NCBI RefSeq assembly: GCF_004364285.1
Contig: NZ_SOBE01000001.1
Location: 310,001-374,000 of the forward strand
Length of the DNA stretch: 64,000 bases
Source: Frigoribacterium sp. PhB116
GTDB lineage: Bacteria; Actinomycetota; Actinomycetes; Actinomycetales; Microbacteriaceae
Direction of reading: 5' to 3'
In this document: positions 1-64,000 of the stretch, one piece after another
Position numbering within the stretch: the first letter of the stretch is position 1
Layout: the number at the start of each line of letters is the position of its first letter
The notes under the pieces: generated by a model
What the model saw: only the letters and a program-made list of their open reading frames with translations
What the model was told of the DNA's origin: nothing
Databases searched by the model: none
Position numbers and translations under genes: made by a program

Positions 1-889
1 CGACCGTGACGGCTCCGGCGTCGTCGTCGGCGACCGCGTCGTCCCCGTCGTCGCTGGCCTCGACGACGTGCCGCGTGCCGTCTGGCGCCTCAGCGCCGAG
101 AGCGTGATCGTCGCCGGCGACGCGGGCCGGGGCCGCGACTGGCTCCGCGACCTCGGCTGGTCCCTCGAGGGCCGTGCCACCGAGCTCGTCCTCGCGTCCC
201 GGCTGACCAACGTCGCGGGCCCCCGCATCCACTTCCGTCCCGTCGAGGGACTTCCCCTGATGCACGTCGAGCTGCCCGAGTTCGACGGGCCGCGCCACGC
301 GATGAAGCGGGTGTCCGACCTCGTCCTGGCCGGGGGCGCCCTCGTGGTGCTCGCGCCGCTCCTCCTGGTCCTCGCCCTCGTCGTCCGGCTCGACAGCGCC
401 GGGCCGGTGCTGTTCCGACAGCGCCGCGTGGGCCGCGACGGCCGCACCTTCGAGATGCTGAAGTTCCGGTCGATGGTCGTCGACGCCGAGCAGCTGCTCG
501 GCTCGCTCGGCACGGCGGACGAGGGCGCGGGCCCGCTGTTCAAGATGCGCCACGACCCCCGTGTGACCCGCGTCGGACGCCTGCTGCGGAAGTGGTCGCT
601 CGACGAGCTGCCCCAGCTCTGGAACATCGTCCGCGGCGACATGAGCGTCGTCGGCCCCCGGCCGCCCCTCCCCCGCGAGGTCGCCGACTACGAGCGACAC
701 GTGCACCGCCGGCTCTACATCAAGCCCGGCCTGACCGGCATGTGGCAGATCAACGGCCGCAGCGACCTCAGCTGGGAGGACAGCGTCCGCCTCGACCTGT
801 ACTACGTCGAGAACTGGTCGCTCACCGCCGACCTCGTGATCATGTGGCGCACGGTCCGCGTGCTCCTCCGTCACGACGGGGCCTACTGA
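1..889 (+). CDS. Polyprenyl glycosylphosphotransferase (5'-truncated by window edge)
   Basis: Initiates polysaccharide repeat-unit synthesis by moving a sugar-1-phosphate onto undecaprenyl phosphate at the inner membrane. The frame is open to the left edge, so the true start lies outside; the GTG at 68 is internal. The visible N-terminal part matches the Rossmann-like cytoplasmic domain of this family. A hydrophobic segment (LAPLLLVLALVV) then leads into the C-terminal bacterial sugar-transferase domain with KFRSM, DELPQLWNI and SVVGPRP motifs, ending in the usual YYVENWSL block. The stop TGA overlaps the next ATG (ATGA), marking the head of a coupled operon. Family is clear; which sugar is transferred cannot be told. 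Confidence 0.9.
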   Translation, partial: DRDGSGVVVGDRVVPVVAGLDDVPRAVWRLSAESVIVAGDAGRGRDWLRDLGWSLEGRATELVLASRLTNVAGPRIHFRPVEGLPLMHVELPEFDGPRHAMKRVSDLVLAGGALVVLAPLLLVLALVVRLDSAGPVLFRQRRVGRDGRTFEMLKFRSMVVDAEQLLGSLGTADEGAGPLFKMRHDPRVTRVGRLLRKWSLDELPQLWNIVRGDMSVVGPRPPLPREVADYERHVHRRLYIKPGLTGMWQINGRSDLSWEDSVRLDLYYVENWSLTADLVIMWRTVRVLLRHDGAY

Positions 890-1494
890 TGCGCCGCCGC
901 ACCCTGCTCCTGTCCGGAGCCGGCGTGGTCGTGCTGGCCGCAGCCGTCGTGGTGGCCGTCGTCGTCACGACCGGGTCGAACGAGGCGACGGCCAGCGGAG
1001 GAGGGATCGACGCCCCTGCGTACGTCACGACCGAGACCGGTGCCCCGGCCGTCGAGCGCGACGGTGCCGCGGCGCCCGACGACCGCGTGCAGGCCGACGT
1101 GGTCCCGTTCGCCGACTCCGTCGACTACCCGGACGGCCTGACCGTCACCACGGAGGCGGTCGACCAGGGCACGGTGACCGCGACCGGCGCCGGCGTGGTC
1201 ACAGGGGCCCCCTACGTGGTCTTCGCCGTCACGGTGCACAACGGCACCGACGCGGACGTCGACCTCACGTCGGTCGTCCCGAGCCTGCGCGCGGGCAGCG
1301 ACGCGGTCCCCTCCGCACCGCTCTACGACGACGTCGACGTGGCCGACCTCGACAGCGTCGTCGCCGCGGGCGCCGACGTCACCGCCCGGTACGCCTTCGT
1401 CGTCCCGGCAGACCGCCGCGACCAGGCCACGCTCTACCTCGACCTGGACGGCGTCCACGCGCCGGCCACCTTCACGGGGAGCCTCCCCCGATGA
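889..1494 (+). CDS. Membrane-anchored or secreted protein of unknown function
   Basis: A 201-aa protein with a basic N-terminus (MRRR), then a long hydrophobic segment (about residues 5-27), so a signal anchor or signal peptide; the rest would be extracytoplasmic. The C-terminal half reads as a small beta-sandwich (VFAVTVHNGTDADVDLTSV), similar to DUF4352-type immunoglobulin-like domains of actinobacterial lipoproteins, but it has no lipobox cysteine. The start is fixed by the ATGA overlap with the sugar transferase and its own stop overlaps the flippase ATG. A role in exopolysaccharide assembly is inferred only from its place in the operon. Confidence 0.75.
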   Translation: MRRRTLLLSGAGVVVLAAAVVVAVVVTTGSNEATASGGGIDAPAYVTTETGAPAVERDGAAAPDDRVQADVVPFADSVDYPDGLTVTTEAVDQGTVTATGAGVVTGAPYVVFAVTVHNGTDADVDLTSVVPSLRAGSDAVPSAPLYDDVDVADLDSVVAAGADVTARYAFVVPADRRDQATLYLDLDGVHAPATFTGSLPR

Positions 1495-2921
1495 CCGTCT
1501 CGACGCACGACGGGGTGCGCCGGGAGGGCGCGGCCCCGGCGGCACGGCCTCGGCCGCGCCGCCGGTCGGACGTGCTCGGCGCGCTGGGCGGCCAGGGCAC
1601 GCAGGCGCTGCTCGGCCTCGCGGGGCAGATCGTCGCGGTGCGCCTGCTCGCGCCGTCGGACTGGGGCGTGTACGCCGTGCTGTACGGCGTCGTCGTCGTC
1701 TTCGCCGCCCTCGCCAGCGGCTTCGTCGGCGACTCGCTGACCGTGCTCGACCGTGGCTCCGCGGACGTCCGCCGCGGGCTCCTGGCCTGGGCTGCCGTCT
1801 GGTGCCTCGCCGCCCCGGCGGTCGCGGGCGTCGTGATCGGCGCCTCCGGCGTGCTCGAGCCGGCCCAGGCCGCCCTCTTCGCCCTCGCCGCAGGTGCCTT
1901 CGCCGCCGAGGAGGTCGCGCGACGCCTCCTGATGGCGCAGCTGCGCTTCTGGCGACTCGTCGTCGTCGACCTCACCGGCCTCGGCGCGCTGCTCGGCACG
2001 GCCGGCCTGCTCGCCGTCGGCGGCACCACGGGACTGCTGCTGCCGCTCGCCGCGCTCGGCGCAGGGCAGTCCGTCGCCCTCGTGACCGCGCTCGCGCTCG
2101 CTGGCCCCCGCCGGGCGGCGACGGCCTCGCCGAGCTGGGCGACCGGCCACAGCGGGGTGCGGATCGTCGCCGCCTACGGGTCGCTCCGCGCAGCCCAGGC
2201 CGTCGTGCGACCGTCCCTGCTGACCGTGACGCGCCTCCTCGTCGTCCTGTTCGTCGGGACGGTCGCGACGGGCGACCTCGAAGCGGCCCGCGTGTTCGTG
2301 GCGCCCGTCCTGCTGCTCGTCGGCGGCCTGTCGACCTACCTGTTCGCGACCTTCGCCGTGGCCCACGCCGTGCCGACCCGGACGCTCGTGCATCGGGCCG
2401 ACCGGGCGGTGCTGCGGCTCCTCGTCGGCGCCCTCGCCGTCGGTGCCGTCGCGGTGCTGCTGGCGCCCGTCGCAGGCGAGCTGGTCGCGGGCCGGCCGCT
2501 CGACACCCTCGCGGTCGCCGGGTGGGCCGCGTACGCGGTGAGCGTCGCGGCCGTCACCCCGTACGGGTCGCTCGCGGCCGTCCGGGGCGGTCAGGCCCGC
2601 GTGCTCGCCGTGCGCGTCGCCGACTCGTTCTTCTCCCTCGCAGCCGCCGTCGCCGTCCTCGGCGTCGGCGCTCCCCCGGCCGCGGTGCCGTTCGCGCTGT
2701 GCGCCGGCAGCGTGCTCGGCGGGCTGCTCGTGCGGCGCGTGGTGACCAGCCTCGGCGACGCGGCCGCCGTGCCGGGCCGCCCCCGTCCCGACGACCTCGA
2801 ACCTCCTCCCCCTACGTCCGACCCCATCGACCGCCCCCTCGCCCTCACGACCCGACCCGCACCCGACCGCGGACGAGCAGACTGCTCGCCCGAGACCCTG
2901 ACCGGAGAGACACGACCATGA
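1491..2921 (+). CDS. Polysaccharide flippase (Wzx/MOP superfamily)
   Basis: A 476-aa polytopic membrane protein with about twelve hydrophobic segments and a Pro/Asp-rich cytoplasmic C-terminal tail. Its hydrophobicity pattern and the N-terminal block (GLAGQIVAVRLLAPSDWG) fit polysaccharide-biosynthesis flippases of the MOP superfamily, which move lipid-linked repeat units across the membrane. Both ends overlap their neighbours by ATGA, so it is translated together with the preceding secreted protein and the following large secreted protein. With the Wzy- and Wzz-like genes downstream it makes a Wzx/Wzy-type pathway likely. Sequence divergence in this family prevents any substrate prediction. 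Confidence 0.85.
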   Translation: MTVSTHDGVRREGAAPAARPRPRRRSDVLGALGGQGTQALLGLAGQIVAVRLLAPSDWGVYAVLYGVVVVFAALASGFVGDSLTVLDRGSADVRRGLLAWAAVWCLAAPAVAGVVIGASGVLEPAQAALFALAAGAFAAEEVARRLLMAQLRFWRLVVVDLTGLGALLGTAGLLAVGGTTGLLLPLAALGAGQSVALVTALALAGPRRAATASPSWATGHSGVRIVAAYGSLRAAQAVVRPSLLTVTRLLVVLFVGTVATGDLEAARVFVAPVLLLVGGLSTYLFATFAVAHAVPTRTLVHRADRAVLRLLVGALAVGAVAVLLAPVAGELVAGRPLDTLAVAGWAAYAVSVAAVTPYGSLAAVRGGQARVLAVRVADSFFSLAAAVAVLGVGAPPAAVPFALCAGSVLGGLLVRRVVTSLGDAAAVPGRPRPDDLEPPPPTSDPIDRPLALTTRPAPDRGRADCSPETLTGETRP

Positions 2922-5900
2922 CCCCCACCCCTCGTCGAACGGCCCGCTCGGCCGTCGGCGTCCTCGCCCTGACGGCCCTCGTGGCCGGGGGCCTCGCCTG
3001 GGCGCCCACGGCCGCCTCGGCGGCGACGGCTGCCGCGCCCGGCATGACCGTCACCGGTGCCTACACCAGCAGCTCCCCGGCAGGCAGCGCCGCCGCCGCG
3101 AGCACGGCCACCGTCAGCTCCGACGTCCTCCCGACGCCGCAGATCAACGGCGTCGTCTGGAGCACGGCGGTCGTCGGCACCACGGCCTACGCGGTCGGCG
3201 CCTTCACGGCCGCCCGGCCCTCGGGCAGCGCCGAGGGGCAGAACTCGGTCACCCGCAACAACGCCATGGCGTTCGACGTCCGCACGGGCGCGATCCTGCC
3301 CTGGAACCCGAACCTCAGCGCGCAGGGCCGTTCCGTCGAGGTCTCGCCCGACGGTGCGACCCTCTACGTCGGCGGCGACTTCTCGACCGTGGGCGGCGTC
3401 GCCAAGAGCAAGATCGCGGCCTTCACCGTCTCGACGGGTGCCCTGAAGACGTCGTTCTCGGCCTCCATCTCCGGCTCCGTGTGGGGCATCGCCCCGACCG
3501 CCACGACCGTCTACGTCGTCGGCTCGTTCGGCACAGCGAGCTCGAAGGCCCGCGCCAACGCGGCCGCCTTCACGACCGCGACCGGCACGCTCACGGCGTG
3601 GAACCCCGGAACGGACAACATCACCCAGGCCGTCGTGGCGGCCCCCGACGACAGCCGCGTCGTCATCGGCGGTCGGTTCCAGACCATCGGCGGCCAGCCG
3701 ATCGTCGGCATCGGCGCGGTGGACGGCTCGGTCGGCGCGATCCAGCCCTTCGAGGCCAAGCCCGTCTCGGCGCAGCAGGGATCCAACCGCTCCTGGGTGA
3801 CCGACATGACGGTCGTGGACGGCGTCATCTACGCGACGGGCAACGGCGAGGGCGGCCACTGGTTCGACGGGCGCTTCGCGGCTCGCTTCGACACCGGCGC
3901 CCTCGTCTGGCTCGACAACTGCTACGGCGCGAGCTACGGCACGGCCGTCATCGGGCAGGTCGCCTACGCGGTCTCGCACTCGCACGACTGCACCTCGGTC
4001 GGCGCCTTCGCCGAGCAGTCGCCGTCCGTCTGGAAGCGCGCGACCGCCAACACGACCGTCGCGACCGGCACCGACCAGGGAGGTCCGAGCGTCGGCAGCA
4101 TCTACTCCGGCCAGGCCACCCCGACCCAGCTGCCGTGGTACCCGCTCGTCAACTCCGGCTCGTACACGAAGCAGTACCAGGGCGGCTGGTCGCTCGGCGC
4201 CTCGTCGAGCACCGCCAAGTACCTCGTCATGGGCGGAGAGTTCACGCAGGTGAACGGCAAGGCGCAGCAGGGCCTCGCCACGTTCGCCACGCGCGACACC
4301 GCGCCGAACAAGGTCGCTCCCCAGTACGCGCCGATGAAGCCCACGGGCCTCTCGCTCGCGTCGGGCAGCGTCCGCGTGTCGTTCCCCACGACCTGGGACT
4401 ACGACGACGGCAGCCTGACCTACAGCCTGTTCCGTGACTCGGGCACGACCCCCGTCGCGACCCAGGTGGCGGACTCGCGCTTCTGGCGCCTCCCGACCCT
4501 CGGCTTCGTCGACGCCGGCCTCGCCCCCGGCAGCAGCCACACGTACCGCGTGTCGGTGACGGACGCCGCGGGCAACACCTTCACCGGCTCGCGTTCCGAC
4601 GCCGTCACGGTGTCCTCGTCGGCGGGCGACCCGTACGAGAAGGCGGTGGCTGCCGACGGCGCCACCAGCCTGTGGACGTTCGGCGAGCCCTCCGGCACGG
4701 CCGTCTACGACCACGTCGGGTTCTCGGACGCCACCGCGACCGACGCCGTCCAGCGCGGCACGACCGGCCCGGTCAGCACGACGGCCGCCTCGTTCCAGGG
4801 GCAGCAGGGATCGACGGCCTCGGCGAACTCGCCGGTCGACGGACCCCAGACCTTCACGGTCGAGTCGTGGTTCCGCACCACGAGCACGTCCGGCGGCAAG
4901 ATCGTCGGCTTCGGCGACCGCCAGACGGGCAACTCGTCGAGCTACGACCGGCACGTCTACATGGACGGCGAGGGACGCGTCACGTTCGGGGTCTACCCCG
5001 GAGGCACGGCGACGGTCGCGAGCTCGCCCGGTCTCAACGACGGGACGTGGCACCTCGCCACGGCGAGCCTCGGCTCGTCGGGCATGAGCCTGTCGATCGA
5101 CGGCGTCAAGGTCGCCTCGCGAGGCGACGTGACCAGCGCCCAGGCCTACAAGGGCTTCTGGCGCGTGGGCGGCGACTCGAACGGCGGCTGGCCGAACGCC
5201 GGCAGCGACTGGTTCACGGGCGACGTCGCGGACGTGGCGGTCTACCCGACCGTCCTCAGCGCCGCGCAGGTGGACGGCCACTGGGTCGCGTCCGGTCGCA
5301 CCTCGTCCGTCCCTGCCGCGCCGACCGACGCCTACGGCAAGGCCGTGACCACCGACGAGCCGTCGCTGTACTGGCGCCTCGACGACACCGGCTCGGGCAG
5401 CACCGCCCGTTCGACGACGGCCTCGCCCGCGCCCGGCCTGATCACGGGCGGCGTGACCAAGGGCGTCGCCGGCGCCCTCGGCAGCACCGGCTCGGCCTTC
5501 GGCTTCGACGGACAGCAGGGCCAGGTCGTCCAGGTGCAGGACGCGCAGGCGCCCAGCACCTACAGCACCGAGCTCTGGTTCTCGACGACGTCCACGTCCG
5601 GCGGCAAGTTGATCGGCTACGGCGACTCCGCGCAGGGGCTCTCGGGCAACTACGACCGCCACGTCTACCTGCAGGACGACGGGCGCCTCGTGTTCGGCAC
5701 CTGGACCGGCCAGGCGAACACGATCACCAGCGACCGCGCCTACAACGACGGTGCCTGGCACCAGGTCGTCGCCACCCAGTCGAGCGCGGGCATGGTCCTG
5801 TACGTCGACGGCGTGGCCGTGGGCACCAACCCGCAGACCGGCGCGCAGGGCTACAACGGTCGCTGGCACGTCGGCGGCGACGTCACGTGGGGCTCCTCGA

Positions 5901-6964
5901 GCTCCTACGTGGCCGGGTCGATCGACGAGGTGTCGGTCTACCCGACGGCCCTGACCGCAGCCCAGGTGGTGGCTCACCACGACGCCGGCACCGGGGTCGT
6001 CACCCCGCCGCCGGCCCCGGCGAACGTCGCCCCCACGGCGTCGGCCACGAGCACCTCGGTCGACCTGGCCGCCTCGCTCGACGGCAGCGCCTCGTCCGAC
6101 ACCGACGGGACCGTCGCCTCCTGGGCGTGGGACTTCGGGGACGGCCAGGTCGGTACCGGCGCGACCGTGCAGCACGCCTACGCGGCTGCGGGCACGTACC
6201 AGGTCGTGCTCACGGTGACCGACGACGACGGGGCGACGGCCAGCACCACGGTGCCGGTGACCGTCACCGCCCCCGTGGTCGTCACTCCCCCGGTCGTGAC
6301 CCCGCCCGCCACCACCGCCTACGCCGCCGACGCCTTCGAGCGCCAGACGACGGGCGGCTGGGGCTCGGCGGACACCGGAGGCGCGTGGTCGACCCCCAAC
6401 GCGGTCTCGTCGTTCTCGACCGCGCAGGGCGCCGGGCTGATCAAGATGGCGGCCGCCGGGTCGGGGCCGCAGATCTACCTGAACGGTGTGCAGGCCACCG
6501 ACGCGGCCACCCGCGTCACCGTGGCCCTCGACAAGGTGCCGACCGGGGCGGGCGTCTACGCGTCCGTCATCGGCCGGGGCGTGACGGGCCAGGGCGACTA
6601 CCGCGCCAAGGTCACGTTCCGCGCCAACGGCGCCGTCGCCGTCGCGCTGTTCCGCCAGGCGGCGGACGGCACGCAGACGGTCCTCGGCACCGAGAGCGTC
6701 GTGCCCGGCCTCACCTACGTCGCCGGACAGAAGATCGCCGTCGCCCTCGAGGTCACCGGCACGTCGCCGACGACCGTCCGGGCGAAGGTCTGGGCCGCCG
6801 GCGGCACCGAGCCGACGGCGTGGGCCAAGACCGCGACCGACTCCACGGCGGGCCTCCAGGCCGCGGGACGGGTGGGCTTCCACTCCTACCTGTCGGCCTC
6901 CGCCACCAACGCACCCGTCGTCTCCTCGTGGGACGACCTGACCATCACGAAGGCAGGCAACTGA
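2918..6964 (+). CDS. Large secreted beta-propeller / Fn3 / LamG x2 / PKD protein
   Basis: 1348 aa. ATG at 2918 overlaps the flippase stop (ATGA) and has GGAGAG upstream. A signal peptide covers residues 1-35 (cleavage after ASA). Residues about 50-460 hold repeated GG[DRE]F..[VIN].G units (YVGGDF, VIGGRF, VMGGEF) typical of beta-propellers. An Fn3-like domain spans about 471-569, two mutually similar LamG/concanavalin-like domains about 572-795 and 803-1023 (both with YDRHVY), and a PKD domain about 1038-1118 (WDFGDG). A last beta-rich domain (about 1134-1347) opens with DAFERQTTGGWG. There is no LPXTG or C-terminal membrane segment, so it is probably released or held by the glycan. No catalytic motif was recognised; a carbohydrate-binding or adhesive role in the exopolysaccharide matrix is inferred. 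Confidence 0.85.
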   Translation: MTPTPRRTARSAVGVLALTALVAGGLAWAPTAASAATAAAPGMTVTGAYTSSSPAGSAAAASTATVSSDVLPTPQINGVVWSTAVVGTTAYAVGAFTAARPSGSAEGQNSVTRNNAMAFDVRTGAILPWNPNLSAQGRSVEVSPDGATLYVGGDFSTVGGVAKSKIAAFTVSTGALKTSFSASISGSVWGIAPTATTVYVVGSFGTASSKARANAAAFTTATGTLTAWNPGTDNITQAVVAAPDDSRVVIGGRFQTIGGQPIVGIGAVDGSVGAIQPFEAKPVSAQQGSNRSWVTDMTVVDGVIYATGNGEGGHWFDGRFAARFDTGALVWLDNCYGASYGTAVIGQVAYAVSHSHDCTSVGAFAEQSPSVWKRATANTTVATGTDQGGPSVGSIYSGQATPTQLPWYPLVNSGSYTKQYQGGWSLGASSSTAKYLVMGGEFTQVNGKAQQGLATFATRDTAPNKVAPQYAPMKPTGLSLASGSVRVSFPTTWDYDDGSLTYSLFRDSGTTPVATQVADSRFWRLPTLGFVDAGLAPGSSHTYRVSVTDAAGNTFTGSRSDAVTVSSSAGDPYEKAVAADGATSLWTFGEPSGTAVYDHVGFSDATATDAVQRGTTGPVSTTAASFQGQQGSTASANSPVDGPQTFTVESWFRTTSTSGGKIVGFGDRQTGNSSSYDRHVYMDGEGRVTFGVYPGGTATVASSPGLNDGTWHLATASLGSSGMSLSIDGVKVASRGDVTSAQAYKGFWRVGGDSNGGWPNAGSDWFTGDVADVAVYPTVLSAAQVDGHWVASGRTSSVPAAPTDAYGKAVTTDEPSLYWRLDDTGSGSTARSTTASPAPGLITGGVTKGVAGALGSTGSAFGFDGQQGQVVQVQDAQAPSTYSTELWFSTTSTSGGKLIGYGDSAQGLSGNYDRHVYLQDDGRLVFGTWTGQANTITSDRAYNDGAWHQVVATQSSAGMVLYVDGVAVGTNPQTGAQGYNGRWHVGGDVTWGSSSSYVAGSIDEVSVYPTALTAAQVVAHHDAGTGVVTPPPAPANVAPTASATSTSVDLAASLDGSASSDTDGTVASWAWDFGDGQVGTGATVQHAYAAAGTYQVVLTVTDDDGATASTTVPVTVTAPVVVTPPVVTPPATTAYAADAFERQTTGGWGSADTGGAWSTPNAVSSFSTAQGAGLIKMAAAGSGPQIYLNGVQATDAATRVTVALDKVPTGAGVYASVIGRGVTGQGDYRAKVTFRANGAVAVALFRQAADGTQTVLGTESVVPGLTYVAGQKIAVALEVTGTSPTTVRAKVWAAGGTEPTAWAKTATDSTAGLQAAGRVGFHSYLSASATNAPVVSSWDDLTITKAGN

Positions 6965-6967
6965 CCC

Positions 6968-8257
6968 ATGACCCTCGACACCACCAGAACGACCGGCCGG
7001 GGCGCGGGGGCGCCCGGGGCAGCGCCCGCCGACGCGGACGCTGCACCCGGGGCCCGGCGGGCCGAGCAGTGGCTGCTCGACGCGGCCGACCTCCCGGAGG
7101 CGCCCCCGCGCCTCCCGGGCGGTCGTCGCAGCAGGGTCCTCGTCGTGCACTCGTCCGACGAGCTGTACGGCTCGGACCGCATCGTGCTCGAGGTCGTCGG
7201 CGAGCTCGCCGCCCGCGACGACCTCGACGTGACCGTGTGGCTCCCGTCCGACGTGGCCGTGGGCCCGTTGGGGCCGCAGCTCCGTGAGCTCGGCGCCCGC
7301 GTCGAGCGCACGGCGCTGCCGATCCTCCGACGGTCGCACCTCGGCCCGGTCGGCATCGCCCGCCTCGCGCGGGACGCCGCCCGGACCGCGGCGCGGCTCG
7401 CCGGTCGGCACTTCGACCTCGTCTACTGCGCGACGAGCGCCTGCCTCGTCGTCGCCCCCCTCGCGCGCCTGGCCGGCGTGCAGCACGTCGTCGGCCACCT
7501 GCAGGAGCCGTGGGGCGACACGGACCGCAAGGGCCTCCGGCCCCTGGCCCGTGCCTGCACAGCCCTCGTGGCCGTGTCCCGCTCGGTCCTCGGCAGCTCC
7601 GGCCTGGACGGCGACGACCGGGCCGTCGTCGTGCACAACGGCGTCCCGCGGCGGTCGCCCGACCTGGTCGCGGCACCGGAGCACCGCCTCCCCCACTACC
7701 TGATGGCCAGCCGCTGGAACTCCCACAAGGGCCACAGCACCCTGCTGACCGCCTGGAACGCGGCGGGCTGCCCCGGTCAGCTCGTCGTCCTCGGCGGCCC
7801 GCCCGCCGTCGGGGCCGGCGTCGACGTCCCGGCCCTGGTGCAGGCCATCGTGTCCCGGCCCGAGACCGTGACGGTCGTCGGCCAGGTCGAGGACGCCACC
7901 CCCTACGTCCGCGACGCGGACGCGATCGTGCTGCCCACCGACACCCTCGAGGGCTTCGGCCTCGTCGCCCTCGAGGCGTTCAGCGAGGGCCGTCCGGTCG
8001 TCGCCAGCCGCAGCGGGGGCCCGGAGGAGGTCGTCGTCGACGGCGAGACGGGCTGGCTCTTCGACCGTCGCGACGTCGACGCCCTCGCCGACCTGTTCGC
8101 CGGACTCGACGTCGACACCCTCGCCGCCGCGGGCCGTCGTGCCCAGGCGGCCTACCAGGAGCGCTACACGCCCGAGAAGATGCGCCGACGCATCGGTGCG
8201 GTCGTCTCTCGTGAGCTGCACCGCGAGCACGGCCAGGACCTGGCGGTGGCCTCGTGA
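6968..8257 (+). CDS. Glycosyltransferase, GT4 family (GT-B fold)
   Basis: 429 aa, starting 4 nt after the preceding stop. An N-terminal acceptor domain begins with a Rossmann strand (VLVVHSSDELYGSDR). The C-terminal donor-binding domain carries the GT4 signature EGFGLVALEAF near residue 327 followed by GRPVVAS and GGPEEVV. No signal peptide; a cytoplasmic, membrane-associated enzyme extending the lipid-linked repeat unit is expected. It is the only classical glycosyltransferase besides the initiating enzyme in the visible part of the operon, so others probably lie to the left of the window. The stop overlaps the next GTG (GTGA). Sugar specificity is unknown. Confidence 0.88.
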   Translation: MTLDTTRTTGRGAGAPGAAPADADAAPGARRAEQWLLDAADLPEAPPRLPGGRRSRVLVVHSSDELYGSDRIVLEVVGELAARDDLDVTVWLPSDVAVGPLGPQLRELGARVERTALPILRRSHLGPVGIARLARDAARTAARLAGRHFDLVYCATSACLVVAPLARLAGVQHVVGHLQEPWGDTDRKGLRPLARACTALVAVSRSVLGSSGLDGDDRAVVVHNGVPRRSPDLVAAPEHRLPHYLMASRWNSHKGHSTLLTAWNAAGCPGQLVVLGGPPAVGAGVDVPALVQAIVSRPETVTVVGQVEDATPYVRDADAIVLPTDTLEGFGLVALEAFSEGRPVVASRSGGPEEVVVDGETGWLFDRRDVDALADLFAGLDVDTLAAAGRRAQAAYQERYTPEKMRRRIGAVVSRELHREHGQDLAVAS

Positions 8258-9063
8258 CGCGGCTCGAGGGGACGCCGCTGCGTCCCGAGGCGACCACCGC
8301 CTCCTCGGCCCCGTCGCGCACGCCCGTGCCGCACGAGTTCCGTGCAGCACTGGCCGCGCTGGCGTCGGCGCAGAAGTCCTCGAGCGGCGCACCTGCCTAC
8401 TCGCGGTTCGTGAACCGCCGCCTCGGCCGGTGGGCCGCCGCCGCCGCGCACGTGCTGCGGGCGACGCCGAACCAGGTGACGGCGGTCAGCGCCCTCGCCA
8501 CCTTCGCCGGCATCGCCGTCCTGGCCACGGTGCCGGCCGGCTGGCTGCCCGCCGTGCTCGTGCCCCTGCTGCTCGTCGTCGGCTACGCCCTCGACTCGGC
8601 CGACGGGCAGCTCGCCCGTCTCCGCGGCGGCGGCAGCCCGGCCGGCGAGTGGCTCGACCACGTGATCGACGCGACGAAGATCGCGGTGCTGCACCTCGCG
8701 GTCTTCGCGTCGTGGGTCCGCGAACCCGAGGGGCGGGAGGCGGTCCTGGCGCTCCCGCTCGCCTACCAGGTCGTCGCGACGGTCGCCTTCTTCGCGATCG
8801 TCCTCACCGAGCAGCTGCGCCGGGCCGAGTCCGTCGCCGCGGGCTCGCCCGTGCTCGTCCGCCGCCAGACCGGTGCCCTGTACTCGCTGGCGGTCGTCCC
8901 GACCGACTACGGCCTCATGTGCCTCGTCTTCGTCCTGCTCGCCTGGCCCGGCGCGTTCACCGTGGCCTACCTCCTGCTCTTCGCGGCCAACGCCGCCTAC
9001 CTGCTGCTCGCCCTCCCCAAGTGGTTCCGCGAGCTCCGCACCGATCCGATGAGGACCTCATGA
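8254..9063 (+). CDS. CDP-alcohol phosphatidyltransferase family enzyme
   Basis: 269 aa integral membrane enzyme. The CDP-alcohol phosphotransferase signature D-x2-DG-x2-AR-x8-G-x3-D-x3-D is complete: DSADGQLAR from about residue 114, then GEWLDHVID. All metal-binding aspartates are present, so it should be active. These enzymes displace CMP from a CDP-alcohol or CDP-diacylglycerol and attach the phospho-alcohol to an acceptor hydroxyl. Its position inside a Wzx/Wzy operon together with a TagD-like cytidylyltransferase (12178-12690) suggests the pair makes and uses a CDP-polyol, but a phospholipid-type product is equally possible. GTG start overlaps the glycosyltransferase stop; ATGA overlap with the next gene. 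Confidence 0.88.
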   Translation: MTRLEGTPLRPEATTASSAPSRTPVPHEFRAALAALASAQKSSSGAPAYSRFVNRRLGRWAAAAAHVLRATPNQVTAVSALATFAGIAVLATVPAGWLPAVLVPLLLVVGYALDSADGQLARLRGGGSPAGEWLDHVIDATKIAVLHLAVFASWVREPEGREAVLALPLAYQVVATVAFFAIVLTEQLRRAESVAAGSPVLVRRQTGALYSLAVVPTDYGLMCLVFVLLAWPGAFTVAYLLLFAANAAYLLLALPKWFRELRTDPMRTS

Positions 9064-10886
9064 CCAGCACCGCCCGCGCCGTCGTCGTCGACGACCGCCT
9101 CGACCTCGGGGACTACCTCCGCTACGTCGCCCAGCACCTCGTCGTGGTCGTGGTGGCCGTCGTCCTCGGCCTCGCCGCCGGGGTCGGCCTCTCGCAGCTG
9201 GCCCCCGCCTCCTACACGGCCCAGGCCACGGTCTTCGTCCGGGCCGACGCACCCGGCTCGAACCTCGACGAGCGCTCGGCCTTCGCCCTGCGCCAGGTCT
9301 CGTCGTACGCGCAGCTCGGCACGAGCGCCCAGGTGCTCGGGCCGGTCGCCCAGGCCCAGGGCGTCTCGCTCGCCGACCTGGGCGACCGCGTGACCGTGAC
9401 GAACCCCGTCGACACGGTGGTGCTCCTCGTCTCGGCCACCGACGTCACGGCCACCGGCGCGGCCCAGCTCGCGGACACCGTCGCGGGGCGCCTGTCGGAC
9501 ACGGTCGACCAGATCGAGTCCACCGACGGTGCCGACGGGCAGACGATCTCCCTGGACCTGACCGCGCCGGCGCCGGTGCCGACGACGTCGACGGGTCCGA
9601 GCACGGTCGTCCTCGGCCTGCTGGGCCTGCTGGTCGGCCTCGGGATCGGGGTCGCGCTCGCGATCGTCCTCGCCCGGACGCGCCCCCGCGTCAGCACGGT
9701 CGACGACGTCCGTCGCGCGACCGGCCTGCCGGTGGTCGGCCAGCTGCCGGCCGTCGTGCGCAGCTCGGACGACCCCGACGGGCGCGGCGCCTCGGCGGCC
9801 ACCCGCACGGCGCTCCGCGAGACCGTGCAGAACCTCCGCGCCCTGCGCGGCGGCGAGCTGCCCCGCGTGCTGCTGCTCGCCCGCACCGACACGGTGTCGG
9901 AGGCGGCCGGCGTCGACGGCGGCCTCGCACGGGCCGTGGTGGAGCTCGGCTCGACCTGCGCCCTGCTGCAGTCGGACTTCGACACCCGCACCGTGTCGCG
10001 GCCCTCGACGGTCCCCGACGACGCCCTCCCCGAGATGACGGAGGCGGACCTCGCCGGCTACGACCGCGTGCCGGTCCCCGACGTCGTCGGCGCCTCCACC
10101 CGGTCCTTCGTCCGGTCGGGGGTCGAGCGGTTCTTCGCGGACCTGCGCGGCACCTACGACGTGACCGTCGTGCAGTCGGCCTCGGACTCGCACCCCTTCG
10201 CCCTGCGGACCGTGACGGCCGAGTCGGACGAGGTGGTGCTCGTCGTCCGTGCCGGGGCGACCCGCCTGGAGTCGCTCCGCAGCCTGACCGCGGAGCTGAT
10301 GAGCCTCGACGTCGAGCCGATCGGCGTCGTGCTGGCGGGCGTGCCCCGCTGGCGCCGCGTGCTGCTGCGCGCCACCTGGCGCGACGAGGACTTCCGCCGT
10401 GTCGACCGCCCGGGCTCGGGCCACGCGCCGGCCGCCCACGTGCGGTCGTCGGCGCCCGTGTCGTCCGCTCCGGTCGTGCCGTCCGGGACGGCCTCGCCGT
10501 CCGAGGCGTCCGAGGCGTCCGCCTGGTCCCCCTCGCGGGCGGAGGGCTCGACGAGCATCGCCGACCTCGTCCGCGACCCGTTCACGACGCCTGACCCTGC
10601 CGCCGAGGCGCCGGTCGCCGAGACGGTCGTGGCTCCCGCCGCACCCGCGGACGAGTCCACTGTGCCTGCCGAGGCCGAGGCCGAGGCCGAAGCAGAGGCC
10701 GCGACCGACGAGACGACGACGCCCGCCGCGGCGCCGACCTCGAAGTCCGGGCGCAAGCCCCGTGGCAAGGGCCGGATCGTCCCTCGCCGTCCTGCGGGAC
10801 CGGCCCGTGGACCGGACGACGCCGTGGACGGCGACGGCGACTCCGCCGCCGGCGGCTCCGACGCGCGTCCGTCCGACGGCGAGTGA
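9060..10886 (+). CDS. Wzz-type chain-length protein with degenerate BY-kinase domain
   Basis: 608 aa. Two membrane segments (about residues 27-47 and 180-205) flank an extracytoplasmic Wzz loop, as in capsule co-polymerases. The cytoplasmic part (about 260-440) aligns with bacterial tyrosine-kinase domains but has lost key residues. The Walker A position reads ARTDTVSEAAGVDGG with no GKS/T. Walker A' survives partly as LLQSDFDTR. The Walker B aspartate is replaced (VTVVQSASDS), while the following VVLVVRAG strand is kept. The tail lacks a tyrosine cluster and instead has an EAEAEAEAEA run and a Lys/Arg-rich end (KSGRKPRGKGR). It therefore probably regulates polymer length without kinase activity. 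ATGA overlap with the upstream gene, GTGA overlap with the polymerase. Confidence 0.83.
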   Translation: MTSTARAVVVDDRLDLGDYLRYVAQHLVVVVVAVVLGLAAGVGLSQLAPASYTAQATVFVRADAPGSNLDERSAFALRQVSSYAQLGTSAQVLGPVAQAQGVSLADLGDRVTVTNPVDTVVLLVSATDVTATGAAQLADTVAGRLSDTVDQIESTDGADGQTISLDLTAPAPVPTTSTGPSTVVLGLLGLLVGLGIGVALAIVLARTRPRVSTVDDVRRATGLPVVGQLPAVVRSSDDPDGRGASAATRTALRETVQNLRALRGGELPRVLLLARTDTVSEAAGVDGGLARAVVELGSTCALLQSDFDTRTVSRPSTVPDDALPEMTEADLAGYDRVPVPDVVGASTRSFVRSGVERFFADLRGTYDVTVVQSASDSHPFALRTVTAESDEVVLVVRAGATRLESLRSLTAELMSLDVEPIGVVLAGVPRWRRVLLRATWRDEDFRRVDRPGSGHAPAAHVRSSAPVSSAPVVPSGTASPSEASEASAWSPSRAEGSTSIADLVRDPFTTPDPAAEAPVAETVVAPAAPADESTVPAEAEAEAEAEAATDETTTPAAAPTSKSGRKPRGKGRIVPRRPAGPARGPDDAVDGDGDSAAGGSDARPSDGE

Positions 10887-12181
10887 CCGTGTCCTCCCCC
10901 GTGCGGACCGCCTCCGGCCCCGTCGTCGTGCCCGCGGCCTCGCCGCGCACGACGCCGTGGCGAGGCGCGACCGCGCTGCACGACGACCTGCCGGCCGCGC
11001 GCCATCTGGTCCGTCCGGCGGTCGTCATGACGGTGCTCGTGGCGTCCGTGGTCCCCTGGCGCACGGGTGTCATCTACGAGGGCGGCCTCGACCCGGTCGT
11101 CGCCGCCAAGGCGTTCCTCGCCGCGGTGGCGCTGGTGCTCGCCCTCACGGGCGCGCCCGCCGGTCGCGACGGCCGACACCTCGCGAACCGCGTGGGCCCC
11201 GTCGCCGTGGCGTTCCTGCTCGCCTACCTCGGGATCGCCTTCGTCGGGGGCGTCTCGGCCGGGCTGACGACGTCGACGACCGTGCTCGTGGTCCGCGTGC
11301 TGATGGTCGCGGCGACGATCGTCGCCGTCGTCCACCGCAGCGAGCCGCGCGTCGTCGTGCGGTCGCTGCTGCTGGCCCTCGGCATCGTCGGGGCCGTCTC
11401 GGCGCTCTCGGGCCTGCAGATCTACCTGGCCGGGGGGCGCCTCGCCGGGACCCTGCCGGCCCTGAGCCCGAACGAGATCGCGCTGCTGCTCGGCCTGCCG
11501 CTGATCGGCGTGGTCCACCGCCTCCTGGTCCAGGAGGCGACCGTCGGGTCGCTCGCACTGCTGGTCGTCCTGACCGGCCTCTTCGTCACGACGGGCTCGC
11601 GGGCCGCGTTCCTCGCGGTCCTCGTGGCCGTGGCCGTGGCCGTCGTCGCGGCTCGCCGTGTCCGCCCCACGGTCGCGGTCGTCGTCGCGGTCGCCGTGCC
11701 CCTCGCCGTCGCGCTGCTCGCGAGCACCGACGTCCTCGCCCGGGTGATCGAGCGCGGGGGCGACTCCGCGAGCATCGCGACCCTCAACTCGCGCACCATC
11801 GCCTGGAACACGGTGCTGCAGACCGACCCGGGCACCTGGGCCCGCTGGATCGGCTCCGGCCTCACCGTCAAGCAGGTCCCGGTCGCCGGTCAGTACTGGG
11901 CCGAGCAGGTCCTCGACAGCAGCTGGATCTCGGCGCTCGCGCAGGCCGGCGTCGTCGGTGCGGGGCTGCTCGCGATCTGGGTCGTCGTCGGCCTCGCCAC
12001 GGCCGGCCGCGCCAGCCTCCGCGTCGTCGGGTTCGGCGCCGTGTTGCCCGCCTTCGTCTTCATCGTCATCAGGAGCGTCGTCGAGAGCGGGCTGGTCGAC
12101 TCCAGCAGCGCCTTCGTGGCCTTCTTCACCCTGGTCGTGCTCGCCGAGTCGGCCCCTCGTCCCCGGAGCGTGACCCCGTGA
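10883..12181 (+). CDS. O-antigen ligase/polymerase family membrane protein (Wzy-like)
   Basis: 432 aa with about ten hydrophobic segments and a larger extracytoplasmic loop late in the chain (about residues 290-345), containing NSRTIAWNTVL and the SGLTVKQVP stretch, as in Wzy polymerases and O-antigen ligases. It would polymerise repeat units on the outer face of the membrane. GTG at 10883 overlaps the Wzz stop; a second GTG two codons later is an alternative. The stop overlaps the GTG of the cytidylyltransferase. Polymerase and ligase cannot be separated by sequence; with Wzx and Wzz genes beside it, polymerase is favoured. Confidence 0.82.
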   Translation: MTVSSPVRTASGPVVVPAASPRTTPWRGATALHDDLPAARHLVRPAVVMTVLVASVVPWRTGVIYEGGLDPVVAAKAFLAAVALVLALTGAPAGRDGRHLANRVGPVAVAFLLAYLGIAFVGGVSAGLTTSTTVLVVRVLMVAATIVAVVHRSEPRVVVRSLLLALGIVGAVSALSGLQIYLAGGRLAGTLPALSPNEIALLLGLPLIGVVHRLLVQEATVGSLALLVVLTGLFVTTGSRAAFLAVLVAVAVAVVAARRVRPTVAVVVAVAVPLAVALLASTDVLARVIERGGDSASIATLNSRTIAWNTVLQTDPGTWARWIGSGLTVKQVPVAGQYWAEQVLDSSWISALAQAGVVGAGLLAIWVVVGLATAGRASLRVVGFGAVLPAFVFIVIRSVVESGLVDSSSAFVAFFTLVVLAESAPRPRSVTP

Positions 12182-12690
12182 CCTCGTCCACCGACCTGCT
12201 CGATCCCCTGACCACCCGCCCCGGAGGCGCCGGTCGGGTCGGCTACGCCGCCGGCGCCTTCGACCTGTTCCACATCGGGCACCTCAACCTGCTGCGGCAC
12301 GCGCGCCAGCACTGCGACCACCTGATCGCCGGGGTCGTGTCCGACGAGATGCTCGCCCTGACGAAGGGCATCACGCCCGTCGTGCCCCTGGCGGAGCGGC
12401 TCGAGATCGTCGACCACATCGACGTGGTCGACACGGCCTACGCCGAGACGGTGCCCGACAAGCTCGACGTCTGGCGCGAGCTGCGGTTCGACGTCTTCTT
12501 CAAGGGCGACGACTGGCGCGGCACCGAGAAGGGCCTCCGGCTCGAGCGCGAGTTCGCCGAGGTCGGGGTCGAGGTCGTGTACTTCCCGTACACGATGAGC
12601 ACGTCCAGCACCGTGCTGCGCCGTGCGCTGCGGGCCCTGTCCGGCGGAGCGCCGGCACCGGAGGCGGCGACCGCCGAGCGGGCCCGCTGA
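12178..12690 (+). CDS. TagD-like cytidylyltransferase (glycerol-3-phosphate cytidylyltransferase family)
   Basis: 170 aa, the usual size of this nucleotidyltransferase family. The HxGH signature (FHIGH) lies near residue 32 after GYAAGAFD, and the C-terminal nucleotide motif appears as STSSTVLR, equivalent to the ISTT element of TagD. The FFKGDDWRG block is also typical. The expected reaction is CTP plus an alcohol phosphate giving CDP-alcohol and diphosphate; glycerol-3-phosphate is the best-known substrate but is not proven here. GTG start overlaps the polymerase stop. It is the last gene of the operon and the logical supplier of substrate for the CDP-alcohol phosphotransferase four genes upstream. 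Confidence 0.85.
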   Translation: MTSSTDLLDPLTTRPGGAGRVGYAAGAFDLFHIGHLNLLRHARQHCDHLIAGVVSDEMLALTKGITPVVPLAERLEIVDHIDVVDTAYAETVPDKLDVWRELRFDVFFKGDDWRGTEKGLRLEREFAEVGVEVVYFPYTMSTSSTVLRRALRALSGGAPAPEAATAERAR

Positions 12691-12820
12691 CGCGTCGCCC
12701 GCCCCAGGGTGCCCAGGTGCGGCAGCGGTGGTCCCTCCCCAGGCCGGTCCGGCGGACGCGACGCCGGGCCCGCCTGTGGACGACCGCAAGAGGCGGGCGC
12801 CGGGAGACGACGCTGGTCCC

Positions 12821-13336
12821 ATGACCGTCACCCCTGCCTCCCCGTCCTCGCCCGCCGCCGACCCGCACCGGCCCGTCGTCACCGACGACGAGCTGCTCGC
12901 CCGGGTCGAGAGCCTGGTGCCGGTCGCCGTGCGTCGGCAGCTCTGGACGCTGTTCCTCGACGCCGACCAGGTCCAGCTGCCCATGGTGGTGCCTCTCGAG
13001 GGCATCCCCGAGCGTCCGGACCGTCTCGCGGTCGAGCGCTGGGGCGACGCCCTGGACGAGGTCGCGAGCGAGTTCGGGGTCTCCGCCGTCGTCTTCGTGC
13101 TCGAGCGTCCCGGGCCTGCGGTCGACTCGGCGTCCGACGTGGCGTGGCGAGACGCGCTCAGCGGTCTCTCCGAGGCTCGCCGCTACGCCGTCCGGGCGGT
13201 CCTCACCTGCACGTCCGACGGCGTCGTGGCTCCCGCCGACACCCGCTCGGTGACGGCGACCGACCGCGACAGGTGCCCACGCCCTCAGTCCTCGCCGAGC
13301 CGCCTGCGGTTCTCCGAGGTGCTCGCCGTGCGCTGA
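12821..13336 (+). CDS. Hypothetical protein
   Basis: 171 aa, soluble, rich in Ala/Val/Asp, no membrane segment and no motif I recognise. Predicted alternating helices and strands (LPMVVPLEGIPERP, SAVVFVLERPG) suggest a small alpha/beta fold. The ATG is preceded by a weak GGAGA 14 nt upstream; the 130 nt before it separate it from the polysaccharide operon. Its 3' end overlaps the 3' end of the convergent small gene at 13285-13539 by 52 nt. The coding call rests on codon composition and the good N-terminus; function unknown. Confidence 0.6.
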   Translation: MTVTPASPSSPAADPHRPVVTDDELLARVESLVPVAVRRQLWTLFLDADQVQLPMVVPLEGIPERPDRLAVERWGDALDEVASEFGVSAVVFVLERPGPAVDSASDVAWRDALSGLSEARRYAVRAVLTCTSDGVVAPADTRSVTATDRDRCPRPQSSPSRLRFSEVLAVR

Positions 13337-13539
13337 CCCCGTCCCCGGTCGAGATGGCGCCACCAGGCGGTCTCGGCGAGCTCAGCCGACGTGTAGACCC
13401 CGAGGGCCTCCTGCTCGGACTCGACGAACGACCAGCGACGCAGCCGCCAGCCGGTGCCGAAGGCCTCCACGACCGCCATGACCGCGCCGTCCGGCGTCCG
13501 GCGGACGAACCAGCGGTCATCGGAGGCACGGTCGAGCAT
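13285..13539 (-). CDS. Small conserved-looking hypothetical protein
   Basis: 84 aa. An aromatic beta-rich core (DRWFVRRTPDGAVMAVVEAFGTGWRLRRWSF, here split only by turns) looks like a small folded unit, followed by a polar helix and an Arg-rich tail. No family recognised. A TACGAT box lies exactly 6 nt before the ATG, the spacing seen for several other genes in this window, so it may be transcribed leaderless. The 3' end runs 52 nt into the convergent hypothetical gene, so one of the two could be wrongly extended. Moderate confidence that it is real. Confidence 0.5.
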   Translation of the reverse strand: MLDRASDDRWFVRRTPDGAVMAVVEAFGTGWRLRRWSFVESEQEALGVYTSAELAETAWWRHLDRGRGQRTASTSENRRRLGED

Positions 13540-13545
13540 GTCCCG

Positions 13546-13551
13546 ATCGTA
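13546..13551 (-). promoter_or_regulatory. Putative -10 box (TACGAT) for small gene at 13539
   Basis: TANNNT hexamer ending 6 nt before the ATG. In actinobacteria this spacing makes transcription start on the A of ATG (leaderless). No -35 is obvious. Confidence 0.45.
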
Positions 13552-13634
13552 CCGGGACCGTCGCGACGGTCACCGGTCCCCGTGGCCAGGCCGACAGGCG
13601 GCCGGGCCGTCAGTTCTGGAGGCCGATCGGACGG

Positions 13635-14519
13635 TCAGGCGAGTGCGAGGGGGAACAGGCTGCGCGTGTCCTGCGCGAGGGCCGGGTCGGGCAGGTCCCG
13701 CCGCCGCACCTCCTGGTCCTCCCACTCCACCCGGCGGAGCAGCACGGGCGCGCGGTCGTCGTCCTGGGCCGACACGGCGTCGCCGACGAGTCGGCCGAGC
13801 GAGAACCGTCCCTGTTCGGCGTCCGGCACCGCCACGAGCTCCCCCTCGGAGAGCTGGGCGAAGGCCTCGCGCTGCGCGGCCCACGCGGCCGTCGTCCGGC
13901 CCCGGGGCGACGACTCGGAGATCGTGACGACGCCCGCCCGTCGCCAGTCGTCACCGGTCCGTGCGTCCCCGGGGCGCACCACCCAGGCACGCCGGGTCGC
14001 GGAGAGCGCCGCGTCGTCCGTGGGCGGGAGCATCCCGGCATCGGCGCCCGGCCAGACGTAGTCGAGGTCGTCCGGCACGTCCGGGAACCTGCCGCGGTAC
14101 CACTCGGGTTCCTTCTGCACGAGCTTCGACCGGTGGCTGCGGTGCACGGCATCGTCGCCGAGCCAACTCGGCAGGTCCGCGGCGACCAGGGCCGACGCCG
14201 ACGCGTGCCCGGCGTCGGGGTCGGGGTCGTCGCCGAGCCCGGCGTCGTCGAGCGCGGGGGCGAACTCGAGAACCTGCGGCCGCACCGTGTCGGCGTGTCC
14301 CTGGGCGATCCACTCGTCGGTGATCGCGAGGGCGTAGGCCGTCAGCGCGGTGCGGTGGCCGCGCCACATCGCGATCGCGGGGTGGGACTGCCACCCGTAG
14401 CCGGGAAGCGTGACGGCCCGGAGCACCTGGAGGGCCTCGACGCGCTGCTTGCCGAGCCTGGCCTGGTCGAGCACCCGGGCGCTCTCGACGAAGTCGGGGT
14501 ACGGGAGGAAGGTCTGCAC
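13635..14519 (-). CDS. MSMEG_6728-type protein (pyrimidine-dimer glycosylase-like family)
   Basis: 294 aa. The N-terminus MQTFLPYPDF, then LDQARLGKQRVEALQVL and GYGWQSHPA, is the hallmark of an actinobacterial family annotated as MSMEG_6728-like and related to the pyrimidine-dimer excision (DUF/Pyr_excise) proteins. The middle contains HRSHRSKLVQKEPEWY, also typical. A role in DNA damage handling is therefore a family-level suggestion, not shown. GTG start; TAGCCT sits 7 nt upstream, pointing to a leaderless transcript. It follows the helicase gene on the same strand with a 23-nt gap. The Asp-rich stretch near residue 105 and the C-terminal 100 residues are more variable. Confidence 0.72.
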   Translation of the reverse strand: MQTFLPYPDFVESARVLDQARLGKQRVEALQVLRAVTLPGYGWQSHPAIAMWRGHRTALTAYALAITDEWIAQGHADTVRPQVLEFAPALDDAGLGDDPDPDAGHASASALVAADLPSWLGDDAVHRSHRSKLVQKEPEWYRGRFPDVPDDLDYVWPGADAGMLPPTDDAALSATRRAWVVRPGDARTGDDWRRAGVVTISESSPRGRTTAAWAAQREAFAQLSEGELVAVPDAEQGRFSLGRLVGDAVSAQDDDRAPVLLRRVEWEDQEVRRRDLPDPALAQDTRSLFPLALA

Positions 14520-14526
14520 CTGTCTC

Positions 14527-14532
14527 AGGCTA
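14527..14532 (-). promoter_or_regulatory. Putative -10 box (TAGCCT) for MSMEG_6728-type gene
   Basis: TAGCCT ends 7 nt before the GTG at 14519, the leaderless arrangement. It overlaps an imperfect inverted repeat around TAGGCGC / GCGCCTA in the 23-nt gap after the helicase gene. Confidence 0.45.
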
Positions 14533-14542
14533 GGCGCGGCGC

Positions 14543-16420
14543 CTAGGTGCGGTTGCCGATCCGGCCCCGCAGCACGTCGATGCGCTTCTGGATCTGCTCA
14601 GTGCTCGCCTGGGCAACGGAGGGGCCGCCGCTGACCCGCCGCAGGTCGGCGTGGATGATCCCGTGCGGCTCGTTCGACACCCTCGACCAGATCGACACCA
14701 GTCGGCTGAGCTCTTGTCGCTGTTCCTTGATCGTCTGGTAGAGCGGGCGCGCGTCGGCGACGGGGGCGGCCACCGTCGGCATGCCGGTCTTTCGGGACCG
14801 GGTGGCCTGCTTGGCCTGGCGCTGACGCAGCAGGTCGCGCACCTGGTCGGGCTCGAGCAGACCCGGGATGCCGATGAAGTCGAGCTCCTCGAGGCTGCCG
14901 ATCTCGCCGCCGGTGCCGAACTCGCCGCCGTCGAAGAGGACGCGGTCGAACGACGCCTGCGAGTCGAGCGCCTCGAAGGGCTGCTGGTCGAGCAGGCTCG
15001 ACGCCTTCTCCTCGCGGTTCGCGGCCGCCATCATGTCCTCCTCCGGCGCGAATATGCCGTCGTCGGCGTTCTCCGGCCGGTCGAGCGCGTGGTCGCGCTC
15101 GAGTTCGAGCTGCCCCGCGAGGGCCATCAGGCTGGGCACGCTCGGGAGGAAGATCGAGGCGGTCTCGCCCCGGCGCCTCGCGCGCACGAAGCGCCCCACG
15201 GCCTGCGCGAAGAACAGGGGCGTGGAGGCGGAGGTGGCGTACACGCCGACGGCGAGGCGCGGCACGTCGACGCCCTCGGACACCATCCGCACCGCGACCA
15301 TCCAGCGGCTGTCGCCGTCCGAGAAGGCCTGGATCCGGTCGGAGGCGGCCTTCTCGTCCGACAGGACGACCGTCGGTCGCTCCCCCGTCAGCTTCTGCAG
15401 CACGGCGGCGTACTGCCGGGCCGCCGTGTGGTCGGTGGCGATGACGAGCCCCCCGGCGTCGGGGACCCCGCGACGGACCTCGGTCAGGCGGGTGTCGGCC
15501 GCCGACAGGACGGCGGGGATCCAGTCGCCCTGCGGCGACAGGGCCGTGCGCCAGGCCTGGGCCGTGATGTCCTTGGTGACCGCCTCGCCGAGGGTCGCGC
15601 TCATCTCGTCGCCCATGCGGGTGCGCCAGCGCATCTGCCCGGCGTAGGCCATGAACAGCACCGGACGCACGACGCCGTCGGCCAGTGCGCGCCCGTACCC
15701 GTACGAGTAGTCGGACCGGGAGGTGCGGATGCCCTGCTCGTCGGGGGCATAGGTGACGAAGGGGATCGGGGCCGTGTCCGAGCGGAACGGCGTCCCCGTG
15801 AGCGAGAGCCGGCGGGCGGCCCGGCCGTAGGCCTCGCGGATGCCGTCGCCCCAGCTGAGCGCGTCACCGCCGTGGTGGACCTCGTCGAGGATGACGAGCG
15901 TGCGGCCGGCAGCCGTCAGGTCGGCGTGCACCTTCGGGTTCATGCCGACCTGGGCGTAGGTGACGGCGACCCCGTGGTAGTGCCGGCCGAACGAGACGTC
16001 GGCGTTCTTGAACATCGGGTCGAGCCGCAGGTTCACGCGGTCGGCCGCGTCCGCCCACTGTCGCTTCAGGTGCTCGGTGGGGGCGACGACCACGACCCTG
16101 TCGACCTCGCCGCGCGAGAGCAGCTCGGTGGCGAGCCGCAGCGCGAACGTCGTCTTGCCGGCGCCCGGCGTGGCCGCGGCCAGGAAGTCCTGGGGGGACG
16201 TCGCGAAGTACTGTTCGAGGGCCTCCGCCTGCCAGGCGCGCAGCTTGCTCGCCGTGCCCCAGGCGGCTCGCTCGGGGAACGCCGGCGAGAGGTGCTCGGC
16301 AGCCGAGTTGCCCGCCGTGGCACCGACCTCGCCCAGGTCGAGCTGGTCGTCGACGCCGACCGGTACGCCGGGGCCGGACTGGTCGCCCCCGGCCGGGTCG
16401 TGCTCGTTCGCTGTGCTCAC
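14543..16420 (-). CDS. DEAD/DEAH-box helicase (SF2)
   Basis: 625 aa SF2 helicase. Walker A is ATPGAGKTT at residues 83-91, motif II DEVH at 179-182, motif III region SLTGTP at about 206-211. In the second RecA domain come MVSEGVDVPRL and QAVGRFVRARR (motifs V and VI). The Q/Trp-rich entry RAWQAEAL resembles SSL2/XPB-like restriction and repair helicases of actinobacteria. GTG at 16420 was chosen because a longer upstream reading is Arg-rich and runs back into dinB; a TAAGAT box lies 8 nt before it and shares its TAA with the dinB stop. Substrate and partners are unknown; the dinB neighbour hints at DNA repair. Confidence 0.85.
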   Translation of the reverse strand: MSTANEHDPAGGDQSGPGVPVGVDDQLDLGEVGATAGNSAAEHLSPAFPERAAWGTASKLRAWQAEALEQYFATSPQDFLAAATPGAGKTTFALRLATELLSRGEVDRVVVVAPTEHLKRQWADAADRVNLRLDPMFKNADVSFGRHYHGVAVTYAQVGMNPKVHADLTAAGRTLVILDEVHHGGDALSWGDGIREAYGRAARRLSLTGTPFRSDTAPIPFVTYAPDEQGIRTSRSDYSYGYGRALADGVVRPVLFMAYAGQMRWRTRMGDEMSATLGEAVTKDITAQAWRTALSPQGDWIPAVLSAADTRLTEVRRGVPDAGGLVIATDHTAARQYAAVLQKLTGERPTVVLSDEKAASDRIQAFSDGDSRWMVAVRMVSEGVDVPRLAVGVYATSASTPLFFAQAVGRFVRARRRGETASIFLPSVPSLMALAGQLELERDHALDRPENADDGIFAPEEDMMAAANREEKASSLLDQQPFEALDSQASFDRVLFDGGEFGTGGEIGSLEELDFIGIPGLLEPDQVRDLLRQRQAKQATRSRKTGMPTVAAPVADARPLYQTIKEQRQELSRLVSIWSRVSNEPHGIIHADLRRVSGGPSVAQASTEQIQKRIDVLRGRIGNRT

Positions 16421-16428
16421 TTGGACCG

Positions 16429-16434
16429 ATCTTA
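16429..16434 (-). promoter_or_regulatory. Putative -10 box (TAAGAT) for helicase, fused to dinB stop
   Basis: TAAGAT lies 8 nt before the helicase GTG at 16420. Its first three bases are the TAA stop of dinB, so the helicase can have its own start while sitting directly behind dinB. Confidence 0.45.
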
Positions 16435-17742
16435 CCTGCCGTCGGCGCCCGGTCGGTGACGACCGAGCTGGCCGTCGCCGGGCTGGCCGCGGTCGTGTCG
16501 CGATCGTCGTCGGGAGTCGTCGCCGCCGCCGTGCAGCAGCGACGCCGGGGTCGGTGCGGCCGCCCCGAAGCGGGCCCGCAGGGCGTCCATCGTCGACTCG
16601 GCCTCGCGCCACTCGGCGTCGTCGTCCCACAGGCCGAGCGAGAGACCGCCGTCGTCGCCCGTGCCCAGCTGCTCCACGCGCACGCCGACGAGCCGGATGC
16701 GCTCGTGCTGCTTGTCCGTCGCCTCGTAGACCGAGCGCACCTCGTCGTAGATGCGGCGTCCGAGGTCGGTCGGGTCCGCGAGGGTGCGCGACCGCGTGAT
16801 CGTGACGAAGTCGGTCGTGCGCAGCTTGAGCACCACGGTGCGGCCGCTGAGGCCCGCCGCGCGGAGCCGTGCCCCGACCTTGTCGCTGAGCCGCAGCAGC
16901 TCGCGTCGGATGACGTCGGGGTCGACGACGTCGGTCGAGAAGGTCATCTCATGTCCGACGCTCTTCTCGACCGTCTCCGTGTGCACCCGGCGCGGGTCGC
17001 GTGCCCAGGCCAGGTCGTGCAGCTTCGCGCCCGCGGCCGGGCCGACCGCGCGGACGAGGGTGTCGAGCGAGGCCGTGGCGACGTCGCCGACCGTGCGCAG
17101 CCCGAGGTTCGTGAGGACCTCCTCCGTCTTGCCGCCCACGCCCCAGAGGGCGCTGATCGGCCGCGGGTGGAGGAACTCGATCGTGCGGTCGTGCGGGACG
17201 ACGAGCAGGCCGTCGGGCTTGGAGACGCTGGAGGCCAGCTTCGCGACGAACTTCGTGGACGCTGCCCCGATGCTGCAGCGCAGCCCCGTCTCGGCGTGCA
17301 CGCGGCGCCGCAGCTCGGTCGCGATCCGCCACGGCGGGCCCATCAGCCGGATCGCCCCGGACACGTCGAGGAACGCCTCGTCGATGCCGAGGCGCTCGAC
17401 GAGCGGAGTCACGTCGTCGAACATCGACATCACGACCGACGACCAGTGCCGGTACTTCTCGCCGTGCGGCTCGAGCACGATCGCCTGCGGGCACCGCCGG
17501 AGCGCGATCGCCATCGGCATCGCCGAGTTGACGCCGAACTTGCGCGCCTCGTAGGTCGCCGCCGTGACGACCGAGCGGTCGGACCGGTGGCCGATGACGA
17601 CCGGCTTGCCGACGAGGTCGGGGCGGTCGAGCAGCTCGACCGAGGCGAAGAACGCGTCCATGTCGACGTGCAGGATGGGCGCCGACACGTCGTCGGTGGG
17701 GTCCGCGGTGACGAGTCGCCCGCTGCCGTCCTGTTTGCTCAC
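16432..17742 (-). CDS. dinB: DNA polymerase IV (Y-family translesion polymerase)
   Basis: 436 aa. The Y-family catalytic motifs are present: HVDMDAFFASVE at about residues 25-36 and GIDEAFLDVS for the second metal-binding block, followed by the thumb helix-hairpin-helix (ISALWGVGGKTEEVL) and the little-finger domain. It synthesises past DNA lesions with low fidelity. GTG at 17742 is preferred, with GAGGA about 8 nt upstream; an in-frame ATG 14 codons earlier gives a poor extension. The C-terminal 30 residues are an Arg/Gly/Asp-rich low-complexity tail. No clear SOS operator was seen upstream. The helicase follows 11 nt downstream. Confidence 0.93.
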   Translation of the reverse strand: MSKQDGSGRLVTADPTDDVSAPILHVDMDAFFASVELLDRPDLVGKPVVIGHRSDRSVVTAATYEARKFGVNSAMPMAIALRRCPQAIVLEPHGEKYRHWSSVVMSMFDDVTPLVERLGIDEAFLDVSGAIRLMGPPWRIATELRRRVHAETGLRCSIGAASTKFVAKLASSVSKPDGLLVVPHDRTIEFLHPRPISALWGVGGKTEEVLTNLGLRTVGDVATASLDTLVRAVGPAAGAKLHDLAWARDPRRVHTETVEKSVGHEMTFSTDVVDPDVIRRELLRLSDKVGARLRAAGLSGRTVVLKLRTTDFVTITRSRTLADPTDLGRRIYDEVRSVYEATDKQHERIRLVGVRVEQLGTGDDGGLSLGLWDDDAEWREAESTMDALRARFGAAAPTPASLLHGGGDDSRRRSRHDRGQPGDGQLGRHRPGADGR

Positions 17743-17808
17743 CCGGCGATCCTCACACGGACCGCCGACATCGCCGACCGGCACGGGCCGCGGGCGCCTG
17801 CGCCGCGG

Positions 17809-18999
17809 CTACTCCTCCGCCGGCCCGAGCAGGCGCGCCGCGATCGTCGCGTGCGCCGAGTCGGTGCTCGACGGGTGGAACCGCCCGGCGAGCACGTCGC
17901 GCTGCAGCCGCCCGAGCTCCGACGACGCCCGGTACGACCCGCCTCCGGCGACCGCCACGGCCTGGTCGACGACGGCCCGCGCCGCCTCGGTCACGCGGGT
18001 CTTGAGACCGACGAGGAGCGGCGACCAGTCGGCGCCGTGGTCGACGAGCCGGTCGACGTCACGGGCCAGCGAGTCGACCTGCGGCTCGAGGCCGTCGAGC
18101 ACCAGGCGGGCGTCGGCGACCCGCCAGCGGACGATCGGGTCGAGGGCGAGCGACTCGCCCGTCCGGCGCGAGGTCCGACCGGACGCGGACTCGACGGCGA
18201 GCTCTACGGCCCGCCGGGCGATCCCGCGGTAGACGGCGGCGACGAGGGTCTCGAAGACGGCGAAGATCCCGAACACGAGCGGGTCGGCGCTCGGCCCGAC
18301 CGGCAGCTGCCGGACGATGCGCGAGGCCGGCACCTCGACGCCGTCGAGTCGGGTGCTGTGGCTCTCGGTCGCCCGCATGCCGATGGTGTCCCAGTCGCCG
18401 AGCGAGGTCCAGCCCGGCTGGTCGCGGTGCACGAACCCGTGCACGAGCACCGGCGCCGCGGGGTCCGTGTCGTCACGGCCGAAGACGCCCAGCCGGGTCC
18501 AGACCGGCGAGAGCGAGGTCGCCGTCTTCGTGCCGGTGAAGCGCCAGCCGCCGTCGACCGTCGGCTCGGCGCGGGTGACCGAGTCGAACAGGACGAGGTC
18601 GTTCCCCGGCTCGCTCACCCCGAAGGCGAACACCTCCCCCGCCGCGGCGTCCGCGAGCACGAGGTCGAGCGACCGGTCGCCCCGGGCGCGCAGCACGGCG
18701 GCGCAGCCCGTCCACACGAGGTGCATCCCGACCGCGAGGGCCGTGGCGGGGGCGGCGGCCGCAAGGCGGGACTGCAGGGCCGCGACCTGCTCGAGTCCCA
18801 GGCCCGCGCCTCCTTCGTCCTCGGGCACGAAGACGGTCAGGTAGCCCCGCTCGCGGAGCTCGGCGACGTCGTCGTGCGGGAACGAGCCGTCCCGGTCGTG
18901 ACCGCCGGCACGGGCGCGGAACCGCGCGAGCAGGTCGTCCGGCAGCAGCGCCGAGGGCGACCACGAGGAGGCGGTGGCTGGTCGGGCGCCGTCGGTCAT
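17809..18999 (-). CDS. Acyl-CoA dehydrogenase superfamily protein
   Basis: 396 aa with the three-part ACAD layout: an N-terminal helical domain (DDVAELRERGYLTVFVPEDEGG), a middle beta-barrel (FGVSEPGND, then FTGTKTATSL) and a C-terminal four-helix domain. FAD-dependent oxidation of an acyl thioester is the family role. The catalytic base cannot be placed safely by eye, and some members act as flavin monooxygenases or on other substrates. ATG at 18999 gives the normal N-terminus; TACCCT ends 6 nt upstream, so a leaderless start is likely. It is divergent from the SGNH hydrolase across 45 nt. No CoA-ligase or thiolase neighbours give a pathway. Confidence 0.8.
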   Translation of the reverse strand: MTDGARPATASSWSPSALLPDDLLARFRARAGGHDRDGSFPHDDVAELRERGYLTVFVPEDEGGAGLGLEQVAALQSRLAAAAPATALAVGMHLVWTGCAAVLRARGDRSLDLVLADAAAGEVFAFGVSEPGNDLVLFDSVTRAEPTVDGGWRFTGTKTATSLSPVWTRLGVFGRDDTDPAAPVLVHGFVHRDQPGWTSLGDWDTIGMRATESHSTRLDGVEVPASRIVRQLPVGPSADPLVFGIFAVFETLVAAVYRGIARRAVELAVESASGRTSRRTGESLALDPIVRWRVADARLVLDGLEPQVDSLARDVDRLVDHGADWSPLLVGLKTRVTEAARAVVDQAVAVAGGGSYRASSELGRLQRDVLAGRFHPSSTDSAHATIAARLLGPAEE

Positions 19000-19005
19000 G
19001 CCCCG

Positions 19006-19011
19006 AGGGTA
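19006..19011 (-). promoter_or_regulatory. Putative -10 box (TACCCT) for acyl-CoA dehydrogenase gene
   Basis: TACCCT ends 6 nt before the ATG at 18999. Lies in the 45-nt divergent region with the SGNH hydrolase promoter box at 19032-19037. Confidence 0.42.
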
Positions 19012-19031
19012 GCCACGTCGGCACCCGGCGG

Positions 19032-19037
19032 TAACGT
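19032..19037 (+). promoter_or_regulatory. Putative -10 box (TAACGT) for SGNH hydrolase gene
   Basis: TAACGT ends 7 nt before the ATG at 19045. The same 7 nt contain GGAGG, so the ribosome site would be lost on a leaderless transcript; either reading is possible. Confidence 0.4.
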
Positions 19038-19044
19038 GGAGGCC

Positions 19045-19842
19045 ATGACTCAGCTGCACCCCTGGTCCCGCTACGTCGCGATCGGCGACTCGTTCACGGA
19101 GGGGATCGGCGACCCGGAGGAGCGCGCTCCCGGCGGCCACCGCGGCTGGGCCGACCGCGTCGCCGAGGTCCTCGGCTCGTCGGCGGACGACTTCGCCTAC
19201 GCCAACCTGGCGGTGCGGGGGCGCCTGCTGGCGCAGATCGCCGACGAGCAGGCCGACGCCGCCCTGTCGCTCCGGCCCGACCTGATCTCCGTCTCGGCCG
19301 GCGGCAACGACATCATCCGCCCCGGGACCGACCCCGACCAGGTCGCCGCCGGCTTCGACGCACTCGTCGAGAAGCTGGGCTCCCAGGGCGCGACGGTGGT
19401 CGTCTTCACCGGCCCGGACATCGGGCTGACCCCGGTCCTCGGGCGGCTCCGCGGCAAGGTCGCCATCTACAACGAGCACGTCCACGCGATCGCGCTGAAG
19501 CACGACGCCGTGGTCGCCGACATGTGGGCGCTCCGCCAGCTGTCCGACTCCCGCATGTGGGCGCCCGACCGGCTGCACTTCAGCCCGCTCGGCCACCACA
19601 CGATCGCCCGGGCCGTGCTCGGCGCCCTCGCCGTCGAGAACGACCTCGAGCCCTGGCGGCCCGAGCCGCTCGAGCGCCGTCCGTGGCGCCAGGCGCGCTC
19701 GGAGGACATGGGCTGGGCGCGTGAGTACCTGGTGCCCTGGGTCGTCCGCCGCCTCCGGCACCAGTCCTCAGGCGACGGCCGCCAGGCGAAGCGGCCCGAC
19801 GCGGTGACGGTCATCTACCGCGACGAGCAGCCGCCGTCGTAG
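19045..19842 (+). CDS. SGNH/GDSL-family hydrolase
   Basis: 265 aa. Block I GDSFTEG with the nucleophilic serine is near residue 15, the block III Asn is in SAGGND, and block V Asp/His is APDRLHF. No signal peptide, so probably a cytoplasmic esterase or lipase-like enzyme; the substrate is unknown. ATG has GGAGG 3 nt upstream, and TAACGT lies 7 nt before the ATG, so both leadered and leaderless initiation are possible. The C-terminal 60 residues are Arg/Trp-rich and more variable (MGWAREYLVPWVVRRLR). Divergent from the acyl-CoA dehydrogenase gene. Confidence 0.87.
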   Translation: MTQLHPWSRYVAIGDSFTEGIGDPEERAPGGHRGWADRVAEVLGSSADDFAYANLAVRGRLLAQIADEQADAALSLRPDLISVSAGGNDIIRPGTDPDQVAAGFDALVEKLGSQGATVVVFTGPDIGLTPVLGRLRGKVAIYNEHVHAIALKHDAVVADMWALRQLSDSRMWAPDRLHFSPLGHHTIARAVLGALAVENDLEPWRPEPLERRPWRQARSEDMGWAREYLVPWVVRRLRHQSSGDGRQAKRPDAVTVIYRDEQPPS

Positions 19843-19888
19843 CGGCGGGCGCGGTCGCGGCCGGGCGCGTGGTCCCGACGAGGAGGCG

Positions 19889-21118
19889 TCAGCCGCGTCC
19901 GCCGAGGACCTCCTGCGGGTGCGTCAGCCGCCACCACGCGCCGGGCTCCGGGATCGTCGCGTCGAGCACCAGCGGCACGTCGACCTCCTCGCCGCCGACG
20001 TCGAAGCGGACGGTGCCCACCTCGTCCCCGGCGGCGTCCGGTCCGACCTCGTCGGTCTGCAGGGCGGAGGTGACCGTCTTGTCGCCCCAGACGAGCAGGT
20101 CGGCGTCCTCGGCCGCCACCGCCTGGGCCGACGCACCCCACGGCAGGTCGTAGCGGGCCCAGACGTCGTCCCGGCTCGTCAGCGTGATGGTCTGGAACTT
20201 GCCCGTCACGCTCTGCAGCAGGCGCTGCACGTCGGCGTCGAGCGCGTCGTGGTCGACGCCGCCCAGCATGACGCCGACCACCGTCACGGTCCGGTCGGCC
20301 ACCGTGAAGTCGGCCGCGAAGAGCAGGCAGGCGCCGGCCTCGTCGAGCGTGCCGGTCTTGATCCCCTTGACGCCGTCGAGGCCGAGCAGCTCGTTCGAGT
20401 TGTCGATGACGCCCACGCCGGGGATCGTCGTCTCGTCGGTGCCGACGATGGCCGCGACGTCGGGGTCGGCGAGGGCGAGCGCGCCGAGGGCCACGAGGTC
20501 GGTCGCCGTGCTCGTGTTCTGCGGCGAGAGCCCCGTCGGCTCGACGACGGTCGTCGCGGCGAGGTCGTTCTCGGCCAGCCACGCGGCCGCCGCCGAGACG
20601 AAGGCGACGTCCGACCCGAATGCCCAGCGCGCCAGCGCGGTCGCGTAGTTGTTCGCCGACTCGATCAGGGTCACCTCGAGCAGCTGCCGTTCGGTGAGGA
20701 CGGAGCCGGCCGTCATGGGGACGACCTTCCCGTCGACGGCGCGGTACGTGTCGTAGAGGGCGGCGTCGGCGGCCGAGAGGGTGATCGACGGCCCGTCGCC
20801 CCCGTCCAGGGGCTTCGCGTCGAGGACGACGAGGGCGGTCACCACCTTGCTGATGCTCGCGATGGGCCGGGGCTGCGCGTCGCCGCTCGTCGTCAGGCTC
20901 TCGTCGAAGCCGAGGGCCTCGACGGCCGTGGCCCCGTACGCCGGGAACGCGAGCTGTGCGCCCGGCTGGGCCGGCGCCTCCCAGGTCGACGCGGCTGCCG
21001 CCGCAGGCGCCAGCGGGCCGAGCAGGGTGAGGGGCAGGTACGTGCCCACGGCGAGCACGAGCACCACGACGGCGGCCACGGCGGCCCGACGACGTCCCAG
21101 GACGGCGCGACGCGTCAC
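19889..21118 (-). CDS. D-alanyl-D-alanine carboxypeptidase (PBP5/6-type, S11 family)
   Basis: 409 aa. An N-terminal membrane segment (AVAAVVVLVLAVGTYLPLTLL) exports or anchors it. Active-site motifs are SxxK (SISK), SxN (SANN) and KTG (KTGT), in the right order and spacing. It trims the terminal D-Ala from peptidoglycan stem peptides outside the membrane. The C-terminal part (about 290-409) is beta-rich, as in PBP5 stalk domains, without an amphipathic anchor. GTG at 21118 overlaps the stop of the TrmH gene (GTGA), so the two are co-translated. The organism probably has other carboxypeptidases, so it may be dispensable. Confidence 0.87.
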   Translation of the reverse strand: MTRRAVLGRRRAAVAAVVVLVLAVGTYLPLTLLGPLAPAAAAASTWEAPAQPGAQLAFPAYGATAVEALGFDESLTTSGDAQPRPIASISKVVTALVVLDAKPLDGGDGPSITLSAADAALYDTYRAVDGKVVPMTAGSVLTERQLLEVTLIESANNYATALARWAFGSDVAFVSAAAAWLAENDLAATTVVEPTGLSPQNTSTATDLVALGALALADPDVAAIVGTDETTIPGVGVIDNSNELLGLDGVKGIKTGTLDEAGACLLFAADFTVADRTVTVVGVMLGGVDHDALDADVQRLLQSVTGKFQTITLTSRDDVWARYDLPWGASAQAVAAEDADLLVWGDKTVTSALQTDEVGPDAAGDEVGTVRFDVGGEEVDVPLVLDATIPEPGAWWRLTHPQEVLGGRG

Positions 21119-21966
21119 GAGGGCGACGCTCCCCCGGCGTCGGACGTCGCCTCGCCGGCCACGGACGGCACCCGCAGCGCCCACAGGGCCACGGCGGAGG
21201 CGGCGGCGACGTTGAGGCTGTCGACGCCGTGCAGCATCGGGATCGTCACCACCCGGTCGGCGGCGCGGAGGGCGTCCCGGCTCAGGCCGTCCCCCTCGGT
21301 GCCGAGCAGCAGGGCGACGCGCTCGGGGGCGGAGGCGGCGTACTCGTCGAGGGGCACGGCGTCGTCGGCGAGGGCGAGGGCCGCGACCTCGAAGCCCGCG
21401 TCGCGGAGCAGGTCGGCGCCCCGGGGCCACTCCGGGAGGCGCGTCCACGGCACCTGGAGCACGGTGCCCATGCTGACGCGCACGCTGCGCCGGTACAGCG
21501 GGTCGGCGCACCGGGGAGTGACGAGCACGGCGTCCGCGCCGAGCCCGGCGACCGCCCGGAAGATGGCGCCCACGTTCGTGTGGTCGACGATGTCCTCCAG
21601 CACGACCACGCGTCGCGCGCCCTCGAGGAGCGACTCGACGCCGGGCAGCTCGGGACGGTGCATCGCCGCCAGGGCGCCCCGGTGGAGGTGGTAGCCGGTG
21701 AGCGTCTCGAGCAGGGCCGCGTCGCCGACGAAGATCTCGCCGTCGAGGTGCGCTACCAGGGGCTCCACGTCGGCCAGCCAGCGCTCGGTCATCAGCACCG
21801 AGCGGGGCACGTGCCCGGCTCGGAGCGCGCGCTCGATCACCTTGCTCGACTCGGCGATGTAGAGCCCGCCCTCGGGCTCCGAGACGCGGCGCAGCGCCAC
21901 GTCGGTCAGCCGGGCGTAGTCCGCGAGGTCGGGGCGGTCGAGGTCGGTGATGCGGGTGATGCGCAC
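21115..21966 (-). CDS. TrmH/SpoU-family RNA 2'-O-methyltransferase
   Basis: 283 aa. The N-terminal substrate-binding domain is followed by the SPOUT knot. Motif 1 is EDIVDHTNVGAIFR, motif 2 LLLGTEGDGLS and motif 3 VTIPMLHGVDSLNVAAA, all intact. It methylates a ribose 2'-OH in rRNA or tRNA using S-adenosylmethionine; the exact nucleotide is not predictable. GTG start at 21966. A TAGCCT box at 22045-22050 on this strand could give a leader of about 70 nt. It is upstream of and overlaps the carboxypeptidase gene, an arrangement with no obvious functional link. Confidence 0.86.
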   Translation of the reverse strand: MRITRITDLDRPDLADYARLTDVALRRVSEPEGGLYIAESSKVIERALRAGHVPRSVLMTERWLADVEPLVAHLDGEIFVGDAALLETLTGYHLHRGALAAMHRPELPGVESLLEGARRVVVLEDIVDHTNVGAIFRAVAGLGADAVLVTPRCADPLYRRSVRVSMGTVLQVPWTRLPEWPRGADLLRDAGFEVAALALADDAVPLDEYAASAPERVALLLGTEGDGLSRDALRAADRVVTIPMLHGVDSLNVAAASAVALWALRVPSVAGEATSDAGGASPS

Positions 21967-22044
21967 GGCGCTCCAGGGCAGGACGTCCGGTCGGCGACGA
22001 GGCGGGAGGCGACGCGGGAGGACGAGGGGGCAGGGACGAGGTCC

Positions 22045-22050
22045 AGGCTA
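22045..22050 (-). promoter_or_regulatory. Putative -10 box (TAGCCT) for trmH-like gene
   Basis: TAGCCT on the minus strand 79 nt upstream of the methyltransferase GTG, giving a leader of about 70 nt. Its neighbour at 22085-22090 faces the other way. Confidence 0.35.
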
Positions 22051-22084
22051 ACGTCCGGGGAACGAATCGCCAGGCCCCGCCGTT

Positions 22085-22090
22085 TAGGCT
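22085..22090 (+). promoter_or_regulatory. Putative -10 box (TAGGCT) for sirtuin-phosphatase operon
   Basis: TAGGCT, a frequent -10 in this window, 47 nt upstream of the sirtuin GTG and followed by an AAGGAGG ribosome site. Confidence 0.42.
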
Positions 22091-22137
22091 GACGTCGACC
22101 CGATCCGGAGGTCGACCGCCCCGAAGGAGGCCCCACC

Positions 22138-23067
22138 GTGACTGACCCGGCCACGCCGCCGGCCGCAGCCGGCCCCGCCGGGTCGGCCCGCGCCTCCTCG
22201 GCCGCCGACGGCGACGCCCTCGAGGCCGCCGTCGAGGTCCTGGCCGGCCGTCGCGTCGCCGTGCTCACCGGCGCCGGCATCAGCACCGACTCCGGCATCC
22301 CCGACTACCGGGGTGCCGGGGCGCCCCCGCGCAACCCCATGACCTTCCAGCAGTTCCTCTCGAGCGAGCGCTACCGCAAGCGCTACTGGGCGGGGAGCCA
22401 CGTCGGTTGGAAGACGTTCCGGGCGTCCGCGCCCAACGGCGGGCACCGGGCCCTCGCCGAGCTCGAGCGCGCCGGGGTCGTCAACGGCGTCGTCACCCAG
22501 AACGTCGACGCGCTGCACGAGCGCGCGGGGTCTCGGCGCGTGGTCGACCTGCACGGCACCGTCGACCGCGTGCTCTGCCTCACCTGCGGCCAGTCGTTCG
22601 CCCGCGACACCGTCGCCGCCCGCCTCGCCGGTGACAACCCCTGGATCGACGAGCCCGAGAGCGTCCGCCTCGCCCCGGACGGCGACGTCGAGGTCGACGA
22701 CATCGACGCCTTCGTCGTCCCCGCGTGCACCGTCTGCGGCGGCATGCTGAAGCCGGACGTCGTGTTCTTCGGCGAGTTCGTGCCCGTCGAGCGCTTCGCC
22801 GAGGCCCGGTCGCTCGTCGTCGGCGCCGAGGCGTTGCTGGTCGTGGGGTCGTCGCTCGTCGTCAACTCCGGCATCCGGCTGCTCGACCAGGCCACGCGCC
22901 GCAGGCTCCCCGTCGTGATCGTCAACCGCGGCGAGACCAAGGGCGACTCGCGGGCTGCCGTCAAGATCGACGCCGGGACGACCGAGACCCTGACAGCCCT
23001 CGCCGAGCGCCTCGTGCCGGCGGCTCGCACCGCGGCGGCGACAGACCCTGCCGGAGGAGCACGATGA
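22138..23067 (+). CDS. NAD-dependent protein deacylase (sirtuin, SIR2 family)
   Basis: 309 aa. NAD-binding motif GAGISTDSGIPDYRG near residue 44, TQNVD, catalytic histidine in DLHGTV, and zinc ligands CLTC and CTVC. A MLKPDVVFFGE block completes the class II/III-like core. It removes acyl groups from lysines, releasing nicotinamide and O-acyl-ADP-ribose. The first 30 residues are Ala/Pro-rich and probably disordered. GTG start with AAGGAGG 7 nt upstream, and a TAGGCT box at 22085-22090 implies a leader of roughly 40 nt. The stop overlaps the ATG of the phosphatase gene. Confidence 0.9.
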   Translation: MTDPATPPAAAGPAGSARASSAADGDALEAAVEVLAGRRVAVLTGAGISTDSGIPDYRGAGAPPRNPMTFQQFLSSERYRKRYWAGSHVGWKTFRASAPNGGHRALAELERAGVVNGVVTQNVDALHERAGSRRVVDLHGTVDRVLCLTCGQSFARDTVAARLAGDNPWIDEPESVRLAPDGDVEVDDIDAFVVPACTVCGGMLKPDVVFFGEFVPVERFAEARSLVVGAEALLVVGSSLVVNSGIRLLDQATRRRLPVVIVNRGETKGDSRAAVKIDAGTTETLTALAERLVPAARTAAATDPAGGAR

Positions 23068-23723
23068 CCCTGCTCTACCTCGTCCGCCACGGCGAGACCG
23101 ACTGGAACCGCGCCCGCCGCATCCAGGGCGCGACCGACATCCCGCTGAACGACCTCGGCCGGGCCCAGGCCGCCGAGGCGGGAGACCTGCTCGCCCGCCG
23201 GTCGTTCGACCGGGTCGTCGCGAGTCCCCTGTCGCGCGCCGCCGAGACCGGCTCGATCATCGCCGCCCGTCTCGGGCTGCCCGCCCCGGAGCTCGTCCCG
23301 GCCGTCGCCGAGCGCCGCTACGGCGACGCCGAGGGCCTGACCGGCAGCGAGGTCGAACTGCGCTTCCCCGCCGGCACGCCCGTCCCGGGTCGCGAGGGCC
23401 GTCGTGAGCTCCTGGCCCGGGTGCTGCCGGCCCTGGTCGAGATCGCGCGCTCGGCCGGCGGCGTCGACGACGGTGGGGCTGCCGGCCGCGTCGTCGTCGC
23501 GACGCACGGCGCCGTCATCCGCGCCGTGGTGACGCACGTCGCGGGCGACGACGTCCTGCACCTCGGGACGCCCATCCGCAACGGCTCGATCCACTCGTTC
23601 GAGCTGCTCGACGGCGCCCTGGTTCTCCGTGAGTTCGACGACCCGATCGAGGTCGAGTCCGAGCGCGCGGGCACCTTCGCCTTCGACTGGCAGAACGCGC
23701 TCGAGCGCCCCGCCGCCGACTAG
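23064..23723 (+). CDS. Histidine phosphatase family protein (phosphoglycerate mutase-like)
   Basis: 219 aa. The RHG motif (YLVRHGETDWN) is at residues 5-15, and the second catalytic histidine is in VVATHGAVIR. It uses a phosphohistidine intermediate; the family includes cofactor-dependent mutases, alpha-ribazole phosphatases and broad phosphatases, and the substrate cannot be chosen here. ATGA overlap with the sirtuin gene. Its TAG and the TAG of the convergent glycosyltransferase lie in a single CTAG (23720-23723), so the two coding regions share 4 nt. Confidence 0.86.
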   Translation: MTLLYLVRHGETDWNRARRIQGATDIPLNDLGRAQAAEAGDLLARRSFDRVVASPLSRAAETGSIIAARLGLPAPELVPAVAERRYGDAEGLTGSEVELRFPAGTPVPGREGRRELLARVLPALVEIARSAGGVDDGGAAGRVVVATHGAVIRAVVTHVAGDDVLHLGTPIRNGSIHSFELLDGALVLREFDDPIEVESERAGTFAFDWQNALERPAAD

Positions 23724-24829
23724 CCGCGGACGCTGCGCCTGCCCCGGCGGCGGGGTGAACGGCCGGTCGCCCGCAGCAGCTCGAGCAGCACCTCCGCCGA
23801 GGCCGCCCAGCTGAAGCGGGCAGCCTGTCGCACCGACGCGGCCGACCGTGCCGCCCACTCCCCCTCGAGCCTGCGCACCGCCGCCGCGATCGACGAGGGC
23901 GACTCCGGGTCGAAGTACAGGGCCGCGTCGCCGCCGATCTCGCGGAAGATCGGGATGTCGCTGACGACGGCCGGGGTGCCGAGGGCCATGCCCTCGACGA
24001 GCGGGATGCCGAAGCCCTCTGCCCGGCTCGCCGTCACCACCGCGGTGGCGCCCAGCAGCACGTCGCGGTACTCCTCGTCGCTCGCGCCGTCGTGGAACAC
24101 CAGCGAGCCCGCAGGGGCGAGGGCCGTCAGGGAGGCGCGCTCCCGCTCCGACACGCGGCTCATCAGGTGCAGTCGATGCCCGTCGAGCAGGGGCAGCGCC
24201 CTGGCGAGCGCGGCCACGTTCTTGTACGGCATGAACGACCCCATGTAGACCAGGTCGCGGTGTTCGGGGGCCGTGCGGGGGCGTGCGTCGGCGACCGGGT
24301 CGGCCGCGTTCGAGACGACGGTGACGGGGCGCCGCGTGAGGCGGTGACGGGTCATCTCGTCGCGGGTCGTCCGGCTGACGGTGACGACCGCGTCGGCCCG
24401 GTCGAGGAGCAGCCGCTGCGGCCACCAGGCGAGGTGGTAGAGCCGCCAGAGCAGGCGCAGCGGCAGGGCGAACTCGGGCGGCGGCGTCCGGTTCGTGTAG
24501 TAGATGAGGTCGTGCAGGGTCAGCACGAGCCGGTGACGGCGCCCCCACGAGCCCATCGTCTGCATGGGCGACCACACCACGTCGGGGCGGGCCGCCGCGA
24601 CCTGCAGCGCGACGAGCGGCTCGCGCGGGCTCGTCGGGTCGCTGACGAGCAGGTGCGGCAGGTCGGGCAGCTTGTCGAGCTGTCGCAGGTCGGAGACGAC
24701 CATCGTCAGCTCGATCCCGTCGTCGTCGCGGGTGAGCTCGGCGAGGGCACCGACGACCCCGGCGGTGAACCGGCTGATGCCGTCGTGCCGCCCGGTGCGG
24801 ACGTAGCGGCAGTCGACCGCGATCCTCAC
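23720..24829 (-). CDS. Glycosyltransferase, GT4 family
   Basis: 369 aa, GT-B fold. The N-terminus IAVDCRYVRTGRHDGISRF is typical of mannosyltransferase-like GT4 enzymes. The donor domain contains YMGSFMPYKNVAALARAL and the signature SRAEGFGIPLVEGMALG with a following DIPIFREIGGDAALYFDP, very like family members that act on polyprenyl-linked glycans. Start is GTG 24829, overlapping the stop of the alpha/beta hydrolase (GTGA). The last 15 residues are Arg-rich. The acceptor is unknown; it is 11 kb from the polysaccharide operon, so a shared pathway is speculative. Confidence 0.85.
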   Translation of the reverse strand: MRIAVDCRYVRTGRHDGISRFTAGVVGALAELTRDDDGIELTMVVSDLRQLDKLPDLPHLLVSDPTSPREPLVALQVAAARPDVVWSPMQTMGSWGRRHRLVLTLHDLIYYTNRTPPPEFALPLRLLWRLYHLAWWPQRLLLDRADAVVTVSRTTRDEMTRHRLTRRPVTVVSNAADPVADARPRTAPEHRDLVYMGSFMPYKNVAALARALPLLDGHRLHLMSRVSERERASLTALAPAGSLVFHDGASDEEYRDVLLGATAVVTASRAEGFGIPLVEGMALGTPAVVSDIPIFREIGGDAALYFDPESPSSIAAAVRRLEGEWAARSAASVRQAARFSWAASAEVLLELLRATGRSPRRRGRRSVRG

Positions 24830-25731
24830 GCGACGAACCCCTGGATCGCGGCGGCCGCCTCCTTCGGCTTCTCGTAGTGGATCAGGTGGCCCACGCCGTC
24901 GATCACGGTGAGGCGCGCGTCGGGGAACAGCGCTCGCAGCTCGTGCTGGGCGGGCAGCGCCGTGATGTCGTCGCGGTCGGCCGCGATCAGCAGCGTCGGC
25001 ACGGCGACGCGCGCCGCGTAGCTGCTGACGTCGCTCGACACGGAGGCGCGGAACGCGTCGAGCACGACGCGCCGGTCCGCGAAGCGCGAGAAGTAGGAGT
25101 CGTGCTGGTCGTGGATCCAGCGTCGCAGGCCCCGATCGCGCGTCTTGACCATGGCCAGGCTCGTGAAGCGCACCACGGGAGCGGCCTGCAGCACGGTCAG
25201 CCCGGCGGCCTCGGGCAGCGCGGCCCCGGCCCAGTAGTAGAAGACGGCGAGGCGGGTCACGACGCCGCGCGGACCGGACAGCGCCGGCGCGGCGATCGGG
25301 TTGACGAGCACGAGCCGGGAGGCGCGGAGCCCGTCCGCGAGGGCGGCGGAGGTGACGATCGACCCGAACGAGTGCCCGAGCACCACGACCGACTCGTCGA
25401 GCCCGACGGCGGCGGCGAACGCGGTCAGCCAGGCGGCGTAGGCGGCGACGCTGTGCTCGCCCTCGAGCGGCGTCGACTCGCCGAAGCCCGGCAGGTCGGG
25501 CATGACCACCCGGACGCCCGTGAGCTGCGCGACGACCGGCTCGAGGCCGTGGTGGTCGCCGCGGAAGCCGTGCACCGCGAGCACGACCGGGCTGTCGTCG
25601 TCGGCGCCCGGCGTGTCGTACGTCCACCACGCGGTGTCGCTGCCGGCGACGCGGACGACGTCCTCGCGCACCGCGACGGACTCGAGGAGGCGCCGGTACG
25701 GCGACGGGACACGGGGCTCTCTGACGATCAC
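24826..25731 (-). CDS. Alpha/beta-fold hydrolase
   Basis: 301 aa. Nucleophile elbow GHSFG near residue 119, oxyanion-hole region AVHGFRGDHHG, catalytic Asp region AADRDDITAL and catalytic His in GVGHLIHYEKP. A cap region lies between about 150 and 230. No signal peptide. The reaction (ester, epoxide, lactone or C-C hydrolysis) cannot be set from sequence. GTG start; TAGACT ends 6 nt upstream on this strand, so it is probably leaderless. It is co-translated with the downstream glycosyltransferase and divergent from the trehalose synthase gene. Confidence 0.84.
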   Translation of the reverse strand: MIVREPRVPSPYRRLLESVAVREDVVRVAGSDTAWWTYDTPGADDDSPVVLAVHGFRGDHHGLEPVVAQLTGVRVVMPDLPGFGESTPLEGEHSVAAYAAWLTAFAAAVGLDESVVVLGHSFGSIVTSAALADGLRASRLVLVNPIAAPALSGPRGVVTRLAVFYYWAGAALPEAAGLTVLQAAPVVRFTSLAMVKTRDRGLRRWIHDQHDSYFSRFADRRVVLDAFRASVSSDVSSYAARVAVPTLLIAADRDDITALPAQHELRALFPDARLTVIDGVGHLIHYEKPKEAAAAIQGFVA

Positions 25732-25737
25732 GGGCCG

Positions 25738-25743
25738 AGTCTA
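25738..25743 (-). promoter_or_regulatory. Putative -10 box (TAGACT) for alpha/beta hydrolase gene
   Basis: TAGACT ends 6 nt before the GTG at 25731 (leaderless spacing). Shares the 71-nt divergent region with the treS box. Confidence 0.45.
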
Positions 25744-25789
25744 CGGAGGCGGTCCTGGCGGAACGCGCGCGCTCGGCCGTCGGCCGTCC

Positions 25790-25795
25790 TAGAGT
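25790..25795 (+). promoter_or_regulatory. Putative -10 box (TAGAGT) for treS
   Basis: TAGAGT ends 7 nt before the treS GTG at 25803; no Shine-Dalgarno sequence is present, which supports a leaderless mRNA. Confidence 0.48.
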
Positions 25796-25802
25796 TGGCC
25801 GG

Positions 25803-27542
<1,740 letters not shown>

Positions 27543-27551
27543 GCTCTGAGG

Positions 27552-28334
27552 GTGAGCCAGACCGACCCTGCCGAGACCGTGCCGTCCACTCCCGTCCTCG
27601 ACTCCCCCGCTGCGGCGGGTGACCTGCCGTCGGCGTGGTGGAAGGCTCTCGGCGTGTTCGACCTGGAGACGACCGGGATCGACGTCGAGACGGCCCGCAT
27701 CGTCACGGCCCACGTCGGCCTCATCGACGCGACGGGCGCGACGGTCGCGCACGGCGAGTGGCTGGCCGACCCCGGCGTCGAGATCCCCGAGCAGGCCAGC
27801 GCCGTGCACGGCATCTCGACCGAGCGCGCGCGGGCCGAGGGGCGGCCCGCCGCCGAGGTCGTGGCCGAGATCGTCGCCGCGGTCAGGGCCGTCTTCGCCC
27901 GCGGCGTGCCCCTCGTCGTCTACAACGCGCCCTACGACCTGACCCTCCTCGACCGCGAAGCGCGTCGGCACGGCATCGAGCCCCTAGGCGAGGTCGGCGA
28001 GATCGGCTGCGTCGTCGACCCGCTCGTCATCGACAAGGCCGTCGACCGCTTCCGCAAGGGCAAGCGCACCCTCGAGGCCGCCGCCGGCGTCTACGGCGTG
28101 GTCCTCGACGACGCGCACGACGCCGGTGCGGACGCCGTGGCCGCGGGTCGGGTCGCCCAGGCCATGGCCAAGCGCTACCCCGACCAGCTCGACGTGCCGA
28201 CCACGGACCTGCACGACCTGCAGGTCGGCTGGTGCTCGACCCAGGCGGCGTCGTTCCAGGAGTACATGCGCCGTAAAGACCCGACGTTCACGACGTCCGG
28301 CGAGTGGCCGCACCGCTCGCTGCCCGCCTCCTGA
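27552..28334 (+). CDS. DEDDh 3'-5' exonuclease (DNA polymerase III epsilon-like)
   Basis: 260 aa. Exo motifs are FDLETTG (Asp and Glu metal ligands), HGIS, YNAPYDLTLLDRE, and HDAGADA with the general-base histidine and last aspartate. It is stand-alone, so a nucleic-acid trimming or proofreading role is likely, but the substrate is not fixed; such genes are often annotated as DnaQ-like. GTG start 9 nt after the treS stop. TAGGCT at 27540-27545 lies 6 nt before the GTG and begins with the treS TAG, suggesting its own leaderless promoter. Confidence 0.86.
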   Translation: MSQTDPAETVPSTPVLDSPAAAGDLPSAWWKALGVFDLETTGIDVETARIVTAHVGLIDATGATVAHGEWLADPGVEIPEQASAVHGISTERARAEGRPAAEVVAEIVAAVRAVFARGVPLVVYNAPYDLTLLDREARRHGIEPLGEVGEIGCVVDPLVIDKAVDRFRKGKRTLEAAAGVYGVVLDDAHDAGADAVAAGRVAQAMAKRYPDQLDVPTTDLHDLQVGWCSTQAASFQEYMRRKDPTFTTSGEWPHRSLPAS

Positions 28335-28394
28335 GCCGGACGGCCTGCCCGCCGCCTCAGGCGTGCGCGGTCGCCGCGTCCTCAGTCAGACGAC

Positions 28395-28418
28395 CTGGCC
28401 GCCTCCCGAGGCGGCCAG
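28395..28418. terminator. Perfect 11-bp palindromic hairpin
   Basis: CTGGCCGCCTC and GAGGCGGCCAG are perfectly complementary with only CC between them. It lies between the convergent exonuclease and rpmE2 genes, 11 nt from a second hairpin, and may end transcription from the left. Confidence 0.55.
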
Positions 28419-28428
28419 CGCAGACGGC

Positions 28429-28460
28429 GAGAGGCGGCCCACCGAAGTGGACCGCCTCTC
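28429..28460. terminator. Terminator hairpin downstream of rpmE2
   Basis: GAGAGGCGG pairs with CCGCCTCTC (9 bp), then one mismatch and CCAC/GTGG around a CGAA loop. No U-tract on either side, as is common in high-GC actinobacteria. Confidence 0.65.
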
Positions 28461-28495
28461 ACGGTGACCAGGGGCTGTGCCCTGACAGATGCTGC

Positions 28496-28744
28496 CTACT
28501 TGCCGAAGTTCTTGTAGCGCGAGTTGAACTTCTCGACGCGTCCGGCCGAGTCGAGGATGCGCTGCTTGCCCGTGTAGAACGGGTGCGACTCGGACGAGAT
28601 CTCGACGTCGATGACCGGGTAGGTCTCCCCGTCGAGCTCGATGGTCTTGTCGCTCGTCGTCGTGGAGCGCGTGAGGAACGTGGCGCCCGATGCGAGGTCG
28701 CGGAAGACGATCTGCTTGTACTCGGGGTGGATGTCGGTCTTCAT
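28496..28744 (-). CDS. rpmE2: Ribosomal protein bL31, type B
   Basis: 82 aa. [20 protein letters not shown], then [10 protein letters not shown] and [10 protein letters not shown], are diagnostic of bL31 type B. It lacks the CxxC zinc motif of the type A protein, so it is the zinc-independent form, which in many bacteria is induced at low zinc. I saw no convincing Zur operator upstream. Start has AGGA 8 nt before ATG; a TATCGT box at 28823-28828 may serve as -10. A strong hairpin (28429-28460) lies downstream as terminator. Confidence 0.96.
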
Positions 28745-28822
28745 GAGAGTCCTAGGTCTAGCGGTGGATGGTGGTGTGAAGTTCGGGAGGCGCTGCGCAC
28801 GGATGCGCCGGACCAGCTGTCA

Positions 28823-28828
28823 ACGATA
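28823..28828 (-). promoter_or_regulatory. Putative -10 box (TATCGT) for rpmE2
   Basis: TATCGT on the minus strand, about 79 nt before the rpmE2 ATG. The TTGACA just downstream of it is in the wrong place for a -35. No Zur-like palindrome was found. Confidence 0.35.
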
Positions 28829-28880
28829 CCAGACGCGAGGCCCGGATCCGAGGAACGGACCGGCCGGCGGCGTGGACCCG

Positions 28881-29666
28881 TCAGTGCGCGGCGCGAGCCG
28901 TGTAGCGGCCGTCCTCCGAGGTGACCTCGAGCTCGACGCCGAAGGTGGCACCGAGGGTCTCGGCCGTCACGACCTCGTCGATCGGGCCCGCGGCCACGAC
29001 GGAGCCGTGGTCGAGGAGGAGGGCGTGCGTGAAGCCGCGCGGGATCTCCTCGACGTGGTGGGTGACCATGACGATGGCCGGGGCGCCCTCGGACTGCGCG
29101 TAGCCGGAGAGCATCCGCAGCAGCTCCTCTCGGGCTCCGAGGTCGAGGCTCGCGGCCGGCTCGTCGAGCAGCAGGAGCTCGGGGTCGGTCATGACCGCCC
29201 GCGCGATCTGGACGCGCTTCTGCTCGCCGTCGCTCAGCTCGCCGAAGGTGCGCTCCGACAGGTGGTCGAGGCTCCACTCGTCGAGCACGCGGTGGGCACG
29301 GCGCACGTCGACGCCCTCGTACTCCTCGTTCCAGCGGCCGGTGACCGAGTAGGCGGCGGTGAGGACGACGTCGACGACCTTCTCCTTCGCCGGGATGCGT
29401 CGGGCGATCGTCGTGGAGGCGAAGCCGATGCGCGGGCGGAGGTCGAAGAGGTCGACGGAGCCGAGGTCGCCGCCGAGCACCTCGGCGGTGCCTGAGCTCG
29501 GGTGGGTCTGTGCCGCCGCCACCTGGAGCAGGGAGGACTTCCCGGCTCCGTTCGGCCCCAGCACGATCCACCGCTCGTCCGAGTCGACGGTCCAGGTCAG
29601 CGAGTCGACGACGGGGACGCCGCCGCGGACGAGGGAGACATCGGTCAGCTGCAGGACGGTAGGCAT
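28881..29666 (-). CDS. ABC transporter ATP-binding protein (orphan)
   Basis: 261 aa single nucleotide-binding domain. Walker A GPNGAGKSS near residue 38, signature LSDGEQKR, Walker B LLLLDEP and H-loop VTHH are all present. The sequence resembles YlmA/ModF-like ATPases, with DERWIVLGPNG and FGELSDGEQKRVQIARAVM. No permease or binding protein is adjacent, so the partner is unknown. TAGGCT at 29674-29679 ends 7 nt before the ATG and starts in the stop codon of glgA, so it probably has its own leaderless promoter although it lies just downstream of glgA. Confidence 0.86.
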   Translation of the reverse strand: MPTVLQLTDVSLVRGGVPVVDSLTWTVDSDERWIVLGPNGAGKSSLLQVAAAQTHPSSGTAEVLGGDLGSVDLFDLRPRIGFASTTIARRIPAKEKVVDVVLTAAYSVTGRWNEEYEGVDVRRAHRVLDEWSLDHLSERTFGELSDGEQKRVQIARAVMTDPELLLLDEPAASLDLGAREELLRMLSGYAQSEGAPAIVMVTHHVEEIPRGFTHALLLDHGSVVAAGPIDEVVTAETLGATFGVELEVTSEDGRYTARAAH

Positions 29667-29673
29667 GCTCGAC

Positions 29674-29679
29674 AGCCTA
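29674..29679 (-). promoter_or_regulatory. Putative -10 box (TAGGCT) for ABC ATPase gene, fused to glgA stop
   Basis: TAGGCT ends 7 nt before the ATG at 29666 and starts in the glgA TAG stop. Confidence 0.48.
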
Positions 29680-30861
29680 TCGACGCAGGGAGCCGTAGAC
29701 CTGGAGGGTGCGGTCAGCGATCCGCGTCCAGGAGAACTCGCTCTCGGCGCGCATCCGGCCCGCCCGCCCCATCAACCGGGCGAGTGCCGGGTCGGAGACG
29801 ACCTCGGTGAGGATGCGGGCGAGGTCGGCGACGAACTGGTCGGGGTCGAGCGGGGTCCCCGTGCCGTCCTGCGCCTGCTCGAGGGGGACGATGCGGCCGG
29901 TGAGGCCGTCGGCCACCACCTCGGGGATCCCGCCGGTGTCCGACCCGACCACGGGCACGCCACAGGCCATCGCCTCGAGGTTGACGATGCCGAGCGGCTC
30001 GTAGACGGACGGGCAGACGAAGGTCGTGGCGGCGCTGAGGACGGCGCTGAGCTGGTGACGGGGCAGGATCTTCTCGATCCAGACGACGCCGGTCCGCTCC
30101 TCCTGCAGCTCGCGGACCAGGCCGCTCACCTCGGCCATGATCTCAGGGGTGTCGGGTGCGCCCGCGCAGAGCACGAGCTGGACGTCCGCGGGCAGCAGCT
30201 TGGCCGCGCGCAGCAGGTACGGCAGGCCCTTCTGACGGGTGATGCGGCCGACGAAGACGACCGAGGGGCGGTCGGGGTCGATCCCGAGCTCGCGCACGAG
30301 GTCGGCGTCGTCGACACGCTGCCAGGCGTCGAGGTCGATGCCGTTGTAGACGACGCTGACCTTCTGCTCGTCGATGCCGGGGTAGGAGCGCAGGATGTCG
30401 CGGCGCATCCCCTCGCTGACGGCGATCACGGCGTCGGCCGTCTCGTAGGCCTGGCGCTCGATCCAGCTCGAGACGCGGTAGCCGCCGCCGAGCTGCTCGG
30501 CCTTCCAGGGGCGGAGCGGCTCGAGGCTGTGCGCCGTGAGGACGTGGGGCACGTCGTGCAGCATCTGGGCGAGCTGGCCGGCCGCGTTCGCGTACCAGGT
30601 GTGGCTGTGCACGATGTCGGCGCCCGCGACGTCCTGGGCGATGCGGACGTCGGTGCCGAGGGTGCGGAGCGCACCGTTGACCTGGGCGAGCTCGGCCAGG
30701 TCCGGGTAGCCGGTCGTGTCGGGCTCGGGGTCCACATCGCCGAAGGCCCGGACCTGCACCTCGATCGACTGCCTCAGCGCCTTCGCGAGCTCGACGACGT
30801 GGACGCCGGCGCCTCCGTAGACGTTCGGCGGATATTCCTTCGTGATGACATCGACTCGCAC
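29677..30861 (-). CDS. glgA: Glycogen synthase, actinobacterial GT4 type
   Basis: 394 aa from GTG at 30861. The N-terminus VRVDVITKEYPPNVYGGAG fits family members that begin MRVDxxTKEYPP; an ATG two codons earlier is the alternative. The donor domain has VGRITRQKGLPYLL and SVYEPLGIVNLEAMACG. In actinobacteria this GT4 type uses ADP-glucose for alpha-1,4 glucan or, as GlgM, maltose-1-phosphate synthesis. A TACGGT box lies 7 nt before the GTG, which supports the shorter start. It is divergent from glgC, whose product supplies ADP-glucose, across only 47 nt. Confidence 0.9.
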   Translation of the reverse strand: MRVDVITKEYPPNVYGGAGVHVVELAKALRQSIEVQVRAFGDVDPEPDTTGYPDLAELAQVNGALRTLGTDVRIAQDVAGADIVHSHTWYANAAGQLAQMLHDVPHVLTAHSLEPLRPWKAEQLGGGYRVSSWIERQAYETADAVIAVSEGMRRDILRSYPGIDEQKVSVVYNGIDLDAWQRVDDADLVRELGIDPDRPSVVFVGRITRQKGLPYLLRAAKLLPADVQLVLCAGAPDTPEIMAEVSGLVRELQEERTGVVWIEKILPRHQLSAVLSAATTFVCPSVYEPLGIVNLEAMACGVPVVGSDTGGIPEVVADGLTGRIVPLEQAQDGTGTPLDPDQFVADLARILTEVVSDPALARLMGRAGRMRAESEFSWTRIADRTLQVYGSLRR

Positions 30862-30868
30862 GAGCATC

Positions 30869-30874
30869 ACCGTA
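30869..30874 (-). promoter_or_regulatory. Putative -10 box (TACGGT) for glgA
   Basis: TACGGT ends 7 nt before the GTG at 30861, matching the leaderless spacing and the family-typical N-terminus. An ATG at 30867 would be only 1 nt from the box, so could not be leaderless. Confidence 0.45.
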
Positions 30875-30908
30875 GTCGTGCGCCGGAGAAACGTGCCATT
30901 CTGGCCCC

Positions 30909-32150
30909 ATGGCATCAAAGAAGATCTTCGGCATCGTCCTGGCCGGGGGCGAGGGCAAGCGCCTCATGCCCCTGACCGCCGACCGGGCGAAGCCCGCCGT
31001 CCCGTTCGGCGGCAACTACCGCCTCATCGACTTCGCGCTCTCGAACCTCATCAACTCGGGCCTGCGTCAGATCGTCGTGCTGACGCAGTACAAGTCGCAC
31101 AGCCTCGACCGCCACGTCTCGCAGACCTGGTCGATCGAGGGGCTGCTCGGCGCGTACGTCGCCTCCGTGCCCGCGCAGCAGCGCCTCGGCAAGCGCTGGT
31201 TCGCCGGCAGTGCCGACGCGATCCTGCAGAGCCTCAACCTGCTCCGCGACGAGAAGCCCGACATCGTCGTCGTGGTCGGCGCCGACCACGTCTACCGGAT
31301 GGACTTCGAGCAGATGGTGGAGGCGCACATCGCCTCGGGCGCCGGCGTCACCGTCGCGGCCATCCGTCAGCCCATCTCGCTGGCCGACCAGTTCGGCGTG
31401 ATCGAGGTCGACCCCGACGACCCGACCCGCATCGGCCGGTTCCTGGAGAAGCCGAAGGACGCGACGGGACTGCCCGACTCGCCCGACGAGATCCTCGCCT
31501 CGATGGGCAACTACGTCTTCGACGCCGACGTGCTCATCGACGCGGTGCTCCGCGACGGCGAGAAGGCCGACTCGGACCACGACATGGGCGGCGACATCGT
31601 CCCCGACTTCGTCTCCCGCGGGGACGCTGCCGTCTACGACCTGAACCGCAACGAGGTTCCCGGCTCGACCGAGCGCGACCGCTACTACTGGCGGGACGTC
31701 GGCACCATCGACTCGTTCTACGACGCGCACCGCGACCTGATCTCGGCGCTGCCGATCTTCAACCTCTACAACACCGACTGGCCGATCTTCAGCCAGCAGC
31801 TCAACTCTCCCCCGGCCAAGTTCGTCCGCGACGGGCTGGGCAACCTCGGCACGACCATCGACTCCGTCGTCTCGCTCGGTTCGCTCCTGTCGGGCGCCCA
31901 CGTCGAGCGCAGCGTCCTCGGCCCGTGGTGCACGCTCGACTCCGGCTCGCGCGTGGTCGACTCGATCGTCTTCGAGCGGGCCCACATCGGGCCGAACGCG
32001 ACCGTGAACAGAGCCATCCTCGACAAGGACGTCGTCATCGCCGAGGGGGCCTCCGTCGGCGTCGACGCCGAGGCTGACCGAGCGCGGGGCTTCACGGTCA
32101 CCCCCTCGGGCATCACGGTGGTCGGCAAGGGCGTCCGAGTCGACCACTAG
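30909..32150 (+). CDS. glgC: Glucose-1-phosphate adenylyltransferase
   Basis: 413 aa. Makes ADP-glucose from ATP and glucose-1-phosphate, the committed step of glycogen synthesis. N-terminal nucleotidyltransferase motif [16 protein letters not shown], then [20 protein letters not shown], the FVEKP-equivalent FLEKPKD, and [13 protein letters not shown]. The C-terminal third is a left-handed beta-helix with hexapeptide repeats ([29 protein letters not shown]). Divergent from glgA. No good Shine-Dalgarno sequence; an imperfect CATTCT box ends 6 nt before the ATG, so leaderless initiation is possible. Confidence 0.96.
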
Positions 32151-32238
32151 CCCCGGTCCCGTCGCCCACGGCGCCGTCGCCTCGTCCACCTCGTGACGAA
32201 CGGTGACGGCGCCGTCCGATCGTCCGGCGGCCGGACAC

Positions 32239-32244
32239 TAGGGT
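32239..32244 (+). promoter_or_regulatory. Putative -10 box (TAGGGT) for serB
   Basis: TAGGGT ends 6 nt before the serB GTG at 32251; no ribosome site. Confidence 0.46.
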
Positions 32245-32250
32245 GATCGC

Positions 32251-32889
32251 GTGCCCCGCTTCCTGACCGTCCTCGACGTCGACTCCACGCTCATCGAGGA
32301 CGAGGTCATCGAGCTCCTCGCCGACGCCGCCGGTGCGCGGGACGAGGTCGCCGCCATCACCGAGCGCGCGATGGCGGGCGAGCTCGACTTCGCCGAGAGC
32401 CTGCACGCGCGCGTCGCGACGCTGGCGGGGCTGCCGTCGACGGTGTTCGCCGACGCCGCGGCCCGGATCCGCCTCACGGCCGGCGTGCCCGAGCTGGTCG
32501 CCGGCCTGCACGCCCACGGCAGCGTGATCGGCGTCGTCTCGGGCGGGTTCCACGAGGTCCTCGATCCGATCGCCGAGAGCTTGGGGCTCGACTTCTGGCG
32601 CGCCAACCGGCTCGAGGTCGTCGGCGGCGCCCTGACCGGGCGGGTCGACGGTCCGGTCGTCGACGCCGCGGGCAAGGCCGCCGCCCTCCGCGAGTGGGCC
32701 GAGGAGGCGGGAGTCGCCCCTGCCCACACGGTCGCGGTCGGCGACGGGGCGAACGACCTGCTGATGATGGACGCCGCCGCGCTCTCGGTGGCGTTCAACG
32801 CCAAGCCCCGGGTGCGCGACCACGCCGACGTGGTCGTGACGCACTGCGACCTGTCGCAGGTCCTGCCGCTGCTCGGCCTCCGTGGCTGA
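32251..32889 (+). CDS. serB: Phosphoserine phosphatase (HAD superfamily)
   Basis: 212 aa. HAD motif I DVDSTL (nucleophile Asp near residue 9), motif II VVSGGF, Lys in AAGKAAAL and motif III VGDGANDLLMM. The SerB layout with a small helical cap is complete, without the N-terminal ACT domains some actinobacteria have. It releases inorganic phosphate from phosphoserine in serine synthesis. GTG start with TAGGGT ending 6 nt upstream, so likely leaderless. Convergent with fabG across 69 nt with no obvious hairpin. Confidence 0.88.
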   Translation: MPRFLTVLDVDSTLIEDEVIELLADAAGARDEVAAITERAMAGELDFAESLHARVATLAGLPSTVFADAAARIRLTAGVPELVAGLHAHGSVIGVVSGGFHEVLDPIAESLGLDFWRANRLEVVGGALTGRVDGPVVDAAGKAAALREWAEEAGVAPAHTVAVGDGANDLLMMDAAALSVAFNAKPRVRDHADVVVTHCDLSQVLPLLGLRG

Positions 32890-32958
32890 GCCGGGCGCAG
32901 TCCTGGCCTGGTGGCGCGTCGCTCGGCGACGTCGCGGTTCGGCGGTGCCGCTGCGGCC

Positions 32959-33669
32959 CTAGTGGCCCATGCCGAGGCCGCCGTCGACCGGGACGACCGC
33001 TCCGGAGATGTACCCGGCGTCGTCGCTCGCGAGCCACGCGATCGCCTTGGCGACCTCCGAGGCCGTGCCGAAGCGTCCCGCGGGGATGCTCTTCTTGTAG
33101 TCGGCCTGCTGCTCGTCGGGCAGGACGGCCGTCATGTCGGTCTCGACGAACCCCGGGGCGACGACGTTGGCGGTGATGCCCCGGGCGCCCACCTCCCTCG
33201 TCAGCGACCGCGCGAAGCCCACCAGGGCCGCCTTCGACGCCGAGTAGTTCGCCTGGCCGGCGCCGCCGAGCAGTCCGACGACGCTCGAGACGAGCACGAT
33301 GCGGCCGAACCGGGCCTTGAGCATGCCCTTCGAGGCGCGCTTGACGACGCGGAAGGCCCCGCCGAGGTTCGTGTCGACGACCGAGGTGAAGTCCTCCTCG
33401 GTCATGCGCATGAGGAGGCCGTCCTTCGTGATGCCGGCGTTCGCGACGACGACCTCGACCGGGCCGAGCTCGGCCTCGACGGCGGTGAAGGCGGCATCGA
33501 CGCTCGCGGCGTCGGTCACGTCGGCGACGACCGTGAGGGTGCCCTCGGGGCCCTGGCCGCTGCGCGCGGTGACGGCGACGCGGTGGCCCTGGGCGACGAA
33601 CTCCTCGGCGATCGCGAAGCCGATCCCTCGGTTGCCGCCGGTGACGAGGACGGTGCGGGGGGTGGTCAT
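32959..33669 (-). CDS. fabG: 3-oxoacyl-[acyl-carrier-protein] reductase
   Basis: 236 aa short-chain dehydrogenase. Cofactor motif TGGNRGIG near residue 11, NAG at ANAGITKDGLL, and catalytic Ser-Tyr-Lys with YSASK. The C-terminal GYISGAVVPVDGGLGMGH is typical of actinobacterial FabG/MabA, an NADPH-dependent reductase in fatty acid elongation. ATG has GAGGAG about 7 nt upstream, and TAGGCT at 33725-33730 gives a leader near 50 nt. Other fabG-like enzymes with different substrates exist, so the acyl-ACP role is likely but not certain. Confidence 0.88.
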   Translation of the reverse strand: MTTPRTVLVTGGNRGIGFAIAEEFVAQGHRVAVTARSGQGPEGTLTVVADVTDAASVDAAFTAVEAELGPVEVVVANAGITKDGLLMRMTEEDFTSVVDTNLGGAFRVVKRASKGMLKARFGRIVLVSSVVGLLGGAGQANYSASKAALVGFARSLTREVGARGITANVVAPGFVETDMTAVLPDEQQADYKKSIPAGRFGTASEVAKAIAWLASDDAGYISGAVVPVDGGLGMGH

Positions 33670-33724
33670 GATGGTGCTCCTCGGTGTGGGCGTCAGGGGT
33701 GCTCGGGTCCGTGGACCGCGTGCC

Positions 33725-33730
33725 AGCCTA
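33725..33730 (-). promoter_or_regulatory. Putative -10 box (TAGGCT) for fabG
   Basis: TAGGCT on the minus strand gives a leader of about 50 nt that carries the GAGGAG ribosome site of fabG. Confidence 0.42.
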
Positions 33731-33747
33731 CTGTCGGACGCCGGGAT

Positions 33748-33753
33748 TACGAT
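33748..33753 (+). promoter_or_regulatory. Putative -10 box (TACGAT) for DUF3099-SURF1 operon
   Basis: TACGAT, 42 nt upstream of the ATG at 33796, with GAGG just before the ATG. Divergent to the fabG box 17 nt away. Confidence 0.4.
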
Positions 33754-33795
33754 CTAGTCAACCGCCGACCCTCGGCGTCCCGAGCCCGTGAGGCC

Positions 33796-34137
33796 ATGAA
33801 GACATCCACCCCGATCACCACGCTTCCCCCGTCGCCTGCCGACGACCGCCACGCCCGCATGCGCCGGTACCTGCTGGCGACGGGCATCCGCATCGTCTGC
33901 ATCATCTTCTGCTTCGTCATCCCCCTCAGCTGGTGGACGCTCATCCCCGTCTTCGGCGCCGTGGTGATCCCGTACGTGGCCGTCGTCCTCGCCAACGTGG
34001 GCCACGAGAGCGGTCAGGACGTCGAGCGGCCCGGGGGCCTCGAGGTCTACCGGGGGCCTCAGCAGCCGTGGACTCCCCCGGCACCCCACGACCCCGACGA
34101 CGACCCTGTCGTCGGCTCCGACGGGGTGGCCCGGTGA
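33796..34137 (+). CDS. DUF3099-type small membrane protein
   Basis: 113 aa with two adjacent membrane segments (about 30-50 and 52-70: IRIVCIIFCFVIPLSWW, then IPVFGAVVIPYVAVVLANV) and a Pro/Asp-rich cytoplasmic tail. The pattern and size fit the actinobacterial DUF3099 family, function unknown. GAGG lies just before the ATG and a TACGAT box at 33748-33753 gives a leader of about 35 nt. The TGA overlaps the next start (GTGATG), and with the two following genes it forms a tight operon ending in SURF1, so a link to cytochrome oxidase assembly is a fair guess. Confidence 0.8.
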   Translation: MKTSTPITTLPPSPADDRHARMRRYLLATGIRIVCIIFCFVIPLSWWTLIPVFGAVVIPYVAVVLANVGHESGQDVERPGGLEVYRGPQQPWTPPAPHDPDDDPVVGSDGVAR

Positions 34138-34382
34138 TGCTCGACCTCGGGCAGCAGGGCCCTGGCGACGTGCAGTGCTCCCGCGCAGGGTGCACGGCCG
34201 CTGCCGTGCACGCGGTCAACTGGCGCAACCCGAAGATCCACGGTCTCGAGCGCGTCAAGGTCTGGTCGGCCTGCGACGAGCACGTCGGCTACCTGGCCGA
34301 GTTCCTCCGGGCGCGCGACTTCCCGGTCGTCCTGACGCCTGCGGGCGAGACGGTCGACCGGGTCGACCAGGAGGCGCGTTGA
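34137..34382 (+). CDS. Small cysteine/histidine protein, possible zinc binder
   Basis: 81 aa. It has a CSRAGC pair near residue 14 and a second cluster ACDEH near residue 46, with NWRNPKIH between. This C-x4-C...C-x2-H arrangement suggests a small zinc ribbon. Similar actinobacterial proteins are sometimes labelled acetone carboxylase, which this length does not support. ATG at 34137 overlaps the DUF3099 stop; the GTG one codon earlier is possible. Its stop overlaps the TTG start of the SURF1 gene, where AGGAGG is embedded. Function unknown; the operon hints at metal or oxidase assembly. Confidence 0.72.
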   Translation: MLDLGQQGPGDVQCSRAGCTAAAVHAVNWRNPKIHGLERVKVWSACDEHVGYLAEFLRARDFPVVLTPAGETVDRVDQEAR

Positions 34383-35251
34383 GCGCCCCGGGGGCGTCGG
34401 CGGCTCGCCCGACCACCGCCTCCAAGTGGCTGGGCTACCTCGCCGTCGTGGTGGTCTTCGCGATCATCTGCGGCCTCCTCGCCCACTGGCAGTGGAGCCG
34501 TCACGAAGAGAAGACGGCGGTCGTCCACCAGCTCGAGCAGCGGTACGACGCTGCTCCGATCCCCCTGCAGGAGGCGGTGCCCGAGCTGGGCTCGTACGAT
34601 GCCGCCCTCGAGTGGCAGCCCGTCTCGATGACCGGCCGCTACCTCGTCGACGAGGAGCTGCTCGTCCGCAATCGGCCCCTGAACGGCCAGCCCGGCTTCG
34701 ACGTGCTCGTGCCGTTCCAGGTGAGCGGCGGCGACGTCTTCGTGATCGACCGCGGCTGGGTCCCGACCGGCAACGACCAGGACGCCCCCGACGTCGTCCC
34801 GGCCCCGCCGACCGGCGAGGTCACCGTGACCGCACGGCTCAAGCCGGGCGAGCCCGCGCTCGGCGACCGGACCGGAGTCCCCGGCACGAACCAGATCGCC
34901 ACGATCCAGCTCAGCGAGGTGCAGAAGCGGGTCGACGGCCAGATCTACGACGCGAGCTACGGCCTGCTCGCCTCCGAGGACCCGGCGCCCGCGACCGCTC
35001 CCGTGAAGGCCAGCGCCCCGGAGATCGACACCGGCCTGAACCTGTCGTACTTCGTGCAGTGGATCATGTTCGCGGTCGGCGCCTTCGGGTTCCTGTTCTA
35101 CGTGTTCCGGCAAGAGCGACGCAACAAACTGCTCGACGCCGCCGACGACGAGACCCCGGAGGAGGCGGCCGAGCGGGAGCGCCGGCGCGCCGCGCGGCCC
35201 CGGGCGGACCACGAAGAAGAGGACGAGCTGCTCGACGCCGCCGGGCGCTGA
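34379..35251 (+). CDS. SURF1 family cytochrome oxidase biogenesis protein
   Basis: 290 aa. An N-terminal membrane segment (WLGYLAVVVVFAIICGLLA), a large extracytoplasmic domain (VSMTGRYLVDEELLVRNRPL, FVIDRGWVPTG), and a C-terminal membrane segment (YFVQWIMFAVGAFGFLFYVF) give the SURF1 layout. It helps heme insertion into cytochrome oxidase subunit I. The start is TTG at 34379 (TTGA overlap), strongly supported by AGGAGG 4 nt upstream inside the previous gene. The C-terminus is a highly charged tail (about 45 residues). Consistent with the heme A/heme O synthase genes 7-9 kb downstream. Confidence 0.88.
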   Translation: MSAPGASAARPTTASKWLGYLAVVVVFAIICGLLAHWQWSRHEEKTAVVHQLEQRYDAAPIPLQEAVPELGSYDAALEWQPVSMTGRYLVDEELLVRNRPLNGQPGFDVLVPFQVSGGDVFVIDRGWVPTGNDQDAPDVVPAPPTGEVTVTARLKPGEPALGDRTGVPGTNQIATIQLSEVQKRVDGQIYDASYGLLASEDPAPATAPVKASAPEIDTGLNLSYFVQWIMFAVGAFGFLFYVFRQERRNKLLDAADDETPEEAAERERRRAARPRADHEEEDELLDAAGR

Positions 35252-35280
35252 GGTCGTCATCGCCCGGCGGCGTCGGGGCG

Positions 35281-35319
35281 GACGCCGGCCGACGACGCCG
35301 GCCGACGACGCCGGTCGGC
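35281..35319. repeat. Three tandem copies of a 13-nt unit
   Basis: GACGCCGGCCGAC occurs twice exactly (35281-35293, 35294-35306) and a third time as GACGCCGGTCGGC (35307-35319). It fills most of the spacer between the convergent SURF1 and ABC-F stops. Confidence 0.8.
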
Positions 35320-35320
35320 C
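35300..35320. terminator. Possible hairpin between SURF1 and ABC-F genes
   Basis: GGCCGAC and GTCGGCC form a 7-bp stem around a 7-nt loop within the tandem-repeat spacer, directly before the ABC-F stop codon. It could serve both convergent genes. Confidence 0.4.
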
Positions 35321-36919
35321 TCAGGCCAGGTTGATCAGGTCCGAGTAGTCCGGGGTCCAGTGGTCCTCGGTGCCCTCGGGCATGATGAGGACGCGCTCGG
35401 GGTTCAGCGCCTCGACGGCGCCCTCGTCGTGGCTCACGAGCACGACGGCGCCCTCGTAGTTCGCCAGGGCGTCGAGGATCTCGAGGCGGCTGGCAGGGTC
35501 GAGGTTGTTCGTGGGCTCGTCGAGCAGCAGGACGTTCGCGCCCGAGACGACGATCATCGCCAGCGCGAGACGGGTCTTCTCGCCGCCGGAGAGCACGCCC
35601 GCGGGCTTGGCCGAGTCGTCTCCGGTGAAGAGGAACGAGCCGAGCACCCGACGCGCCTCCATCTCGGTGATGTTCGGCGAGGACGACACCATGTTCTCGA
35701 GCACGCTGCGCTTGACGTCGATGGTCTCGTGCTCCTGCGCGTAGTAGCCCACGCGCAGGCCGTGCCCGGGCTCCAGCTGGCCGGTGTCGGGCTCGTCGAC
35801 GCTCGCGAGGATGCGCAGCAGGGTCGTCTTGCCGGCGCCGTTCAGGCCGAGGATGACGACCTTCGATCCACGGTCGATGGCGAGGTCGACGGCGGTGAAG
35901 ATCTCGAGCGAGCCGTAGCTCTTCGACAGGTTCGAGGCCATCAGGGGCGTCTTGCCGCAGGCGACCGGGGTGGGGAACCGCAGCTTGGCGACGCGGTCGA
36001 CCGCGCGGACCTCCTCGAGGCCGGAGAGCAACTTCTCGGCTCGGGCGACCATCTGGTGGGCCGCGGCGGCCTTCGAGGCCTTCGCCCCGAAGCGGGCGGC
36101 CTGCTTCTGCAGCGCCGAGGCCTGCTTCTCGGCGTTGCTGCGCTCCTTCTTGCGACGCTCCTCGTCGGCGGCGCGCTGGCGCTGGTAGTTGCGCCAGCCC
36201 ATGTTGTAGATGTCGATGGCCTGCCGGTTGGCGTCGAGGTAGAAGACGCGGTTGACGACCTCCTCGACCAGCTCGATGTCGTGGCTGATGACGATGACGC
36301 CGCCCTGGTAGGTCTTGAGGTACTCGCGCAGCCACACGACGCTGTCGGCGTCGAGGTGGTTGGTCGGCTCGTCGAGGATCATCGTGTCCGCGGCCGAGAA
36401 CAGGATGCGCGCGAGCTCGATGCGCCGGCGCTGACCGCCCGACAGCGTCGAGAGGGGCTGGTCGAGGATGCGGTCGGGCAGGCTCAGGTTGCTGGCGATG
36501 GAGGCGGCCTCGGCCTCGGCGGCGTAGCCCCCGAGCGCGTTGAACTGGTCGTCGAGGTCGCCGTACCGCTTCATGGCCCGCGCCGCGACGTCCGGATCGG
36601 GATCGCCCATGGCGAGGGTCGCCTCCTGGATGCCCAGCAGCAGCTGGCCGAGACCGCGGGCGTCGAGGATCCTCGTGCGGGCGAGGTCTTCGGGGTTGCC
36701 GCTCCGAGGGTCCTGCGGCAGGTAGCCGATCTCGCCGTGACGGTCGATCTTGCCGCCCGTCGGGAGGGTCTCGCCGGCGAGCGTCTTGGTCATGGTGGTC
36801 TTGCCGGCGCCGTTGCGGCCGACCAGACCGATCTTGTCGCCCTTGTCGACGCGGAAGCTCACGTCGGCCATGAGCAGACGCGCGCCGACGCGGATCTCGA
36901 GATCGTGCACGGAAAGCAC
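35321..36919 (-). CDS. ABC-F family ATPase
   Basis: 532 aa with two ATPase domains joined by a charged linker. Domain 1: GLVGRNGAGKTT and LSGGQRRRIEL, with LDEPTNHLD. Domain 2: ILGLNGAGKTT, LSGGEKTRLAL and LDEPTNNLDP. No membrane segments. ABC-F proteins act on the ribosome as translation factors or antibiotic-resistance proteins; the linker is Lys/Arg-rich (about residues 240-300). GTG at 36919 gives the usual beginning LSVHDLEIRVGARLL. It cannot be told whether it is a housekeeping type or protective one. Divergent from bioY; convergent with SURF1. Confidence 0.9.
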   Translation of the reverse strand: MLSVHDLEIRVGARLLMADVSFRVDKGDKIGLVGRNGAGKTTMTKTLAGETLPTGGKIDRHGEIGYLPQDPRSGNPEDLARTRILDARGLGQLLLGIQEATLAMGDPDPDVAARAMKRYGDLDDQFNALGGYAAEAEAASIASNLSLPDRILDQPLSTLSGGQRRRIELARILFSAADTMILDEPTNHLDADSVVWLREYLKTYQGGVIVISHDIELVEEVVNRVFYLDANRQAIDIYNMGWRNYQRQRAADEERRKKERSNAEKQASALQKQAARFGAKASKAAAAHQMVARAEKLLSGLEEVRAVDRVAKLRFPTPVACGKTPLMASNLSKSYGSLEIFTAVDLAIDRGSKVVILGLNGAGKTTLLRILASVDEPDTGQLEPGHGLRVGYYAQEHETIDVKRSVLENMVSSSPNITEMEARRVLGSFLFTGDDSAKPAGVLSGGEKTRLALAMIVVSGANVLLLDEPTNNLDPASRLEILDALANYEGAVVLVSHDEGAVEALNPERVLIMPEGTEDHWTPDYSDLINLA

Positions 36920-36978
36920 AGCAGAAGTCCAATCGATTGGGGAGATGTCCACAACGGGGCCCGGCGTGGGGCCGCCTC

Positions 36979-36984
36979 TAGGAT
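36979..36984 (+). promoter_or_regulatory. Putative -10 box (TAGGAT) for bioY
   Basis: TAGGAT in the 150-nt divergent region between the ABC-F gene and bioY; predicted leader near 80 nt. No biotin-repressor operator was recognised. Confidence 0.35.
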
Positions 36985-37069
36985 GAGGACGTCGCGTGGA
37001 GAGGGGTCGCAGCACTGCGCTGCCGACCAGCCGCTCGGCCGATCAACCTACCCATACTAGGAGACTTGC

Positions 37070-37675
37070 ATGACTGACACCGCCGCATCGATCTCGCGGC
37101 CGGTCCTCGCCGACCGGCTGGTGGCCCGCAGCTGGGCCACCGACGTCGCCCTGGTGCTCGGCGGGGTCGCCTTCACGTCGGCCCTCGCGCAGGTGCAGGT
37201 GCCCATGTGGCCCGTGCCGATCACCGGTCAGACCCTGGCCGTGATGCTCGTCGGCGCCACGCTGGGGGCCCGACGCGGCGCCCTGTCGATGCTCACGTAC
37301 CTCGTCCTCGGCGTCGCCGGGCTGCCGATCTTCGCCGAGTTCTCCGGCGGTCCGCTCAGCGTGCTGCGTCCGAGCTTCGGCTTCATCCTCGGCTTCGTCC
37401 CGGCCGCGCTCGTCATCGGCTGGCTCTCCCAGCGCGACTGGGACAAGAAGTGGGCCCTGTCCGCCGCCGCGTTCTTCCTCGCCAGCCTCATCCCGTTCGC
37501 CACGGGACTCCCCTACATGGCGGTCGTGCTGAACTCGCTCGGCGTCGACGCGTCGCTCGGCACCGTCCTGGCGCTCGGCGTGTACCCGTTCATCGTGGGC
37601 GGGGTCGCGAAGTGGCTGATCGCCGCGTCGGCCCTGCCGCTCGCGTGGCGCGCGCTCGGGCGTCTCGGCAAGTAG
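37070..37675 (+). CDS. bioY: Biotin transporter substrate-binding component BioY
   Basis: 201 aa, six hydrophobic segments. The BioY pattern includes QVPMWPVPITGQTLAVMLVGATLG, LTYLVLGVAGLPIFA and GYLVGF-equivalent GFILGFVPAALVIG. It is the S component of an ECF transporter for biotin; the A and T components are not adjacent, so it may use a shared ECF module or work alone. AGGAG is 7 nt upstream of the ATG, and TAGGAT at 36979-36984 may be the -10. Ends at a very strong bidirectional hairpin. Confidence 0.93.
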   Translation: MTDTAASISRPVLADRLVARSWATDVALVLGGVAFTSALAQVQVPMWPVPITGQTLAVMLVGATLGARRGALSMLTYLVLGVAGLPIFAEFSGGPLSVLRPSFGFILGFVPAALVIGWLSQRDWDKKWALSAAAFFLASLIPFATGLPYMAVVLNSLGVDASLGTVLALGVYPFIVGGVAKWLIAASALPLAWRALGRLGK

Positions 37676-37698
37676 GAGCGCCGCTCGCTCAGCGGGCG

Positions 37699-37749
37699 CG
37701 CACACGAAGGACGCCCCCGGTCATCGACCGGGGGCGTCCTTCGCGTGCG
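37699..37749. terminator. Strong bidirectional terminator between bioY and DUF59 gene
   Basis: An 18-bp perfect stem (CGAAGGACGCCCCCGGTC and its complement) closes an ATC loop; after one mismatch 5 more pairs extend it. It sits between two convergent genes and has no U-tract. Confidence 0.8.
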
Positions 37750-37756
37750 GGGTGGA

Positions 37757-38089
37757 TCAGATCGAGAAGCCGATCGCGCGCATCATGTCGCGGCCGTCGT
37801 CGGTGATCCGGTCAGGGCCCCACGGCGGCATCCAGACCCAGTTGATCCGGAAGGCGTCGACCACGCCGTCGAGGGCGTTGGCCGTGTCGGCCTCGATCAC
37901 GTCGGTCAGCGGGCAGCCGGCCGACGTCAACGTCATGCTGATGATGAGGGCGTTCTCCTGCTCCTCGTCCATGGCGAGGTCGTAGATCAGGCCGAGGTCG
38001 ACGATGTTGACCCCGAGCTCGGGGTCGACGACCTCCTTGAGCGCCTCGATCGTGGCGTCGAACTTCTCCGGGGCGAGGGCGACGGCCAT
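37757..38089 (-). CDS. DUF59 metal-sulfur cluster assembly factor (SufT/MIP18-like)
   Basis: 110 aa. The core VVDPELGVNIVDLGLIYDL and TLTSAGCPLTDVIEADTAN, including the conserved Cys, defines the DUF59/PaaD family, and the WPPWGPDRI-like end matches actinobacterial SufT homologues. It assists Fe-S cluster maturation. Last gene of the suf operon, 2 nt after sufC. ATG start 38089. It stands where sufS and sufU often lie in other actinobacteria; those two genes are not in this window. Confidence 0.88.
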   Translation of the reverse strand: MAVALAPEKFDATIEALKEVVDPELGVNIVDLGLIYDLAMDEEQENALIISMTLTSAGCPLTDVIEADTANALDGVVDAFRINWVWMPPWGPDRITDDGRDMMRAIGFSI

Positions 38090-38091
38090 GG

Positions 38092-38883
38092 TCAGCCGAC
38101 CGCCGGCGTCGTCTCGGCCGCTGCGGCGGCCGCAGCGGACACGTAGCGGTCGTAGCCCTCGTCCTCGAGACGGTCGGCCAGCTCGGGGCCGCCCTGCTCG
38201 GCGACCTGGCCGTCGACGAAGACGTGGACGAAGTCGGGCTTGATGTAGCGGAGGATCCGCGTGTAGTGCGTGATCATCAGCAGGCCGAGGCCCGTGTTGG
38301 CCTTGGCGCGGTTGACGCCCTCGGAGACGATCTTGAGCGCGTCGACGTCGAGACCGGAGTCGGTCTCGTCGAGGACGGCGAACTTCGGCTTCAGCAGCTC
38401 GAGCTGCATGATCTCGTGACGCTTCTTCTCGCCGCCCGAGAAGCCCTCGTTGACGTTGCGCTCGGCGAACGAGGCGTCCATCTTGAGGTCGCTCATGTGG
38501 GTGCGCAGGTCCTTGATCCAGGTGCGGATCGCGGGGGCCTCGCCGTCCAGGGCGGTCTTGGCGGTGCGGAGGAAGTTGGCGACCGTCACGCCGGGGATCT
38601 CGACCGGGTACTGCATGGCCAGGAAGAGACCGGCCTTGGCCCGCTCGTCGACCGACATGTCGAGCACTTCGCGGCCGTCGAGCAGGATGCTGCCGCCGTC
38701 GACGTTGTAGCGGGGGTGGCCGGCGATCGTGTAGGCGAGGGTGGACTTGCCGGAGCCGTTCGGGCCCATGACGGCGTGGATCTCGCCCTCGTTGATGGTG
38801 AGGTCGACGCCCTTGAGGATGGGCTTGACGCCCTGGTCGGTGTCGATGCTGACCTTGAGGTCGCGGATCTCGAGAGTGGACAT
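38092..38883 (-). CDS. sufC: Fe-S cluster assembly ATPase SufC
   Basis: 263 aa ABC-type ATPase of the SufBCD scaffold. Walker A MGPNGSGKSTL near residue 37, signature FSGGEKKRHEI, Walker B DETDSGLDVDAL and the switch histidine in MITHYTRIL are all visible and specific for SufC. It powers conformational change in the SufBD complex during Fe-S cluster formation. ATG at 38883, 12 nt after the Rieske gene. The final 20 residues are Ala-rich. Confidence 0.96.
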   Translation of the reverse strand: MSTLEIRDLKVSIDTDQGVKPILKGVDLTINEGEIHAVMGPNGSGKSTLAYTIAGHPRYNVDGGSILLDGREVLDMSVDERAKAGLFLAMQYPVEIPGVTVANFLRTAKTALDGEAPAIRTWIKDLRTHMSDLKMDASFAERNVNEGFSGGEKKRHEIMQLELLKPKFAVLDETDSGLDVDALKIVSEGVNRAKANTGLGLLMITHYTRILRYIKPDFVHVFVDGQVAEQGGPELADRLEDEGYDRYVSAAAAAAAETTPAVG

Positions 38884-38895
38884 GCGTTCTTTTCC

Positions 38896-39231
38896 TTACT
38901 GTGCGACGTCGGCGGACGACGCGGTGGTGTCGACGTACACGTCACCGTCGACGACGGTGACACGGAAGACCGGGACGGGTTCGTAGGCAGGGAGGGTGAG
39001 CGGCTTGCCGGTCGTCAGCTCGAACTTCGAGCCGTGGGCCCAGCACTCGAGCGTGTCGTCCTCGACGAAGCCCTCGGAGAGCGAGATGTCGCCGTGGGTG
39101 CAGGTGTCGCCGATCGCGTGGATGTCGCCGGAGCTGTCCTTCACGACGGCCACGGCGACCCCATCGACGACGACGCGCATCGCCTGAGCCGGTGTGACGT
39201 CGTCGACGCCGCAGACCTTGACCCCGGCCAT
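38896..39231 (-). CDS. Rieske-type [2Fe-2S] ferredoxin of the suf operon
   Basis: 111 aa. Ligands C44-x-H46 (CTHG) and C63-x2-H66 (CWAHG) form a Rieske cluster site. It matches the small non-heme ferredoxins placed inside actinobacterial suf operons between sufD and sufC, and may deliver electrons for cluster assembly. The ATG overlaps the sufD stop by ATGA. Regions further upstream are open in this frame for about 2.8 kb but only as a shadow of sufD/sufB. No signal peptide, so cytoplasmic. Confidence 0.92.
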   Translation of the reverse strand: MAGVKVCGVDDVTPAQAMRVVVDGVAVAVVKDSSGDIHAIGDTCTHGDISLSEGFVEDDTLECWAHGSKFELTTGKPLTLPAYEPVPVFRVTVVDGDVYVDTTASSADVAQ

Positions 39232-40454
39232 CAGGCGAGGCCGCCTGCCGTCGGGAGGCCCTCGCCTGCGGTGAGCTCGACCTCGAGCGCGTCGATGAGG
39301 CGCTCCTGCAGCTCGGGCTCGCCGATCTTCTGCACGACCTCGCTGAGGAACCCGAGGACGACGAGGCGGCGTGCCTCGTGCTCCGAGATGCCGCGCGACT
39401 GCAGGTAGAAGAGGTGCTCGTCGTCGAACCGGCCGGTGGCGCTGGCGTGGCCGGCCCCCGCGATGTCGCCGGTCTCGATCTCCAGGTTCGGGATCGAGTC
39501 CGCCCTCGTGCCCTCGCTGAGGACGAGGTTGCGGTTCTGCTCGTAGCTGTCGGTCCCGGGTGCGGTGCGGGCGATCAGCACGTCGCCGATCCAGACCGTG
39601 CGGGCGCCCACGCCCTGCAGCGCGCCCTTGTAGTTGACGCGGCTGCGGCTGTTGGGCGCGTCGTGGTGCACGTAGACCTGCTGCTCGAGGTGCTGGCCCG
39701 CGTCGGCGAAGTACACGCCGTAGAGCTCGGTGTCCGAGCCCTGCCCGGCCAGGTGGGCCGAGGGGTTGACCCGCACGACCGAGCCGCCGAGCGAGACGAC
39801 GAAGTGCTTGAGCTGCGCGTCGCGACCGATGGTGGCGAAGTGGCTCGCCAGGTGGATCGCGTCGTCGTCCCACTCCTGCAGGGTGACGACGGTCAGGTGC
39901 GCACCGTCGTCGACGACGATCTCGACGTTCTCGACGAGCTGGGCCGAACCGGTGTTGCGGAGCACGACCATCGAGCGGGTGTTCGCCGTCGCGTGGATGA
40001 CGGTGTGGCCGGCACGGGGCTCGCGGTCGAGACCGCTCCGGCCGATCGTGACCGTGGACGGCTCGTCGCCGGTCAGGGTCACGGCGAGGACCTTCTCGGT
40101 CGAGGCCCAGGCGTTGGCCGAGGCCTTGTCCTCCGGCGCGCCGGCACGCCCGACGCGGGCGTCGGCCCGGTCGAGCCACTCGACGGCCGCGCCTCCGGTC
40201 TCCCGGGCGAGGTACGCGTACGGCGAGCCGTCGAGCGGGCCGTCGATGAGCGGGCGGAGGCGGTCGACGGGACTGAGCTTCCAGTCGACCTCCCGGCCGG
40301 TGACGGCCGCGAAGGCCGCGGGGTCGGTGGAGCGGAAGCGGCCAGAACGGGTCTGGACGGGCACGAGGCCCCATCCGCCGTCGCTGTGCGCCCCTGCGCC
40401 GTGCTGGACGCCCTCGGGCGCGGTGTCTGTGGTGGTGGGTGCTGCGGCGGACAT
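39231..40454 (-). CDS. sufD: Fe-S cluster assembly protein SufD
   Basis: 407 aa. The right-handed beta-helix core typical of SufB/SufD is recognisable (VENVEIVVDDGAHLTVVTLQ, LGGSVVRVNP), with the C-terminal block GHASATGRFDDEHLFYLQSR and GISEHEARRLVVLGFL. It forms the scaffold with SufB and SufC. ATG 40454 lies directly after the sufB stop with no gap. Sequence length and motifs are normal. Confidence 0.95.
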   Translation of the reverse strand: MSAAAPTTTDTAPEGVQHGAGAHSDGGWGLVPVQTRSGRFRSTDPAAFAAVTGREVDWKLSPVDRLRPLIDGPLDGSPYAYLARETGGAAVEWLDRADARVGRAGAPEDKASANAWASTEKVLAVTLTGDEPSTVTIGRSGLDREPRAGHTVIHATANTRSMVVLRNTGSAQLVENVEIVVDDGAHLTVVTLQEWDDDAIHLASHFATIGRDAQLKHFVVSLGGSVVRVNPSAHLAGQGSDTELYGVYFADAGQHLEQQVYVHHDAPNSRSRVNYKGALQGVGARTVWIGDVLIARTAPGTDSYEQNRNLVLSEGTRADSIPNLEIETGDIAGAGHASATGRFDDEHLFYLQSRGISEHEARRLVVLGFLSEVVQKIGEPELQERLIDALEVELTAGEGLPTAGGLA

Positions 40455-41873
40455 CTAGCCGACTGATCCTTCCATGCTCATCTCGATGAGCTTGTTGAGC
40501 TCGAGGGCGTACTCCATCGGCAGCTCTCGGGCGATCGGCTCGATGAACCCGCGCACGATCATGGCCATTGCCTCGTCCTCCGCCATGCCTCGCGACATGA
40601 GGTAGAAGAGCTGTTCCTCGCTGACCCGGGACACCGTCGCCTCGTGGCCGAGCTGCACGTCGTCGACGCGGATGTCGATCGCCGGGTAGGTGTCGGAGCG
40701 CGAGACGGTGTCGACCAGCAGCGCGTCGCAGCGCACGGTGTTGGCGGAGTGGTGTGCCGCGTCGTCGACGCGGACCTCGCCGCGGTACCCGGCTCGGCCG
40801 CCGCCGCGGGCGATCGACTTCGAGACGATCGACGACGTCGTGTAGGGCGCCATGTGGATCATCTTCGCGCCGGCGTCCTGGTGCTGGCCGGGACCGGCGA
40901 AGGCGACGGACAAGGTCTCGCCCTTGGCGTGCTCGCCGACGAGGTAGATCGACGGGTACTTCATCGTCACCTTGGAGCCGATGTTGCCGTCGATCCACTC
41001 CATGGTCGCGCCCTCGTGGGCGATGGCGCGCTTGGTCACCAGGTTGTAGACGTTGTTCGACCAGTTCTGGATCGTCGTGTAGCGCACGCGGGCGTTCTTC
41101 TTCACGATGATCTCGACGACGGCCGAGTGCAGCGAGTCGCTCTTGTAGATCGGCGCCGTGCAGCCCTCGATGTAGTGGACGTAGCTGCCCTCGTCGGCGA
41201 TGATCAGCGTCCGCTCGAACTGGCCCATGTTCTCGGTGTTGATGCGGAAGTAGGCCTGCAGCGGGATCTCGACCCGGACGCCCTTCGGCACGTAGACGAA
41301 GGAGCCGCCCGACCAGACCGCCGTGTTCAGCGCGGCGAACTTGTTGTCGCCGGCCGGGATGACCGTGCCGAAGTACTCCTGGAAGATCTCGGGGTGCTCG
41401 CGGAGGGCCGTGTCGGTGTCCATGAAGATGACGCCCTGCTCCTCCAGGTCCTCGCGGATCTGGTGGTAGACGACCTCGGACTCGTACTGGGCTGCGACGC
41501 CCGCGACGAGGCGGTTGCGCTCCGCCTCGGGGATGCCGAGCTTCTCGTACGTGTTCTTGATGTCGTCGGGGAGTTCCTCCCACGTCGTCGCCTGCTTCTC
41601 GGTGGAGCGGACGAAGTACTTGATGTTGTCGAAGTCGATGCCGGAGAGGTCGGCGCCCCAGGTCGGCATGGGCTTCCGCTCGAAGAGCGCCAGGCCCTTG
41701 AGCCGGTTCTTGAGCATCCACTCGGGTTCGCTCTTCAGCGCCGAGATGTCGGTCACCACCTCGGGCGACACTCCACGGCGCGCCGAGGCGCCCGCTGCGT
41801 CGGAGTCGGACCAGCCGAACTCGTACTGCCCCAGGCTCTCGAGCTCTGGTCGGTCGATCAACACGTCTGACAT
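40455..41873 (-). CDS. sufB: Fe-S cluster assembly protein SufB
   Basis: 472 aa, first gene of the suf operon. Highly conserved blocks: [59 protein letters not shown], and [17 protein letters not shown] near the C-terminus. The cysteine in EGCTAP is present. ATG at 41873 has AGAGG 5 nt upstream; a start 16 codons earlier is unlikely. A TAGAAT box about 245 nt upstream could be the operon promoter. No SufR repressor gene is adjacent. Confidence 0.97.
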
Positions 41874-42161
41874 GACTACCTCTTTCTCTGCTGGGCCGAA
41901 CGTGGGTCGGGTCGTGACCATTCCCCGTCGGATGGGGGCCCAGCTGCTCGCGCTGCGAGACGGACTCCCGGTCGAGCTGCGACGGCTGCCTGCGTGGAGC
42001 GGAGGCGGAGCCAGCGTTGCTTAGACTGATGTGAGGTCCGCGTACCGCTTCTGCGGATCCCACGGCCCTCGGGCGTCGTCGTCGACGCTCGTGTCGGGTG
42101 TGTCCCTGAACTCATCGATTCTACAGGGCAGAGCGGCGGATGTGACGAAAGGCAGCAACTC
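41874..42161. promoter_or_regulatory. Divergent sufB / ctaA control region
   Basis: 288 nt without a gene. On the minus strand TAGAAT at 42118-42123 is the best -10 for the suf operon (leader about 240 nt). On the plus strand TAGACT at 42022-42027 could serve ctaA (leader about 130 nt). If both are right, the two transcripts overlap for roughly 80 nt. sufB has AGAGG before its ATG and ctaA has AAAGG before its GTG. No SufR gene or clear operator was found. Confidence 0.35.
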
Positions 42162-43133
42162 GTGAGCAACGCACAGGTGACCCGGCCCGGACCCGTGACG
42201 CGCCTCTGGCGGTGGCTGCCGACGACGACCGACCGACGCGTCCGGTTCATCGTGTGGGCCTCGCTGGTCTGTCAGGTCCTCCTGATCGGGACCGGAGGCG
42301 CGGTGCGGCTGACCGGATCCGGTCTCGGCTGCCCGACGTGGCCGCGTTGCACCGCCGACTCGTTCGTCAGCACGCCCGAGATGGGCATCCACGGGGTCAT
42401 CGAGTTCGGCAACCGCCTCCTCACCTTCGTCCTCACGGCGGTCGTCGTGCTCGCCTTCCTCTTCGTCCTCCGCATGCGCAAGCAGCGTCGCGAGCTCTTC
42501 TGGCTCACCTTCGCCCAGGGCATGAGCATCCCGCTGCAGGCGGTGCTGGGCGGCATCACCGTCCTCACGGGCCTGAACCCGTACATCGTCGGAGCGCACT
42601 TCCTCGTCTCGATCGCCCTGGTCGCCCTGTCGACCGTCCTCGTCTGGCGGGTGCTCCGCGGCCCGCGCGGGCACCACGCGGCGACTCCCCCGGCCTACGC
42701 CAGGCTCGTCCACGTCGTCTCCGGCGTCGTCCTCCTGACCGTGGTCGTGGGGGTCCTCACCACCGGCTCCGGACCGCACGCCGGCGACGCGGCCACTCCC
42801 CGCAACGGCCTGGACCCGGCCGTGATGGACCACGTGCACAGCTGGCCCGCCTACGCGACCCTCGCGCTGACCCTCGCGGTCGTCGTCTGGACGTTCCGGA
42901 CGGGCCTCCCGCGCCGGTTCCCCCTCGCCCTCCTCGGCGTCGAGCTCGTCCAGATCGCGGTGGGCATCGCCCAGGCGCGCACCGGGCTGCCGCCGCTCCT
43001 CGTCGGATCGCACATGGTGCTGGCGGCCCTCTTGGTGGCGGCGACGACCGCGCTCGTCCTCTCGTTGCGCGAGGACCAGAGCCCGTCCGAGGCTCAGCTG
43101 ACGGTCGACTCCCCGGAGTCCGTCCGAGTCTGA
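42162..43133 (+). CDS. ctaA: Heme A synthase (COX15/CtaA)
   Basis: 323 aa, eight membrane segments. The signature GGAVRLTGSGLGCPTWPRC with its Cys pair is near residue 46. Heme-ligand histidines are visible in GIHGVIEFGNR, GAHFLVS, DHVHSWPAY and GSHMVLA. It oxidises heme O to heme A for aa3-type oxidase. GTG start with AAAGG 8 nt upstream. Divergent from sufB across 288 nt. Its 3' end overlaps the convergent GNAT gene by 40 nt. Works with ctaB (43636-44559). Confidence 0.94.
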   Translation: MSNAQVTRPGPVTRLWRWLPTTTDRRVRFIVWASLVCQVLLIGTGGAVRLTGSGLGCPTWPRCTADSFVSTPEMGIHGVIEFGNRLLTFVLTAVVVLAFLFVLRMRKQRRELFWLTFAQGMSIPLQAVLGGITVLTGLNPYIVGAHFLVSIALVALSTVLVWRVLRGPRGHHAATPPAYARLVHVVSGVVLLTVVVGVLTTGSGPHAGDAATPRNGLDPAVMDHVHSWPAYATLALTLAVVVWTFRTGLPRRFPLALLGVELVQIAVGIAQARTGLPPLLVGSHMVLAALLVAATTALVLSLREDQSPSEAQLTVDSPESVRV

Positions 43134-43627
43134 GCGGGCCCGTCCGCCGGAGCACCGAGCGCGTCCGGCACGTCCGGCGCGTCCCGCCGCATGATCACGT
43201 CGACGCCGTCGTCCTCGACCGGGACGAAACCGTGCCGGAGGTACAGGCCCGCCGCGCGGCTGCCCGTCAGCACGTCCAGCAGCACGGACCGCGAGCCGAG
43301 CGAGGCGAGCACCTCCCGGAGCAGGTGCGTGCCGATCCCCCGGCCCCGCGCCTCCTCGGCCAGGTAGAAGTGGCGCAGCCAGACGTCGTCGCCCTCCGGG
43401 TGCACCGCGAGGCAGCCGAGGAGGCGCCCCCCGACCTCGACCACGCGGGTCTCGGTCGGCACGAACTCGCGTTCGAAGCGCGCGCGGTTGTACGCCGGAC
43501 GCCAGACGCCCGCCCGCCTCAGGTCGGGCTCGAGGGCGGCGAGCTTCAGGTCGGCGAGGGCGTCGACGTCGTCGGGTCGCCCCTCGCGGACGGTCCAGTC
43601 GAGGACGTCCTCGGTGCCGGCGCTCAC
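43094..43627 (-). CDS. GNAT-family N-acetyltransferase
   Basis: 177 aa. The acetyl-CoA-binding motif A ARGRGIGTHLLREVL is near residue 96, preceded by a beta strand (DDVWLRHFYL) and followed by GLYLRHGFVPV, the usual C-terminal GNAT pattern. Substrate unknown. GTG at 43627 starts 8 nt after the ctaB stop, so it may be co-transcribed with ctaB. The last 13 codons overlap ctaA on the other strand and encode a weak Thr/Ser tail, so the functional protein could be shorter. Confidence 0.8.
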   Translation of the reverse strand: MSAGTEDVLDWTVREGRPDDVDALADLKLAALEPDLRRAGVWRPAYNRARFEREFVPTETRVVEVGGRLLGCLAVHPEGDDVWLRHFYLAEEARGRGIGTHLLREVLASLGSRSVLLDVLTGSRAAGLYLRHGFVPVEDDGVDVIMRRDAPDVPDALGAPADGPAQTRTDSGESTVS

Positions 43628-43635
43628 CGGGCGCC

Positions 43636-44559
43636 TCAGAACGGCAGCAGCGGATCGATGCCGACGGCGATGAAGAGCAGCGTCAGGTACGTGATCGAGC
43701 TGTGGAACACGCGCATCGGGCGGACCTCGGCGACGTGCTGGATCGCACGGCTGTACAGGCGGTGCGACTCCCAGACGAACCAGGTGCCGCTCGCGAGGGC
43801 GACGACCGTGTACAGCACTCCCATGTGGGCGACGGGGACGAGCAGCAGTGAGCAGGCGACCGTGGCCCATGCGTACAGGATCACCTGGAGGCCGACGGAC
43901 GACCGGCCGCGGACGACCGCGAGCATGGGCACCGACGCGGCGGCGTAGTCGTCCCGGTACTTCATGGAGAGGGGCCAGTAGTGCGGCGGCGTCCAGAGGA
44001 AGATCACCATGAAGAGGATGACCGGCGGCCAGCTGAGGTCGTTCGTGACGGCGGCCCAGCCGATCAGGACGGGCATGCACCCTGCGATGCCGCCCCAGAC
44101 GATGTTCTGCGGCGTGCGGCGCTTGAGCCACAGCGTGTACACGATCACGTAGAACAAGATCGCGCCGAGCGACAGGGCGGCCGACAGGAGGTTGACCGTC
44201 AGGGCGAGCCAGACGATGGAGGCGAGGCCCACGATCCAGGAGAACGCCAGCGCCTCGCGGTCCGTCACCTCGCCGGTGACGAGCGGGCGACCCTGGGTCC
44301 GCTTCATGATGCGGTCGATGTCGCGGTCGATGTAGCAGTTGAACGCGGAGGCCGAGCCGGCGCTGAGCGCCCCGCCGATGAGCGTGGCCGCGACGAGCCA
44401 CAGGTTCGGCACGCCGCCCTGGGCCAGGAACATGGTCGGTGCCGTGGTGACGAGCAGCAGCTCCATCACGCGGGGCTTCGTGAGCGCGACGTAGGCGCCA
44501 GCCTTGCGACGGATGCCCCGGGGTCCGGTGGTGGGGCGGGTGTCGATGGCTGCGGTCAT
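43636..44559 (-). CDS. ctaB: Protoheme IX farnesyltransferase (heme O synthase)
   Basis: 307 aa, about nine membrane segments, UbiA superfamily. The first Asp-rich motif NCYIDRDID and the second [13 protein letters not shown] are intact, with [13 protein letters not shown] at the N-terminus as usual. It adds the farnesyl group to heme B giving heme O, the substrate of CtaA. ATG 44559. Two tandem TAGACT boxes 18 nt apart (44596 and 44614) lie upstream on this strand. Confidence 0.95.
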
Positions 44560-44878
44560 GGGTCCCTCTGACGAGATGTACGGTTCGGCGCGGAGAGTCT
44601 AGGCGAACCAGCGAGTCTAGGCGATGACCGGCGACGCTGACGGCGGAACAGGGCGCTTCCTGCGGGCGGAGCGAGCCCTTTCGTCCCTATACTTGCAGGT
44701 GCTTGCCAGTCGCACGCCCGCACGGCGACGGAATCCTCGACATCGAACCATCGGCTCCCTGTCGCGCGACCTCCGGTCCGTGCCCGAGCGGCCGCAGCCG
44801 ACGACGTCTCGGCAGGCGCATGTCAGCGCGGGAGCGAATCGACCCCGCGCAGTTCGCAACAAGAAGGGTCATCTCCAA
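44560..44878. promoter_or_regulatory. Divergent ctaB / tkt region with tandem -10 repeats and long tkt leader
   Basis: 319 nt without a confirmed gene. On the minus strand two copies of a 12-nt repeat (GAGTCTAGGCGA at 44595-44606 and 44613-44624) each contain TAGACT reading towards ctaB. On the plus strand TATACT at 44688-44693 is a good -10 for tkt, leaving about 180 nt of leader. That leader is open in the tkt frame from a GTG at 44699, so it may be partly translated. No riboswitch fold was recognised. Confidence 0.4.
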
Positions 44879-46972
44879 GTGGCAGATCTGCAGTGGGAAT
44901 CCATTGACAACAAGGCCGTCGACACGGTCCGCGTCCTCGCGGCCGACTCGGTCGAGAAGGTCGGGAACGGCCACCCGGGGACGGCGATGAGCCTCGCGCC
45001 CGCCGCGTACCTCCTCTTCCAGAAGGTCATGCGTCGTGACCCCAGCGACAGCGAGTGGATCGGCCGCGACCGCTTCGTCCTCTCGGTCGGGCACAGCTCG
45101 CTGACCCAGTACGTCCAGTTCTACCTCGGCGGCTACGGCCTCGAGCTCGACGACCTCAAGGCGCTGCGCACCTGGGGCTCGAAGACGCCCGGCCACCCCG
45201 AGTACGGCCACACCGACGGCGTCGAGATCACCACCGGTCCCCTCGGCCAGGGCCTCGCCTCCGCCGTGGGCATGGCCTACGCCGCCCGCTTCGAGCGCGG
45301 CCTGTTCGACCCCGAGGCCGCCGTCGGCACCTCGCCGTTCGACCACTTCGTCTACGTCATCGCCGGCGACGGCGACCTGCAGGAGGGCGTCACCAGCGAG
45401 GCGTCCTCGCTCGCCGGTCACCAGCAGCTCGGCAACCTCGTCGTGATCTACGACTCCAACCAGATCTCGATCGAGGACGACACCAACATCGCCTTCACCG
45501 AGGACGTCCACGCGCGCTACGAGGCGTACGACTGGCAGGTCCAGGTCGTCGACTGGAAGAAGACCGGCGAGTACGTCGAGGACGTCGCCGCCCTCAACGA
45601 CGCGATCGAGGCCGCCAAGGCCGAGACGAGCAAGCCCTCGCTGATCATCCTCAAGACGATCATCGGCTGGCCCTCGCCCAAGAAGCAGAACTCCGGCAAG
45701 ATCCACGGCTCGGCGCTCGGCGCAGAAGAGCTGGCGGGCCTGAAGGAGGTGCTCGGCTTCGACCCCGAGAAGACCTTCGACGTCGACCCCGAGGTCCTCG
45801 AGCACACCCGCAAGGCCGTCGAGCGCGGCCAGGCGCAGCACGCCGAGTGGCGCACGTCGTTCGACGAGTGGGCCTCGGCCAACCCCGACAAGAAGACCCT
45901 CCTCGACCGCGTCCTGAAGGGCGAGCTGCCCGAGGGCCTCGACGAGGCGCTGCCGGTCTTCCCGACCGACAAGGAGGTCTCGACCCGAGCCGCCTCCGGC
46001 AAGGTCATCAACGCCATCGCCGGCGTCGTCCCCGAGTTCTGGGGCGGCTCCGCCGACCTCGCCGAGTCGAACCTCACGACCATCAACGGCGGCGGTTCCT
46101 TCGTGCCGACCGAGTGGTCGACCCACGAGTGGCAGGGCAACCCCTACGGTCGCGTGCTGCACTTCGGCATCCGCGAGCACGCAATGGGCTCGATCATGAA
46201 CGGCATCGCCCTGCACGGCAACACGCGCGTGTTCGGCGGCACCTTCCTCATCTTCAGCGACTACATGCGCCCCGCCGTGCGTCTCGCCGCCCTGATGAAG
46301 TCGCCGGTGACGTACGTCTGGACCCACGACTCCGTCGCGCTCGGCGAGGACGGCCCCACGCACCAGCCGGTCGAGCAGCTCGCAGCCCTCCGCGCGATCC
46401 CCGACTTCGCCGTGGTGCGCCCCGCCGACGCCAACGAGACCGCGTGGGCCTGGAAGACCATCCTCGACCGCTTCGACGGCCCGGCCGGCCTGGCGCTCAG
46501 CCGCCAGAACCTGCCCGTCTTCGAGCGCGGCGACGGCGACGCCGAGGGCGACGTCTTCGCGTCGGCCGCGAACGTCGCCAAGGGCGCCTACGTCCTCGCC
46601 GAGGCTCCCGGCGGCACGCCCGACGTGATCCTGATCGCCACGGGCTCCGAGGTGCAGATCGCCGTCGAGGCCCGCGAGGTCCTGCGCGGCGAGGGCATCA
46701 ACGCCCGCGTCGTGTCGGCTCCCAGCCTCGAGTGGTTCGACGAGCAGAGCGCCGAGTACAAGGAGGCGGTCCTCCCGGCCGCCGTCAAGGCCCGCGTCTC
46801 GATCGAGGCAGGCGTCGCGCTCCCGTGGCGCGGCATCGTCGGCGACGCCGGACGCAGCATCTCCATCGAGCACTTCGGTGCCTCCGCCGACTACAAGACG
46901 CTCTACCGCGAGTTCGGCATCACCACCGAAGCCGCCGTGGCCGCCGTCAAGGACTCGCTGGCCGCTCTCTGA
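44879..46972 (+). CDS. tkt: Transketolase
   Basis: 697 aa. TPP-binding motif [13 protein letters not shown] near residue 163, the N-terminal [23 protein letters not shown] and [10 protein letters not shown] blocks, and the C-terminal [19 protein letters not shown] are all standard. Transfers two-carbon units in the pentose phosphate pathway. GTG at 44879 gives the normal N-terminus, with AAGG upstream. The frame is open 85 codons further upstream, and a GTG at 44699 sits 5 nt after a TATACT box, so an extended form is formally possible but its residues are not transketolase-like. First gene of tkt-tal-pgi. Confidence 0.96.
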
Positions 46973-46998
46973 GCGCCGGCAAGAAAGAAGAGAACGAC

Positions 46999-48129
46999 AT
47001 GACCGACACCAACACCGCACAGCTCTCCGCCGCGGGCGTCAGCATCTGGCTCGACGACCTCTCGCGTGAGCGCATCAACGCCGGCGGCCTCGAGAAGCTG
47101 ATCGCCGAGCGCAACGTCGTGGGCGTCACCACGAACCCGACCATCTTCGCGTCGGCCCTCGCCAAGGGCGAGGCCTACGACGACCAGGTCGCGCTGCTCG
47201 CCAAGACCGGCGTGAGCGTCACCGACGCGGTCTTCGAGATCACGACCGACGACGTCACCCGCGCCTGCGACATCTTCCGCGGCATCTACGACGACACGAA
47301 GGGCTTCGACGGCCGCGTGTCGATCGAGGTCGAGCCGGGCCTCGCGCACGACGCGCAGGGCACCATCGACCAGGCCGTCAAGCTCGCCGCCAAGGTGGGT
47401 CGTCCCAACGCGCTCATCAAGATCCCCGCGACGGTCGAGGGCCTCGAGGCCATCACCGCCGTGATCGCCAAGGGCATCAGCGTCAACGTCACCCTGATCT
47501 TCAGCCTCGAGCGCTACCGCGCCGTCATCAACGCCTACCTCACCGGTCTCGAGCAGGCCAAGGCCGCGGGCATCGACATCAGCGAGATCCACTCCGTCGC
47601 GTCGTTCTTCGTGTCGCGCGTCGACAGCGAGATCGACAAGCGCCTCGAGGCCGTCGGCACCGACGAGGCCACGGCGCTCAAGGGCAAGGCGGGCGTCGCG
47701 AACGCCCAGCTCGCCTACGAGGCCTACGTCCAGGCCTTCGACACCGAGCGCGCGAAGGGCCTGCTCGCCGCCGGCGCCAACAAGCAGCGTCCCCTCTGGG
47801 CCTCGACCGGCGTCAAGGACCCTGCCGTCCTCGACACGACCTACGTGGTCGAGCTCGTCGCCGCTGACGTCGTCAACACGATGCCCGAGAAGACCCTCGA
47901 GGCCACCTTCGACCACGGCGAGGTCCGTGGCGACTCGATCAGCGGCTCCTACGCCTCCGCCAACGAGGTCATGGACGCGATCGCGGCCCAGGGCGTCTCG
48001 TACGACGAGGTCACCGAGCTGCTCGAGAAGGAGGGCGTGGAGAAGTTCATCGTCTCCTGGAACGAGCTGCTCGACACCGTCACCGCAGCCCTCGAGTCCT
48101 CGAAGCCCACCGCGGAGGACGCCAAGTGA
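46999..48129 (+). CDS. tal: Transaldolase
   Basis: 376 aa, the long TalB-type of actinobacteria. The N-terminal [12 protein letters not shown] and [10 protein letters not shown] blocks and the Schiff-base lysine K141 in NALIKIPAT are present, plus [18 protein letters not shown]. Transfers dihydroxyacetone units between sugar phosphates. GAAGAG lies 6 nt upstream of the ATG; 26 nt after tkt. GTGA overlap with pgi, so the three genes are translated together. Confidence 0.96.
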
Positions 48130-49721
48130 CCATCACGATCGCCGCGAGCGGCGACGCGGCCACCGCCGTCGAGACCGTCGTGCCCCAGCTGGTCAGCGAC
48201 CTCGTCGCCTCCGGCATCACGGCGCAGAACCCCACCCTCTGGGGCCCGGACGCCGAGGAGGAGTCGGCCAAGCGTCTCGGCTGGACCGAGGCCGTCGTGG
48301 TCTCCACGCCCCTCCTCGACGAGATCGACGCGCTCCGCGAGGAGCTCGCCGCCAAGGGCGTCGACCACGTCGTGCTCGCGGGCATGGGCGGCTCGTCGCT
48401 GGCCCCCGAGGTCATCACGCGCACCTACGGCGTCGAGCTGACCGTGCTCGACGCCACGGAGCCCGGCCAGGTCCTCACGGCCCTGCACGACCGCCTCGAG
48501 CGGACCGTGCTCGTCGTGTCGTCGAAGTCCGGCTCGACCGTCGAGACCGCCAGCCAGCGCAAGACCTTCGAGAAGGCCTTCCGCGACGCCGGCATCGACC
48601 CGGTCGAGCGCATCGTGGTCGTCACCGACCCGGGCTCGCCCCTGGACGGGCAGGCCCGAGAGGCCGGCTACCGTGTCTTCAACGCCGACCCTGCCATCGG
48701 CGGCCGCTACTCGGCGCTGTCGGCCTTCGGCCTCGTGCCGTCCGGCCTGGCCGGTGCCGACATCCGCGAGCTGCTCGCCGAGGCGGACGCCGTCACGGTC
48801 GAGCTCTCGCAGGACAGCGCGGACAACCCCGGCCTCGTGCTGGGCGCCGTCCTCGCGGGCACCTCGCCCCTGCGCGACAAGATCGCGATCGTCGCCGACG
48901 GCACGCACATCATCGGGTTCCCCGACTGGGCCGAGCAGCTGATCGCCGAGTCGACGGGCAAGCAGGGCCGCGGCCTCCTCCCCGTCGTGCTCGGCACGGA
49001 CGCTCCGGAGATCAGCCTGGGCCTGCACGACGTGCAGGTCGTGCGCCTGGTCGCGAACGCGGCGGAGACCCGTGAGGTCGCCCCCGGCGAGGTCGAGATC
49101 TCCGGATCGCTCGGCGGTCAGATCATGGTCTGGGAGTACGCCGTCGCGGTGGCCGGGCGCCTGCTCGACATCAACCCGTTCGACCAGCCCGACGTCGAGT
49201 CGGCGAAGGTCGCCACGCGTGCGCTGCTCGACGACCGTCCGGCCCCGACTCCCCCGGCGTTCACCGCCGAGGGCGTCGAGGTCCGCGAGGTCGGCGGCGT
49301 CGAGCTCGGCGACTCGCTCGAGTCGGCTGTCTCGTCCCTCCTGTCGGCCCTGACCGACGACGGTTACCTGTCGATCCAGGCCTACGCCGACCGCGTGGCC
49401 TACCCGCAGCTCGAGGAGCTCCGCGACGTGCTCGCGGCGCGCACGAAGCGTCCCGTCACCTTCGGGTGGGGACCTCGCTTCCTGCACTCCACGGGCCAGT
49501 ACCACAAGGGCGGGCCCGCCAACGGCGTGTTCCTCCAGATCACCCAGACGGCGTCCACCGACCTGGAGATCCCGGAGAGCCCGTTCACCTTCGGGCAGCT
49601 CGTCCAGGCGCAGGCCGCCGGCGACGCGACCGTGCTGGCCGACCACGGTCGTCCCGTGCTCCGGCTGACCGTCGACGACGTGGCGGGCGCACTGCCCGCA
49701 CTGCTCGCCGCAGTCCGCTGA
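48126..49721 (+). CDS. pgi: Glucose-6-phosphate isomerase
   Basis: 531 aa with two SIS-type domains. [12 protein letters not shown] and [12 protein letters not shown] are the phosphosugar-binding blocks; catalytic Glu/His regions are NPGLVLGA and [12 protein letters not shown] near the C-terminus. This form is placed next to tal in several actinobacteria and resembles the Pgi half of tal-pgi fusions; here the two are separate but overlap by 4 nt (GTGA). Interconverts glucose- and fructose-6-phosphate. A 15-bp hairpin follows the stop directly. Confidence 0.93.
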
Positions 49722-49726
49722 GCGTG

Positions 49727-49760
49727 AGGGGGCCGGCGTCCGTGAGGACGCCGGCCCCCT
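49727..49760 (+). terminator. Terminator after pgi
   Basis: A 15-bp perfect stem (AGGGGGCCGGCGTCC and its complement) with a GTGA loop begins 6 nt after the pgi stop. It separates tkt-tal-pgi from zwf-opcA-pgl although all face the same way. Confidence 0.75.
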
Positions 49761-49829
49761 TCGCCGTGGTCGGACGACCACGTGCCGCGCGACCGTGCCC
49801 GAGAGAACGACCCTGAAGGAACCACCACG

Positions 49830-51365
49830 ATGTCACCCGTCGAGATCACGCCGGAGCACAACCCCCTGCGGCTGCCCTCCGATCGACGCCTGAACCGGAT
49901 CGCCGGCCCGAGCGGCCTCATCATCTTCGGCGTCACCGGCGACCTGTCGCGCAAGAAGCTCATGCCGGCCGTGTACGACCTCGCCCACCGCGGCCTCCTG
50001 CCCCCCGGGTTCGCGCTCGTCGGGTTCGCCCGCCGCGAGTTCGAGGGCCAGGACTTCGAGCAGGTCGTCTACGAGGCGGTCAAGCAGCACGCCCGTACTC
50101 CCTTCGACGAGGACGTCTGGCGTCAGCTGAAGGAGGGCTTCCGCTTCGTGCAGGGCACCTTCGACGACGCCGACTCGTTCACGCGCCTCAAGGACACGAT
50201 CGAGGAGCTCGACCGTGAGCGCGGCACGATGGGCAACCACGCCTTCTACCTCTCGATCCCGCCCAAGGCCTTCCCGATGGTCACCGAGCAGCTGCGCAGC
50301 AGCGGCCTGGCCGAGGAGAAGGACGGCGCGTGGCGCCGCGTGGTGATCGAGAAGCCGTTCGGCAGCGACCTCAAGACCGCCCGCGAGCTGAACGCCGTGG
50401 TCGAGAGCGTCTTCGAGCCCGACTCGGTCTTCCGGATCGATCACTACCTGGGCAAGGAGACGGTCCAGAACCTCTTGACCCTCCGTTTCGCCAACCAGAT
50501 GTACGAGCCCCTCTGGAACTCGAACTACGTCGACCACGTGCAGATCACGATGGCGGAGGACATCGGGGTCGGTGGCCGTGCCGGCTACTACGACGGCATC
50601 GGTGCCGCTCGCGACGTCATCCAGAACCACCTCCTACAGCTCCTGGCCCTGACGGCCATGGAGGAGCCGGTCACGTTCGCGGCGTCGCACCTCCGTGCCG
50701 AGAAGGAGAAGGTCCTCTCCGCGGTGCGCATCCCCGAGGACATCGCCGCCGGCACTGCCCGCGGCCAGTACTCGGGAGGCTGGCAGGGCGGCGAGAGGGT
50801 GCTCGGGTTCCTCGACGAGGAGGGGATGAACCCCGAGAGCGTCACCGAGACCTTCGCCGCGGTGAAGCTCGAGATCGCGACGCGGCGCTGGGCCGGCGTG
50901 CCCTTCTACCTCCGGGCCGGCAAGCGCCTGGGGCGTCGCGTGACCGAGATCGCCGTGGTCTTCAAGCAGGTGCCCGAGAACATCTTCGGAACTCAGACCT
51001 CGCTGGGGCAGAACGCCCTGGTGATCCGCGTGCAGCCCGACGAGGGCGTCACCCTGCGCTTCGGCTCGAAGGTCCCCGGGATCGGCACCCAGGTGCGCGA
51101 CGTCACGATGGACTTCGGCTACGGCCACGCCTTCACCGAGGCGAGCCCCGAGGCCTACGAGCGCCTCATCCTCGACGTCCTGCTGGGCGACCCGCCCCTG
51201 TTCCCCCGACACGAGGAGGTCGAGCTCTCCTGGAAGATCCTCGACCCGATCGAGGAGTTCTGGGCGACCCAGGGCCAGCCCGAGCAGTACCGCCCCGGAA
51301 CGTGGGGCCCCCAGTCCGCCGATGAACTCATGGCCCGTGACGGCCGCACCTGGAGACGCCCGTGA
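49830..51365 (+). CDS. zwf: Glucose-6-phosphate 1-dehydrogenase
   Basis: 511 aa. Cofactor motif FGVTGDLSRKKLMPAVYDL near residue 36 and active-site RIDHYLGKETVQN are diagnostic. The C-terminal part has the usual PFYLRAGKRL and VFKQVP blocks. Oxidises glucose-6-phosphate with NADP+. ATG at 49830 with AAGGA 9 nt upstream; an in-frame GTG 16 codons earlier gives a charged extension and is not favoured. Overlaps opcA by GTGA. Separated from pgi by a strong hairpin, so it probably has its own promoter, which I could not locate. Confidence 0.96.
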   Translation: MSPVEITPEHNPLRLPSDRRLNRIAGPSGLIIFGVTGDLSRKKLMPAVYDLAHRGLLPPGFALVGFARREFEGQDFEQVVYEAVKQHARTPFDEDVWRQLKEGFRFVQGTFDDADSFTRLKDTIEELDRERGTMGNHAFYLSIPPKAFPMVTEQLRSSGLAEEKDGAWRRVVIEKPFGSDLKTARELNAVVESVFEPDSVFRIDHYLGKETVQNLLTLRFANQMYEPLWNSNYVDHVQITMAEDIGVGGRAGYYDGIGAARDVIQNHLLQLLALTAMEEPVTFAASHLRAEKEKVLSAVRIPEDIAAGTARGQYSGGWQGGERVLGFLDEEGMNPESVTETFAAVKLEIATRRWAGVPFYLRAGKRLGRRVTEIAVVFKQVPENIFGTQTSLGQNALVIRVQPDEGVTLRFGSKVPGIGTQVRDVTMDFGYGHAFTEASPEAYERLILDVLLGDPPLFPRHEEVELSWKILDPIEEFWATQGQPEQYRPGTWGPQSADELMARDGRTWRRP

Positions 51366-52306
51366 TCGTCGATCTGCCCGCCAGCACCATCAGCCGAGTG
51401 CAGAAGACGCTCGTCACCATCCGCGAGGAGGGCGGCGTCGTCGCGCTCGGGCGCGTGCTCACCCTCATCATCTCGACGAGCCACGGCGAGGAGGAGGAGG
51501 CCATCGAGGCCGCGAACGACGCGTCCCGTGAGCACCCCATGCGCGTCATCGTGGTGTCGACCGCCCCGGGCGGCGACGACGAGGAGCCCCGGCTCGACGC
51601 CCAGATCCGGGTCGGCGGGGACGCGGGCGCGAGCGAGGTCATCCTCCTGCGCGCCTACGGCGACACCGCGAGCGACGAGGAGGGGCTGGTCACCGGTCTC
51701 CTGCTGCCTGACGCCCCCGTCGTCGTCTGGTGGCCCGGTCGCGCTCCCGAGGTCGTCGCCGAGTCGCCTCTCGGGCGCATCGCCCAGCGCCGCATCACCG
51801 ACGCGGCCAGCCAGCCGAACCCGCGTCAGAGCATCGTCGACCTCGCCGAGACCTACCAGCCCGGCGACACGGACTTCGCGTGGACGCGCCTCACGCTCTG
51901 GCGCACCCAGCTCGCGGCCGTCCTCGACCAGCCGCCCTACGAGCCCGTGACCGAGGTCCGGGTCGACGGTGCCCCCGACTCCCCGTCGACGCTCCTGCTG
52001 GCCGCGTGGCTCCGGCTGCAGCTCCAGGTGCCCGTCGTGAACGAGCTGACGCGGGGCAACGGGTCCAGCGGCATCCACGGGGTCCGGCTCGTCCGGCCCT
52101 CCGGGCCGATCGTGCTGGAACGAGCCGTCGTCGACGTCGCCACGTTGACGCAGCCCGACCAGCCCACCCACGACCTCTCGCTGCCACGCCGGTCGCTGCG
52201 CGACTGCCTCGCGGAGGAACTCCGTAGACTCGACCCCGACGACCTCTTCGGGGACGTCGTGAAGCAGGGGGTCCGCCAGCTGGCGGAGCCCGTCGAGAGC
52301 AACTAG
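51362..52306 (+). CDS. opcA: Glucose-6-phosphate dehydrogenase assembly protein OpcA
   Basis: 314 aa. Actinobacterial and cyanobacterial OpcA, needed for G6PDH activity or redox control. It starts with VDLPASTISRVQKTLVTIREE, has RVLTLIISTS and LPDAPVVVWWPG blocks, and the C-terminal LPRRSLRDCLAEELRRLDPD. GTG overlaps the zwf stop (GTGA). Standard zwf-opcA-pgl order. Confidence 0.94.
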   Translation: MIVDLPASTISRVQKTLVTIREEGGVVALGRVLTLIISTSHGEEEEAIEAANDASREHPMRVIVVSTAPGGDDEEPRLDAQIRVGGDAGASEVILLRAYGDTASDEEGLVTGLLLPDAPVVVWWPGRAPEVVAESPLGRIAQRRITDAASQPNPRQSIVDLAETYQPGDTDFAWTRLTLWRTQLAAVLDQPPYEPVTEVRVDGAPDSPSTLLLAAWLRLQLQVPVVNELTRGNGSSGIHGVRLVRPSGPIVLERAVVDVATLTQPDQPTHDLSLPRRSLRDCLAEELRRLDPDDLFGDVVKQGVRQLAEPVESN

Positions 52307-52320
52307 GGCAGACTGACACA

Positions 52321-53091
52321 GTGAGCAACGAACGCCGGGTGCTGGTTCACCCCGACAAGGAATCGCTGGGCGCCTCGGTCGCCGCGCGCTTCATCACCAA
52401 GATCATCGACGTCCTGGAGGAGCAGAACTACGCCTCCGTCGTCGTCAGCGGCGGGTCGGTGAGCACGGTCGTGCTCGCGGCCATCAACGCCTCCCCCGCG
52501 CGGGACAGCGTCGACTGGTCGAAGGTCTCGTTCTGGTGGGCCGACGAGCGCTGGGTCGAGAGCGGTCACGACGACCGCAACGACCGGCAGGCCGAGATCG
52601 ACCTGCTCGGCCACATCGGGGTCGAGCCGCAGAATGTGCACCGCTTCGGTGCCGTGGGCGAGTTCGCCGACGTCGAGGCCGCCGCGGTCGCGTACCGGGC
52701 CGAGCTCCTCGAGCACGCCCAGGGCGACGACGAGGCGCCTCGCTTCGACATCACGCTGCTCGGTGTGGGCCCCGACGGCCACGTCGCCTCGCTCTTCCCG
52801 GACGCGCCCCAGGTGCGGATGAGCGGACCGACCGTGCTGACGGTGGACGACTCCCCCAAGCCGCCGCCCGTCCGGCTCACGTTGAGCCTGCCGGTGATCA
52901 ACAACTCGCAGCGGGTGTGGATGATCCTCGCCGGCGCGGAGAAGGCGTCGTCGCTGGGTCTCGCCCTCGCCGGTGCCGGTGCCGACCAGGTCCCCGTGGC
53001 GGGGGTCAAGGGCCGCAAGCGCACGGTGTTCTTCGTGGACAGCGACGCCGCGTCCGAGGTCCCCGAGAACCTGATCGCCTCGACCTACTGA
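52321..53091 (+). CDS. pgl: 6-phosphogluconolactonase
   Basis: 256 aa. Conserved blocks VSGGSVSTVVLAAI, VSFWWADERWVESGHDDRN and GVGPDGHVASLFPD (with the catalytic His) mark the SOL/DevB lactonase family. Hydrolyses 6-phosphogluconolactone, completing the oxidative branch with zwf. GTG start 14 nt after opcA. A CAGACT box ends 6 nt before the GTG, a possible weak leaderless promoter. Two tandem hairpins follow. Confidence 0.93.
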   Translation: MSNERRVLVHPDKESLGASVAARFITKIIDVLEEQNYASVVVSGGSVSTVVLAAINASPARDSVDWSKVSFWWADERWVESGHDDRNDRQAEIDLLGHIGVEPQNVHRFGAVGEFADVEAAAVAYRAELLEHAQGDDEAPRFDITLLGVGPDGHVASLFPDAPQVRMSGPTVLTVDDSPKPPPVRLTLSLPVINNSQRVWMILAGAEKASSLGLALAGAGADQVPVAGVKGRKRTVFFVDSDAASEVPENLIASTY

Positions 53092-53097
53092 TCCGTG

Positions 53098-53123
53098 GGC
53101 CCGGTCCGGTGACGGACCGGGCC
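53098..53123 (+). terminator. First hairpin after pgl
   Basis: GGCCCGGTCCG pairs with CGGACCGGGCC (11 bp) around GTGA, starting 7 nt after the pgl stop. Confidence 0.6.
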
Positions 53124-53127
53124 TCGA

Positions 53128-53170
53128 CACGAGAGAAGCCCCGCAGCCGAGCTGCGGGGCTTCTCTCGTG
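53128..53170. terminator. Strong bidirectional terminator between pgl and rbpA
   Basis: A perfect 20-bp stem (CACGAGAGAAGCCCCGCAGC and its complement) with a CGA loop lies between two convergent genes. It is the longest perfect hairpin seen in the window. Confidence 0.8.
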
Positions 53171-53204
53171 GGCGACCGGTGACGACCGGTCTCGGTGGGT
53201 CTGG

Positions 53205-53561
53205 CTAGGCCTTGCCCCGGCGGACGCGCAGCTGCTGCAGCGCCTCCTCCAGGAGCTGGGCCGCCTCCTCCTCGGAGCGTCGCTCCTTGACGTACGCGAG
53301 GTGCGTCTTGTAGGGCTCGAGCTTGGCGACCGTCGGCGGATTGGCCTTGTCGCGTCCGGCGGGGAGGCCGCTGGACGGGGAGTCGACCGTCTCGGGGATC
53401 TCTTCGTCAGGCACGTTCGCGGCGAAGTGGCGGACGACCTCGTTGCCCAGGGCGTCCCAGTACGAGATGGTCACGCGCTCGGCGTGGTACCCGCGGTCCT
53501 GCTCGCCCATGGGACCGGCACCGACGCGCGAGCCACGGATGGCGCTGCCTCCGGAGGCCAT
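53205..53561 (-). CDS. rbpA: RNA polymerase-binding protein RbpA
   Basis: 118 aa. The pattern SAIRGSRVGAGPMGE, then YWDALGNEVVRHFAANVPDEEIPETVDSP in pieces, and a C-terminal helical sigma-interaction part (EEAAQLLEEALQQLRVRR) fit actinobacterial RbpA, which stabilises open complexes with the principal sigma factor. The zinc-binding cysteines of mycobacterial RbpA are replaced here, as in other Microbacteriaceae-type proteins. ATG overlaps the secG stop by ATGA, so both share the secG promoter. Confidence 0.92.
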   Translation of the reverse strand: MASGGSAIRGSRVGAGPMGEQDRGYHAERVTISYWDALGNEVVRHFAANVPDEEIPETVDSPSSGLPAGRDKANPPTVAKLEPYKTHLAYVKERRSEEEAAQLLEEALQQLRVRRGKA

Positions 53562-53812
53562 CAGCTGACCGCCGAGAACTTCGTGATGAGGCCGAGGACC
53601 ACGATGCACGTGATCCAGACGAGCCCGAGGAACACGGTGATGCGGTTCAGGTTGCGCTCGGCGACCCCGGATGCACCGAGGTTGCTCGTGACACCGCCGC
53701 CGAACATGTCGGACAGACCGCCGCCGCGACCGCGGTGCAGCAAGATGAGGAGGGTCAGCAGGAGGCTCGTGATGCCGAGCAGCACCTGCAAGATGACCTG
53801 CAGAATTTCCAA
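53561..53812 (-). CDS. secG: Preprotein translocase subunit SecG
   Basis: 83 aa, two membrane segments (about 3-26 and 58-77) around the GRGGGLSDMFGGG loop, with GVAERNLNRIT, diagnostic of actinobacterial SecG. A component of the SecYEG channel. The start is TTG at 53812, supported by GAAAGG 6 nt upstream and by the family beginning (V/L)EILxVxLQVLLG. A TATACT box at 53846-53851 gives a leader of about 30 nt. Located between the tpiA terminator and rbpA. Confidence 0.92.
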   Translation of the reverse strand: MEILQVILQVLLGITSLLLTLLILLHRGRGGGLSDMFGGGVTSNLGASGVAERNLNRITVFLGLVWITCIVVLGLITKFSAVS

Positions 53813-53845
53813 GGGGGACCTTTCGATGCGGTGAGACCGTTGACG

Positions 53846-53851
53846 AGTATA
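53846..53851 (-). promoter_or_regulatory. Putative -10 box (TATACT) for secG-rbpA
   Basis: TATACT on the minus strand 33 nt upstream of the secG TTG and just after the tpiA terminator. The closest match to consensus in the window apart from the tkt box. Confidence 0.52.
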
Positions 53852-53866
53852 ACTGCCGCACGCGGC

Positions 53867-53904
53867 GACGGGTCCCTCACCCGCGGGCGGGAGAGGGACC
53901 CGTC
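53867..53904 (-). terminator. Terminator after tpiA
   Basis: GACGGGTCCCTC pairs with GAGGGACCCGTC (12 bp); the 14-nt loop contains a CCCGCGGG self-complementary core. Located 12 nt after the tpiA stop and just before the secG promoter box. Confidence 0.65.
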
Positions 53905-53916
53905 TGTCGGTCGACG

Positions 53917-54705
53917 TCAGACGCCGACGTGGGACTCGAAGCGCACGATGCGGGCGAACTCGTCCACGTCGAGGCTCGCACCGCCGACGAGCGCACCGTC
54001 GACGTTCGGCTCGCGCAGGAACGACGCGATGTTCGTCGACTTGACCGAGCCACCGTAGAGGATGCGGGTCGCCGCGGCGCGATCGGCCCCGACGAGCTCG
54101 ACGAGGGCCTGACGGAGGGCTGCGCAGACCTGCTCGGCCTGGTCGGCGGTCGCCGCCTTGCCCGAGCCGATCGCCCAGACGGGCTCGTAGGCGACGACGA
54201 TCTCGGCCGTGGCCGGGACCCCGGCCAGGGAGGCGCGGAGCTGCGCGACCGGGACGGCGCTCGGCCCGTGCGTCTCGAGGTCGTCCGCGGTCTCGCCGAC
54301 GCAGATCACGGGGACGAGCCCGTTCCGGTGCGCGGCCGCGACCTTGGTCGCGACGACCGTGTCGTCCTCGGCGTGCAGAGTGCGGCGCTCGGAGTGGCCC
54401 ACGAGGACGTAGTGCACGTCGAGCTTCGCCAGGGAGGCGCCGGAGACCTCGCCGGTGTAGGCACCGCTGTCGTGCGCCGACAGGTCCTGTGCGCCGAGGA
54501 CGAGCGAGAGGCCGTCCGCGTCGAGCAGGGTCTGCACGCTGCGCAGGTCGGTGAAGGGCGGGAAGACGGCTGCCTCGACGGAGGAGTGGTCGTGCTTCGC
54601 GTCCTTCAGGCTCCAGGCGAGCTTCTGCACGAAGGCGATGGCCTGCAGGTGGTCGAGGTTCATCTTCCAGTTGCCGGCGATGAGGGGCGTGCGCGTGGTC
54701 ACCAT
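53917..54705 (-). CDS. tpiA: Triosephosphate isomerase
   Basis: 262 aa TIM barrel. AGNWKMN (Lys) near residue 14, catalytic H104 in VGHSERR, catalytic E174 in AYEPVWAIGSG, and LYGGSVKSTN. ATG at 54705 has GGAGG 7 nt upstream and overlaps the pgk stop by 7 nt; a GTG one codon later (GTGA overlap) is also possible. Third gene of gap-pgk-tpiA. A 12-bp hairpin follows 12 nt after the stop. Confidence 0.96.
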   Translation of the reverse strand: MVTTRTPLIAGNWKMNLDHLQAIAFVQKLAWSLKDAKHDHSSVEAAVFPPFTDLRSVQTLLDADGLSLVLGAQDLSAHDSGAYTGEVSGASLAKLDVHYVLVGHSERRTLHAEDDTVVATKVAAAHRNGLVPVICVGETADDLETHGPSAVPVAQLRASLAGVPATAEIVVAYEPVWAIGSGKAATADQAEQVCAALRQALVELVGADRAAATRILYGGSVKSTNIASFLREPNVDGALVGGASLDVDEFARIVRFESHVGV

Positions 54706-55910
54706 CCGAGGACCTCCAGTCCGGGGAGTCGTTTGCCCTCGAGGAACTCGAGGCTGGCTCCACCACCGGTGGAGATGTGGCCGAACTGGTCGTCGTCGAA
54801 GCCGAGGGCACGGACGGCCGCGGCCGAGTCCCCTCCCCCGACGACGCCCAGGCCGTCGACGCGCGTGAGCGCCTCGGCGACCGTCTTCGTGCCGTGGGCG
54901 AAGGCGTCGAACTCGAACACGCCCATGGGCCCGTTCCAGAACACGGTCTTGGAGGCGGCGACGATCTCCGCGAAGCGGGTCGCCGTGTCCGGTCCGATGT
55001 CGAGGCCGATCGCCCCGTCCCCGAGCTCGGAGGTCTCGATGCCGTCCGCAGGGACGACCGCGTGCTCGGCGTCGGCCGAGAAGGCCGAGGCGACGACGAC
55101 GTCGGTGGGCAGGACGATCTGCACGCCGCGCTCGTCGGCGTCGGCGAGGTAGCCCCTCACCCGGTCGAGCTGGTCCTTCTCGAGGAGGCTGCCGCCTACG
55201 GCGTGGCCCTGTGCGGCGAGGAACGTGAAGAGCATGCCGCCGCCGACCAGGAGCGAGTCGACGCGGGGCAGGAGGTGCTCGATGACGCCGAGCTTGTCGG
55301 ACACCTTCGAGCCGCCGAGCACCACCGTGTAGGGGCGCTCGGGCGTCTCGGTGAGCTTCTCCAGGACGGAGAGCTCGGTCTCGATGAGCGTGCCGGCCGC
55401 GCTCGGGAGGAGCTGCGGCAGCTCGTAGACGCTGGCCTGCTCGCGGTGCACGACGCCGAAGCCGTCCGAGACGAACAGGTCGCCGTGCGCCGCGAGCTGC
55501 TCGGCGAAGGCGCGACGCTCGTCGGCGTCCTTCGAGGTCTCCGCCGGGCTGAACCGGAGGTTCTCGAGGACGACCACCTGGCCGTCGGCCAGGCCGGCCA
55601 CCGCCTCCTCGGCCTCGCTGCCGACGGTGGAGGGAACGAACGAGACGTCGGCGTCGAGCAGCTCGCCGAGGCGGGCCGCCACGGGGCGCAGGCTGAACTC
55701 GTCGACGGGCCGGCCGTCGGGGCGGCCGAGGTGCGAGATGACGACGACGCGGGCGCCGTCGGCCACGAGCGCCTGCAGGGTGCCGACGGATGCACGGACG
55801 CGGCCGTCGTCGGTGATGGCGCCGTCCTTCAGCGGGACGTTCAGGTCGCAGCGGACGATCACGCGCTTTCCCGACGTCGAGCCGAGCGACTCGAGGGTTC
55901 GGAGGGTCAT
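54699..55910 (-). CDS. pgk: Phosphoglycerate kinase
   Basis: 403 aa. N-terminal VRCDLNVPLKDG, arginine-rich substrate site SHLGRPDG, LLPSAAGTLIETEL, GGSKVSDKLGVIEHLL, and C-terminal nucleotide loop VVGGGDSAAAV are all as expected. Transfers phosphate from 1,3-bisphosphoglycerate to ADP. ATG 55910; no strong Shine-Dalgarno sequence. A hairpin in the 94-nt gap to gap may reduce read-through between the two genes. Confidence 0.96.
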   Translation of the reverse strand: MTLRTLESLGSTSGKRVIVRCDLNVPLKDGAITDDGRVRASVGTLQALVADGARVVVISHLGRPDGRPVDEFSLRPVAARLGELLDADVSFVPSTVGSEAEEAVAGLADGQVVVLENLRFSPAETSKDADERRAFAEQLAAHGDLFVSDGFGVVHREQASVYELPQLLPSAAGTLIETELSVLEKLTETPERPYTVVLGGSKVSDKLGVIEHLLPRVDSLLVGGGMLFTFLAAQGHAVGGSLLEKDQLDRVRGYLADADERGVQIVLPTDVVVASAFSADAEHAVVPADGIETSELGDGAIGLDIGPDTATRFAEIVAASKTVFWNGPMGVFEFDAFAHGTKTVAEALTRVDGLGVVGGGDSAAAVRALGFDDDQFGHISTGGGASLEFLEGKRLPGLEVLGW

Positions 55911-55948
55911 GGAACTCGATTCTGTGGAGGGGGTCGGTGGAGAGACGA

Positions 55949-55981
55949 GGAGGCGGCCAGGCCGAGGGCCTGACCGCCTCC
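55949..55981 (-). terminator. Hairpin between gap and pgk
   Basis: A 14-bp stem with a single C-A mismatch (GGAGGCGG and CAGGCC arms with their complements) and a GAG loop. Lies 24 nt after the gap stop, within a cluster transcribed in one direction, so it may act as a partial terminator or processing point. Confidence 0.6.
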
Positions 55982-56004
55982 CGGGTCGATCGTGGTGCGG
56001 ACGC

Positions 56005-57024
<1,020 letters not shown>

Positions 57025-57115
57025 TCAGGCGTCGCGGGGACGCGTGGAGGGGGCGGGCGACCAGGCCCGTGGCTCACGATCCGGCCGGGGCGACCGGGCT
57101 TCGCGTCCGTCTACG

Positions 57116-57121
57116 ACAGTA
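57116..57121 (-). promoter_or_regulatory. Putative -10 box (TACTGT) for gap
   Basis: TACTGT with TGG before it, in the 161-nt whiA-gap gap; predicted leader about 100 nt. Weak call. Confidence 0.3.
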
Positions 57122-57170
57122 CCAGTCGACCGCCTCCGTGACCCCGGCAGCGCCGCCTGCGTCGGAGGCG

Positions 57171-58151
57171 TCAGTCGAGGTCGAGGTCGGACGGCAGGCT
57201 GGCCTCGGTCCCGGGCAGGCCGAGGTCGGACGCCTTCTTGTCGGCCATGGCCAGGAGGCGGCGGATCCGCCCGGCGACGGCGTCCTTCGTCATGGGCGGG
57301 TCGGCGTGGTGGCCGAGCTCGTCGAGGCTCGCGTCACGGTGTGCCAGGCGGAGGTCGCCGGCGTACTTGAGGTGGTCGGGGATGTCCTCGCCGAGCAGCT
57401 CCATGGCACGCTCGACCCGGGCGCACGCGGCGACGGCGGCCTGGGCGCTGCGTCGCAGGTTCGCGTCGTCGAAGTTCACGAGCCGGTTGGCCGTCGCCCG
57501 GACCTCACGGCGCTGGCGCATCTCCTCCCATTCGCTGACGCTCTTGAGGGCGCCCATGACCGTCAACATCGCGCTGATCGCCTCGCCCTCACGGACCAGC
57601 ACCCGGTGGACGCCGCGGACCTCACGGGCCTTGGCCGCGATGCCGAGCCGCCCGGCCGCGCCGACGAGCGCCATGGCCGACTCGTTGCCGGGGCAGACGA
57701 CCTCGAGCGAGGCGGACCGGCCGGGGTCGGTCAACGAGCCCTGGGCCAGGAAAGCACCGCGCCAGATGGCCGCCAGGTCGTCGCGGGACCCGGTCGTGAG
57801 ACGGTTCGGCAGCCCGCGGACCGGACGGCGGCGGGCGTCCATCAGACCCGTCTGGCGGGCCAGGGTCTCGCCGGCCTCGTGGACGCGCACGAGGTACTGG
57901 GCGGTGCGTCGCGTCCCCGACGCGGACACGACGGACACGTCGCTGCGCGCGCCGTAGAGCTCGGCCAGGTCCTTGCGGACACGGCGGGCGATCACCGGGC
58001 TGTCGAGCTCGGCCTCGACGGCGATGCGGCCCGAGATGACGTGCAGCCCGCCGGCGAAACGCAGGATGGTCGCGACCTCGGCGGCCCGGACCGTCGTCCT
58101 GCTCACCTCGACGCGGGCGAGTTCTTCTTTGACGTCGGCGGTCTGTGCCAC
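57171..58151 (-). CDS. whiA: Sporulation/cell-division regulator-type DNA-binding protein WhiA
   Basis: 326 aa. The N-terminal LAGLIDADG-like domain ([32 protein letters not shown]) and the C-terminal helix-turn-helix ([32 protein letters not shown]) are clear. GTG at 58151 is preferred because GAGGA lies 7 nt upstream; an ATG six codons earlier would put the ribosome site inside the coding region. WhiA controls division or chromosome genes in actinobacteria. The usual yvcK gene is not between rapZ and whiA here. Confidence 0.95.
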
Positions 58152-58236
58152 TGGTCGTTCCTCTTTCATCAGTCGTTGTCGGGCGTGCGGGGCACGGCCC
58201 CGCGCAGCCGGAGGGCGCGCCCGTGCGACCGCCGGG

Positions 58237-59118
58237 TCACTCCCGGCCCAGGTCGCGGTGCTTCACGGCGACGGCCACCCCGGGGAGCCCGCGCAGATGC
58301 GCCGCCAGCTCGCCGACCAGGGTGACGGATCGGTGCTTCCCGCCCGTGCAGCCGATGGCGATCGTAGCGTGTCTCTTGTTCTCGCGCTGGTAGCCGGCGA
58401 GGACGGGCTCGCAGGCGGCGCCGAAGGCCCGGACGAAGTCGCGGGCCCCGCTCTGGGCCATCACGTAGCTCGTCACGGGCTCGTCCAGGCCCGTCTGCGA
58501 GCGGAGCTCGGGGACCCAGAACGGGTTCGGCAGGAACCGGGCGTCGCCCACCATGTCGGCGTCCGCGGGCAGCCCGTACTTGAAGCCGAAGCTCAGCACC
58601 GTGACCTGCACCCCGGCCCGCTCGGACTCGGCGAACTTCTCGGTGATGGTCGTCGCGAGCTGGTGGATGTTCAGCTCGGAGGTGTCGATGATGACGTCGC
58701 TCGTCTCGCGCAGCTCCTCCATCCGGGAGCGCTCGGCGACGATGCCGTCGAGCAGGGTGCCGTCCCCCTGGAGCGGGTGCGGCCGACGGACCTGCTCGAA
58801 CCGGCGCACGAGGGCGGCGTCGGTGGCGTCGAGGAACAGGACGCGGACCTTGCTCGGCATGCTCTCGCGGAGCGTGCGCACCGCCTCCTGCGCCTCGGAG
58901 AAGAGGCGACCGCCTCGGACGTCGACCACCGCGGCGATCTTCGGCAGCGAGTCGCCGGCGCGCTCGGCGAGGTCGAGGAGGGGCCGCAGCATCTGGGCGG
59001 GCAGGTTGTCGACCACGTACCAGCCCAGATCCTCGAGGGCGTTGCCGACCGTCGACCGGCCGGCACCGGACATCCCGGTGACGATCATGACCTCTTGCTG
59101 CTCGTGTGCGTCGCTCAT
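58237..59118 (-). CDS. rapZ: RNase adapter / nucleotide-binding protein RapZ
   Basis: 293 aa P-loop protein. The Walker A motif reads GMSGAGRST (Arg in place of Lys, as in other actinobacterial members), followed by [14 protein letters not shown]-terminal block [15 protein letters not shown] is typical. Its actinobacterial role is unclear; in enterobacteria RapZ handles small RNA decay. ATG at 59118; TAGACT at 59168-59173 on this strand could start a leader of about 45 nt and begins with the uvrC stop. Confidence 0.93.
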
Positions 59119-59167
59119 GGTGGCGGGGCCTTCGCTGGTGGCGGGTCGGTGCGGGACGGGCGGGTCG

Positions 59168-59173
59168 AGTCTA
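59168..59173 (-). promoter_or_regulatory. Putative -10 box (TAGACT) for rapZ, fused to uvrC stop
   Basis: TAGACT begins with the uvrC TAG stop and lies 49 nt upstream of the rapZ ATG. Confidence 0.38.
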
Positions 59174-61165
59174 GGCGGGAGCGCGGGCGTCGTCGGCCTC
59201 GTTCGTGGTCTCGACCGCCGCCTCGGCATCGACCGAGGCATCGGTGTCGGTGTCGGTGTCGGTGTCGGCCGAGGTGACGGCGTCGGGCTCGACGTCTCCG
59301 GCCTCCGCGGACCCGAGCTGACCGACGACGGCTGCGGCGAGCGTCGGGCCGATGCCCCGGATCGACGAGATCTCGTCCGGCGTGGCCTGCTTGAGCCTCT
59401 TCACCGAGCCGAAGTGCTTCAGCAGGCGAGCGACGCGCGACGGCCCGAGGCCGGGGATCTCGGCCAGCTGGGTCGTGATGTCGCGCTTGCGACGCTGTCG
59501 CTGGTGCGTGATCGCGAACCGGTGGGCCTCGTCGCGGATCCGCTGGATCAGGAAGAGCGCGTCGGAATTGCGCGGCAGGATGACGGGGAAGTCGTCGTCG
59601 GGCAGCCAGATCTCCTCGAGCCGCTTGGCGATGCCGCAGAGCGCGATGTCGGTGACCCCGGCGTCGTCGAGCGCCCGCCGGGCGGCGGCGACCTGGGGCT
59701 GGCCCCCGTCGACGATCAGCAGGTTCGGCCGGTAGGCGAAGCGCTTGCGCTCCTCGCCGACCTCGGCCACCGGGGCGAGTTCGTCGTCGAGGCGCGAGAG
59801 CCGCCTGCTGAGCGTCTGGTAGATCGACTCCGTGTCGTCGGTCGACTGCGGGATGTTGAAGCGCCGGTACTGGTCCTTGCGAGGCAGGCCGTCCTCGAAG
59901 ACGACCATCGAGGCGACGATGTTGGTGCCGGACAGGTGCGAGACGTCGTAGCACTCCATCCGGAGTGGCGCCTCGGTCATGCCCAGCGCCTCCTGGATGT
60001 CGGCCAGGGCGGTGGACCGCGTCGCGAAGTCGGCGCTGCGACGGGTCTTGTAGAGCATCAGGGACTGCTGCGCGTTGAGCGTGGCCGTCTGCATGAGCGC
60101 AGCCTTCTCGCCTCGCTGTGCGGTGCGGACCTGCACCTTGCCTCTCCCCCGGATCTCGCTGAGGACGGCCTCCAGGGCGTCGTTGTCGTCGGGCACCGTC
60201 GTCACGACGATCTCGCGCGGCACCTCGGACCCGGCGGTGTACCGGCCCTGCAGCACCTGCTCGACGAGCTCGCCTGAGGTGATGTCGATCTCCTTGTCGA
60301 CGACCCAGCCCCGGGAGCCGCGGATGCGGCCGCCGCGGACGGTGAAGAGCTGCACGGCGGCCGCCAGCTCGTCCTCGACGAGGGCGTAGAGGTCGAGGTC
60401 GACGGAGTCGCGCAGCACGACCGCCGACTTGTCGAGCACCGCCTCGAGGGCCTGCACCTGGTCGCGGTAGCGGGCCGCCTCCTCGTAGCGCTGCTCGAGG
60501 GCGGCCGTCTTCATCGCCTTCTGCTTGTCGGCGATGACCTTCTTGTCGTAGCTGCCCATGAACTTGACGAACTCGTCGACGATCGCGCGGTGCTCTTCGA
60601 TCGAGACCTTGTGCGAGCAGGGCCCGCCGCAGCGACCGATCTGGCCCGGGAAGCACGGCTTGCCGGTCTCCATCGCCTTCTTGTAGCTGCTGTCGGAGCA
60701 GGTGCGGATCGGGAAGACCTTGATCATCTGGTCGATCGTGTCGTGCACGGCCCAGATCTTCGGGTACGGCCCGAAGTACTTCGCGCCCTTGATGCGCGGG
60801 TTGCGCGTGACCATGACCCGGGGGGCCTCGTCGCCGAGGGTCACCGCCATGAACGGGTACGTCTTGTCGTCCCGGAACTTGACGTTGAAGGGCGGGTCGA
60901 ACTCCTTGATCCAGGTGTACTCGAGCTGGAGCGCCTCGATGTCGCTGCCGACGACCGTCCACTCGACGCTGCGGGCCGTGAGGACCATCCGCCGCGTGCG
61001 CTCGTGCAGGGTCGGCAACGGCGCGAAGTAGTTGCTCAGCCGGGCACGGAGGCTCTTCGCCTTGCCGACGTAGAGGACACGCCCGCGCTCGTCCCGCCAG
61101 CGGTAGACCCCGGGGTCGGTCGGGATCTCACGCGCTGGCGGCCGCCAGGAGACCGTGTTGCTCAT
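59171..61165 (-). CDS. uvrC: Excinuclease ABC subunit UvrC
   Basis: 664 aa. N-terminal GIY-YIG nuclease ([22 protein letters not shown]) for the 3' incision, a Cys-rich stretch ([21 protein letters not shown]), UVR domain ([13 protein letters not shown]), RNase H-like domain ([25 protein letters not shown]) and C-terminal helix-hairpin-helix ([17 protein letters not shown]). Cleaves on both sides of lesions in nucleotide excision repair. ATG overlaps the uvrA stop (ATGA). After the last domain comes an acidic tail of about 40 residues with a (TD)n run. Confidence 0.96.
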
Positions 61166-64000
61166 CGAGCCTCGACTGCCTCCCGACGTCGGCTGCCCGT
61201 CGTCGTCGCGACCTTCTTCTTCTTGGCCGCGACCGGGCCGGGCGCGGCGTGGCCTGACTCGAGGATCTCCGCGAGGAACACGCCGGTGTGGCTCTCCGGC
61301 ACGGTGGCGAGGTGCTCGGGCGTGCCCGTGGCGAGGACGGTGCCTCCCCCGGCTCCGCCCTCGGGGCCCATGTCGATCAGCCAGTCGGCCGACTTGATCA
61401 CGTCGAGGTTGTGCTCGATCGTGATCACGGTGTTGCCTTTGTCGACGAGGCCGTCGAGCACGAGCAGCAGCTTGCGGACGTCCTCGAAGTGCAGGCCCGT
61501 GGTGGGCTCGTCGAGCACGTAGATGCTGCGCCCGTTCGAGCGCTTCTGCAGCTCGGTCGCCAGCTTGACCCGCTGCGCCTCGCCGCCGCTCAGGGTGGTC
61601 GCGCTCTGGCCGAGGCGCACGTAGCCGAGGCCGACGTCGACCAGCGTCTTCATGAAGCGCGAGATCGCCGAGATGGGCTCGAAGAAGTCGGCCGCCTCGC
61701 TGATCGGCATGTCGAGCACCTCGGAGATGTTCTTGCCCTTGTACTGGACCGCGAGGGTGTCGCGGTTGTAGCGCGCGCCCCCGCAGACCTCGCAGGCGAC
61801 GTAGACGTCGGGCAGGAAGTTCATCTCGATCTTGATCGTGCCGTCGCCCGCGCAGTTCTCGCAGCGACCGCCCTTGACGTTGAAGCTGAACCGGCCCGGC
61901 AGGTAGCCGCGGGCCTTCGCGTCGACGGTCTCGGCGAACAGGTTGCGGATCCGGTCGAAGACGCCGGTGTAGGTCGCGGGGTTCGAGCGCGGCGTCCGAC
62001 CGATCGGCGCCTGGTCGACGTGCACCACCTTGTCGAGGTGCTCGAGACCGGTGACCCGCAGGTGGCGCCCCGGGATCTGGCGAGCACCGTTCAGCTTGTT
62101 GGCCATCACCTTGTAGAGGATGTCGTTGACCAGGGAGGACTTGCCCGAGCCGCTCACGCCGGTCACCGCGACGAAGACGCCGAGCGGGAAGTCGACGGTG
62201 ACGTCGCGCAGGTTGTTGGCCTTCGCGCCGACGACGGAGACCACGCGGTCGCGGTCGACGGGGCGACGCGTGGTCGGCGTGGCGATCGAGCGGCGGCCGG
62301 CGAGGTAGTCGCCGGTGTAGGACTCGGTGTTGGTCAGCAGGTCTTCGTAGCTGCCCGAGTGCACGACCTTGCCGCCGTTGACGCCGGCGCCCGGTCCGAT
62401 GTCGACGACCCAGTCGGCGGTCTTGATCGTGTCCTCGTCGTGCTCGACGACGATGAGCGTGTTGCCGAGGTCGCGGAGCTTGACGAGGGTGTCGATCAGC
62501 CGTCGGTTGTCGCGCTGGTGAAGGCCGATGCTGGGCTCGTCCAGCACGTAGAGCACGCCCGTCAGGCCCGAGCCGATCTGGGTCGCCAGCCGGATGCGCT
62601 GTGCCTCGCCGCCCGAGAGCGACCCCGCGGCACGGCCGAGGGACAGGTAGGTGAGCCCCACCTCGAGCAGGAACTCGAGGCGCACGCGGATCTCGCGGAG
62701 CACCTGTGCGGCGATGCGCGCCTCGCGGGTCGTCAGCGTGAGCCCGTTCATGAACGCGAACGCGTCGGTGAGGCTGAGCTCGGCGACGTCCGCGATGCTC
62801 TGCTCGGCGACCGTGACCGCGAGCACCTCGGGCTTCAACCGCTTGCCGCCGCAGACGGAGCACGGGATCTCGCGGAGGTACTCGGAGTAGCGCTGCCGCT
62901 GTGTGTCGGTCTCGGCCTCGGCGTACTTGCGCTCGATGTAGGGCATCACCCCCTCGAACCCGGTCGAGTACTTCATCTCACGGCCGAAGCGGTTCTTCCA
63001 CTTGACGGTCACCTCGAAGTCGTTGCCCTGCAGGACGGCCTGCTGGATGCGGGCCGGCAGCTCGCGCCACGGGGTCTTGAGGCTGAAGTCGAGGTCGGCC
63101 GCGAGCCCCTCGAGCAGCTTCTGGAAGTAGTTGTAGAGGCCCTTGCCCGAGTTGGTCCAGGGCAGGATGACGCCCTCGGCCAGGCTCAGGTCGGGGTCGC
63201 CGAGCACGAGGTCGGTGTCGACCGACATGCGCGTCCCGAGGCCGGAGCACTCGGGGCAGGCGCCGAAGGGGGCGTTGAACGAGAAGGTGCGGGGCTCGAT
63301 CTCGGTGAGCTGCACCGGGTGGCCGTTCGGGCACGAGAGCTTCTCGGAGAACGTTCGGTACTTGCCCGCTGCGCCGGAGTCCGTGTCGACGAAGTCGACG
63401 GTGACGAGGCCGTCGGTCAGGCGCAGGGCGGTCTCGAGCGAGTCGGTCAGTCGCGTGAGCCCCTCGTCGGAGGCGACGAGTCGGTCGACGACGACCGAGA
63501 TGTCGTGTTTGACCTGCTTCTTCAGCTTGGGCGGCGAGCTCAGCTGCACCTGCTCGCCGTCGACGATCGCCCGGGAGTACCCGCTCGAGGCGAGCTCGGC
63601 GAAGAGATCGACGAACTCGCCCTTCTTCTGCGAGACGACGGGGCTCAGCACCTGGAAGCGCGTGCCGGTCTCGAGCGTCATCAGCTGGTCGGCGATCTGC
63701 TGCACGGTCTGGCGGCTGATCACCTCGCCGCACACGGCGCAGTGCGCGATGCCGATGCGGGCCCAGAGCAGGCGCATGTAGTCGTAGATCTCAGTGATCG
63801 TGCCGACCGTGGACCGTGGGTTGCGGTTCGTCGACTTCTGGTCGATCGACACGGCCGGGCTGAGGCCCTCGATGAAGTCGACGTCGGGGCGGTCGACCTG
63901 CCCGAGGAACTGGCGCGCGTAGGCGGAGAGCGACTCGACGTAGCGCCGTTGGCCCTCGGCGAAGATCGTGTCGAACGCGAGGGACGACTTGCCCGACCCG
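61162..64000 (-). CDS. uvrA: Excinuclease ABC subunit UvrA (5' end beyond window)
   Basis: The visible 946 codons run from the Walker A motif of the first ATPase half (GSGKSS, at the right edge) to the C-terminus; a short N-terminal part is outside. The frame stays open past the GTG at 63852, so that is not the start. Zinc-finger cysteines CAVC, CPNG/CPEC, CSVC, CENC and CEVC are present, both signature motifs ([22 protein letters not shown]), and the second Walker [11 protein letters not shown]. It recognises DNA lesions. The C-terminal Lys/Arg tail ([16 protein letters not shown]) is normal for the group. Confidence 0.97.

Follow-up and report, generated by a model that had tools for sequence, protein, structure and literature searches.

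Known systems related to the locus

In the eukaryotic Kennedy pathway (ECT/CCT with CEPT1/CHPT1), an HxGH cytidylyltransferase makes a CDP-alcohol, which is used by a CDP-alcohol phosphotransferase (CDP-AP) with the signature G-E-x-x-D-H-x-x-D. A pair of the same kind, an HxGH cytidylyltransferase (CT) and a CDP-AP with this signature, is encoded in Frigoribacterium sp. PhB116, in the 64,000-nucleotide stretch of DNA analysed here (the window). Unlike the eukaryotic enzymes, the bacterial pair sits in polysaccharide operons; its CDP-AP has 269 aa and a predicted six-helix core, compared with 380–406 residues in the solved CHPT1/CEPT1 chains, and its acceptor is probably a glycan rather than diacylglycerol. 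The pneumococcal-type glycerol-phosphate capsule branch combines gct with a LicD/WchX-like transferase. There too a Wzx/Wzy locus encodes an enzyme that makes a CDP-alcohol together with one that transfers the alcohol phosphate, and relatives of CT adjoin a LicD-like gene in four genomes, but the transferase in the present locus is an unrelated integral-membrane CDP-AP. With wall teichoic acid systems (TagD with TagB/TagF) the locus shares a TagD-like CT carrying the GDDW motif of the B. subtilis enzyme. However, CT scores 60.7 bits on the TagD model TIGR01518, under the cut-off of 165.4, and none of the scanned proteins of the operon matches PF04464. This family is represented elsewhere in the genome, by one gene of a different locus. 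The archaeal IPCT-DIPPS and AF2299 proteins are CDP-APs with the nearest solved folds, and DIPPS forms one chain with a cytidylyltransferase. IPCT is not known to be an HxGH enzyme, and AF2299 is without the Glu-His dyad of the signature (GAWLDGVLD).

A full-text literature search, judged from titles and abstract openings of the best matches and with subscription literature mostly outside its scope, found no description of a CT and CDP-AP pair in polysaccharide assembly. PMC12419801 mentions CDP-alcohol phosphatidyltransferases once, in connection with archaeal lipids. The original prediction, made from the same DNA, had proposed a candidate undescribed system; within the scope of this search that is so for the pairing, but the underlying chemistry is already known.

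Organization of the operon

CDP-AP and CT belong to a single run of nine tightly packed genes (Table 1), with the Wzz gene followed by the Wzy-type gene between them. From the sugar-phosphate transferase through CT, neighboring genes overlap by 1–4 bases, except for one junction with a 3-base gap. The Pfam scores and motifs bear out the original description of an intact CDP-AP motif and an intact HxGH enzyme in a chain of overlapping genes with Wzz- and Wzy-type genes between them.

Table 1. Features of the operon, in window coordinates
Feature	Position	Strand	Evidence
Polyprenyl-phosphate sugar-phosphate transferase (initiating enzyme)	1..889	+	PF02397 235 bits; TIGR03025 339 bits (cut-off 295.55)
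Small protein, N-terminal hydrophobic stretch (by eye)	889..1494	+	Family in 36 of 82 loci
Hydrophobic protein, probable Wzx flippase (weak assignment)	1491..2921	+	Operon position; relative in locus L027
Large protein, signal-like start (by eye)	2918..6964	+	Weak beta-propeller match, two LamG stretches, PKD (Pfam)
GT4 glycosyltransferase	6968..8257	+	PF13692 79 bits; PF00534 72 bits
CDP-AP, predicted six-helix core, Glu132 and His136	8254..9063	+	PF01066; AlphaFold model
Extended CDP-AP signature, D114..D117-G118..A121-R122..G131-E132..D135-H136..D139	8593..8670	+	Motif reading
Wzz-type chain-length protein	9060..10886	+	PF02706 29.6 bits (cut-off 25.5 exceeded)
Wzy_C/O-antigen ligase-type polymerase or ligase	10883..12181	+	PF04932 26.2 bits (under cut-off 31.7)
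CT, HxGH cytidylyltransferase of the TagD/ECT/Fom1-CyTase/HldE-II superfamily	12178..12690	+	PF01467 58.4 bits; fold matches
HIGH (HxGH) catalytic motif of CT, H32-H35	12271..12282	+	Motif reading
GDDW motif of CT, common to B. subtilis TagD and Fom1 cytidylyltransferase	12505..12516	+	Sequence comparison

The first gene begins upstream of the window, and its upstream part is present in locus L010. The small protein that follows it gave no family in a Pfam scan. The family of the large LamG/PKD protein recurs in 55 of 82 loci that hold the CDP-AP. The assignment of the operon to the Wzx/Wzy type, as originally proposed, stands firmly for the initiating transferase and Wzz, both above cut-off, and only tentatively for polymerase and flippase. 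The Wzy-type protein is below its cut-off, while a member of the same cluster in L058 reaches 42.9 bits on PF04932; the putative Wzx had no Pfam match, and its close relative in L027 matches PF13440 only at E = 0.026.

The cytidylyltransferase

CT (170 aa) exceeds the PF01467 cut-off of 21 bits and has both the HxGH and GDDW motifs and the predicted fold of TagD-type enzymes. Its nearest relatives by sequence and fold are ECT, TagD, the Fom1 cytidylyltransferase (CyTase) and Thermoplasma 3glv, with structural matches to 1coz (Z 16.1, rmsd 3.2, 123 aligned) and 2b7l (Z 16.7, rmsd 1.7, 113 aligned). TagD and the Fom1 CyTase, an enzyme with a phosphonate substrate, are equally close to CT. CT also misses the cut-off of TIGR02199 (HldE domain II, heptose-1-phosphate adenylyltransferase; 67 against 181.5 bits). 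Since it lies under every curated single-function cut-off, its substrate is not fixed by family assignment.

The CDP-alcohol phosphotransferase

CDP-AP scores 31.4 bits on PF01066 (cut-off 22) and has an intact motif, DSADGQLAR...GEWLDHVID, in agreement with the superfamily signature D1xxD2G1xxAR...G2xxxD3xxxD4. Glu and His stand within this signature in all 82 family members read. The dyad was found in none of 66 other actinobacterial CDP-APs sampled, controls that all score at least 48 bits on PF01066 compared with about 31–35 for the family of the window, other low-scoring CDP-APs being barely sampled, and in none of the three other CDP-AP copies of the same genome. According to PMC10182977, mutation of the dyad almost abolishes cholinephosphotransferase activity and most bacterial CDP-APs are without it; the paper proposes that it serves a hydroxyl acceptor. 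In a tree with 69 controls, the family forms a separate clade with support of 1.0. Scores on the NCBIfam equivalog models for archaetidylinositol-phosphate and PIP synthases (46.3 and 31 bits) are far under the cut-offs (180 and 170), and no PgsA model of NCBIfam reached E 0.001.

The AlphaFold model of CDP-AP (pLDDT 89.9) has a predicted six-helix membrane core, with the helices read off the model. The structural comparison suggested with the original prediction gave AF2299, DIPPS and PIPS as the nearest solved folds (Z 14.5–18.4, rmsd 2.8–7.7 over 180–230 residues), and overall the model is closer to these than to CHPT1/CEPT1. PMC10156783 assigns the extra helices TM7–9 of CHPT1/CEPT1 to a dimerisation domain. 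Such helices are predicted to be absent from CDP-AP, whose 269-residue model stops after the last core helix.

Co-occurrence of the two genes

Among 199 Microbacteriaceae genomes, 67 have both genes, two CDP-AP only, two CT only and 128 neither. The corresponding numbers for 296 genomes of the class, with CT taken as matches of at least 170 bits, are 37, 0, 6 and 253. CDP-AP occurs without CT in genomes G126 and G201, and for CT in G131, G144 and G466 the stretch read shows no recognised partner. In 29 of the 82 loci CT lies outside the fetched stretch (usually 10 kb on each side), and two genomes keep both genes even though about 2 Mb of the contig separates them. Because the pair recurs across the class, it is not a chance association. 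In a mirror-tree comparison, CDP-AP distances correlate with those of CT (r = 0.70, n = 45), but higher values are obtained with the sugar-phosphate transferase (0.81, n = 42), Wzz (0.87, n = 36) and the LamG protein (0.76, n = 40), so that this comparison says nothing specific about the pair; the value for GT4 is 0.66 (n = 53).

Proposed pathway

CT probably activates a small phosphorylated alcohol, which CDP-AP probably attaches to the surface polysaccharide. The analysis itself establishes the gene content, the co-occurrence, the sequence motifs, the predicted folds and, for four genomes that have no CDP-AP, a LicD-like neighbor. We infer the enzyme activities, the direction of transfer and the glycan acceptor as follows. 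CT would convert CTP and a small alcohol phosphate to a CDP-alcohol, which the integral-membrane CDP-AP would take up at the cytoplasmic face. Glu132 and His136 may activate a hydroxyl, and the alcohol phosphate would pass to a sugar hydroxyl of the polyprenyl-linked oligosaccharide repeat unit ahead of export. The modified lipid-linked unit could then be flipped and polymerised by the adjacent Wzx/Wzy/Wzz-type proteins. On balance, we favor this sequence of transfer to a lipid-linked glycan followed by Wzx/Wzy export. Of the two options originally put forward, substitution or linkage of the glycan is better supported than a special lipid anchor.

Taken alone, glycerol (from sn-glycerol-3-phosphate) is tentatively the most likely alcohol, at a little less than an even chance. 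It is favored by the GDDW motif, as in B. subtilis TagD; by the clusters present in at least five loci, among which no alcohol-phosphate-making gene was recognised (by eye, with Pfam on some representatives only); and by a GDPD-family gene inside 5 of the 82 loci, which could be coincidental. For the inositol route, no PF07994 gene was found in the genome by a search that also gave no match in the C. glutamicum control, which presumably has one.

Alternative readings

The pair might instead form a Kennedy-type lipid branch, making a phospholipid or glycolipid headgroup (CDP-X with diacylglycerol or a glycolipid) that serves as polysaccharide anchor or as extracellular X-phosphate donor. The Glu-His dyad is that of diacylglycerol-acceptor enzymes, for which PMC10182977 describes an entry slit between helices 5 and 6. 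This reading is nevertheless less likely: at least one other recurrent glycan-assembly gene accompanies CDP-AP in 80 of 82 loci, and within the genus the gene has a patchy distribution (11 of 16 genomes, at an identity of at least 75%), which is not the pattern of a housekeeping lipid enzyme. Transfer of X-phosphate to undecaprenyl phosphate, giving an Und-PP-X primer for a second polymer or a linkage unit, would suit CDP-APs as enzymes that work at the membrane, and no sugar-phosphate transferase cluster is present in the stretch read for 32 of the 82 loci. It is improbable, given that an initiating transferase is present in this operon and in 50 of the 82 loci, and that the dyad suggests a hydroxyl, not a phosphate, as the acceptor. 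Phosphonylation of the glycan, with CT activating a phosphonate as Fom1 does, is a still more distant prospect: the Fom1 CyTase ranks among the top neighbors of CT in sequence and fold and the genome has two PEP_mutase-family genes, but both are on other contigs, 11 of 14 controls, E. coli among them, also match the family, so that these hits are not specific, and the recurrent clusters show no recognisable PEP mutase (by eye, some representatives Pfam-scanned). That CDP-AP is an ordinary phospholipid enzyme (PgsA/PIPS/CLS type) placed here by accident has in its favor Pfam membership and a weak NCBIfam similarity to archaetidylinositol-phosphate and PIP synthases, and was rejected on the curated cut-offs, the separate clade, the differing active-site residues and the near-perfect tie to CT. 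The original prediction had taken either a plain phospholipid enzyme or a lack of co-occurrence in relatives as grounds against a dedicated alcohol-phosphate step; neither was observed, the tie holding in two genome samples and even when the genes are far apart, and the dedicated step is thereby supported.

Implications and LicD-like neighbors

Transfer of an alcohol phosphate to the lipid-linked glycan would give actinobacteria a route to phosphorylated glycans that can be put to the test. If true, CDP-alcohol phosphotransferases, whose known roles are in lipid and inositol-phosphate synthesis, would have a further role in polysaccharide assembly. The Glu-His dyad, described as a eukaryotic feature, marks a bacterial clade for the study of acceptor choice. 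In a broader reading, about as likely to be wrong as right, the Kennedy-like pair of CT and dyad-bearing CDP-AP acts on lipid-linked sugars, and a widespread actinobacterial Wzx/Wzy system exports an alcohol-phosphate (teichoic-acid-like) polymer, with the large LamG and beta-helix proteins as companions and a LicD-like transferase as interchangeable partner of CT in another lineage. The two pairings of CT may serve as a natural experiment on non-orthologous replacement. In the class sample, CT directly adjoins a LicD-like gene, with a score above the Pfam cut-off over a short match (about 30 of 227 profile positions), in four of the six genomes that have CT without CDP-AP.

The operon in the window

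The window is positioned at 310001-374000 on contig 1 of a 3.37 Mb genome. The CDP-alcohol phosphotransferase (CDP-AP) and the HxGH cytidylyltransferase (CT) belong to a plus-strand run of nine tightly spaced genes. The nearest named relatives in the genome collection belong to Frigoribacterium: F. faeni AS3.2 has a CDP-AP of 95% identity (best segment), and the copies of other Frigoribacterium and of Frondihabitans share 72-81%. The Wzy_C match of the window protein (26.2 bits) is under the cut-off of 31.7, and a member of its cluster from locus L058 scores 42.9, over the cut-off. The flippase label is weak, as the protein has no Pfam match and a close relative reaches only E=0.026. A 171-residue protein without Pfam match lies directly 3' of the run. 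It was labelled in ten loci, of which the window is one, seven are annotated Frigoribacterium and two are Frondihabitans.

Positions of the genes discussed, in the window or in fetched loci (L numbers)
Feature	Position	Strand	Remark
Polyprenyl sugar-phosphate transferase	start upstream of window	+	first gene of run
Small protein, hydrophobic N-terminus	between sugar-phosphate transferase and CT	+	
Probable flippase	between sugar-phosphate transferase and CT	+	weak label
LamG/PKD protein	window 2918-6964	+	1348 residues
GT4 glycosyltransferase	between sugar-phosphate transferase and CT	+	
CDP-AP	window 8254-9063	+	
Wzz protein, Wzy_C-type protein	between sugar-phosphate transferase and CT	+	
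CT	window 12178-12690	+	last gene of run
171-residue protein	window 12821-13336		
CT, LicD-like protein, small third gene	L179:2841-5088, L180:7891-10183, L181:7969-10210, L182:8150-10496		in row
CT-CDP-AP-CT triplet	L044:9546-11258, L071:9549-11133, L078:9534-11127		
GDPD-family genes	L039:17512-18819, L046:13617-14645, L048:17640-18956, L055:14685-16220, L066:15200-16765		
Gfo/Idh and ~300-residue pair	L049:10759-12764, L084:6055-8148, L087:2672-4668, L104:7891-9998, L185:11801-13800		
Second CDP-AP of own genome, with neighbours	L011:8904-16917		in G000:C2:781000-800999

Co-occurrence of the two genes

The original prediction of a dedicated alcohol-phosphate step is supported by the co-occurrence of the two genes, by their glycan loci and by the separate clade with a Glu-His dyad that the CDP-AP forms. 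Profiles of both families (E at most 1e-20) each matched 69 of 199 Microbacteriaceae genomes, 67 of which were common to both. The CDP-AP was found without the CT in G126 and G201, both drafts with more than 100 contigs, and the CT without the CDP-AP in G131 and G144. The distance between the genes is <2 kb in 14 of the 67 genomes, 2-10 kb in 22, 10-30 kb in 24 and >30 kb in 3, with separate contigs in 4. In a class-wide sample of 296 genomes, some common to the first set, 37 contained the CDP-AP and all 37 the CT, with CT matches counted from a threshold of 170 bits that was chosen after seeing two score groups (>=173 and <=103). In two genomes the pair is ~2 Mb apart on one contig. At the plain threshold, a CT-like match occurs in 62 of the 296, and the upper group accounts for 43. 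Fisher tests gave 5.5e-48 and 3.2e-41, values that overstate the tie because the genomes are not independent. Matched presence and absence within single genera is the sounder point; among the five sampled genomes of the own genus, G000 (the window's), G003, G012 and G015 have both genes and G010 has neither. The CDP-AP and the CT belong together, and their failure to co-occur in relatives, named beforehand as refuting, was not seen.

Glycan setting

One of the 82 CDP-AP loci is that of the window, 80 come from the genome collection and one comes from an Actinomyces oris plasmid record. The 80 are the best of 241 relatives, which biases the sample toward close relatives. Genes were called by our own script, by which some short genes were possibly missed, and clusters were named after Pfam matches of scanned representatives. 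The most frequent of the recurrent neighbours are GT4 (59 loci), LamG protein (55) and DUF1972 glycosyltransferase (54). A sugar-phosphate transferase occurs in 50 loci, Wzz in 38 and the small protein in 36, while the two types of beta-helix protein occur in 31 and 14. Wzx (25), an unrelated flippase cluster (11) and two Wzy clusters (15 and 10) also recur. Glycan-assembly clusters are absent only from L044 and L048, and the setting of the CDP-AP is a glycan locus. The fetched stretch contains a CT profile match in 53 loci and none in 29. In 69 of the 82 loci the glycan genes are accompanied by large LamG/PKD proteins or by right-handed beta-helix proteins, which are perhaps binding or processing partners. 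A Gfo/Idh oxidoreductase paired with a ~300-residue protein without Pfam match occurs in seven loci (including L096, L100 and L102). It was also noticed by eye in a CT-only locus, and the pair may make a sugar.

An 83rd stretch, L011, is left out of the count, as it holds a second, unrelated CDP-AP of the own genome (signature end GVFLDKVGH). Nearby are a PF04464 glycerophosphotransferase-like gene, an NTP_transf_3 gene and, by eye, genes resembling GT2 and an ABC transporter pair. L011 is possibly a separate teichoic-acid-like locus.

A separate clade of CDP-APs

AF2299 is the top PDB sequence relative of the CDP-AP profile, at 41 bits; cholinephosphotransferase 8ul9 follows at 34, Xenopus CHPT1 at 31 and M. 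kansasii PIPS at 30 bits. Comparison of the AlphaFold model (pLDDT 89.9, pTM 0.84) with known CDP-APs, for which Foldseek was also run, placed AF2299, DIPPS and PIPS nearest (Z 14.5-18.4) and CHPT1/CEPT1 second (Z 11.1-13.8, ~200 aligned, rmsd 3.1-3.4).

Glu132 and His136 are present in the signature of 52/52 aligned members and 82/82 family members, two of which have Ser instead of Ala in the AR step. The controls were 70 stretches with other actinobacterial PF01066 genes, consisting of the 30 best-scoring loci and 40 lower-scoring picks (48.6-82.8 bits). The dyad was found in none of the 66 that the motif pattern matched (four were unmatched), a comparison in which the low range of the window's family (31-35 bits on PF01066) is covered by one control only, the own genome's 33-bit copy. 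It is also absent from the three other CDP-AP copies of that genome. A tree that combines 28 family members with 69 controls groups the former in one clade (support 1.0). A plain phospholipid enzyme, the outcome that would have spoken against a dedicated step, is not borne out, and judged by sequence the window's CDP-AP is a separate kind. The same extended signature, with Glu and His, is proposed in PMC10182977, which reports that cholinephosphotransferase activity is almost lost on mutation of the dyad and that most bacterial CDP-APs lack it; from the dyad, the CDP-AP would take a CDP-alcohol as donor and a hydroxyl as acceptor. CDP-alcohol activation and transfer is known chemistry; in this case a CDP-AP clade whose dyad resembles the eukaryotic one probably carries it out within a glycan locus of the Wzx/Wzy type. 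No description of the pair was among the matches listed in a full-text search, outside which most subscription papers fall.

The CT and the alcohol

Ethanolamine-phosphate cytidylyltransferase is the closest match of the CT profile, scoring 115 bits across two domains and 70 in the better of them. TagD (69), Fom1 CyTase (65) and the Thermoplasma protein 3glv (62) come next, and the fold neighbours of the CT model (pLDDT 81.6) are the same four. The CT is under each single-function cut-off (TagD, 60.7/165.4 bits; HldE domain II, 67/181.5). Glycerol is favoured by a GDDW motif that B. subtilis TagD shares and by the ubiquity of glycerol-3-phosphate. No alcohol-phosphate synthesis gene was recognised in clusters of at least five loci (by eye, with some representatives scanned), which also favours glycerol, as does a GDPD-family gene in five of the 82 loci, from Arthrobacter (L039, L046, L048) and Austwickia (L055, L066). 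The assignment rests on PF03009 in L039 (87.8 bits, Pfam scan), on NCBIfam glycerophosphodiesterase models, under their cut-offs, in L066, and on same-cluster membership with these in the other three; the gene could be unrelated. What counts against certainty on glycerol is that Fom1 CyTase, which acts on a phosphonate, and TagD are equally close to the CT. The GDPD-family genes of L039, L048 and L055 have a long additional C-terminal part, and that of L055 starts with a twin-arginine-like signal (by eye).

Both samples together gave seven CT-only genomes. In four of them (G248, G341, G315 and G288; L179-L182), the gene immediately after the CT encodes 519-542 residues and has a LicD score of 25.4-28.1 bits (Pfam cut-off 22.6); it is labelled LicD-like as the match spans only ~30 of 227 profile positions. 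A methyltransferase domain is over cut-off in those of L179 and L181, under it in L180 and absent in L182. As LicD proteins are phosphotransferases that depend on CDP-alcohols, the same CT may have another transferase as its neighbour in these loci. The LicD-like partner was not found in the stretch read of G131, G144 and G466. That of G144 retains LamG proteins, the small protein and the sugar-phosphate transferase; that of G131 has the sugar-phosphate transferase and Wzy_C, and that of G466 is without LamG, small protein, sugar-phosphate transferase and Wzy_C. The small third gene of L179 encodes DUF6752. In three CDP-AP loci, the CDP-AP stands between two CTs, the first of which has HxGH and lacks GDDW.
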